The translations under genes were made by a program, and so were the position numbers. Below are positions 1-37,919 of a DNA stretch of 37,919 bases, piece by piece (position 1 is the first letter of the stretch; the number at the start of each line of letters is the position of its first letter). The notes beneath the pieces are model-generated. The model saw only the letters and a list, made by a program, of their open reading frames with translations, had not been told where the DNA came from and made no database searches. Source of the DNA: Candidatus Bathyarchaeota archaeon (lineage in GTDB: Archaea > Thermoproteota > Bathyarchaeia > Bathyarchaeales > Bathyarchaeaceae); the NCBI GenBank assembly GCA_029882515.1, contig JAOUKN010000010.1, positions 1 to 37,919 on the forward strand. Direction: 5' to 3'.

Positions 1-246
1 ACCCTTCGCCATTGGAAAGCCACTATGGAATATCACAAGACGAAAGATATCCTGCACGTCATGAAAATGCTGGGACACAGGAACATTCAGAACACACTCA
101 TCTATACACAGCTCATCAACTTTGAAAGCGATGAATACCATTCAGCTGTTGCAGTGGACATAAAAGAAGCAAGAGAGCTTGTTGAAGCTGGCTTTGAATT
201 CGTATGCGCTCATGAAACATCCATGTTGTTCAGGAAGCGAAAATGA
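1..246 (+). CDS. Tyrosine recombinase/integrase, C-terminal fragment (5' end outside window)
   Basis: Frame is open from base 1: TLRHWKATMEYHKTKDILHVMKMLGHRNIQNTLIYTQL. This has the LRHW..T, MLGH and Y(T) motifs of the catalytic C-terminus of tyrosine recombinases. Confidence 0.8.
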   Translation, partial: TLRHWKATMEYHKTKDILHVMKMLGHRNIQNTLIYTQLINFESDEYHSAVAVDIKEARELVEAGFEFVCAHETSMLFRKRK

Positions 247-331
247 ACTTAAAAAAGTACAAGGTAATGGCGAATTTACCTAAGTAAAGTTTATTAATGG
301 GCTAAATCGTTTACTGTTAGCACTTTAAGGC

Positions 332-469
332 ATGATGGGAAAATCCTTATGGAACCCAGACTTTTCGGGTCGGATAGATGCCGACTCATCGGAGGAATCT
401 CCTAGTTTGGAAGAAACCGTATATAAGATCGTGATCCAACATTCTCTGGAAAGGAACTTGGAGGCTTAA
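332..469 (+). CDS. Hypothetical 45-aa acidic protein, 6 nt upstream of rpoB
   Basis: ATG..TAA ORF MMGKSLWNPDFSGRIDADSSEESPSLEETVYKIVIQHSLERNLEA. Not in the ORF track (below its length cutoff). It ends 6 nt before the rpoB TTG start. Confidence 0.45.
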   Translation: MMGKSLWNPDFSGRIDADSSEESPSLEETVYKIVIQHSLERNLEA

Positions 470-475
470 ATAAGT

Positions 476-3400
476 TTGGAATTTTCACATGATGATCTTT
501 TTCTCCTTGTGAAATCTTTTTTTAAGGAAAAGGGTTTAGTTAGACAACACCTTGATTCTTATGACGAATTTGTCGAACATGGTCTTCAAGAAGTTGTAGA
601 TGAAGTTGGGGAAATTGGAATAGAAGTCCCAGAAAATCCATATAAAATTAAGTTCGGTCGATTATGGGTTATTGATCCTGATCCCCAATCGAGAATTAGC
701 AGCCCCTACACTACAGAAGCTGACGGCACAAAGCATGAAATCTATCCTATGGAAGCTCGCTTCCGCGACCTAGCATACTCAGCTCCCCTCTCTCTTGAAA
801 TGACCCCAATAATCGACGGCAGAGAAATGGAGACAGAACTCGTCTTAGTCGGTGACTTTCCAGTGATGCTAAAATCAAAGCTCTGCGTTCTCTCTCAACT
901 TCTTCCAGAAGAGCTAGTCGTCCAAGGAGAAGATCCAAACGATCCGGGAGGATACTTTATAGTTAATGGTTCTGAAAGAGTAATTGTAGCTTTAGAAGAT
1001 TTAGCTCCCAACCGTATTCTCATAGACATCGATACTCGTGGTGCTAAACCCATTTATCAAGCCAAGATATTTTCCACGACAGTCGGTTTTAGAGCAAGAA
1101 TCGAATTGCGAATGAAATCAGATGGAGCCATCTATGTTTCAATGCCTGGTGTCCCTACCGAGATCCCCCTTGTAATTCTTATGCGAGCACTCGGACTGGA
1201 ATCTGACAAGGAAATTGCAGAAACAATTTCTCTTGAGAAAAGAATGCAAAATGAACTGGAACTCTCTTTCGAAAAGGCTATCGGTATTGATATGGTCAAA
1301 GATGCCATAATGTACATTGGAAATCGGGTGGCTCATGGACAAATTGAAGAATATCGTCAGCAGAAGGCAGAGAGTATTCTGGATCGAAACTTCCTGCCTC
1401 ATATTGGGCGCACAATCGAAACCCGTAAAGATAAAGCGTTCTTCTTGGGTGAACTGGCAAGCCGAGTTATTGAATTAAAACTTGGAAAACGAAACCCAGA
1501 CGATAAAGATCACTTTAAAAACAAGCGTTTGAAACTTGCAGGACCAATGCTTGCAGATCTTTTCAGAATTGCCTTCAGAAATCTATGTAGAGACATAAAA
1601 TATCAACTGGAACGCATGGGCTTTAAGCGACCACTGATAAATGTCTCTGCAGCTGTCCGTCCCGGAATCATAACCGAACGAATTCAACACGCCTTGGCAA
1701 CTGGCAAATGGGGACGAGGAAGAGTTGGAATCACTCAACTTCTTGATCGAACAAACCACATTTCTACATTGAGTCACTTACGAAGGTTGCAGTCACCCCT
1801 CAGTCGAAGTCAACCGAACTTTGAGGCACGGGACCTACACCCAACACATTGGGGAAGACTATGCCCAAACGAAACGCCGGAAGGGTCAAACTGTGGTCTA
1901 GTAAAAAATCTTGCCTTATCCGCCAGTACCTCTTTAAGTGCAAACCCAGAAAAAATGAAGCAAGTTATCTATCGAATGGGAGTAATTCCAATTCATGAGG
2001 CAAATGAGGAAGTTAAGTCTAGCGCCAAAGTCTTTGTGGATGGTTCTCTAATTGGTTTTCACTCATCACCGGAAGAGTTAGTCACTGAAATAAGAAAGAA
2101 ACGTAGGAAAGGAAATATATCTCCAGAGGTCAACGTTACTTGTTTCTCAAAGATCTTCGATTCAAAGGAAGAAGTTTATGTTAATTGTGATAAAGGCCGT
2201 GTGAGACGACCGCTTATAATCATAGAAAATGGTGAGCCAAAACTACAACTAGCGCATATCGAAAAAATTCGTTCCGGAGAATGGGGATGGGAAGATCTGA
2301 TAGCGGCTGGCATAATCGAATATATCGATGCTGAAGAAGAAGAGAATGTTCTTGCAACACTAAGCTTTGATGACGTCACCCCTGAACATACCCACATGGA
2401 GATCGCACCGTACACAATCCTTGGAATATGTGCCTCTCTTATACCATACCCGGAACATAATCAATCTCCACGTAACTCCTATGAGGCGGCTATGGCGAAA
2501 CAAGCTCTAGGTTTACATACTACCAACTTCTTTAACAGAGTTGATTCCCGCTCTCACATCCTCCACTATCCGCAGACACCTTTGGTAAATACAAAATCAT
2601 TGGATATCATAGAATATGATTTAAGGCCTTCTGGACAAAACGCTCTCATCGCTATTGTATCCTTTGAAGGATATAACATGGAGGACGCTCTTATTTTCAA
2701 TAAGGCATCTATTGAACGTGGTTTTGGGCGTTCTACATTCTATCGTATTTATGAGGCAGAATGTCGTCAGTATCTAGGTGGATTAAAGGACCGTTTCGTT
2801 ATACCGGAATCTGGCGTCCGTGGATACCGCGGAGAACAGTATTATCGTCTGCTTGAAATAGATGGCATCATAAGTCCTGAGTCTAGGGCTATAGGTGGTG
2901 ACGTACTTATTGGAAGAACGAGTCCTCCAAGATTTCTTGAAGAATATAAAGAGTTTGAGGTCAAAGGCCCCACTATAAGAGACACCTCAGTAGATGTTAG
3001 GTCTTCTGAATCTGGCATTGTCGATGATGTTTTCCTTACTGAAAGCGGTGAAGGAAGCAAACTTGTAAAGGTTAGACTTCGTGATCAACGTATCCCTGAG
3101 CTTGGTGATAAATTTGCTTCTCGACATGGACAAAAGGGCGTGATAGGTATGATTATACCTCAGGAAGATATGCCATTTACTGCCGATGGCATCGCCCCAG
3201 ATATCATTATCAATCCACATGCTATTCCTTCAAGGATGACTATTGGACAATTTCTAGAGTCCATGGCTGGAAAGGTTGCAGCAGCAAGGGGAAGACGCGT
3301 TGATGGAACGCCCTTCATAAACGAAGATCCAGAAGAACTTAAAAACGCATTAATTAGGCTTGGGTTCAGCAGTACAGGACGAGAAATCCTCTACAACGGA

Positions 3401-3841
3401 GTCACAGGCGAGAAATTCGCCGTGGACATTTTCATGGGAGTCGTCTATTATCAAAAGCTCCATCATATGGTTGCAGACAAAATCCATGCCCGAGCGCGAG
3501 GACAAGTTCAGATGCTGACGCGGCAACCCACTGAGGGAAGGGCAAGGGGTGGTGGGTTGCGTTTTGGTGAAATGGAGAGGGACTGCTTGGTTGGTCACGG
3601 TGCTGCGATGCTGTTGAGGGATAGATTGCTCGAAGAATCTGACAAATATCTTCTTTACATATGTGAGAACTGTGGGTACATTGCTTTTTATGATATTAGG
3701 CAACGTAGGTACATTTGTCGACTTTGTGAAGATAAAGCACGAATTTCTCCAGTATTTGTTTCCTATGCTTTCAAGCTTCTTTTGCAAGAATTAATGAGCC
3801 TTTGTATAGCGCCACGACTTAAATTAAAGGAGAAAGCGTAA
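476..3841 (+). CDS. rpoB: DNA-directed RNA polymerase subunit B (Rpo2), unsplit
   Basis: 1121-aa ORF with RpoB motifs (GYFIVNGSERVIV, RHGQKGVIG, GGGLRFGEMERDCLVGHGAA) and a C-terminal zinc ribbon (CENCGYIAFYDIRQRRYICRLC). TTG start. Confidence 0.97.
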   Translation: MEFSHDDLFLLVKSFFKEKGLVRQHLDSYDEFVEHGLQEVVDEVGEIGIEVPENPYKIKFGRLWVIDPDPQSRISSPYTTEADGTKHEIYPMEARFRDLAYSAPLSLEMTPIIDGREMETELVLVGDFPVMLKSKLCVLSQLLPEELVVQGEDPNDPGGYFIVNGSERVIVALEDLAPNRILIDIDTRGAKPIYQAKIFSTTVGFRARIELRMKSDGAIYVSMPGVPTEIPLVILMRALGLESDKEIAETISLEKRMQNELELSFEKAIGIDMVKDAIMYIGNRVAHGQIEEYRQQKAESILDRNFLPHIGRTIETRKDKAFFLGELASRVIELKLGKRNPDDKDHFKNKRLKLAGPMLADLFRIAFRNLCRDIKYQLERMGFKRPLINVSAAVRPGIITERIQHALATGKWGRGRVGITQLLDRTNHISTLSHLRRLQSPLSRSQPNFEARDLHPTHWGRLCPNETPEGSNCGLVKNLALSASTSLSANPEKMKQVIYRMGVIPIHEANEEVKSSAKVFVDGSLIGFHSSPEELVTEIRKKRRKGNISPEVNVTCFSKIFDSKEEVYVNCDKGRVRRPLIIIENGEPKLQLAHIEKIRSGEWGWEDLIAAGIIEYIDAEEEENVLATLSFDDVTPEHTHMEIAPYTILGICASLIPYPEHNQSPRNSYEAAMAKQALGLHTTNFFNRVDSRSHILHYPQTPLVNTKSLDIIEYDLRPSGQNALIAIVSFEGYNMEDALIFNKASIERGFGRSTFYRIYEAECRQYLGGLKDRFVIPESGVRGYRGEQYYRLLEIDGIISPESRAIGGDVLIGRTSPPRFLEEYKEFEVKGPTIRDTSVDVRSSESGIVDDVFLTESGEGSKLVKVRLRDQRIPELGDKFASRHGQKGVIGMIIPQEDMPFTADGIAPDIIINPHAIPSRMTIGQFLESMAGKVAAARGRRVDGTPFINEDPEELKNALIRLGFSSTGREILYNGVTGEKFAVDIFMGVVYYQKLHHMVADKIHARARGQVQMLTRQPTEGRARGGGLRFGEMERDCLVGHGAAMLLRDRLLEESDKYLLYICENCGYIAFYDIRQRRYICRLCEDKARISPVFVSYAFKLLLQELMSLCIAPRLKLKEKA

Positions 3842-6800
3842 ATGTCTGTTGAGGAAACAGTTCATAAAGTCATAAATGAAGTTTTCTTCGGTGTTTTATC
3901 TCCTCAAGAGGTACGAAGGCTTTCTGTTTCCGAAATACGAACAGCTGACACTTATGACGAAGATGGAGCACCCATAATATCTGGACTTATGGACGGACGA
4001 CTAGGAACACTTGAGCCAAGACAACGATGTAAAACGTGTGGCAACACTGCAATTAGATGTCCCGGACACTTCGGTCACATCGAACTTGCTGTCCCTATTA
4101 TTCACATAATATTCAACAAGGTAATAAACGAACTTCTCGGAGCCACTTGCAGAAGTTGCGGACGTATCTTATTGCCGACGGATCGAATTGAAAACATCAA
4201 GTCGAGAATCAATCGGATTCAAACAATGTTGGGAGAGGTTCCTCGCAGTCTCCACAAGAAATTCTCGCGAGAGGCTAGAGGAAAAGAATGCCCTCATTGC
4301 GGGACACCCCAATATAAGGTAATATTCGAGAAACCAACAAAATTTAGTGAGGATGTTCCCGAGGGCGGTGCGCAAAGATTAACGCCAAGTATGCTCAGAG
4401 AACGACTCGAACGCATATCTGATGATGATCTTGTGTTGTTTGGTTTCAACCCAGAAAATGCCCGTCCAGAATGGATGGTTCTGCAAGTTCTCCCAGTTCC
4501 TCCGGTCTATGTAAGACCTTCAATAACTTTAGAATCTGGTATCCGCTCTGAAGATGATTTAACCCATAAACTTGTAGACATTATTCGTATTAATCAACGC
4601 TTAAAGGAAAACATGGAAGCTGGTGCTCCAACTCTTATTATCCAAGACCTATCTGAGCTGTTGCAGTATCACGTGACAACCTATTTTAACAACGAAGCTT
4701 CAGGAATCCCTCCTGCTAGACATCGGTCAGGTAGAGCACTTAAAACGTTGTCTCAGCGTCTTAAAGGAAAAGAAGGAAGATTTAGAAGTAATCTTTCTGG
4801 CAAGAGGGTGGACTTCTCGGCCCGCACTGTGATTTCCCCAGATCCGAATATTGATATCAGTGAAGTGGGAGTGCCATTGGATGTTGCCATAAGACTCTCC
4901 ATGCCTGAGAAAGTCACCCAATGGAACCTTGAGAAAATGCAAAAGTTGATTATCAATGGTCCAGAAAAATATCCTGGTGCGCTTTATATTGTGAGACCTG
5001 ATGGTAAACGAGTTAGACTAGAGTTTGTTGTTGACAGAGAAAAGGTTGCAGAGGTGTTAGAGCCAGGTTTTACTGTGGAACGCCATCTTAAAGATGATGA
5101 TATCGCCATCTTCAATAGGCAACCCTCCCTTCATCGTATGTCCATTATGGCACATTACGTTCGAGTGTTACCCCATAAAACTTTTCGGCTACACCTATGT
5201 GTCTGTCCTCCTTACAACGCTGACTTTGATGGAGACGAAATGAACCTCCATATACCTCAGAGTGAGGAAGCACAAACAGAATCGCGCCTTCTTATGCAAG
5301 TTCAAGACCAAATTCTTTCTCCACGATTTGGAGGCCCCATTATAGGGGCAATCCGAGACTTCATCACTGCCGCTTATCTTCTAACCCAAAAAGCAACTCG
5401 CCTTACCAAAGATGAAATTTGTAGACTACTAATAGCTGCAGAATATGACGGTCCATTACCTGGCCCAGACATAAAGAAACCTGAGCCCCTTTGGACTGGA
5501 AAACAAATATTCAGTCTCTTTATACCGAAAGATATGAATTATGTGTTGAAAGCCACAACTTGTCGTGGCTGCACTAATTGCCTTTGTGAAGACTGTCCAC
5601 ATGACGCTTATGTAGTCATAAAAGACGGTGTTCTAAAGTGTGGTGTGATTGATAGGCGTTCCATTGGTGCAGAGCAGTCCGAAAGTCTTCTTCACAGAAT
5701 AATAAAAGATTATGGAACGTACGTTGGAAGGCAATTTCTGAATCGTACCTGTCAATTGCTCAAAGTGTTCATAACACTGCGAGGATTCACCTACTCCTTT
5801 GACGAACTAGAGTTGTCTTCTGCTGCACAAGAAAAGATCAAGAAAACAATACAAAAATTCGAGAACAGGATACAGGAGTTGATAAAATCCTATCGAAGTC
5901 GTACATTGCAAAGGCTTCCAGGCCAAACTATGCAGGAATCCTTTGAAATTTATGTTATGAATGAATTGGCCAAGGCCAGAGATAAAGCTGGGAGAATTGC
6001 AGATGAAGATTTTGACATAGCAAATTCAGGCATAACGATGACAAGAACAGGAGCGAGAGGTTCTAACCTTAACATTGGTCAAATGACTGCTTGTGTAGGG
6101 CAGCAGTCTGTAAGAGGAAAACGGATTATGCGTGGATATCGTGAGCGTGCATTGCCTCACTTTAAAGTTGGTGATCCCGCACCCAAAGCCAGAGGTTTTG
6201 TTTACTCTTCCTACCGAGATGGGTTAGATCCAGTTGAATTCTTCTTCCATGCTATGGGTGGCCGGGAAGGATTGGTGGACACTGCTGTGCGAACCCAACA
6301 AAGTGGATACATGCAGAGAAGATTGATTAATGCTTTAGAGCATCTGCGCATAGAATATGACGGGACTGTTCGAAACTCAGTTGGCGACATCATTCAGTTC
6401 CGATATGGCGAGGACGGCGTCGATCCTGCCAAAAGCGATCATGGAAAAGCTGTGAATGTCAGTCGTCTTGTCGAACAAATTAAGATTATGATAAAAAAGG
6501 GCAAGCCAGCGTCTCCTAAATTTATTAAAGAGAGCCATAAGGAAGTCGAAAATCAACTAACTCCCCTTCTCAACAAGGAGTTAAAACACGAGTTATCAAA
6601 AGCTAGGTTAAGCAAAAAAGGTGTACAGCAGCTAATTGATTTAACTCTGGAAAATTACAGACGAGCTCTTGTTGAACCTGGTGAAGCCGTTGGAATCATT
6701 GCTGCCCAATCTATGGGAGAGCCAGGGACTCAAATGACCCTTCGCACATTTCACTATGCTGGAGTCAGGGAACAGAACGTGACTTTGGGCTTACCACGTC

Positions 6801-7666
6801 TCATCGAGATTGTGGATGCTCGGCGTATACCTTCAACTCCAATTATGACCGTTTACTTGGACAAGGAGCATGAAATCAGTAAAGAAAAAGCCACTCAGAT
6901 TGCTCGAAATATTATCTGTACAATCATCGAAGATATTGCCAAGGCCTTGTACGACGACGCTGAAAACGAGGAAGTTGTTATTAGACTCGACCCCACTATG
7001 ATGGAGGATCGTGACGTGACCATAGATGATTTACACAAGGCTCTCGGTCTACTTAACTGTAATTTAAGGATCAAGGAGAATCAAATAGCCCTTGAGCCTA
7101 AGAAGCCTGTAGATCGCAAGAAACTATTAGATAAAGTGTCTAATCACTTAGTCAAGGGCGTCCCTGATATTGGTCGTGTTCTCGTTACTGAGGAGGTGGG
7201 AAAATGGGTTATACGAACAGATGGCTCCAACTTGTCAAAGGTTCTCGAGGTGCATGGTATAAACCCTACTAGAACAATTACTAATCACATTCACGAAATT
7301 GCCAAAACTCTCGGAATTGAAGCTGCAAGAAATGCTATAATCAATGAGGCAATTGGAGTTCTTGAAGAGCAGGGTCTTGACGTAGATGTAAGACATGTGA
7401 TGTTAGTATCCGATATAATGACTGCTACTGGTGAAGTACGGCAGATAGGAAGACACGGAATTAGTGGAGAAAAGACAAGTGTGCTTGCACGAGCTGCATT
7501 TGAAATTACTGTTCCAAACATAGTTGAGGCTGCCATTAAAGGAGAAAGTGACCCACTTAGAGGGGTGACCGAAAACGTTATAGTAGGACAATCTATACCG
7601 ATTGGCACAGGCTTAGTGGATCTTTACATGTCAACGATTCGTACTGAGGACCAAAAGAATGATTGA
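3842..7666 (+). CDS. rpoA: DNA-directed RNA polymerase subunit A, A' and A'' in a single ORF
   Basis: 1274-aa ORF with NADFDGDEMN (A' active site) followed without a break by the A'' motifs EPGEAVGIIAAQSMGEPGTQMTLRTFHYAG and TATGEVRQIGRHGISGEKTSVLARAAFE. Confidence 0.96.
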   Translation: MSVEETVHKVINEVFFGVLSPQEVRRLSVSEIRTADTYDEDGAPIISGLMDGRLGTLEPRQRCKTCGNTAIRCPGHFGHIELAVPIIHIIFNKVINELLGATCRSCGRILLPTDRIENIKSRINRIQTMLGEVPRSLHKKFSREARGKECPHCGTPQYKVIFEKPTKFSEDVPEGGAQRLTPSMLRERLERISDDDLVLFGFNPENARPEWMVLQVLPVPPVYVRPSITLESGIRSEDDLTHKLVDIIRINQRLKENMEAGAPTLIIQDLSELLQYHVTTYFNNEASGIPPARHRSGRALKTLSQRLKGKEGRFRSNLSGKRVDFSARTVISPDPNIDISEVGVPLDVAIRLSMPEKVTQWNLEKMQKLIINGPEKYPGALYIVRPDGKRVRLEFVVDREKVAEVLEPGFTVERHLKDDDIAIFNRQPSLHRMSIMAHYVRVLPHKTFRLHLCVCPPYNADFDGDEMNLHIPQSEEAQTESRLLMQVQDQILSPRFGGPIIGAIRDFITAAYLLTQKATRLTKDEICRLLIAAEYDGPLPGPDIKKPEPLWTGKQIFSLFIPKDMNYVLKATTCRGCTNCLCEDCPHDAYVVIKDGVLKCGVIDRRSIGAEQSESLLHRIIKDYGTYVGRQFLNRTCQLLKVFITLRGFTYSFDELELSSAAQEKIKKTIQKFENRIQELIKSYRSRTLQRLPGQTMQESFEIYVMNELAKARDKAGRIADEDFDIANSGITMTRTGARGSNLNIGQMTACVGQQSVRGKRIMRGYRERALPHFKVGDPAPKARGFVYSSYRDGLDPVEFFFHAMGGREGLVDTAVRTQQSGYMQRRLINALEHLRIEYDGTVRNSVGDIIQFRYGEDGVDPAKSDHGKAVNVSRLVEQIKIMIKKGKPASPKFIKESHKEVENQLTPLLNKELKHELSKARLSKKGVQQLIDLTLENYRRALVEPGEAVGIIAAQSMGEPGTQMTLRTFHYAGVREQNVTLGLPRLIEIVDARRIPSTPIMTVYLDKEHEISKEKATQIARNIICTIIEDIAKALYDDAENEEVVIRLDPTMMEDRDVTIDDLHKALGLLNCNLRIKENQIALEPKKPVDRKKLLDKVSNHLVKGVPDIGRVLVTEEVGKWVIRTDGSNLSKVLEVHGINPTRTITNHIHEIAKTLGIEAARNAIINEAIGVLEEQGLDVDVRHVMLVSDIMTATGEVRQIGRHGISGEKTSVLARAAFEITVPNIVEAAIKGESDPLRGVTENVIVGQSIPIGTGLVDLYMSTIRTEDQKND

Positions 7667-7970
7667 CATTGGCAAAGCGATTACCAAAACAGTAAAAACT
7701 GGAAAGGTTTTGTTTGGAACCCAAAGCGCGATAAATAACGCTAGAATTGGAAAGGCTAAACTGGTTATAGTTGCAGCAAACTGTCCACAGAAAACTCGTG
7801 AAAACATCCATTATTATTGTAGACTTTCTAGCATTCCGATGATTATTTATAAAGGGCCTAGCATAGAATTGGGCGCGGTCTGTGGAAAACCATTCACGGT
7901 TTCAGCATTGACTATCAAAGAACAAGGAAACTCAGACATCCTTAAGCTCGCGGAGGCAACAAATGTCTAG
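7659..7970 (+). CDS. rpl30e: Ribosomal protein L30e
   Basis: 103-aa L7Ae/L30e-type sequence (GKVLFGTQSAINNARIGKAKLVIVAANCP). Overlaps the 3' end of rpoA, the usual archaeal order. Confidence 0.93.
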   Translation: MIDIGKAITKTVKTGKVLFGTQSAINNARIGKAKLVIVAANCPQKTRENIHYYCRLSSIPMIIYKGPSIELGAVCGKPFTVSALTIKEQGNSDILKLAEATNV

Positions 7971-8400
7971 CGGGGTACGCTTTACCAGTCGAGAAATGCG
8001 CTATATAGCTTTATTCGAAAGTATAACTGGAGCCACTGCAAAAGACTGTGTGGTTGACGAGGATCTTAACCGAATAATTTTCGTTGTGAAAGAAGGAGAT
8101 GTAGGGGCTGCTATAGGAAGAAAAGGCAAAAACATTCATCTTCTCGAAAGAATGACTGGAAAAAAGCATGAAATAATAGAGCATTCGGAAAATCCAGCTC
8201 AATTCATAAAAAATGCTTTGAGACCAGCTCACGTGAATGAAATAAGGATCACAGAGCGTCCAGATGGGAAGACCATTGCGGTTGTTTCTGTGAACCCTAG
8301 AGACAAAGGGGTTGCTATCGGTAAGAACGGAAGGAATGCTGAAAGAATTCGGTTCTTAGCTAAACGTTACTTTCGAATACAGAATGTGTCTATTACCTAA
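7963..8400 (+). CDS. nusA: NusA-like KH-domain transcription termination factor
   Basis: 145 aa with two KH motifs (GAAIGRKGKNIHLLE; GVAIGKNGRNAERI), directly after rpl30e. Confidence 0.92.
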   Translation: MSSGVRFTSREMRYIALFESITGATAKDCVVDEDLNRIIFVVKEGDVGAAIGRKGKNIHLLERMTGKKHEIIEHSENPAQFIKNALRPAHVNEIRITERPDGKTIAVVSVNPRDKGVAIGKNGRNAERIRFLAKRYFRIQNVSIT

Positions 8401-8447
8401 AGTCTGTAATAGACTTTGACAGCTAAAAGAAAACTAGTAACCATAGT

Positions 8448-8492
8448 ATTGATATATAGAATGTTTTGAATGAGAATTGGTGGGAGGAATTT
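8448..8492 (+). promoter_or_regulatory. Putative promoter/SD for the tusA-iscS-iscU cluster
   Basis: TATA-like 'ttgatatatagaa' in the 94-nt gap after nusA, and purine-rich 'ggtgggagg' shortly before the tusA ATG. Confidence 0.4.
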
Positions 8493-8494
8493 AA

Positions 8495-8737
8495 ATGCCT
8501 GAAAAAGCAAAAGTGGATCAAACCGTTGACTGTATAGGACTTTACTGTCCCGAACCAGTTTTCAGGACTCGGCAAGAAATAGATAAGATGGTTGTTGGAC
8601 AGGTTTTGGAAATTATTGCTGATGACCCAGCAGCAGAGCAGGATATTCAAAGTCTAATAAGAAGGACGGGGCAAAAACTTATTGAGATACGGAAAGAAGG
8701 AAGCCATATTCGTTTTTTGATTGAAAAAGTTAAATAG
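8495..8737 (+). CDS. tusA: TusA/SirA-family sulfur carrier protein
   Basis: 80 aa with the family signature VDCIGLYCPEPVFRTRQEI and ADDPAAEQDI. Confidence 0.9.
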   Translation: MPEKAKVDQTVDCIGLYCPEPVFRTRQEIDKMVVGQVLEIIADDPAAEQDIQSLIRRTGQKLIEIRKEGSHIRFLIEKVK

Positions 8738-8749
8738 AAGGTGATCTCG

Positions 8750-9931
8750 ATGACGGGGAAAAAAGTCTACATGGATTATGGAGCTGGAGCACCTGTGGAT
8801 CCCAGAATTCTTGAGACCATGAAGCCATACTTTACCAAAGCCTTTGGAAACCCTTCTTCGGTTCATTCTATGGGGCAAGAAGCAAAGAAGGCTGTAGAAA
8901 AGTCACGAAGAAGTATTGCAGATCTTGTTGGAGCTGAGATAAAAGAGGAAATTGTCTTCACTTCTGGGGGCACGGAAAGTAACAATTTAGCTATTAAAGG
9001 TGTTGCATATCGCAATAAGAAACGGGGGGATCATATGATTGCCACTACGCTCGAACATATGTCCGTAATTAACACTTTCAAGTATCTGCAGAAAGATGGT
9101 TTTAGGACTACTTGCGTGCCTGTAGATGAGTGTGGAATAGTTGATGTTGAAGCTTTGAAAAATGTAATCACAGACCAAACTATACTTATTTCAGTCATAT
9201 ATGCTAACGGCGAAATTGGAACAGTGGAGCCAATAAAAGAAATTGGAGAAGTAGCTCATGAGAGAAACATCTATTTTCATGTGGATGCGGTTGCTGCGGC
9301 AGGTCAAGTACCCATCAACGTGATAGATGAGCATATAGACTTGCTTTCTCTTTCGTCCAATGATCTCTATGGTCCAAAAGGAGTAGGGGCCTTATATATT
9401 AAAACTGGAACCAAAATCCAGCCGATTGTGCATGGTGGTGGTCAGGAAAAAGGAATGCGATCTGGAACAGAGAACGTGCCTGCTATCGTCGGTATGGGCG
9501 AGGCTGCAAGGATTGCAAAGAAAGAAATGAAATCTGAAAGTGGTAGGTTATCTGGGTTGCGGGATAGATTGATAGAAGGTGTTTTGGATAAGATACCGCG
9601 TTCTTTTTTGAATGGTCATCCCACCATGAGGCTTCCCAATAACGCCAATCTTAGGTTTAGTTATATTGAGGGTGAATCGTTGATACTGAGCCTTGATATG
9701 GAAGGAGTGGCTACTTCTTCTGGTTCAGCGTGTACTTCAAAGACCCTTGAGCCTTCTCACGTCTTGTTGGCTATAAATTTGGCTCATGAAGAGGCTCATG
9801 GATCATTAGTGTTCACGTTGGGGAGATGGACAACTAAGGAGGAAATTGATTACGTAATGAAAATATTGCCAGGTATCGTAAGACGTTTAAGGGCCATTTC
9901 CCCTTTAACTCCTAAAGAGTTGCTGAGGTGA
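8750..9931 (+). CDS. IscS/NifS-like cysteine desulfurase homologue lacking the PLP-binding lysine
   Basis: NifS/IscS family throughout (FGNPSSVHSMG, FTSGGTESNNLAIKG, GGGQEKGMRSGTENV, SSGSACTS, EPSHVL). The canonical S-x-H-K-[IL]-Y-G-P-K-G reads S-S-N-D-L-Y-G-P-K-G. Start set to ATG 8750; the track uses the in-frame GTG at 8741. Confidence 0.93.
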   Translation: MTGKKVYMDYGAGAPVDPRILETMKPYFTKAFGNPSSVHSMGQEAKKAVEKSRRSIADLVGAEIKEEIVFTSGGTESNNLAIKGVAYRNKKRGDHMIATTLEHMSVINTFKYLQKDGFRTTCVPVDECGIVDVEALKNVITDQTILISVIYANGEIGTVEPIKEIGEVAHERNIYFHVDAVAAAGQVPINVIDEHIDLLSLSSNDLYGPKGVGALYIKTGTKIQPIVHGGGQEKGMRSGTENVPAIVGMGEAARIAKKEMKSESGRLSGLRDRLIEGVLDKIPRSFLNGHPTMRLPNNANLRFSYIEGESLILSLDMEGVATSSGSACTSKTLEPSHVLLAINLAHEEAHGSLVFTLGRWTTKEEIDYVMKILPGIVRRLRAISPLTPKELLR

Positions 9932-9935
9932 AAGC

Positions 9936-10310
9936 GTGTACTCTGAAAAGGTTATGGACCATTTCAGGAATCCGCGAAACATGGGAGAAATTCCAGATGC
10001 TGACGGCGTGGGTACTGTTGGTAATCCAGTTTGCGGTGACGTCATGACCGTCTACATAAAAATCAAAGACAACAAGATAGACGACATCAAGTTCAAAACG
10101 TTTGGTTGTGGCGCAGCAATAGCCACGAGCAGTATGATAACCGAATTGGCAAAGGGAAAAACCCTTGATGATGCTTTAAAAATTACACGGGCTAATGTCG
10201 CAGAGGGTCTTGGAGGGCTTCCTCCGATCAAAATGCACTGTTCAAACCTAGCTGCGGATGCTTTGCACGCTGCTATAAAAGACTATAAGGAGAAGAAAGA
10301 GGGGAATTGA
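9936..10310 (+). CDS. iscU: IscU/NifU-type Fe-S cluster scaffold
   Basis: 124 aa with the three scaffold Cys motifs (GNPVCGD, FGCGAAIATSS, KMHCSNLA). GTG start. Confidence 0.93.
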   Translation: MYSEKVMDHFRNPRNMGEIPDADGVGTVGNPVCGDVMTVYIKIKDNKIDDIKFKTFGCGAAIATSSMITELAKGKTLDDALKITRANVAEGLGGLPPIKMHCSNLAADALHAAIKDYKEKKEGN

Positions 10311-10313
10311 GCA

Positions 10314-10493
10314 ATGAAATTCATAAAGTGTAAAGTATGTGGTAAAGAGATAGCTGAGACTGACAGATGTGAACTAGCACGTTATCAAAAGACCATTGAT
10401 GGAGAACGATACACATTTTGTTGTGTCCATTGTGCCGATGAACTTGATGTAAAACAAAAGCAACATAAAAAAGGTTCAAGCATAGGTTGTTAA
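10314..10493 (+). CDS. 59-aa Cys-rich putative metal-binding (TRASH-like) protein
   Basis: MKFIKCKVCGKEIAETDRCELARYQKTIDGERYTFCCVHCADELDVKQKQHKKGSSIGC. CxxC followed by C-x3-C. Starts 4 nt after iscU. Not in the ORF track. Confidence 0.7.
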   Translation: MKFIKCKVCGKEIAETDRCELARYQKTIDGERYTFCCVHCADELDVKQKQHKKGSSIGC

Positions 10494-10544
10494 AGGTTAA
10501 ACGATCACAGGTTGAACCCACGTCAATACTCAGAACGTGAATCA

Positions 10545-11411
10545 TTATTTTTCTACTAATGAAGTCAAGATTGCCAAAGATGCGTACAATGCCTCCTCAG
10601 TTCTCACAGTCGCAGTCCCCTGGTTTGGAATTGTATTAACTACAAGGTCGGCAACCTCGCCAAGTTTGAGTCCTTCCTGCGCTACTATCTCATGAAGTCC
10701 CCTAGTAGGAGCACCGAAGGCGACCAACACCTTTTGCGATTTCTTCCAACGTTTCACCAGCTTCTGAATAACTTGTTTGAAGGGTATTCCATACTTGGAT
10801 GTTGCCACTACTAGGTCAAATGATCGTTTTCTTATCAACCGCCCTAACGTGACGTTCGAGATAACCACTTGGTACCCCCAGTATTCTTCTATTTCATCAT
10901 GACTCACCACAACTCCCCTCGGAGTCTCTTCAAGCTCACCAATCTTTACTGTAGCTCTGGTGTCAATGGGGATTCTTTTTTTGGAGATGAGAATTGGTCG
11001 TTCTACTCCAATGTCTATAAGAGAACCATTCTTAACTGAAGCCACCACAACTCCTTCTCGATATTCTCCGACGGTTAAGTCTTTTAACTTGTTTATTAGA
11101 GGGTGATGAGGAGTACGCAAGGGTGGAAGAATCCCTACGTATCGCAATTCAGGTTTTATCTTAAACAATCGCTTTCGTAAGTATTGAGGGGTTTCCATGT
11201 AGGAGAGAATTGTGGCAATTAGACGTGCTTCCTTACTTTGGTCAGAACCCACAGCATCTGAAAACACTATAATTTCATGGACTCTAAAAATTGCAACGGC
11301 TCTTCCTACCAGTCCAATTCTCAAGGTTTTTTCTCTAAGATGGGGGACGTCTGAAATTATGGAAGCGGGAATTGCTATAGAAAGCTTCTGCCTATGGTTC
11401 ATCATATGCAC
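10545..11411 (-). CDS. SPOUT-superfamily RNA methyltransferase (DUF171/SPOUT1-like)
   Basis: 288 aa: IAIPASIISDVPHLREKT, FSDAV, PPLRTPHHPL, GLHEI, NTIPNQGTATVRTEEALYASLAIL. Confidence 0.85.
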   Translation of the reverse strand: MHMMNHRQKLSIAIPASIISDVPHLREKTLRIGLVGRAVAIFRVHEIIVFSDAVGSDQSKEARLIATILSYMETPQYLRKRLFKIKPELRYVGILPPLRTPHHPLINKLKDLTVGEYREGVVVASVKNGSLIDIGVERPILISKKRIPIDTRATVKIGELEETPRGVVVSHDEIEEYWGYQVVISNVTLGRLIRKRSFDLVVATSKYGIPFKQVIQKLVKRWKKSQKVLVAFGAPTRGLHEIVAQEGLKLGEVADLVVNTIPNQGTATVRTEEALYASLAILTSLVEK

Positions 11412-11488
11412 CTTTCAACTAGGTAAACATGTGACCCTACTTCTTAAAAGCTTCAACAGAAAATAATGGTTTAGTTGGCGATGAAAGA

Positions 11489-12637
11489 ATGCCTGACGTT
11501 TCTATACTAGATCGAATTGATGAGATTAAGAAAATCGATGAAGACGACATGTTAGGTCATTGCCTAAAAACTCCGCTGTACTCTCGAGACGTTGTAGAAC
11601 AGACTGAACAAATAGAACTGCCAGTCAAGGTGGACATTTCACGAAAGGTTTCGATTAGATACAGGAAACCGCGTCACATCGTTATCACCGGTATGGGAGG
11701 CTCTGCAATAGGAGGAGAAATTCTTAAAGACTGGCTACGAGACGAACTCCCAATCCCTGTAGACATCTCTAGTGACTACACTGTCCCTGCATACGCAAAC
11801 GAAGATACCCTCGTATTTGCGATCAGTCACTCAGGGGAAACTGAAGAAACACTCAGTTCCTTCTTAGACGCTCTCCGTAAAAAATGCATGATAGTGTCCA
11901 TAACTTCTGGAGGACACTTGCTTTCATTTTGTAAGAAGCTAAATCTGCCCTTTGTGCGAATATCCGGCGGGCTTCCTCCACGCGCCGCAATTCCTTTTCT
12001 CTTCTTTCCTCTCCCAATTCTGCTAGAGAAAATTGGTGTGCTTTCCAACGTGAAAGAGGAGATTGATGAAACGATACGGGTTATGAAAAGTCTAGGAGAA
12101 GCAAATTCGCCAATAATTCCAGTTAAAAATAACTCGACAAAGAACCTGGCACTTGAACTAATGAATACTGTGCCGGTGGTTTATGGATTCAAGCAATATA
12201 ACGCTATAGCACACCGATTGAAGACGCAATTCAATGAAAACAGCAAAGTGATCAGCAGGTATGATGTTTTTCCAGAACTCAACCACAATGAAGTTGTCGG
12301 GTGGGAAGCCCCTGAGGCGGTGACTAAACATTTTTCGGTTATAATCATTAGAGACCATAACGAACCCGCTGAGATGAGACGGAGAATTGAGGCAACGAAG
12401 TCGTTGGCTTTGAAGGGAGCTAAAAAGATTCTTGAAATCTATGCGAGTGGAAATCGAAGGCTGGCAAGAATGTTCTCAGTGTTGCATATGGGAGACTTTG
12501 TGAGCGTTTACTTGGCAATTCTACAGAACAAAGATCCTACGCCAGTGAAGACGATTAGTGCTATTAAAGAGGAGGTGAGGAGAGAGTTTAGTGTGGTTGA
12601 TGGGATGGAGGATGAGATCCGTAAGATTGTTACGTAA
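11489..12637 (+). CDS. Bifunctional phosphoglucose/phosphomannose isomerase
   Basis: 382 aa with SIS-domain motifs (VITGMGGSAIGGEIL, AISHSGETEETLS, FPELNHNEVVGWE). Confidence 0.92.
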   Translation: MPDVSILDRIDEIKKIDEDDMLGHCLKTPLYSRDVVEQTEQIELPVKVDISRKVSIRYRKPRHIVITGMGGSAIGGEILKDWLRDELPIPVDISSDYTVPAYANEDTLVFAISHSGETEETLSSFLDALRKKCMIVSITSGGHLLSFCKKLNLPFVRISGGLPPRAAIPFLFFPLPILLEKIGVLSNVKEEIDETIRVMKSLGEANSPIIPVKNNSTKNLALELMNTVPVVYGFKQYNAIAHRLKTQFNENSKVISRYDVFPELNHNEVVGWEAPEAVTKHFSVIIIRDHNEPAEMRRRIEATKSLALKGAKKILEIYASGNRRLARMFSVLHMGDFVSVYLAILQNKDPTPVKTISAIKEEVRREFSVVDGMEDEIRKIVT

Positions 12638-12925
12638 GCTAGGGTGGTGGGTGTGTGTCTGTCTAGGCCTCGCTAGAGGGATATCAAAGAAGTGCTTCTG
12701 TTCCCTCTCAGTATGAAAAAACAGAACTTTTCATCAAGCAATATGCTGTCGGTGAGTGATAGAGAAGATAAAGAATACAGGAACCAGCAATTTCATTAAA
12801 AGAATTAACTTAGTTTATTCGACCCAAGTGCCGTAATAAACCCTTTAGTAAGTCCTATGTTTCCATAATGCGTTCAAGAAGGCCAAATTTCACCTAACAC
12901 CCCGCTTTTTTCGGCTTTTATAACC

Positions 12926-13453
12926 TCACGCAACAGAATCCATAGCTTCTATAATTTTCATAACTTCATCTTTCTTCTCTTTTGTAGTTATAACCGCAAC
13001 AACCCCTTCTCGGGGTTGACCATACACCACCAAAGAATTTTCTGGTGCATGAACCACCGCCGCCAATGTTAAAAGATCCTCTTCGCCATCAACTATCACT
13101 CTTATACGATGTTCCCTTTTCTCCAATGCCTTTTGAATACCCTCTCTAGCTTCCACAGTCAGTGTTCCCGCAGGGTTTTTTACATGTATTGTTTCATTTG
13201 CTTTTACTTGAATTGGGGCAATAGGTTTTCTCATAGCCTGATTATCTACTATGAATACTTGGGGGCAAATCCCATATTTCATCATGTTACTCGAAACTAC
13301 ATCTCCAACAGCAATAATTTTCGAAGGCTTTTCTTTTCCAATTATTTTCTCCAGTTCTTTCATAGTTTCTTTGAAGGAGCCCTCGATCAGCAGCCCTAAT
13401 GGAGCCTTCAATTTTCTGCGTAAATGTGGTGTAAGTCGGAGAATTCTGATCAC
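12926..13453 (-). CDS. GTP-dependent dephospho-CoA kinase (DUF359)
   Basis: 175 aa: KIIAVGDVVSSNMM, IVDNQAMRKPI, VDGEEDLLTLAAVVHAPENSLVVYGQPREGVV. Confidence 0.9.
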   Translation of the reverse strand: MIRILRLTPHLRRKLKAPLGLLIEGSFKETMKELEKIIGKEKPSKIIAVGDVVSSNMMKYGICPQVFIVDNQAMRKPIAPIQVKANETIHVKNPAGTLTVEAREGIQKALEKREHRIRVIVDGEEDLLTLAAVVHAPENSLVVYGQPREGVVAVITTKEKKDEVMKIIEAMDSVA

Positions 13454-13635
13454 CGGACACGAAGGGCATAGCGTCCTTTCTTCTTTATTTTCATGGCATG
13501 GGCTATAGCTGAGTCTTCTGGACTAAGAACGATAACTAAGCCTATGAAGTCATCACTTAGGATTGCAGCTTTACAGTTTGGGCAAACTGAGCCTACAAAT
13601 ATTAATTGGCATTCCGGACAAGCTTTTTCGCTCAT
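13450..13635 (-). CDS. spt4: Transcription elongation factor Spt4 (RpoE'')
   Basis: 61-aa zinc protein: ACPECQLIFVGSVCPNCKAAILSDDFIGLVIVLSPEDSAIA. Confidence 0.92.
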   Translation of the reverse strand: MSEKACPECQLIFVGSVCPNCKAAILSDDFIGLVIVLSPEDSAIAHAMKIKKKGRYALRVR

Positions 13636-14243
13636 GCCTTAGGGCTCCCAGCAGTGGTTTCAGGCTCTTTCGCTTTCTTAGATTCAGTGCTTTTCATTTT
13701 CTCCAAGTCTTTCTTAATCCATTCTATTTTTCCTAAAGAGGGTTGTCTCGCTGTTACTCCGATCTTTCCTGAACTCCCTCCTCTGTGCCCCAGAGAAACT
13801 GCGGTTATGCGAACTCGGACATGGTCTCCAGTTGCGAGTTTTCTTTTTGTTTCTTTGCCCATGAGTACTCCTTGTTTCTCGTCGTAGGAGATGAAATCAT
13901 CCATAAGTTGGGATACATGAAGCAAGGCGTCTATGGGTCCAACCCGTACGAAGGCTCCAAAATCAGCGATTTCAACAATCTCTCCTTCCACGATCTCTTG
14001 AACTTTTGGCAGAAATGTGAGAAGAGAGAATTCAACTTTGTGATAGGTGGCTCCATCTCCTGGAATAATTTTTCCGATAGAGTTGGCTTTGATGTCTATG
14101 ACTGCTATGACATAACCCAACTCTTCATCGATCATACCTTCATATTTTATTCCAAGTTGTTCGTGACCAACGATCTCAATGGATTCACCAAATTTCTCGG
14201 GGGGAATACGAATGGTATCTTCTAAGGTCACAAGTTTAAACAT
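13632..14243 (-). CDS. rpoE: DNA-directed RNA polymerase subunit E' (Rpo7)
   Basis: MFKLVTLEDTIRIPPEKFG followed by an S1 domain (EGEIVEIADFGAFVRVGPIDALLHVSQLMDD). Start moved from 14261 to the internal ATG. Confidence 0.93.
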   Translation of the reverse strand: MFKLVTLEDTIRIPPEKFGESIEIVGHEQLGIKYEGMIDEELGYVIAVIDIKANSIGKIIPGDGATYHKVEFSLLTFLPKVQEIVEGEIVEIADFGAFVRVGPIDALLHVSQLMDDFISYDEKQGVLMGKETKRKLATGDHVRVRITAVSLGHRGGSSGKIGVTARQPSLGKIEWIKKDLEKMKSTESKKAKEPETTAGSPKA

Positions 14244-14294
14244 GATAATCACCTGCAACAACTGATCCTTGTGCGAATACTGCGTGAATGCTTA

Positions 14295-14696
14295 TTAATA
14301 TTCTTCACCCTCCATTTCCAAATGAGACTTTTGTCTCAAATAGATAACTGGCAAATTTATATTCCTTAATCTTCTTCTAAGTATCCTGTCGTTAGTAGCA
14401 ACTGGGCATTTCCATTCTGCGGCCACTCGAACAATCACGTCATCCGGAGTCTCCCCAAAACTTTGTTCCACACCAACTAGATGACATTTTTCGACAAGCT
14501 CAAGTGCCAAAGAAGCCTTTTTGCGCATCTTAGGAGATCCCCTCTTTGCCTTCTTTATAAGTTCTGTATTGGTCGTGGAAAGAATTATGGGGTCGAATCT
14601 TTGCTCAAGAAGCTTCGCTAACTCATCGAAAATATCAACTGGAAATTGAGATGGAATAAAGAGGAAATTAGAATCTAAAATCACTTTCATATCCAA
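14295..14696 (-). CDS. PIN-domain protein of the archaeal FCF1/VapC9-like type
   Basis: 133 aa: VILDSNFLFIP, ETPDDVIVRVAAEWKCPVATNDRILRRRLR. Lies within the S6e/aIF2-gamma/RpoE' operon. Confidence 0.8.
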   Translation of the reverse strand: MDMKVILDSNFLFIPSQFPVDIFDELAKLLEQRFDPIILSTTNTELIKKAKRGSPKMRKKASLALELVEKCHLVGVEQSFGETPDDVIVRVAAEWKCPVATNDRILRRRLRNINLPVIYLRQKSHLEMEGEEY

Positions 14697-14727
14697 CCTT
14701 TCCAGAATGAATCGTGAATCAATACCT

Positions 14728-15981
14728 TCATCCTTTTACGGTTCCATAACCAATGAGACGCCATCTTCCCGCAATTTTTCTGCTTATGGCTGCCCTGAAG
14801 TTCTCTTCTGTACATACTGGACGTCCTAGTTGAAGAGTGATCGTGCCTTTTCCTACGGAAGCAACGTTTCCCGTAGTTATAGTAGTTCCGACATCGAGAA
14901 GGAGAACTTCACCTTTTGTCGTTTTATTAACTTCTATCAATTCTTTGGTTCCTATTACACGTTCGAAAAAATGGGGTTCTAGGGTTAATTCCGATCGAGT
15001 TTCGGGAAGCATATTTGGCTTGCCCACTAAATTTCCGATAAGTCCATCTGCTTTTGTCAATGAGGGATCAAGAAATGTTCCAACACCAATTAGTCCTCCG
15101 CTACTAGCTTCTTGGATCTTTTTCCCACCGGTGTGAAGACTGGCAATTTCAGTGAAAAGTGGATTATGAAGAGATTTCCCATTTTTTTCAACACGAATTC
15201 CTGGTCGGATTTCGATTTCATCTCGCGAGCTGAATTTTCCTTGGAAGATGGTTCCACCTATTACTCCCCCAACCAGTTCTTGTGCTGGTGTTCCAGGTTT
15301 GTTAACATCAAAAGAACGGACAACATACATTCTTGGGGGTTTTTGTGGATCTCGCGGAGGAGTGGGAATATGTTTCTCTACTACCTGGAGTAGAACATCA
15401 ATGTTTATGGAGTGTTGAGCAGAAACTGGGACGATAGGCGCTTTTTCAGCTATGGTTCCTTCAACAAACTCTTCGATTTCTCTGTAACTGTCCAAAGCAC
15501 GTTTTTCGTCAACTATATCCACTTTGTTCTGAGCGATTATGAGGTTTTTTATTCCTACTATTTCAATGGCAGCCAGATGTTCTCGTGTCTGTGGCTGGGG
15601 ACATGGTTCATCAGCTGCTATAACAAGTATAGCTCCATCCATAACGGCTGCGCCGGAAAGCATGGTTGCCATGAGTGCCTCGTGACCTGGTGCATCAACA
15701 AAGCTTACTGCTCTAACGAAATCACATGAAGAGCCACACTGGGGGCAGGTGGGTTCTGTCGAGTAGCATTGAGGAGAATCGCATTTAGCACATTTGTAGA
15801 TGGGTGCGTCGGCGTAACCAAGTTTGATAGTTATGCCTCGTCTCAGTTCTTCACTATGTTTCGCTGCCCAAACACCCGTTATAGCTTCCACGAGTGTGGT
15901 TTTTCCATGGTCAACATGACCTATTGTTCCTATATTGACCTCAGGTTGTCTGGGCAGTTTCTTCAGTAATTTCGCCTCCAC
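14728..15981 (-). CDS. Translation initiation factor aIF2 gamma subunit
   Basis: 417 aa: NIGTIGHVDHGKTTLVEAITG, DAPGHEALMATML, AQNKVDIV, zinc knuckle C..C..C..C. Confidence 0.96.
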   Translation of the reverse strand: MEAKLLKKLPRQPEVNIGTIGHVDHGKTTLVEAITGVWAAKHSEELRRGITIKLGYADAPIYKCAKCDSPQCYSTEPTCPQCGSSCDFVRAVSFVDAPGHEALMATMLSGAAVMDGAILVIAADEPCPQPQTREHLAAIEIVGIKNLIIAQNKVDIVDEKRALDSYREIEEFVEGTIAEKAPIVPVSAQHSINIDVLLQVVEKHIPTPPRDPQKPPRMYVVRSFDVNKPGTPAQELVGGVIGGTIFQGKFSSRDEIEIRPGIRVEKNGKSLHNPLFTEIASLHTGGKKIQEASSGGLIGVGTFLDPSLTKADGLIGNLVGKPNMLPETRSELTLEPHFFERVIGTKELIEVNKTTKGEVLLLDVGTTITTGNVASVGKGTITLQLGRPVCTEENFRAAISRKIAGRWRLIGYGTVKG

Positions 15982-16390
15982 TTTCTTCTGAAGTTCTTTT
16001 CGGTTTCTTCTTCACCTTTCCTTTGGGTTTCTTTACTTTCTTTGGTTCCTCAACAATTTTCATGTTTATTTGGACAATTTCCTCAGTGATGATGTTCCCT
16101 CTAAGGGTTTTTCTCCTTCTTTCTCCCTTTCGAGAAGGATGGAAACCCACTCCTCCACTTAATAAAACACCTGTTCTGACTCCTCCATGAACATTAGGTC
16201 TCATGGGAAAGCCATCTTTGTCGGATCCGCCAGTGATTTGAAGTCTGTGGCCTCCCATTCCTACCACTGAACCGTCAACCACTTCCCCCAGTCTTTTTCC
16301 AATCAGTGGAACAGCACGAGCATCTTCTATTTCCAGAGATTGGGATTTGCCTGTTTTGGGATCTCCAACGATTATTTTGAACTTGGCCAT
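15941..16390 (-). CDS. rps6e: Ribosomal protein S6e
   Basis: 149 aa: MAKFKIIVGDPKTGKSQSLE, VVGMGGHRLQITGGSDKDGFPMRPNVHGGVR. Basic tail overlaps the start of aIF2-gamma. Confidence 0.95.
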   Translation of the reverse strand: MAKFKIIVGDPKTGKSQSLEIEDARAVPLIGKRLGEVVDGSVVGMGGHRLQITGGSDKDGFPMRPNVHGGVRTGVLLSGGVGFHPSRKGERRRKTLRGNIITEEIVQINMKIVEEPKKVKKPKGKVKKKPKRTSEESGGEITEETAQTT

Positions 16391-16865
16391 GTTTGGATTT
16401 TTTCTCCCTTTGATGTTTTCTAACGTTAACTGAAAGTAGGTATCATCACGTCATTTAAAGGCTTCTCGTGAAATTATGTATCTAGACATTTTAAGATTTC
16501 TATTTGCATATTTTAAGGACTTTCACATAACACATGAAAGTTACTAATGGCAAGTTTTTCAGTCATGGTTCAGAAAAAGCACACTCAACATCCATTAGCC
16601 TTAGCTTTATGACTTTAGCGTGTGCTATATGGAGAGGTTGATCATCTTTTTCCTTTAATCCAACCTTTTATTCCAAGTTCTCTTACACCATCTACCCAAC
16701 GCGGAAAAAACTCTGGACTGGCACAGCCATAACCTTTCTGCTAGGCCTATTTTGTTTAACTCTATCCGTGTTCTTGTTGCTCGTCACCTGAGGATAAAGA
16801 AGCTTTGGTTAAGGCAGTCTACAGAATACAACTGTACTAGTCAACGAAGACACGCACCATAGTAA

Positions 16866-16917
16866 ACTTTATATTTATCGGTCTGAATTTGATATTTATC
16901 TAATTAGAATAGATAAA
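16866..16917 (+). promoter_or_regulatory. Promoter with TATA-like box and putative ArsR operator palindrome
   Basis: TATA-like 'actttatattta'. Perfect 8-bp inverted repeat TTTATCTA (16895-16902)/TAGATAAA (16910-16917). Direct repeat ATATTTATC at 16871 and 16892 (21-bp spacing). Confidence 0.5.
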
Positions 16918-16918
16918 A

Positions 16919-17515
16919 GTGAAATTAAGGATGCTGAAAAGCAAGTTGTCTGAAGATCTAAAAGACGAAATGAAAAAACTCAAAGAAGAAATGCAAAACC
17001 TAAAAGAACAACTTCGAGATGCAACTGAAAGAAAAATAAAAAGAGGCCGTGGCATATACATCGACGTTGGTAACCGCGTACACGACTACGTCGAAGATGT
17101 CATGGAAGGTGTCGCTGAAGGCATACACGGTGAACTTGAAAAATCCATATTCATCGGCCCAAGAGGTGTCAGAATTCGCGCGGGGCGCGCAAGAGAAAAA
17201 CCACACGAAGAAGAGGATGAAGCAAGTGTCAGCTTTCCCAAAGTCGCTGAAGTCATGAGCGCCCTAGGTCAAGAACACAGGTTGGGAATACTAAGCGAAC
17301 TTATGAGCGGGGGAAAATACATCAACGAACTGCAAGAGAAACTTTCAGAGATCACGACAAGCACACTCTCAAGTCACCTCAAAGTGCTTGAAGAAGCAGG
17401 ACTGGTAGTTCAAGAAAAAGTCAGAGGTCGTTACCTTATCACTATGCCTGGTAGAACTGCCTACAAAATGGCAAGGCGAGTCACTAGATTCCTTGAAAGA
17501 AGGAAACAAGAATGA
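16919..17515 (+). CDS. ArsR-type winged-helix regulator with long N-terminal coiled coil
   Basis: 198 aa. Heptad-like N-terminus (LKDEMKKLKEEMQNLKEQLRDATERK), then FPKVAEVMSALGQEHRLGILSEL..STLSSHLKVLEEAGLVVQEKVRGRYLITMPGR. Confidence 0.8.
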   Translation: MKLRMLKSKLSEDLKDEMKKLKEEMQNLKEQLRDATERKIKRGRGIYIDVGNRVHDYVEDVMEGVAEGIHGELEKSIFIGPRGVRIRAGRAREKPHEEEDEASVSFPKVAEVMSALGQEHRLGILSELMSGGKYINELQEKLSEITTSTLSSHLKVLEEAGLVVQEKVRGRYLITMPGRTAYKMARRVTRFLERRKQE

Positions 17516-18138
17516 TGTGGCAAAACTATCAACTAGGCAACACTATTTCGAAAGCAACTGAAGCTATAACGTTATGGCAAACAGAAAAAGGTGCCATGGA
17601 AATCAGCAGAAACACCTTGGCCATTCCAATAAACCTAGGCGACCAACGAAAAGGCTACATATTCCATGGAGACGGCAAACTACTTCTCGATACCATAGTT
17701 GAAACTGAAGAAGGTGCTATCGGTAAACCTGTTGAGAAAAAAATTGACGAACCGTTTTTAATGTTGGGAGGTACAGAAGAAACACAGCCGCATCTCAGCA
17801 CAGCGAATAGAGAAGACTTCACAAAAATGGGATATGAAAATCCACAAGAATTTGTAGCTAAAGCAGAAGATTTGTGTAACCGGTTTTTCAGAGGAAGAGT
17901 GCATAGCCGTCAAGGTTTCGACGAAGACCATGGCTTAATCTTTTCGTTCCCAAATGAAACTGGCAAATTAGACATGCTTGTCACTAAGGGTTCCAAGATG
18001 GTTTACAAGGCGATGAACATAGTCTTTGTGTCCAATGAAAATAAAGTAGTTCTAAAAAGCCCAGATGAAGTGGTTTGTGCGAAGAATGGAAAATCGGTAA
18101 TTATCAAGAAGAGGAAATCGGTCGTCGTCAATAAATAG
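17512..18138 (+). CDS. Hypothetical protein paired with the coiled-coil ArsR gene
   Basis: 208-aa ORF with a 4-nt ATGA overlap with the preceding ArsR gene. No family recognised; no obvious TM segment. Confidence 0.75.
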   Translation: MMWQNYQLGNTISKATEAITLWQTEKGAMEISRNTLAIPINLGDQRKGYIFHGDGKLLLDTIVETEEGAIGKPVEKKIDEPFLMLGGTEETQPHLSTANREDFTKMGYENPQEFVAKAEDLCNRFFRGRVHSRQGFDEDHGLIFSFPNETGKLDMLVTKGSKMVYKAMNIVFVSNENKVVLKSPDEVVCAKNGKSVIIKKRKSVVVNK

Positions 18139-18199
18139 TGCCTTTCTACGGCAGTACTACTAAATCCTCCGTTTTCCCCTCCGTCGGCGCTGACCAGTT

Positions 18200-19609
18200 T
18201 TATTTTGATACTAAACGTTTCATAATCTCCTGTGTTTTCTCTTTTACGATTTCCACTAGTTTCTTTGTGACCAGCCCTTCCTCTAATGCTTCGTCAAGTT
18301 TTTCCTCATCCAACGTCTCAGCTTTGCCACTCGGCCAGACACAAACATCCACTTCCAAATCAACATAACGAATTGCATAAGGATACAACTCTATCGGCGT
18401 GTTCAAGTTGATATACGTACCTTTCAATTTTCCATGTTTAGAAAAATACTGAGTTTTCAGGTACCATTCGCCTACTTTTGCGTCTGTTATGGCGGTGTCT
18501 CCTGGTTCTTTACGTGTTTTGAGACCATCATAGACTCCTTCTTTCTCAAAAACTCGACTCAAACACAGTGTGTAGTCATCATGGTTGCAGGCTTCAACCA
18601 AAGCTTTGCCGAGGTGGAAAACTTTTCCATCCAGCTTTACATGTTCTATTCCTATCACAGAACCTACATGAGATTGTTCTGCTTCATTTGTTCGCCCAAA
18701 AAGACCTTCAACTTCCTCTCTAGGAACCCCTTGCTTGAGAAGGCGTTCAGCCATGTCCAAGGCTGATGAAATTCTTCCCACACAAGCCTTGTAATAATGG
18801 TGCCCCTTAATTGTTGACGCAACAAATCTTCGGATTTCATCTAGCTTTCTTTTTGACAGAGCTGGGAATTCTATGTCCGCGAAATGTCTACCTTCCCATA
18901 ATGTCACGGGAGCCTCTACCTCCTCAGCTTTCTTCATTAGAAGTTCTCGTTCTTTCAAAAGAGTAGTTATCTCATTTTTTAAGATGACAGAGGGTTGGTT
19001 TGCGGCTGCTGTTCGCCATATAATGCCCCAGTTGAGAGGAGCCCACTGCTTTCCAAGTCGAAAGAGGCGAGAACGCTTTTGCCCATCAAGAATTTTCCTA
19101 CTAACTTTAACTTCGTGTCCAAGAATGAGAACCGCATATCTACCTGGAATCTTAATTGTAGTTGTCAAAGTAGGTTCTTTGGCTCCCATTCTTCCTTTCT
19201 CAACTTGGGCGACTATCTGCTGTGCGTTGGGGTCGGAGATTTCTTCTTCATGTATTCTGCCCGTTGCTGATCCAATGTCGACTAAGATTGAATGAGTGGC
19301 AGAGTCTGAACTCTTTACTAGTCCTTTATAGATTCCTTCGGTAGTTGTCTTCCATCTTCTGACGATAACGTCTTCAAGGGTAGATTGTAAGATTTCCTTG
19401 AAGGCATCGACAGCCTCTGCCTTCCCCAAGGCTCGAACCCCTTGGCGGTCATATCGATCGTAAATGTCGACATCGGGCGTTTCATTGCTTTCTTTTAACT
19501 TGAATCTCTCTTTTACTGTTGTTGATGCTTGTACTATGTCGAAATCGTTGTCTAGCAAAAGTTTGGTTAAAGCTGTAGAATAGATACCTCGGACTCTAGC
19601 TGAAGACAC
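18200..19609 (-). CDS. fau-1: FAU-1-family RNA-binding protein/RNase (RNase E/G-like S1 plus DUF402)
   Basis: 469 aa: VRGIYSTALTKLLLDNDFDIVQAS, SILVDIGSATGRIHEEE, C-terminal DUF402-like YLKTQYFSKHGKLKGTYINLNTPIELYPYAIRYVDLEVDVCVWP. Confidence 0.85.
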   Translation of the reverse strand: MSSARVRGIYSTALTKLLLDNDFDIVQASTTVKERFKLKESNETPDVDIYDRYDRQGVRALGKAEAVDAFKEILQSTLEDVIVRRWKTTTEGIYKGLVKSSDSATHSILVDIGSATGRIHEEEISDPNAQQIVAQVEKGRMGAKEPTLTTTIKIPGRYAVLILGHEVKVSRKILDGQKRSRLFRLGKQWAPLNWGIIWRTAAANQPSVILKNEITTLLKERELLMKKAEEVEAPVTLWEGRHFADIEFPALSKRKLDEIRRFVASTIKGHHYYKACVGRISSALDMAERLLKQGVPREEVEGLFGRTNEAEQSHVGSVIGIEHVKLDGKVFHLGKALVEACNHDDYTLCLSRVFEKEGVYDGLKTRKEPGDTAITDAKVGEWYLKTQYFSKHGKLKGTYINLNTPIELYPYAIRYVDLEVDVCVWPSGKAETLDEEKLDEALEEGLVTKKLVEIVKEKTQEIMKRLVSK

Positions 19610-19623
19610 TCAGAGACCCTTCT

Positions 19624-20706
19624 CTACAACCCTTTCTTCTTGATTTGATAGAGTTCTTTTATCCTTCTGACTTCAAACCGTACACCTAATATTTTTTCAG
19701 TCAACCATAGGTTGGTTTCTAGATGTTCTGTGATGTTGCGCGTGAGGTAGGTTGAGTAATCGTCAGCTAATGCAACATAGGGCACCAACATGTCAGCAAG
19801 ATGCACATCCACAGTGGCTCCAGTCTCAATTTCCTTGAAAAGGTTTTCAGCGGCTTCTCGTCCTACAGCCTCGCTTGGCTTCCGAAGCTCACCGATCGCG
19901 TCTCCTCCAAGGAGTGCACCAGTGTCAGTTTTTCCCCATAACACAAGGGAACTACCTTTCTGGAGAGGGTTAGATTTGTCGTTGACTACTCTGATTTCGG
20001 CTTCCAACCCATAGTCTTCAAGATATCTGTTTGCTGCTCTAGCTTGTCGTTCCGCGACTTTACGTTCTTCTAGGAAGGTGCAAACTGAGACGCCTTCTAG
20101 GTTTTCTAATTCCCCAGACTTTTCAAGAGCTAGCGGTTTGAGTTTTTGACATGGCTGAACTTTCATGAAGACTTCACCCATACCCTTTGGATAATAACCA
20201 TACTTGTGGATGTTTAAGGAAGTTTTCAAACCTATCTGATCTAATACTTCGAGAAGCACATGTTTTAGATAGTTGATGGTAGGTGAGTGGCGAACATCTG
20301 TTCCTCCCTTAACTATCCGGATGCGTACAGTGTTTCTGGCGTAGGCGCAGATAGGCAAGATGGTAAGCAATAGCATGGGGATGCTTCCAGCCGTGCCAAT
20401 TTCGGCATGTATTTCACCACCGTTTATCTGTTGAGGGTGGAACCAGAGTTCTTTGGAGTTCAATTTTGCCCCTTCCGTCTCAGCGTTACAAAGTTTTGCA
20501 GCAGTAAGTACGGCTTCCAGGTGTTGAGGACGTAAGCCGGGTTTAGTTCGTTTCTGTCTAATGTTGTAGAGGTGTAAGGGTTCTTGAAGAATTCCAGCTA
20601 AAGCAATTGATAGACGTAAAATGGTTCCGCTTCCGCTTTTTTGGCTACCGTCAATGTTAAGCACGTTGGAATCCTCAATTCTAAGGGTAAAACAAATGAG
20701 GAACAA
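19624..20706 (-). CDS. rtcA: RNA 3'-terminal phosphate cyclase
   Basis: 360 aa: NIDGSQKSGSGTILRLSIALAGI, RTKPGLRPQHLEAVLTAAKLC, IVKGGTDVRHSPTINYL, VHLADMLVPYVAL. Confidence 0.93.
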   Translation of the reverse strand: MFLICFTLRIEDSNVLNIDGSQKSGSGTILRLSIALAGILQEPLHLYNIRQKRTKPGLRPQHLEAVLTAAKLCNAETEGAKLNSKELWFHPQQINGGEIHAEIGTAGSIPMLLLTILPICAYARNTVRIRIVKGGTDVRHSPTINYLKHVLLEVLDQIGLKTSLNIHKYGYYPKGMGEVFMKVQPCQKLKPLALEKSGELENLEGVSVCTFLEERKVAERQARAANRYLEDYGLEAEIRVVNDKSNPLQKGSSLVLWGKTDTGALLGGDAIGELRKPSEAVGREAAENLFKEIETGATVDVHLADMLVPYVALADDYSTYLTRNITEHLETNLWLTEKILGVRFEVRRIKELYQIKKKGL

Positions 20707-20739
20707 TATTAAATAGTATTGCGAGGAGGCACGATCTTT

Positions 20740-21099
20740 ATGAGTGCGGAGAAGTTAAAAACAGAACAATTGTTACAGCGGATTGATGAACTTCTTACAG
20801 TTTTAAGCGTGATTTCCAGAGATCTTACAGAAACCTCAAAAGCATTAAAGGCATCGGTTGGGACCCCAGCGGTCGCACTCAAGAAAGAAAAAATGAGGAC
20901 AATTGATGATATCAAAACCTTGTTCCCAAAAGATTTAGAGGAGATGCTGATGTTTGAAGAAGCGGAAGAAGACATAGTAGTGAAGCCACGTCAATTCTTA
21001 GGGTCTGAAAACTTTGCGAAAATTGCGTCTATTGTCCGTGACGCTGGCGGAGAATATATCAGTGCTGGAAGGGAATCACATTTCCGAATTCCCAGATAA
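20740..21099 (+). CDS. Hypothetical protein with N-terminal coiled coil and GGEYISAGRESHFRIPR tail
   Basis: About 119-aa ORF divergent from rtcA. ATG at 20740 preferred over the TTG at 20719. No named family assigned. Confidence 0.7.
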   Translation: MSAEKLKTEQLLQRIDELLTVLSVISRDLTETSKALKASVGTPAVALKKEKMRTIDDIKTLFPKDLEEMLMFEEAEEDIVVKPRQFLGSENFAKIASIVRDAGGEYISAGRESHFRIPR

Positions 21100-21120
21100 A
21101 GTCATGTCAGTATCTAGCAG

Positions 21121-21915
21121 TTATCTTGGAGTTGCTAGGGTCTTCAAGAGATCTTCTAAACTCTTTCTGTTATGGGGCAGTCTAATTTTGATAGGTGTGA
21201 TCGAGATGCTCTTCTCTTTTTTAACAGCATATAGATCAGTTCCCATCTCATCATCAGGATAATTAGCCAGCATCCACTTCTTAATCATGAAGCCATTTCC
21301 AAGTTTCGAGTGGATGTCGCCATATCCCTCATACGAAAGACTAGTAATCTTTACTGCATTAAAATCGGTATCTTTTGGTACGTTTATGGAGATTATATCA
21401 ACTTCTAGTGGCATCCCCTTATTCAACACGTACTGAGCAGTTTTCTCTGCGATGGTAACAGTTAATTCCAATTCTTTTTCAGTGACAGCCATCTTTTCTG
21501 GTTGATTTTCGGTAATCTCTGGTATACAGTAAGAGACTGCTATGGCAGGCACATGATGAATAGCGGCTTCTAAGGCAGCACCCAATGTACCTGAGTTAAG
21601 CAGATCGTCGATTCCAAGGTTTGGACCCATATTTATTCCAGCAACCAAAAGGTCTGGTGAGCGTTTCATGATCTTGTTGAAGGCAAGGAGGAAGGCATCA
21701 GCAGGAGTCCCTGTTATTGCATAGGCTTTACTCCCATCCTCTAACCCTGTTTCAGTGATGTTTATCTGTCTCGTCGTCAGAGCTTTTCCCACCCCACTTG
21801 TCTCTTCCTTTGGTGCCACAACCAGAATTCTCCCCAGTTTTGTTAGTCGTTTCTTTAAAGCAAGTAGACCAACAGAATGAATCCCATCGTCGTTGATCAA
21901 TAGTATCGTAGGCAT
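21121..21915 (-). CDS. surE: 5'/3'-nucleotidase SurE
   Basis: MPTILLINDDGIHSVGLLALKKRL, GTPADAFLLAF, PDLLVAGINMGPNLGIDDLLNSGTLGAALEA. Start moved from 22050 to the ATG before ILLINDDG. Confidence 0.93.
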   Translation of the reverse strand: MPTILLINDDGIHSVGLLALKKRLTKLGRILVVAPKEETSGVGKALTTRQINITETGLEDGSKAYAITGTPADAFLLAFNKIMKRSPDLLVAGINMGPNLGIDDLLNSGTLGAALEAAIHHVPAIAVSYCIPEITENQPEKMAVTEKELELTVTIAEKTAQYVLNKGMPLEVDIISINVPKDTDFNAVKITSLSYEGYGDIHSKLGNGFMIKKWMLANYPDDEMGTDLYAVKKEKSISITPIKIRLPHNRKSLEDLLKTLATPR

Positions 21916-22003
21916 AACATCATCACGGATTTTTGTTGATCTGTTGTAAGATACCTTTGACTCTCGGCTAATATCTATAACGCTTGACCTAGATATCATC
22001 TCT

Positions 22004-22918
22004 TTAGAAGTATCTCCTAGGAAATTTTGCTGCCACTGTATACCTTTCATTGACGATTTGACAGATTCTCGCTTTTGCTACTTGGCTGCAAAGGAGATAA
22101 GCGTCCATACGATCAAACCCATAGTCTTCAGTTAGCCAAACGACTAGTTCAGTGAAGGCTAACTTTGTTGCATGTTCTAGAGACGCGCTGCTACAAACGG
22201 TCAGAATTTCGCTTGGTGTTGCAATTCTTGGCCAATTAATGCTTCTACCATGAATTACGTCAACTTTTACTATGGTTTCTGATGGTGTTTCAACAGCTAC
22301 GCCACAGATTTCACAGTCTCCTTGAACAGCATGGACATCGCCCAGATATAGTAATGCTCCATCAACAAAAACTGGAAGAGACAGTTTACTTCCTTTTGTA
22401 ACGTCGGAACAGTCCATATTTCCTCCGTGTTTGTCTGGCTTGGTGCTTAATTGGGCTTCTATGGGTGGTGCTGTTCCAATGGTTCCTACTAATGGGTCAA
22501 CAGGAATTTCGATTTTTTTCCTTCCGTTCTCCATCGGAAAGTGGATGATGCCGTTTTCTATGTGAGATATTTTGGTTCTTGGTGACAAGTTTTCCTGCAG
22601 ATACGATGCTGTTAGACCGCCGATCCCTGGGAAATTCACGGTTACTCCTTTAACGCCGACTTTTATGTCAGTAATCTCAACTACGAGAGTGTCGCCTGGT
22701 CTTGCTGTTTTGACGTATATTGGGCCTGAAACCGGGTTGAAATAGTCTGGAACCCTTCCTTCTGTAAGAAGTTTTTCTAGCGGCGAGTCTTCAGTCACGG
22801 CTCCACAGAGAGCATCTATAGTTTCGACCACAACAGATTCTCCGGGTTTGACCTTCACAACAGGTTTGTGAAGGGGGCTCAAAGTGTACTGGACAATATC
22901 GCTTGTTACGCGTTTCAA
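22004..22918 (-). CDS. Acetamidase/formamidase family protein
   Basis: 304 aa: NPVSGPIYVKTARPGDTLVVEI, KHGGNMDCSDVTKGSKLSLPVFVDGALLYLGDVHAVQGDCEICG. Confidence 0.9.
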   Translation of the reverse strand: MKRVTSDIVQYTLSPLHKPVVKVKPGESVVVETIDALCGAVTEDSPLEKLLTEGRVPDYFNPVSGPIYVKTARPGDTLVVEITDIKVGVKGVTVNFPGIGGLTASYLQENLSPRTKISHIENGIIHFPMENGRKKIEIPVDPLVGTIGTAPPIEAQLSTKPDKHGGNMDCSDVTKGSKLSLPVFVDGALLYLGDVHAVQGDCEICGVAVETPSETIVKVDVIHGRSINWPRIATPSEILTVCSSASLEHATKLAFTELVVWLTEDYGFDRMDAYLLCSQVAKARICQIVNERYTVAAKFPRRYF

Positions 22919-23025
22919 TGCGTGGTCCTCATCTTTAGTTTTAGAATAAGTAGTTGATAGAAAGTGTTTAATATTTGCGGGTGAAGGCGAAACTCGCTGG
23001 AGCTTGTGTTTAGAGCGAAGGAAGT

Positions 23026-23202
23026 ATGTCGCTAGAGGAACTTGCGTCTAGATATGAGAAGCTAAAGGTTCAGCTTTCTGAGTAGTATCATAACCTGGAA
23101 GCCGGTTTGCCCCACGACCGAGAACTTAGAAAAGGCGTGCTAAACTGGTGTATAACAAGAAATGCGGTTGAAATGGTGATAGATGTACGAATAGCAGATT
23201 AA
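23026..23202 (+). pseudogene. Short ORF interrupted by one in-frame TAG (58 codons)
   Basis: MSLEELASRYEKLKVQLSE-TAG(23083-23085)-YHNLEAGLPHDRELRKGVLNWCITRNAVEMVIDVRIAD-TAA. Confidence 0.35.
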
Positions 23203-24194
23203 TTGCTGCTTCTTAAGCCTTCCATTGCCTTGAGGGCCCACTTCGGGTCTGCTAGCATTGCTCTTCCAACCGCAACTAGATCGGCACGATTCTTTCCTAT
23301 GACTTCATCAGCGAATTCTGGAGTTTTTATTCCTCCAACTCCAATCACTGGCACATTTACAACGCTTTTTATTGCTTCTGCGAGGGGAACGTAGTAGCCA
23401 GGGCCTGTTAGGTGTGCTGGTCTGGAGCCCATTATTCCACCTGACACATCAATTGCATGAACACCCCACTTTTCCAAGTTTTGAGCGAAGACTTTACTTT
23501 CCTGCAACGTGAGACCCTCAGGGTGCATATCGTCTGCGCCTAGTCTATAGAGCAGTGGAAAGGATTTCCCTATGTTTTCTTTGATTCTTGCTATGATTTG
23601 GGAGTGGAAGCGCATCCTGTTTTCTAAGGAGCCTCCGTACTCGTCCTTTCTTTTGTTACTTAACGGTGACAGAAACTGGTTGAGGAGAAATCCATGGGCT
23701 CCGTGAACCTCTACGGCGTCGAATCCAGCTTCCACTGCACGTCTAGCCGCTGAACTAAAGGCCTCAATCATTTCTTCAATTTCATTTCTACTTATTTCTC
23801 GTGGAACTTCATGTTTGCTTGAATGCGGGATGGGTGAGGGACCAACTGGTTGTTGACCGCAGACGTCAGAGGCTGTTACTCTTCCAGCATGATTTATTTG
23901 GATAGTAATTGGGGTGCCAAGAGAATGGATTCTTTCTGCCAGCTTGGCTAGGCCAGCAGCAAGCTTGTCCTCATGAATTCCGAGCTGGTGCGGTGATAGC
24001 TTTCCGCCCTTCAAGACATAGGAGTGTTCAACTATCTGCAGTCCTAGTCCCCTAGCACGTTTTTCATAATGTTTAATCAGGTCTTCGGTTACCTCTCCTC
24101 GCGTTGTTGCGAGACCAGTTGCCATGGGTGGCATAACTATACGATTCTTCAACTGAAGCGAACCAATTTTAATAAGGTCAAATAGTCTAGGCAT
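23199..24194 (-). CDS. NADH:flavin oxidoreductase, OYE/YqjM-like, single barrel domain
   Basis: MPRLFDLIKIGSLQLKNRIVMPPMATGLA, QINHAGR, FDAVEVHGAHGFLLNQFLSPLSNKRKDEYGGSLENRMRF. ORF ends without the C-terminal FAD/NAD domain of DCR-type members. Confidence 0.9.
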   Translation of the reverse strand: MPRLFDLIKIGSLQLKNRIVMPPMATGLATTRGEVTEDLIKHYEKRARGLGLQIVEHSYVLKGGKLSPHQLGIHEDKLAAGLAKLAERIHSLGTPITIQINHAGRVTASDVCGQQPVGPSPIPHSSKHEVPREISRNEIEEMIEAFSSAARRAVEAGFDAVEVHGAHGFLLNQFLSPLSNKRKDEYGGSLENRMRFHSQIIARIKENIGKSFPLLYRLGADDMHPEGLTLQESKVFAQNLEKWGVHAIDVSGGIMGSRPAHLTGPGYYVPLAEAIKSVVNVPVIGVGGIKTPEFADEVIGKNRADLVAVGRAMLADPKWALKAMEGLRSSN

Positions 24195-24261
24195 ACTTCT
24201 CAGTGATACAGTCACCATTTGAGATATAAGATTAAGGGGAGCGATTTGGGCTCAGTCACTA

Positions 24262-24558
24262 CTAATATCCATACCTAATCCTAAAAGACTTAAACTCACC
24301 TGTATACTCTTCCCAATGAATTTCAACTTCAGATACTCTAGCCCCACGAGGCCCCCGTCTACAAAACTCCACTAATTCCTCCAAAACCGCTCGTTCACCC
24401 TCGAAAACAACCTCAACTCTCCCGCTGGGTAAATTTCTCACCCATCCACATACGTTCCGTTTAACCGCCTCATACTCAGTCTCAGATCTAAAGAAGACAC
24501 CTTGCACTCTACCGCTCACATAAACGTGAGCCCTAATCTTCAAAGATAGTCCTTCCAA
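24262..24558 (-). CDS. acyP: Acylphosphatase
   Basis: 98 aa: AHVYVSGRVQGVFFRSETEYEAVKRNVCGWVRNLPSGRVEVVFEGE. Confidence 0.93.
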   Translation of the reverse strand: MEGLSLKIRAHVYVSGRVQGVFFRSETEYEAVKRNVCGWVRNLPSGRVEVVFEGERAVLEELVEFCRRGPRGARVSEVEIHWEEYTGEFKSFRIRYGY

Positions 24559-24686
24559 CTTCTCTAATCTTATAGGAAATCTGAAATAAAGATCAAAAAA
24601 GTCCTATGAAATAACTATGGTTGGTCTCGAACGCTCAAGGAGCATCTGAGCATGATGTTTTCTAGCCAGCCCATTCTCCAAGGTAT

Positions 24687-26045
24687 TTACGTCATGAATT
24701 CTTCTACGATTCGATATAGCACGCTAACACCAAAGACTAGATTCTTAATAGATATACGCTCATCAATTCCATGAACCAGTTTCCAAAACTCATCCAAGGG
24801 CATGTCAGTTTTCAATGGGTGGAAACCATAACAAACTGAGCCCACGTTTCGTAGAAATCTGGAATCAGTTCCACCAGTCACCATGTAAGGCACCACTGAA
24901 CAGTTTGGCTCAAACTCTTTCAAGGTCTTCTCAATTGTTTTGTATAAGGGTGTGTCCGAACGAGACTCTGACGGTGCGTCTGACTGAATGAATTCAAAAC
25001 TTAACTTGTTGAAATCAACATCCGCTAATACAGTTTTTATTTCATCAAGTAAATCATCTTTCGTTTGACCAGGCAAGATACGGCAGTCAAAGACTCCTTC
25101 GCTTTCCGAAGGTATGACGTTCTCTTTTATGCCTCCTTTGATCATGGTGGGTGCGATCGTCATTCTCAGCATTGCTCTAAGTAGCTCAGCAATAGTTTTT
25201 TCTTTCTTTGCCATTTCGTCCAAGATGTTATCGGCAATTGCTGGATTGTCTAATATAGTATTCAAAAGATTCCCCAGTGTAGTCGTTTCTTCTGCAACTC
25301 CTTTAAGGAACTGTCTTACGCTGTTCACAAGCATAATTTCCGACCTATAACTTCCTAACTTTCTTGCAACCTCTGCCATTCTCAAGACGGCATTATCTGC
25401 TATTCCAGGAATAGAACCGTGTCCAGGTGAGCCTTTCGCTTTTATTCTTAACCAATTGACTCCCTTCTCAGCTGTCTGAACCGTAAAGATATGTTTTCCG
25501 TCAATTGGAAAGGATTCTCCGCCGCCCTCGTTTATGACATAGTCCGCCCTAATTTTTTCGGGGTGATTTTTGATGAGCCATCCTACTCCAGCGTTTCCGC
25601 CCCTTTCCTCGTCAGCTGTAGCTGCAAAAATTATGTCGCCTTTTGGTTTCACTCCGTTTCTAACAAGAAGTTTCATGACAAGTGCTTCGATGGCGACGAA
25701 GGATTTCATATCAAGAGCTCCACGACCCCAAACAAATCCATCTTTTGTTGTTCCCGAAAACGGGTTGACACTCCATTCTTTTTCAACAGCGGGCACCACA
25801 TCAAGATGGGATAACAACGTTAAGTTCGGTTTTTCAATAGTTCCTTTTATGCGGGTAATTACGTTGCCTCTTGCTGAACTGGACTCTATAACTTCACATT
25901 TTAAGCCGTCCTTCGCTAAAGTCTCAGCCAAGAACTGTGCTGCAACTGTTTCATTTCCAGGCGGATTAGTCGTATTGATGCGGATCAGGTCACTGAGTAA
26001 ACTAGTGACTTCTTTTTCTACTTCATGAAGTAACTGCGCACACAT
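24687..26045 (-). CDS. M20-family metallopeptidase (ArgE/DapE/ACY1-like)
   Basis: SDLIRINTTNPPGNE, LTLLSHLDVVPA, WGRGALDMKSFVA, AATADEERGGNAGVGWL, TGGTDSRFLR. The first ~103 aa of the 26354 ORF look non-homologous; ATG at 26045 preferred. Confidence 0.9.
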   Translation of the reverse strand: MCAQLLHEVEKEVTSLLSDLIRINTTNPPGNETVAAQFLAETLAKDGLKCEVIESSSARGNVITRIKGTIEKPNLTLLSHLDVVPAVEKEWSVNPFSGTTKDGFVWGRGALDMKSFVAIEALVMKLLVRNGVKPKGDIIFAATADEERGGNAGVGWLIKNHPEKIRADYVINEGGGESFPIDGKHIFTVQTAEKGVNWLRIKAKGSPGHGSIPGIADNAVLRMAEVARKLGSYRSEIMLVNSVRQFLKGVAEETTTLGNLLNTILDNPAIADNILDEMAKKEKTIAELLRAMLRMTIAPTMIKGGIKENVIPSESEGVFDCRILPGQTKDDLLDEIKTVLADVDFNKLSFEFIQSDAPSESRSDTPLYKTIEKTLKEFEPNCSVVPYMVTGGTDSRFLRNVGSVCYGFHPLKTDMPLDEFWKLVHGIDERISIKNLVFGVSVLYRIVEEFMT

Positions 26046-26107
26046 ATTGTTAACCTCAGCTTCTGCATGAATTCCTATGACGACGCCTTTAAATCTTGAG
26101 TTCCGTA

Positions 26108-26527
26108 TGCTATTCACTAACGTTTTTCGGGGTCCGCGCGCGCAATATGGCTCTCTCTTTGATCCTCCTAAAGGCTTTGGCTTTGAACGTTGAGAGCGAG
26201 GGTAAGGACTCGATCGATGAAGTAGAATAGGAATATGAGGTTGATTGTGAGGATGAAGAGTTGAGCGCTGATGAACGAATACTCGTGAACATACTGCGAG
26301 AACAAAAGAGTCTGGCAAGCAATGCGCTCGATGGCTTCTATTCTCAAAGAGCATGGCATCCTAAGAGCAGAAGGTCGTTCAGGAACTACATGCAAAATTT
26401 GTGCACTATGGGTTTGGTGAGAAATCTTGGGGAGAAAAGAGGACGGGTCTATGAAATAGTCAATGAAATCCTTAACCACAAGCACACTGGAAAGGCGAGG
26501 GTATCTGGAACTATGAAGGTTGTATAA
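26108..26527 (+). pseudogene. Remnant of a winged-helix (possibly Orc1/Cdc6-like or other AAA+ ATPase) C-terminal region with in-frame TAG
   Basis: One frame reads ...GVRARNMALSLILLKALALNVESEGKDSIDEVE-TAG(26228-26230)-EYEVDCEDEELSADERILVNILREQKSLASNALDGFYSQRAWHPKSRRSFRNYMQNLCTMGLVRNLGEKRGRVYEIV. Confidence 0.4.
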
Positions 26528-26573
26528 AACTAATGACGCAAGGCGCGTGCACGTGGTAAATTCCGACAGAAGT

Positions 26574-26876
26574 CTATGTCCTTTTTAAGGCGATTATCGC
26601 ACCTATTGTGAAGCATGCGAAGAGAGCTAGACCGCCTAGTTCAAGCAGCCTTGATACTGTTACGTGTAAGTAGATTCCTAGATGAATCAGCGTTGAACTA
26701 AGCATTTGGAAGGTAGCCGACAACGCTAGAAATGTCAAACTTAGGGTGAAGTAAAGTAGATGTCTGTTTCGTTTTCTGAAATAGTGCCACGCACTATAAA
26801 TCACGAGAATAAGACTGAAAAAGACGTAATTTAACTCAATCAACATTTTATTTATTAACATTTTGATTATTAACAT
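26574..26876 (-). CDS. Small membrane protein, about 3 TM helices
   Basis: 100 aa with hydrophobic stretches YVFFSLILVIYSAWHYF, LLYFTLSLTFLALSATF, LELGGLALFACFTIGAII. Confidence 0.6.
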   Translation of the reverse strand: MLIIKMLINKMLIELNYVFFSLILVIYSAWHYFRKRNRHLLYFTLSLTFLALSATFQMLSSTLIHLGIYLHVTVSRLLELGGLALFACFTIGAIIALKRT

Positions 26877-26903
26877 TGTTCCATCAGGCTTTTATATTTT
26901 TAT

Positions 26904-27278
26904 TTGCATATTCATACTTCAGGTCAAACCTTGGTTGTGAATATAGAAAGAGTAATAGTGACGCTTGTAATAGCCTCTTTTGCTTTTACTTCAATAAACA
27001 TACTTTTTGTGCATGGGGGTTCATTGACCATGGAGGAAGCTATTGAAATTAGCAGAAATTCAAGGTTTGTACAAAGTCTATTGGAGGACTCTGACAGGTA
27101 CACATTAGAAGTGCATTACCTGAATCAAACCCAGGTTAATGGAGACCACGGCGTGTGGGATATAGTGGGGTACATCCATCCCAAAGGTGCCTCAAGCTCT
27201 GCTGCAGATGTTATAAGCCACCGAGTTGATGAAGAAACAGGTGAGATTTTGCGCGAAGGATACCTAGTCGCCAGGTGA
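26904..27278 (+). CDS. Hypothetical secreted/membrane-anchored protein (possibly PepSY-like)
   Basis: N-terminal hydrophobic helix then MEEAIEISRN...VWDIVGYIHPKGA..ISHRVDEETGEILREG. TTG start; an in-frame GTG at 26937 may be the true start. Confidence 0.6.
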   Translation: MHIHTSGQTLVVNIERVIVTLVIASFAFTSINILFVHGGSLTMEEAIEISRNSRFVQSLLEDSDRYTLEVHYLNQTQVNGDHGVWDIVGYIHPKGASSSAADVISHRVDEETGEILREGYLVAR

Positions 27279-27284
27279 TCTAGA

Positions 27285-27434
27285 ATGAAAATTCGGTTAG
27301 CCTTATTGTTGTGCTTTGTATCCCTACTGTTTGTAAACGCGTCAGTGTACAGTGCTTCAAGTGAAGAAATACCAAAGGCGCGCGCGCGAAACTACTCTAA
27401 GCTTGCGCATTCTGCGACATACATTCTATACTAA
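27285..27434 (+). CDS. Short putative secreted peptide (49 aa)
   Basis: ATG 6 nt after the previous stop: MKIRLALLLCFVSLLFVNASVYSASSEEIPKARARNYSKLAHSATYILY. Signal-peptide-like N-terminus. May be truncated. Confidence 0.4.
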   Translation: MKIRLALLLCFVSLLFVNASVYSASSEEIPKARARNYSKLAHSATYILY

Positions 27435-27547
27435 AACTCTCACTTGTGAATAACAGTTTCACCTAACTCTCCCTCCACTCTATCAAATGTCGTTGCTCCA
27501 AGACTTTTAAAAACACATCAAACGCCAATTTTAAATGGGAAATCGTC

Positions 27548-27868
27548 ATGCTTTCCACCAACGGAAAATTCCTCATCTACACCCCCAATCTCAGTAACAG
27601 AAAGAGACTACAAGTAATAGGCTCAGCTGTATCTAAAATCGCTGAAACTCTGAGACTAGAAATTGAAATTGCAAAAAAGAACAAACTCCTCTCTACGTAT
27701 GTGTATTACCGGGGCTACCATGACGAAGAAGAAATTCCTATATACTGTGACTGGGGCAAAAACTGGAACGAAAAAGAAATCTATGATACCATCAAAAGTA
27801 TTATGTTTGCTCTCTCCTTCCACCCGAAGCATACGACCCTACTGACAATAAGAAAGCAAATCGCTTAA
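27548..27868 (+). CDS. Hypothetical protein (106 aa), possibly frameshifted
   Basis: ORF in track. A 93-codon open frame in another phase overlaps its 3' end and runs to 28068. Confidence 0.55.
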   Translation: MLSTNGKFLIYTPNLSNRKRLQVIGSAVSKIAETLRLEIEIAKKNKLLSTYVYYRGYHDEEEIPIYCDWGKNWNEKEIYDTIKSIMFALSFHPKHTTLLTIRKQIA

Positions 27869-28051
27869 CGAAAAAGCCTAAAGTTGAAGACAGTCTTGAA
27901 AAATGGGTTTTCAATTGTTATCAATTCGAAGTGACCAAAGAGAACCTTAAGTGGTGTATATTCATGAATCAGGCAGCTAAAACTAAAGATCCTAGATGTG
28001 TAGTTGATGAAAAAACCAAAAAGATCCGTTATCACCAAGACAGAAGAACTA

Positions 28052-28378
28052 CTAAGGTGCCTTCTTAAACGTTATAGCGTTCCCAGATAGCTCCAACTCG
28101 TAGGTTTGATTAACATCAAAATCAATCCCAAGACTTTCATATTCCCCCTCAGTCAGGAACAAAACCATTTTAGGAAAAGACAATTGACCTCGTTTAGGCA
28201 TCATAGGCAACTGTTGCTGCAAGACCTGAACCATGTCCTGAACCATCTTAGCCTCCTCCGAGGAAGGTTGAATCACGAACTTTGGCACAATACGTTCTTC
28301 AACTAACTCAATCCGCTTCCCCAAATTCCCATCAGGATCACGTATAGACTCAATTCTTTGAACCCTAACCCGTACCAT
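28052..28378 (-). CDS. Hypothetical protein, tentatively arcadin-1-like
   Basis: 108 aa: MVRVRVQRIESIRDPDGNLGKRIELVEERIVP...FPKMVLFLTEGEYESLGIDFDVNQTYELEL. The family suggestion comes from pattern memory only. Confidence 0.6.
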   Translation of the reverse strand: MVRVRVQRIESIRDPDGNLGKRIELVEERIVPKFVIQPSSEEAKMVQDMVQVLQQQLPMMPKRGQLSFPKMVLFLTEGEYESLGIDFDVNQTYELELSGNAITFKKAP

Positions 28379-28438
28379 TATCTTGTCACCATGACAAAAT
28401 ATACTACAAATACATCGGTTTATACATTTCCTAAATTA

Positions 28439-29638
28439 TCATTCAAATTCAATGGTGGCCGGAGGTTTAGGGGTAACATCATAATAAACACTAGAAACCG
28501 TCGGACATGAATCAAAAATTCTGTCTGCAATTTTTTCTAAACTTGTCCACGAAACTTCAGCGACGGAGGCGGTCAAGAAGTCAACTGTTTCAACTGCCCT
28601 GACTACAATACTGTAGGTTTGTCGCTTCCCAGTCTCATTAATCGCATACAAGACTCGAGCAAACGAAGGATTTTCCTCAACAATCTTATCTTGAAGACGG
28701 ACAAGATTTTCAATAGGAGTTTTCAGGATGTGCCCATTTTCGTCTTCAGCTTTTATTGCAAGAACATCTCCATAAAGTCGCTGGCCCTTCTTTACTCCAG
28801 TTGCTTTATCTTGAAAAACCTTAACGAAAACGTAATCCGACAAAACATTAAAGATGTCACCAATCGTTTTTGAAAGACTCTCAAGTTTAGAATATCGAGG
28901 TCTTTCTGCGTTTTCAATGATTACAGCAAAGAATTGACTCGGTGGATTTTTGGCCAATTCCTCTTCTGCTATGGCTGTAGCTTTTTTCAACATCTCTAAC
29001 TTGTCAGCCTTAATTTCTCCAACAGTCCGTACTGAAAGTCCAGGTCCTGGAAAGGGCTGGCGTTCAGATATTTCTGAAGGAACACCTAAGTATCTAGCTA
29101 CCTTTCTAACCTGCCCCTTATAAATAGACGCTAGGGGTTCAATGACTTGAAACCCAAAACGTTCAATTGGATTAATCCCCATCTGCGCCAAAACATTATG
29201 TTGAGTCTTTACGCCCCTTGTGGTTTCAACGATATCTGCGGCTATGGTTCCTTGCACCAAAAATTGGCAACCTTCTTCTTCTGCGGTCTCTCTCAAGGTG
29301 TTGTAGAAGGTTTCGCGGAACGCCTTCCTTTTCGCCTCTGCATCCTTATGCCCTTCTAAGGCTTCCAGGAATCGTTCTTGAACGTTCAGTGTCTTTATTG
29401 GTAACTGTAATGGCGGCCGAGAAATCAGCCTAGCAATTCTTTCAGGTTCCCCTTCTCTCATAAAAGCGTCATCCAACATTACACATAGAAGATTTTCTCC
29501 AATAGCACGGTGAGTCAATGCCGCACATGTAACACTATCAACCCCTCCTGAAACTGCCACAAGGGCACGATGATCACCAAGCATTTTTCCAATTTCTTTA
29601 GTTTGTTTCTCCACAAATTTTTGTGGAACAAATTTCAT
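28439..29638 (-). CDS. guaA: GMP synthase, ATP-pyrophosphatase subunit (extended form)
   Basis: 399 aa: ALVAVSGGVDSVTCAALTHRAIG, LVQGTIAADIVE, QPFPGPGLSVRTVGE, YYDVTPKPPATIEFE. Confidence 0.9.
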   Translation of the reverse strand: MKFVPQKFVEKQTKEIGKMLGDHRALVAVSGGVDSVTCAALTHRAIGENLLCVMLDDAFMREGEPERIARLISRPPLQLPIKTLNVQERFLEALEGHKDAEAKRKAFRETFYNTLRETAEEEGCQFLVQGTIAADIVETTRGVKTQHNVLAQMGINPIERFGFQVIEPLASIYKGQVRKVARYLGVPSEISERQPFPGPGLSVRTVGEIKADKLEMLKKATAIAEEELAKNPPSQFFAVIIENAERPRYSKLESLSKTIGDIFNVLSDYVFVKVFQDKATGVKKGQRLYGDVLAIKAEDENGHILKTPIENLVRLQDKIVEENPSFARVLYAINETGKRQTYSIVVRAVETVDFLTASVAEVSWTSLEKIADRIFDSCPTVSSVYYDVTPKPPATIEFE

Positions 29639-30087
29639 GCAAAAAACACCTTCAGCAACTTTTGGGTCGTTTCTTTGTTAATATACCTGCCACTTCTGGG
29701 CATTCTATTGATCCCTGTAACTCGAGAAATGTCATTCATTGAAATAGAGGTGTCTGATACATGAAGATTTTTGAACCTAATGAATGTTATGCTTGTTCGT
29801 CCCTGCAAAAAAGCCAGGTATTCTTTAAAAGACTTTATGCAAGTTTCTTGGCCGTAATCCTTCCAAAGGTTTCCAGCACTTCCAACAACGCGTTCCACAA
29901 ACTCGCCGGAGCCTCTAATCTCCTTAAACGGGTACGTTACGTAAAAAAGAATTAACTCCGTTTTTTTGGGGCCCACAGTTCCTTTACGAACAAACGCATG
30001 GGATGCTTTTCTACTTCTTTTTTGATTGCATAGCCGATTCCACCATTTTTCATTAGATAACAAAATGTACGCATAACGTTCCGACAT
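29635..30087 (-). CDS. EVE/PUA-like domain protein
   Basis: 150 aa: YAYILLSNEKWWNRLCN, FYVTYPFKEIRGSGEFVERVVG, FKNLHVSDTSISMNDISRVTG. Overlaps the guaA start by 4 nt (ATGA). Confidence 0.7.
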   Translation of the reverse strand: MSERYAYILLSNEKWWNRLCNQKRSRKASHAFVRKGTVGPKKTELILFYVTYPFKEIRGSGEFVERVVGSAGNLWKDYGQETCIKSFKEYLAFLQGRTSITFIRFKNLHVSDTSISMNDISRVTGINRMPRSGRYINKETTQKLLKVFFA

Positions 30088-30443
30088 CCTAACACCAAAT
30101 CGCTAATCAATAATTTCACATACTGCTGTTATCCTTATAAAAACCACCCTTCAAGAACTAATTAATTGGAATGGGCGCCGCTTTTGATTCCTCTTCACTT
30201 TTGAAATTTTAGTCTGCTCAACCGCGACGTGTAGATACACATAGTGTGTTCTGTGAGCGCAAATTTAACATGGATATGTTAGTCGTGTTTGACTGAAGAA
30301 TGTGGGGAGAACTGAGAAAAAGTGAAAAACGTAGAAAATTGTTTCTTCAACAAAACACTGAGGTGTTAGAATTCCTCAAATTTATTAAGGATCTAACTAG
30401 AATATTAGCCATTTAACATGCTGAATATTGAGGTGAAAAGCTG

Positions 30444-30593
30444 ATGAAACTTGTAACAGTTCTCCTTCCCGAAGCATATTTAGAAGGGCTTGACGAACTT
30501 GTACGAGCAGGAATGTACCCAAGCCGAAGCGCTGCAATTCGAGCATCAGTTAGAGATCTACTAAAAAGAGAACTATGGATTAGACGAGAATAG
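30444..30593 (+). CDS. Ribbon-helix-helix (CopG-type) DNA-binding protein, 49 aa
   Basis: MKLVTVLLPEAYLEGLDELVRAGMYPSRSAAIRASVRDLLKRELWIRRE. Strong RHH pattern. Not in the ORF track. Confidence 0.8.
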   Translation: MKLVTVLLPEAYLEGLDELVRAGMYPSRSAAIRASVRDLLKRELWIRRE

Positions 30594-30613
30594 AGAACTC
30601 CAATTCTGAGAAA

Positions 30614-31381
30614 CTATTTGTCAGCACATCGTTGAATAATATCTCTAAGCAATTTCGCAGTACGTGCAGGTTCTTCAGCAAGTGTTATTGCCCTTCCCAC
30701 GATTAGATAACGCGTTCCAGCCATTATAGCAGCCTCAATATTTCCTCCTTGCGCCCCAACACCAGGCGAATAAATAGGAACGTGCTCTTTTAGAACAGCG
30801 TAAACTTCCTCAATTTTCCCAGGGAAAGTAGCCCCCACCACTGCACCATCAGCATTCCAAGATAGGGCTTTTTCGGCGAAGACAAGGTATTGAGAAGTTA
30901 ACTCTCCAGTTTTTGGATTCATGATTTCTTGTCCGTATCCTTCCAAAGCACCTTTATGACTCATGTAGACTAGTAGAATGACCCCTCTGCGCTTTCTCTT
31001 AGCAAGTTCAAAAACAGGTTGAAGCCCTTCATTCCAACCTACAAAAGGATTGGCAATCACACTATCGAATCCAACATTGTAATAGAATTCGGCGATCACA
31101 CGATTGGTGTTTCCTATGTCATTGATTTTGCAATCCATAATTGTGGGCAATCCTAAATCGTGAGCGAGATTCACTATTCTTTTGATTCCAGTAGACAATC
31201 CAAGAGGTAAAACCAAATGACGATTTATCTTTACAGCACAAATGTAAGGATGAACTTCTTCCAATAAGTTGATGCTTCTAGATAAAAGTTGATGAGGTTC
31301 AGATGGTGGGAGGTCCAAAGCCAAAATTAGGTTGGAGAATTTTTCCTTCGCAGCGTGATCTATTTTAGCTCGAAACGACAA
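30614..31381 (-). CDS. pyrF: Orotidine 5'-phosphate decarboxylase
   Basis: 255 aa: LILALDLP, MDCKINDIGNTN, YSPGVGAQGG, YLIVGRAIT. Confidence 0.93.
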   Translation of the reverse strand: MSFRAKIDHAAKEKFSNLILALDLPPSEPHQLLSRSINLLEEVHPYICAVKINRHLVLPLGLSTGIKRIVNLAHDLGLPTIMDCKINDIGNTNRVIAEFYYNVGFDSVIANPFVGWNEGLQPVFELAKRKRRGVILLVYMSHKGALEGYGQEIMNPKTGELTSQYLVFAEKALSWNADGAVVGATFPGKIEEVYAVLKEHVPIYSPGVGAQGGNIEAAIMAGTRYLIVGRAITLAEEPARTAKLLRDIIQRCADK

Positions 31382-31462
31382 ATTAACACCGTTCCGAACT
31401 AATAAAGAATAAGAGTAATATTCCTTTTCCTAAATTTTCAGACTTTCTTTCATTTTAGTGTT

Positions 31463-32755
31463 CTATGATAGAACATCCATATGTAATAGAACAGAAGAAT
31501 TTTCGGAAGAGGTATTCTTTCTTCTGGATAAAAGAAGCGCAATAAGAGCCATTGCGATAGCTACCGCAGCTACTAAAGCCATAATAATGAGCCCTCTTGG
31601 AGCCGCATAAACTGGCCTTGCCCCAATGACAACTGAGCCATCGATGTAAGTGTTGTCATCAATGTCGATCTCTCCAGGCAAAACATTCGTAGAAGCTTTC
31701 ATTGTATAAGTGCCGTCAGGAAGGCCAAATGTGTTCCAAGTAAAAACCAAGTTTCTTTGAGTATTTGGGGATAGAGACACAACGGATGATGTTCCAATTA
31801 GAATTGAGTCGTAGTAAGCACTGACTTCGAAGGTTTCTGTGGCGCTTCCTTCATTTTTGACAACAACTGATACATTGACTATTTCACCAGCAACAATGCT
31901 TGTGGCCGAAGGAAAAACGCTAACTATAGCCACATCACGCGCTGTTATCGAAAAGATTGTTGAGACTTCAGGGCAATACGGTACGCCTCCGATATCTAAA
32001 GGAGCAGTATATGCGGAAGCGTTTACCATAGCATCGCCAACGGTTATCCAGCCAGGAATCTTCAATTTACAGAAAATGTAGACGTAGACCTCACCAGGTT
32101 TTATTTCAAAACTGTCTATCTTAATGTTGCCAAACGGTACGTTTATTTTATCGTACGCTGCAATTGCCAGCGTTGCCATTTTAGAGAGCATGGCGATATT
32201 CCTTAAAACAAGTTCTACTCCGACACAATTTCCTTTTCCAAATACAGTTTGAGGTTGAAAATCTTCGTCTATTGTAGCTATCGAAAGAATTTCAACAATC
32301 CAACCTACTCTGAACGCCAACGTGTCCTCAACTTGCACCTCAGCGATATCTGCACGTGCATAGGCTTTCCAGGTTCCGAAGATGATGGTTTCCGGGTTTT
32401 CTATTAGCCAGGGTATCCGGAAGTCAAGTGTTGCGATACCACTTGAATTTGTTATGGCAGTCCTACTGAACGTAATGTTACTTAAGGGATTCATAGGTCC
32501 CAAGATTTCGAAGGCAACAAGGTTATTTGCAACCGGAGCATCGCGATAAGTCACGTAAGCATAAAGGACAACTTCTTCATGGGGAGCAAAGGCGTCACTG
32601 GATTGGTTCAGTCCTTTTCCATTATAGGGTGCTTTCTGAGTAAAAAGGTCAATTATCCTATATTCAAAAGCATATGTGACTCGCAGCTGAGAAACTAAGA
32701 TAAATGAGCATATCGAAGATAGTAACAAGAGGGCTAGAACATTTTTTCTATTCAA
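31463..32755 (-). CDS. Secreted/membrane-anchored surface protein with CARDB-like domain
   Basis: 430 aa. N-terminal signal LALLLLSSICSFILVSQL; VSVVVKNEGSATETFEVSAYYDSILIGTSSVVSLSPNTQRNLVFTWNTFGLPDGTYTMKA; C-terminal TM then RRK. Confidence 0.8.
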   Translation of the reverse strand: MNRKNVLALLLLSSICSFILVSQLRVTYAFEYRIIDLFTQKAPYNGKGLNQSSDAFAPHEEVVLYAYVTYRDAPVANNLVAFEILGPMNPLSNITFSRTAITNSSGIATLDFRIPWLIENPETIIFGTWKAYARADIAEVQVEDTLAFRVGWIVEILSIATIDEDFQPQTVFGKGNCVGVELVLRNIAMLSKMATLAIAAYDKINVPFGNIKIDSFEIKPGEVYVYIFCKLKIPGWITVGDAMVNASAYTAPLDIGGVPYCPEVSTIFSITARDVAIVSVFPSATSIVAGEIVNVSVVVKNEGSATETFEVSAYYDSILIGTSSVVSLSPNTQRNLVFTWNTFGLPDGTYTMKASTNVLPGEIDIDDNTYIDGSVVIGARPVYAAPRGLIIMALVAAVAIAMALIALLLSRRKNTSSENSSVLLHMDVLS

Positions 32756-33052
32756 TCTTCTTCAACCTGCATATCAAAACTTACAAACGTACCTCCTCTA
32801 TTCGCTCATGTCATTACTACCGCCATTCTCACGAGTCATCTTAAACGTTCTGTAATTATTTTCTATACTTTTCTTCTAAAAAACAAATTTAAAACGCATA
32901 TTCCCACATAAGAAATATACCGTAGATGAATGGTAAAAAAACGTTTTCTGATGGTTAAAAATGTGCTTTTGAAACGATTTAATTTGAGAATTTATTGAAA
33001 ATTATCCTCCAAAAATTTATACAATGTTAAAGAGCTTCTACACGAAATAAAG

Positions 33053-33712
33053 TTATGACTCATGTTTGTGCAATGTGTGAGGTTTTCCCCTATTTTCTAA
33101 TTCACTTTTCAGTAGTTGAGAATCTATTTCGAGTTTGTCCTTATATCCTACATCGTAGAGGGCAGCTGCCGGATGATACGTAGGAATCAAAGAGATCTGA
33201 AAACCAGAAAGCCCGATTTCGTAAACGTTCCCGCGAAATCTTGTAGTATTCCCAGTTTCTAAACCTGCTTTGGAAAAAACATATGAGGTCGAATGTCTGC
33301 CAAGGGTGACAATAATCTTGGGTTTGATGATCTTCATTTGTCGGTCGAGATAAGGTGTGCAAATTTTAACCTCATCAGCTAGAGGGTCACGGTTTTTTGG
33401 AGGTCTACATTTCAAGACGCTTGTAATGAAAACTTCTTGTCGAGTGAGATTAATATCAGATAATAACTTATCAAGAAGTTTGCCGGCGGCGCCCACAAAG
33501 GGTCGGCCTTTGATATCTTCATGATAACCTGGAGCTTCACCGATAAACATCACCAAGGCATTGAGACTACCTTCTCCGGGAACAGTGTTCCGCCTCTGCT
33601 TCCATAAATCGCATTTATGGCAGGCTTTGGCTTCAGTCGCAATGTCTTCCATAAGAGGTTCTTTCAACAGGGTATTTTCACGTTCTCTCGTCAAGTTTAT
33701 CTTCATATTCAT
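33053..33712 (-). CDS. udg: Uracil-DNA glycosylase family 4 (Fe-S type)
   Basis: 219 aa: ACHKCDLWKQRRNTVPGEG, VMFIGEAPGYHEDIKGRPFVGAAGKLLD, SVLKCRPPKNRDP, PTYHPAAAL. Confidence 0.94.
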   Translation of the reverse strand: MNMKINLTRERENTLLKEPLMEDIATEAKACHKCDLWKQRRNTVPGEGSLNALVMFIGEAPGYHEDIKGRPFVGAAGKLLDKLLSDINLTRQEVFITSVLKCRPPKNRDPLADEVKICTPYLDRQMKIIKPKIIVTLGRHSTSYVFSKAGLETGNTTRFRGNVYEIGLSGFQISLIPTYHPAAALYDVGYKDKLEIDSQLLKSELENRGKPHTLHKHES

Positions 33713-33721
33713 GACTTCTGT

Positions 33722-34936
33722 TCATTCAACTAGAGAGTTAATTATCTCTTTCAATGCAGATACAAATTTGTCAATTTCCTCTTCCGTGTTGTAAAAGTAG
33801 GTGGATGCTCTAATGGTTCCTGACTTGTGAAGGAGACCCCTTATGAAGGGAAGCGCACAGTGATGCCCAGAGCGGACCATAATGTTGGCGGAAACGTCTA
33901 ATGCCAAGGCTACATCATGTGGATTTAAGTCCTTTATATTGAAGGCCATAATTCCAATCTTTTGTTCAGGGTCAGGACTATAAACCTCAACATTAGGAAG
34001 GGCCGTCATTTCCTCATACATCAGCGTTGTGAGTTTCCTTTCGTAGCGTTCAATGTTCTTCATTCCAATTTTCTGCAAGTAGTCAATTGCAGCCCCTAGT
34101 CCAATCACGTCTGCTATGGCAGGGGTTCCAGCTTCAAATCTTCTCGGGCTTTTGTCCAGTGTGTAAGAGTCATGCTCTACGTCTGCTATGGCTCCGCCCC
34201 CAATGCACAGCGGTTCAACTTCTTCGCTTAATTCTTTTCGAATGTAAAGGACTCCAGAACCAGTTGGGGCGCACATTTTATGCCCACTGAAGGCAAGGAA
34301 GTCACATCCAATTTTTTGAACATCTACTTTCATGTGTGGAACTGACTGCGCACCGTCAACCAAGACATATGCACCATGTTCATGGGCAATCTTTGTGATC
34401 TCCTCAATAGGTGTAATCACTCCTAAAACATTTGAAACATGTGTCAGAGCCACCAGCTTCGTCTTGTCATCAATAATTTTCTCAAAATCGGTGACATCTA
34501 GAAGTCCTTCTTCAACTGATCCCTTGGGCCTAACAGTCTTCAATTCTATGTCATAATTATTCTTTACACGAAGCCAAACAATGAAATCTGAGTGGTGTTC
34601 AATCAGGGATGTAACGATCTTTTCTCCTTTTTTCCATTTCAAGCCGCTTGCAATGAGATTTATTCCTTCTGTGGTATTTTTGGTCATGATAACTTCGTTT
34701 TCAGATTTTGCATTAATGAAATCTGCGACTTTTGTTCGAGCTCGTTCGTATTCTTCGCTTGCCTTTTGGGAGAGGTGGTGGATGCCTCGCCCTACATTTG
34801 CTCGATAGTGGCAATAAAACTCCAACATTTTCTGAAGAACTGGCTCTGGAGTGAGACTACTTGCGGCGTTGTCTAAGTAAATTATGCCTGTTTTCAAAAT
34901 CGGGAAATCCTTTCTCACTTTTCTTACGTTTAGCAT
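33722..34936 (-). CDS. sufS: SufS-type cysteine desulfurase with intact PLP-lysine motif
   Basis: 404 aa: IIYLDNAASSLTPEPV, TKNTTEGINLIA, VDGAQSVPHMKVDV, DFLAFSGHKMCAPTGSGVLYI, MVRSGHHCALP. Confidence 0.94.
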   Translation of the reverse strand: MLNVRKVRKDFPILKTGIIYLDNAASSLTPEPVLQKMLEFYCHYRANVGRGIHHLSQKASEEYERARTKVADFINAKSENEVIMTKNTTEGINLIASGLKWKKGEKIVTSLIEHHSDFIVWLRVKNNYDIELKTVRPKGSVEEGLLDVTDFEKIIDDKTKLVALTHVSNVLGVITPIEEITKIAHEHGAYVLVDGAQSVPHMKVDVQKIGCDFLAFSGHKMCAPTGSGVLYIRKELSEEVEPLCIGGGAIADVEHDSYTLDKSPRRFEAGTPAIADVIGLGAAIDYLQKIGMKNIERYERKLTTLMYEEMTALPNVEVYSPDPEQKIGIMAFNIKDLNPHDVALALDVSANIMVRSGHHCALPFIRGLLHKSGTIRASTYFYNTEEEIDKFVSALKEIINSLVE

Positions 34937-35273
34937 TGGATACTCCTTCCGACTATTCTGAATCGTTGTACTTTGTTAAATTTTGATCTGTTATGTTCTG
35001 TTGTAAGTCTATAACAATGTTATAGTTTCCACAATTATAAGTTTCTATATCACAATGAAATATTCTTTTCCAACAACTCACATATCTGTTTCTTTTAGAT
35101 ACAAGACAAACTTCTGCTACGTGTCGAACCCAGAAACCGTCGAAATTGTCGTCTACCATCGTAGGTCACGTATCTTCTCCAGAATAGAATGTCGTTATAT
35201 AGGTTAGAAATGAGTAGTGTTCCGACACATTTTAATACTACATCCACACACCTTACTTCTTGAGCGTGGTAGA

Positions 35274-36725
35274 ATGTCGGATTTTGATGGGAAGAAACCG
35301 CGAAGTAGCAAGGAATTCGCTAGGTTGCTTGCGCTTGCAAAGCGTAGAGAAGTTGAGGTGAAAAAAGCGAGGGGAAGTAGATCGACAAAACCGACAGTTT
35401 CAGGTACAGCAAGAATAATGAACGTGCACCGTGATACGCTTTATAAGTGGATGGCTGAGTTTGGCGTTAATTTTGAAGGTGTGGGTGAAAGGGAGGTGCC
35501 TTCGCCATTGGTGAGAAAGGAGGTTGCTCCTTATACCTACCTTATTGGCGAGGCTTTTATTGGGGAAGGAACTGAGGTGGCTCATGTTGATTTGATAATT
35601 GGTGACAAAGCAGGTCCTGTAGGAGAAGCTTTCGCTAATGGTTTGTCTAATTTGTCTGCGGGACATACTCCACTTCTGGCTGTTATTAGACCCAATCTTC
35701 CTCCTAAACCGCACACCCTTCTAGTTCCAAAGGTCACTGTAAAAAATCTTGAAGATACGGGCAAAATTTTTGGTCCTGCTCAGGCTGCGGTGGCTAAAGC
35801 TGTTGCTGATTCAGTAGAAGAAGGGGTTATCCCTGAAGATAAACTTGAAGAATGGGTGATAATATGTAGTGTCTTTGTTCATCCGGATGCAAAAGATTAT
35901 CGTCGAATATACTCCTACAATTATGGAGCTACAAAACTCGCGCTAACAAGGGCTATGACCAGCTATCCGCCACTGAAGAAGATAATGTTTGACAAGGATC
36001 GTGCGAAGCATCCGATTATGGGGTTCAAGGTGCCTCGGCTGTGGAGACCGCCTTACCTACAAATTGCCTTTGATATTCCAAGCCTAGAGAGAACAAAGAA
36101 GATTATAAGTGGGACACCAAAAAGCGACAGAATCATTTTTGAAGTTGGCACTCCTCTGCTGAAGAAGTATGGAACGAGAGTAATTAGCGAACTTAGAGAA
36201 TTAGCCAAAGATACATTCATAGTGGCTGATCTAAAAACGCTTGACGTAGGAAAAGTAGAAGTTGACTTAGCTTTTGATGAAACTGCGGATGCTGTCGTGG
36301 CCTCCGGATTAGCCGTCAAAGAAACTATTGACAGGTTCATTTATGAAGCACATAGATTTGGAATCTATGCATACGTAGATATGATGAATGTTGCCACTCC
36401 AGTTCAAAAACTTAAAGCACTCGAACGTTTTCCAGATGTCATAATTCTACATCGTGGCATCGACGAGGAACTAACTGGAAAACCCCATTGGGAACTAATT
36501 CGAGAAATGCGACAAGCTTTCATTGACAAAAAATTCTTGGTGGCTGTTGCCGGTGGAATAACTCCAGAAACTGCACCAGATGCCCTCACAAGAGGGGCAG
36601 ATATTATTATCGTTGGAAGGTACATAACACAATCAAGAGACGTCGAACGTTCAGTTAGAGAATTCATAGAGATCACCAGAGGAATGAGAAGAGACATAGA
36701 CTTACTCAGAGAACACATAGAATAA
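35274..36725 (+). CDS. fae-hps: Formaldehyde-activating enzyme / 3-hexulose-6-phosphate synthase (Fae-Hps) with N-terminal HTH extension
   Basis: Fae: YLIGEAFIGEGTEVAHVDLIIGDKAGPVGEAFANGLSNLSAGHTPLLAV. Hps: VADLKTLDVGKVEVDLAFDETADAVVASG, VAGGITPETAPDALTRGADIIIVGRYIT. Preceded by ~80 aa with TARIMNVHRDTLYKWMAEFGVNF. ATG 35274 preferred over 35217. Confidence 0.92.
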   Translation: MSDFDGKKPRSSKEFARLLALAKRREVEVKKARGSRSTKPTVSGTARIMNVHRDTLYKWMAEFGVNFEGVGEREVPSPLVRKEVAPYTYLIGEAFIGEGTEVAHVDLIIGDKAGPVGEAFANGLSNLSAGHTPLLAVIRPNLPPKPHTLLVPKVTVKNLEDTGKIFGPAQAAVAKAVADSVEEGVIPEDKLEEWVIICSVFVHPDAKDYRRIYSYNYGATKLALTRAMTSYPPLKKIMFDKDRAKHPIMGFKVPRLWRPPYLQIAFDIPSLERTKKIISGTPKSDRIIFEVGTPLLKKYGTRVISELRELAKDTFIVADLKTLDVGKVEVDLAFDETADAVVASGLAVKETIDRFIYEAHRFGIYAYVDMMNVATPVQKLKALERFPDVIILHRGIDEELTGKPHWELIREMRQAFIDKKFLVAVAGGITPETAPDALTRGADIIIVGRYITQSRDVERSVREFIEITRGMRRDIDLLREHIE

Positions 36726-36904
36726 CATCCTTCTCTTACATTGTTTGAGGCAACAAGTCGAATAAAGAGTTATGAGACCTGCTGTAAAACTTCGTCTGCA
36801 AGATTCAAAAGGCTCAGAAGCAGAAATTCAAACTAGGGTAAGCTATATTGGAAGCTGATGTGTAAAAAATCCTTCTAGATTTCCCTTGAGCAAGTGATAA
36901 AAAC

Positions 36905-37919
36905 TTGAAAAGACTGAAAATCGCCTTGGTTCTTGTCCTACTGCTTGTAACAATAGAATTCCAGAGTTTTTGCCAAGTGAAAGGCGAGATAGGGGATGTA
37001 AACTTCACTGTTCGGATGACTGTTACTTACTCCAACAAAGGAACACAAACTTGGAACTTCACCGAAGCTGAACAATCGGTTAGTTTGTTTATGAACAATA
37101 CATGGCAGAATGTCCAGTTGTTAAATCATTCGTACTCACCTAAATCTATAAAGAATGATACTGATGGGAATCCGACTGCGGTTTTGCAATTTAAGTCACA
37201 ACTCACTTCAGGAGAGAACTTGAGCTATACTGTAACTTACGATGTTCTCTCTAGACCCCGACTCCTTCCCAGCATATCTGAAGAAGAATCTCAAACTCTC
37301 AACGAGATCCCCAACGAACTAAAAGAAAAATATACCAAAGCAGAAGGACCCTGGCTGACTAATGAAACGGAGCTTCAAGATTTAGCTTATGGCATAGCAG
37401 GAAATGAGACTAACGTTCTTACAATTGTAAAGAACCTTGCTGCTTGGATTGCTAACCAGAGTAACATCCGATATGAGACGCATGAAGTTCCTCTTTATCC
37501 CAATGAAACCTTAAAACGCAAAGAAGGTGATTGTGATGACAAGGCGATTCTACTTGTTACGTTATGTCGTATTTACGGGATTCCATCTTATCTTCAAGTA
37601 GGCTGCATATATAATCCCACATCTCCTCCTCTAAACGACACATATTGGCAAGGTCACGTAACAGTTATCTCAGAACGAATTTCGTGGCACGGATGGGCAA
37701 TTATATACATTCCTCCGTGGGAATGGCTGCCAGTCGACCTTACTTACGTGTTAGGAGGCACATCAGATCCACTTAGTAGAATAAGACAAGCAGCTGTAAC
37801 TTCGCAATGGGTAATTCAATACATGAACTTCACCAAGAGCGATTACGTGGCTTCATCTCGAAGCACAAGGGATTTCCTTCAACAAAATGACTTCTATATT
37901 TATGAAGAAGATGAGATGA
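36905..37919 (+). CDS. Secreted transglutaminase-like protein (3' end outside window)
   Basis: Open from TTG 36905 to the window end. Signal LKIALVLVLLLVTIEF; transglutaminase-core residues GDCDDKAILLVTLCRIYGIPSYLQVG ... WHGWAIIYIPPWEWLPVDLTYV. Not in the ORF track, which lists only stop-terminated ORFs. Confidence 0.82.
   Translation, partial: MKRLKIALVLVLLLVTIEFQSFCQVKGEIGDVNFTVRMTVTYSNKGTQTWNFTEAEQSVSLFMNNTWQNVQLLNHSYSPKSIKNDTDGNPTAVLQFKSQLTSGENLSYTVTYDVLSRPRLLPSISEEESQTLNEIPNELKEKYTKAEGPWLTNETELQDLAYGIAGNETNVLTIVKNLAAWIANQSNIRYETHEVPLYPNETLKRKEGDCDDKAILLVTLCRIYGIPSYLQVGCIYNPTSPPLNDTYWQGHVTVISERISWHGWAIIYIPPWEWLPVDLTYVLGGTSDPLSRIRQAAVTSQWVIQYMNFTKSDYVASSRSTRDFLQQNDFYIYEEDEM

Follow-up and report, generated by a model that had tools for sequence, protein, structure and literature searches.

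The window analysed here is a 37,919-nucleotide stretch of archaeal DNA (contig JAOUKN010000010.1, positions 1 to 37,919) from a Candidatus Bathyarchaeota archaeon. One run of its genes has the order rpoB, rpoA, an L30e-like gene, a NusA-like gene, tusA, an iscS-like gene without the catalytic Lys, iscU and a gene for a small CxxC protein; the first four of these were named by eye. The RNA polymerase subunit A gene (3842-7666) is one fused frame of 1274 amino acids with no A'/A'' split. The features relevant to the iscS-like gene are as follows.

8495..8737, + strand: tusA-like sulfur carrier gene with CPxP cysteine (LYCPEP); PF01206, E 3e-23
8741..9931, + strand: iscS-like gene (Lys-less IscS, P0001); open frame with Aminotran_5 and NifS profiles
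9209..9211, + strand: Gly at substrate-carboxylate residue Asn155; by alignment, role from the equivalent DndA Asn150 (PMC3343029)
9293..9295, + strand: Ala at Gln183; by alignment, equivalent to DndA Gln178 (PMC3343029)
9341..9382, + strand: LLSLSSNDLYGPKG motif; alignments to E. coli and A. fulgidus IscS
9716..9739, + strand: SSGSACTS loop with the Cys328 codon at 9731-9733; conserved in 104/104 Lys-less proteins
9809..9811, + strand: Val at Arg354, the substrate-carboxylate Arg; by alignment, equivalent to DndA Arg353 (PMC3343029)
9936..10310, + strand: iscU scaffold gene with Cys33, Cys58 and Cys102; NifU_N, E 4e-51, and NifU_clost TIGR03419 above cut-off
10314..10493, + strand: gene for a small CxxC...CC protein of 59 aa, after iscU
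33722..34936, - strand: ordinary SufS-type desulfurase gene; TIGR01979 above cut-off, SGHK and RSGHHC intact

Translation of the iscS-like gene from either of two candidate starts, GTG 8741 or ATG 8750, gives a product of 393-396 aa (393 aa from the ATG) with the profile of a class-V aminotransferase of group I (PF00266, E 1e-73). Its closest solved relative is Archaeoglobus fulgidus IscS (4EB5, E 8e-138), and identity amounts to 56% with that protein (4EB5/4EB7/4HVK) and 50% with E. coli IscS (1p3w/3lvj). In alignments to both, the Asp codon gat at 9362-9364 falls exactly on E. coli K206 and A. fulgidus D199, placing Asp, not Lys, at the Schiff-base position, and Asn (9359-9361) replaces His205 (E. 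coli numbering). The original prediction that the invariant His-Lys of IscS/NifS had become Asn-Asp is thus borne out, and the motif, an acidic residue preceded by SSN as in the A. fulgidus type, lies at 9341-9382, inside the interval 9338-9390 to which it had been assigned. Two further readings made from the letters hold as well: HVDAVA stands in place of HVDA-x-Q (Gln183 to Ala), and the mobile-loop cysteine that IscS/NifS proteins require, Cys328, is retained. The earlier statement on A. fulgidus IscS agrees with the literature, where the SSND-bearing protein is reported to show no desulfurase activity and to contribute a cysteine ligand to a [2Fe-2S] cluster held by IscU.

Four sources supplied the IscS-like proteins: the window's class, in which 82 of the 121 genomes sampled gave a match, the phyla to which a Lokiarchaeota genome and a Methanomassiliicoccaceae genome belong, and contigs of named genomes; the nearest named relative of the window is a Bathyarchaeota MAG (L009). 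After duplicate removal there were 104 Lys-less homologues, with Asp (99), Glu (four) or Ala (one) at the Lys position. Because Asp recurs in 99 of them and the preceding Asn in 103, the Lys-to-Asp change is neither a sequencing error nor chance. In a tree built without the columns of the Lys trait itself, a single branch (SH-aLRT 92) sets all Lys-less rows, together with A. fulgidus IscS and the window protein, apart from the rest, with one change of state, which indicates common descent of the window protein with A. fulgidus IscS; a single loss of Lys explains all Lys-less IscS. The clade spans Bathyarchaeia, Asgard archaea, Thermoplasmatota and Archaeoglobus, and on this sequence evidence the loss is old and has been retained over several deep archaeal lineages. 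In rare members (L320, L321, L348 and L358) Ser, Ala or Pro-Asp takes the place of the SSND residue, and the loop of L320 and L321 reads TGASCAS, not SGSACTS. A pattern search for SSND in 199 bacterial genomes of one Bacillota genome's phylum returned one match, a chance occurrence in a pyrimidine operon; in a pattern scan of Thermoproteota, L103 and L105 were likewise chance matches to non-IscS genes.

The loss extends well beyond the catalytic base. In DndA, Asn150, Gln178 and Arg353 form the presumed cysteine-carboxylate binding site, which is stringently conserved in cysteine desulfurases (PMC3343029); at the equivalent positions Asn155, Gln183 and Arg354, which IscS/NifS requires, the window protein has Gly, Ala and Val. 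Lys206, Gln183, His205 and Arg354 are all kept in 62/62 canonical archaeal IscS proteins. Among Lys-less proteins, by comparison, Arg354 survives in 0/104 (mostly Leu, Val, Gln, Glu, Met or Ala, with Leu in A. fulgidus IscS), Gln183 has become Ala in 99/104 and His205 has become Asn in 103/104. The window protein is therefore probably a catalytically dead desulfurase look-alike, as far as residues can tell. An Asp-to-Lys mutant, proposed earlier as the control for activity, is inadequate: with Arg354, Gln183 and His205 lost too, and Asn155 in the window protein, neither catalytic base nor substrate pocket is left, and the mutation should not restore activity. A. fulgidus IscS with Lys at the Asp position has been deposited as PDB 4R5F. 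The look-alike also poses an annotation hazard, since its product (8750-9928) scores 535.1 bits against a cut-off of 530.75 for TIGR03402, the NCBI NifS equivalog, so that automatic annotation would give the name cysteine desulfurase to an enzyme that is probably dead.

The cofactor pocket, on the other hand, is retained. T76, H104 and D180 are present in 104/104 proteins of the Lys-less clade, S203 in 103/104, and residue 243 is T or S in 104/104; His104, the PLP-stacking residue, is the H of EH in EHM and is kept in the window protein. A figure legend describes the A. fulgidus complex with both PLP and a [2Fe-2S] cluster (PMC9769115). Assignment of the window gene to a "PLP-less class" therefore stands as regards membership in the A. 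fulgidus-type clade, but the term itself is unsupported, because the residues that hold the phosphate and ring are near-invariant and the complex is drawn with PLP; "Lys-less, without an L-Cys pocket" is the better label. Non-covalently held PLP, or another ligand in the PLP pocket, appears the likelier reading. These same near-invariant residues, and the PLP in the A. fulgidus IscS crystal, could also point to an enzyme that still uses PLP non-covalently, either with some substrate that is not L-cysteine or through chemistry that needs no Lys. We regard such an enzyme as quite improbable, given the loss of Lys, His205 and, in the window protein, all three substrate-carboxylate residues, and given the reported inactivity of A. 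fulgidus IscS as a desulfurase.

Most functional information on the iscS-like gene is carried by its two neighbours, tusA ending 3-12 bp before it and iscU beginning 4 bp after it, neither of which had entered the original prediction. The upstream product has both the PF01206 domain and the CPxP cysteine of the TusA family. Across the Lys-less loci the arrangement recurs: where at least 900 bp of upstream sequence was available, tusA lies directly upstream in 78/93 and a DsrE-family gene nearby in 50/93, and iscU follows in 89/96. These tusA counts come from tblastn; ORF calling gave 51/83, antisense ORFs masking tusA. DsrE identity is based on PF02635 and PF13686, both well above cut-off. By contrast, tusA or dsrE was found near 0/54 canonical archaeal iscS loci and 0/64 bacterial loci. 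For tusA, the comparison of Lys-less with canonical archaeal loci gives a Fisher value of 9e-27, which ignores shared descent; the pairing covers three archaeal phylum-level groups. The active cysteines are kept in TusA (CPxP, 84/86), in DsrE (Cys88, 58/59) and in IscU (Cys33, Cys58 and Cys102 in all ungapped rows of such loci). A CoA-disulfide-reductase-like gene lies close by on the same strand in twelve Lys-less loci, and in L014 it is fused to rhodanese and TusA domains. The small CxxC...CC protein behind iscU has counterparts in several loci of the window's class, among them L094 (2428-2649) and L104 (383-556), the latter copy being YHS/TRASH-like, below the Pfam cut-off.

Genome inventories bear on whether the operon does any work. 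SufB/SmsB (PF01458) was absent from 18/23 genomes with the Lys-less gene, the control search being positive in 14/14 control genomes. In nine of those 18, all near-complete and of the window's class (G073, on one 2.15-Mb contig, and G124, G118, G309, G316, G324, G344, G356 and G378), the sole NifU_N protein is the IscU beside the Lys-less gene. With this IscU as their single NifU_N protein and SufB not found, these nine Bathyarchaeia genomes probably rely on the operon as a functional, main assembly site; it is hard to view as an ornament, even if absence from a draft genome is no proof. In the 88%-complete genome from which the window comes there are three IscU-like genes, one IscS-type gene, which is the Lys-less one, and an intact SufS gene, with no SufB found. 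The loss of catalytic residues, with a motif-intact SufS in the same window, might suggest a decaying gene or non-functional paralogue. Decay is nevertheless extremely unlikely because the clade is conserved: the frame is open, identity is kept at 53-70% across the Lys-less class, Cys328 is invariant and the PLP pocket nearly so, the operon is conserved, and in some genomes its IscU is the only ISC/SUF-type scaffold detected.

Some Asgard genomes, and genomes of the window's class, carry a second type of IscS in which Lys is retained, Gln183 is replaced (mostly by Asp) and Arg354 has mostly become Leu; this type forms a separate clade in the tree (support 99). Adjacency of tusA or dsrE as a mark of Lys loss alone was accordingly rejected, since this Lys-bearing clade without Gln183 and Arg354 has it too. 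One of its branches (EHLSVI / DACDA / FSSHK) shows the order dsrE-tusA-iscS-iscU, in 7/12 Lys-bearing loci without Gln183. In the other (EPLSVL / DASDA / SSYK, with His104 changed to Pro), a SufS-type gene lies no more than about 4 kb away in 22/24 loci, and tusA was not found in these 24. Among the tree representatives, tusA or dsrE accompanies 0/37 Arg354-bearing versus 36/53 Arg354-less IscS proteins, in two separate clades. When pocket loss was set against tusA in a sign test on the tree, just 2 to 4 phylogenetically independent contrasts were available; this is below what significance requires, so no statistical claim is made for repeated pairing; as a repeat of the same pocket loss and tusA/dsrE pairing, the second clade is suggestive. 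These 24 proteins (L205-L207, L210-L213, L216, L217, L219, L221-L230, L232-L234 and L328), a second degenerate clade, keep Lys206, with Pro at His104, Asp at Gln183, mostly Tyr or Phe at His205 and Leu at Arg354 (24/24); they always occur with iscU, usually with a SufS-type gene nearby, and may serve IscU as a platform that SufS supplies.

Several known systems resemble the window operon in part. A. fulgidus IscS shares SSND, the change of Gln183 to Ala, the loss of Arg354, the retained Cys loop, the IscU partner and the clade; the window protein, at 56% identity, differs in having also lost Asn155 (Gly), and its gene sits directly behind tusA. Several putative sulfur carriers of A. fulgidus are listed in UniProt. 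IscS1 of Methanosarcina acetivorans (MA0808), which likewise forms an iscSU pair and is reported to lack the catalytic Lys, has been suggested to act like A. fulgidus IscS; it is uncharacterised, having formed inclusion bodies, and its cluster holds four other genes of unknown function (PMC7585200). The MIS system (MisS-MisU) shares with the window the adjacent IscS and IscU homologues, but MisS is described as a cysteine desulfurase, whereas for the window's IscS partner the residues predict no such activity, and Lys-less loci have TusA/DsrE in addition. The E. coli TusA relay shares a TusA-family protein with the CPxP cysteine and DsrE-family partners, which in E. coli are TusBCD. There, TusA binds IscS (PMC11302051), with IscS as donor and TusA as acceptor. 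If TusA talks to the Lys-less protein, the flow would be reversed, because a dead IscS cannot give sulfur.

The near-constant placement of a dead look-alike beside sulfur-carrier and scaffold genes suggests another sulfur route to new Fe-S clusters. The account we favour, with moderate confidence, is that dead IscS is kept in a tusA-(dsrE)-iscS-iscU operon as a docking and cysteine-donating partner of IscU, with sulfur arriving through TusA/DsrE. The Lys-less protein would bind IscU as in the (IscS-IscU)2 complex of A. fulgidus and offer its Cys328 to the cluster being formed; persulfide or sulfide would come from TusA, and from DsrE in loci that have it, replacing L-cysteine on the Lys-less protein; and TusA itself would be charged by a separate SufS or IscS, or by inorganic sulfur. 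The SufS-type enzyme encoded elsewhere in the window is a possible donor. Such a relay is favoured by the loss of the substrate pocket, the A. fulgidus precedent of an inactive IscS that donates a Cys ligand, the conserved neighbours, the retained cysteines of TusA (CPxP), DsrE and IscU (three), the confinement of TusA/DsrE adjacency to Arg354-less IscS, the nine genomes with this single IscU and the CoA-disulfide-reductase-like genes of twelve loci; Cys328 and the PLP-holding residues are kept as well. Against it count the published A. fulgidus proposal, in which the Cys is a ligand and not a sulfur source, the few independent origins of the pairing, the lack of a dsrE in the window operon, and the intact SufS or canonical IscS that many genomes with the Lys-less gene also hold. 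The sulfur flow from TusA/DsrE is something we infer from gene content and conserved residues.

The main rival to the TusA relay is a platform that provides only a ligand: Cys328 would be lent to an IscU-bound cluster formed from free iron and sulfide, and TusA/DsrE would serve another pathway, such as tRNA thiolation. The A. fulgidus literature fits this alternative, as do the direct use of sulfide by the SMS system of M. jannaschii (PMC12192291) and a 95%-complete genome with a Lys-less IscS (G087, locus L139) in which no recognisable Lys-bearing cysteine desulfurase was found. It leaves unexplained, however, both why tusA should so often adjoin Lys-less iscS in three phylum-level groups and never canonical archaeal iscS, and why a second, separate Arg354-less clade has the same neighbours; we consider it rather unlikely. 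The broader form of the relay account, in which a widespread archaeal route leads from TusA/DsrE to IscU on a dead IscS platform, serves as the only ISC/SUF-type scaffold in some Bathyarchaeia and was reached separately by a second clade, is put forward tentatively, as a proposal about as apt to fail as to hold, or slightly more so.

An IscS with Lys replaced by Asp is already known from A. fulgidus. No description of TusA/DsrE pairing with archaeal IscS was found in the literature searched, and priority for it is not claimable, most subscription papers being beyond reach. The usual description of Fe-S biogenesis calls for a cysteine desulfurase from which a scaffold receives sulfur; the Lys-less clade has retained the body and cysteine of the desulfurase, dropped its chemistry and stands paired with sulfur carriers. 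Where anaerobic archaea obtain the sulfur of their Fe-S clusters is a long-standing question, which this pairing makes testable in vitro with three small proteins. If the relay is real, Fe-S assembly in these archaea would no longer be tied to desulfuration by the IscS partner, and their MIS would be an exception to the rule of a desulfurase as its IscS.
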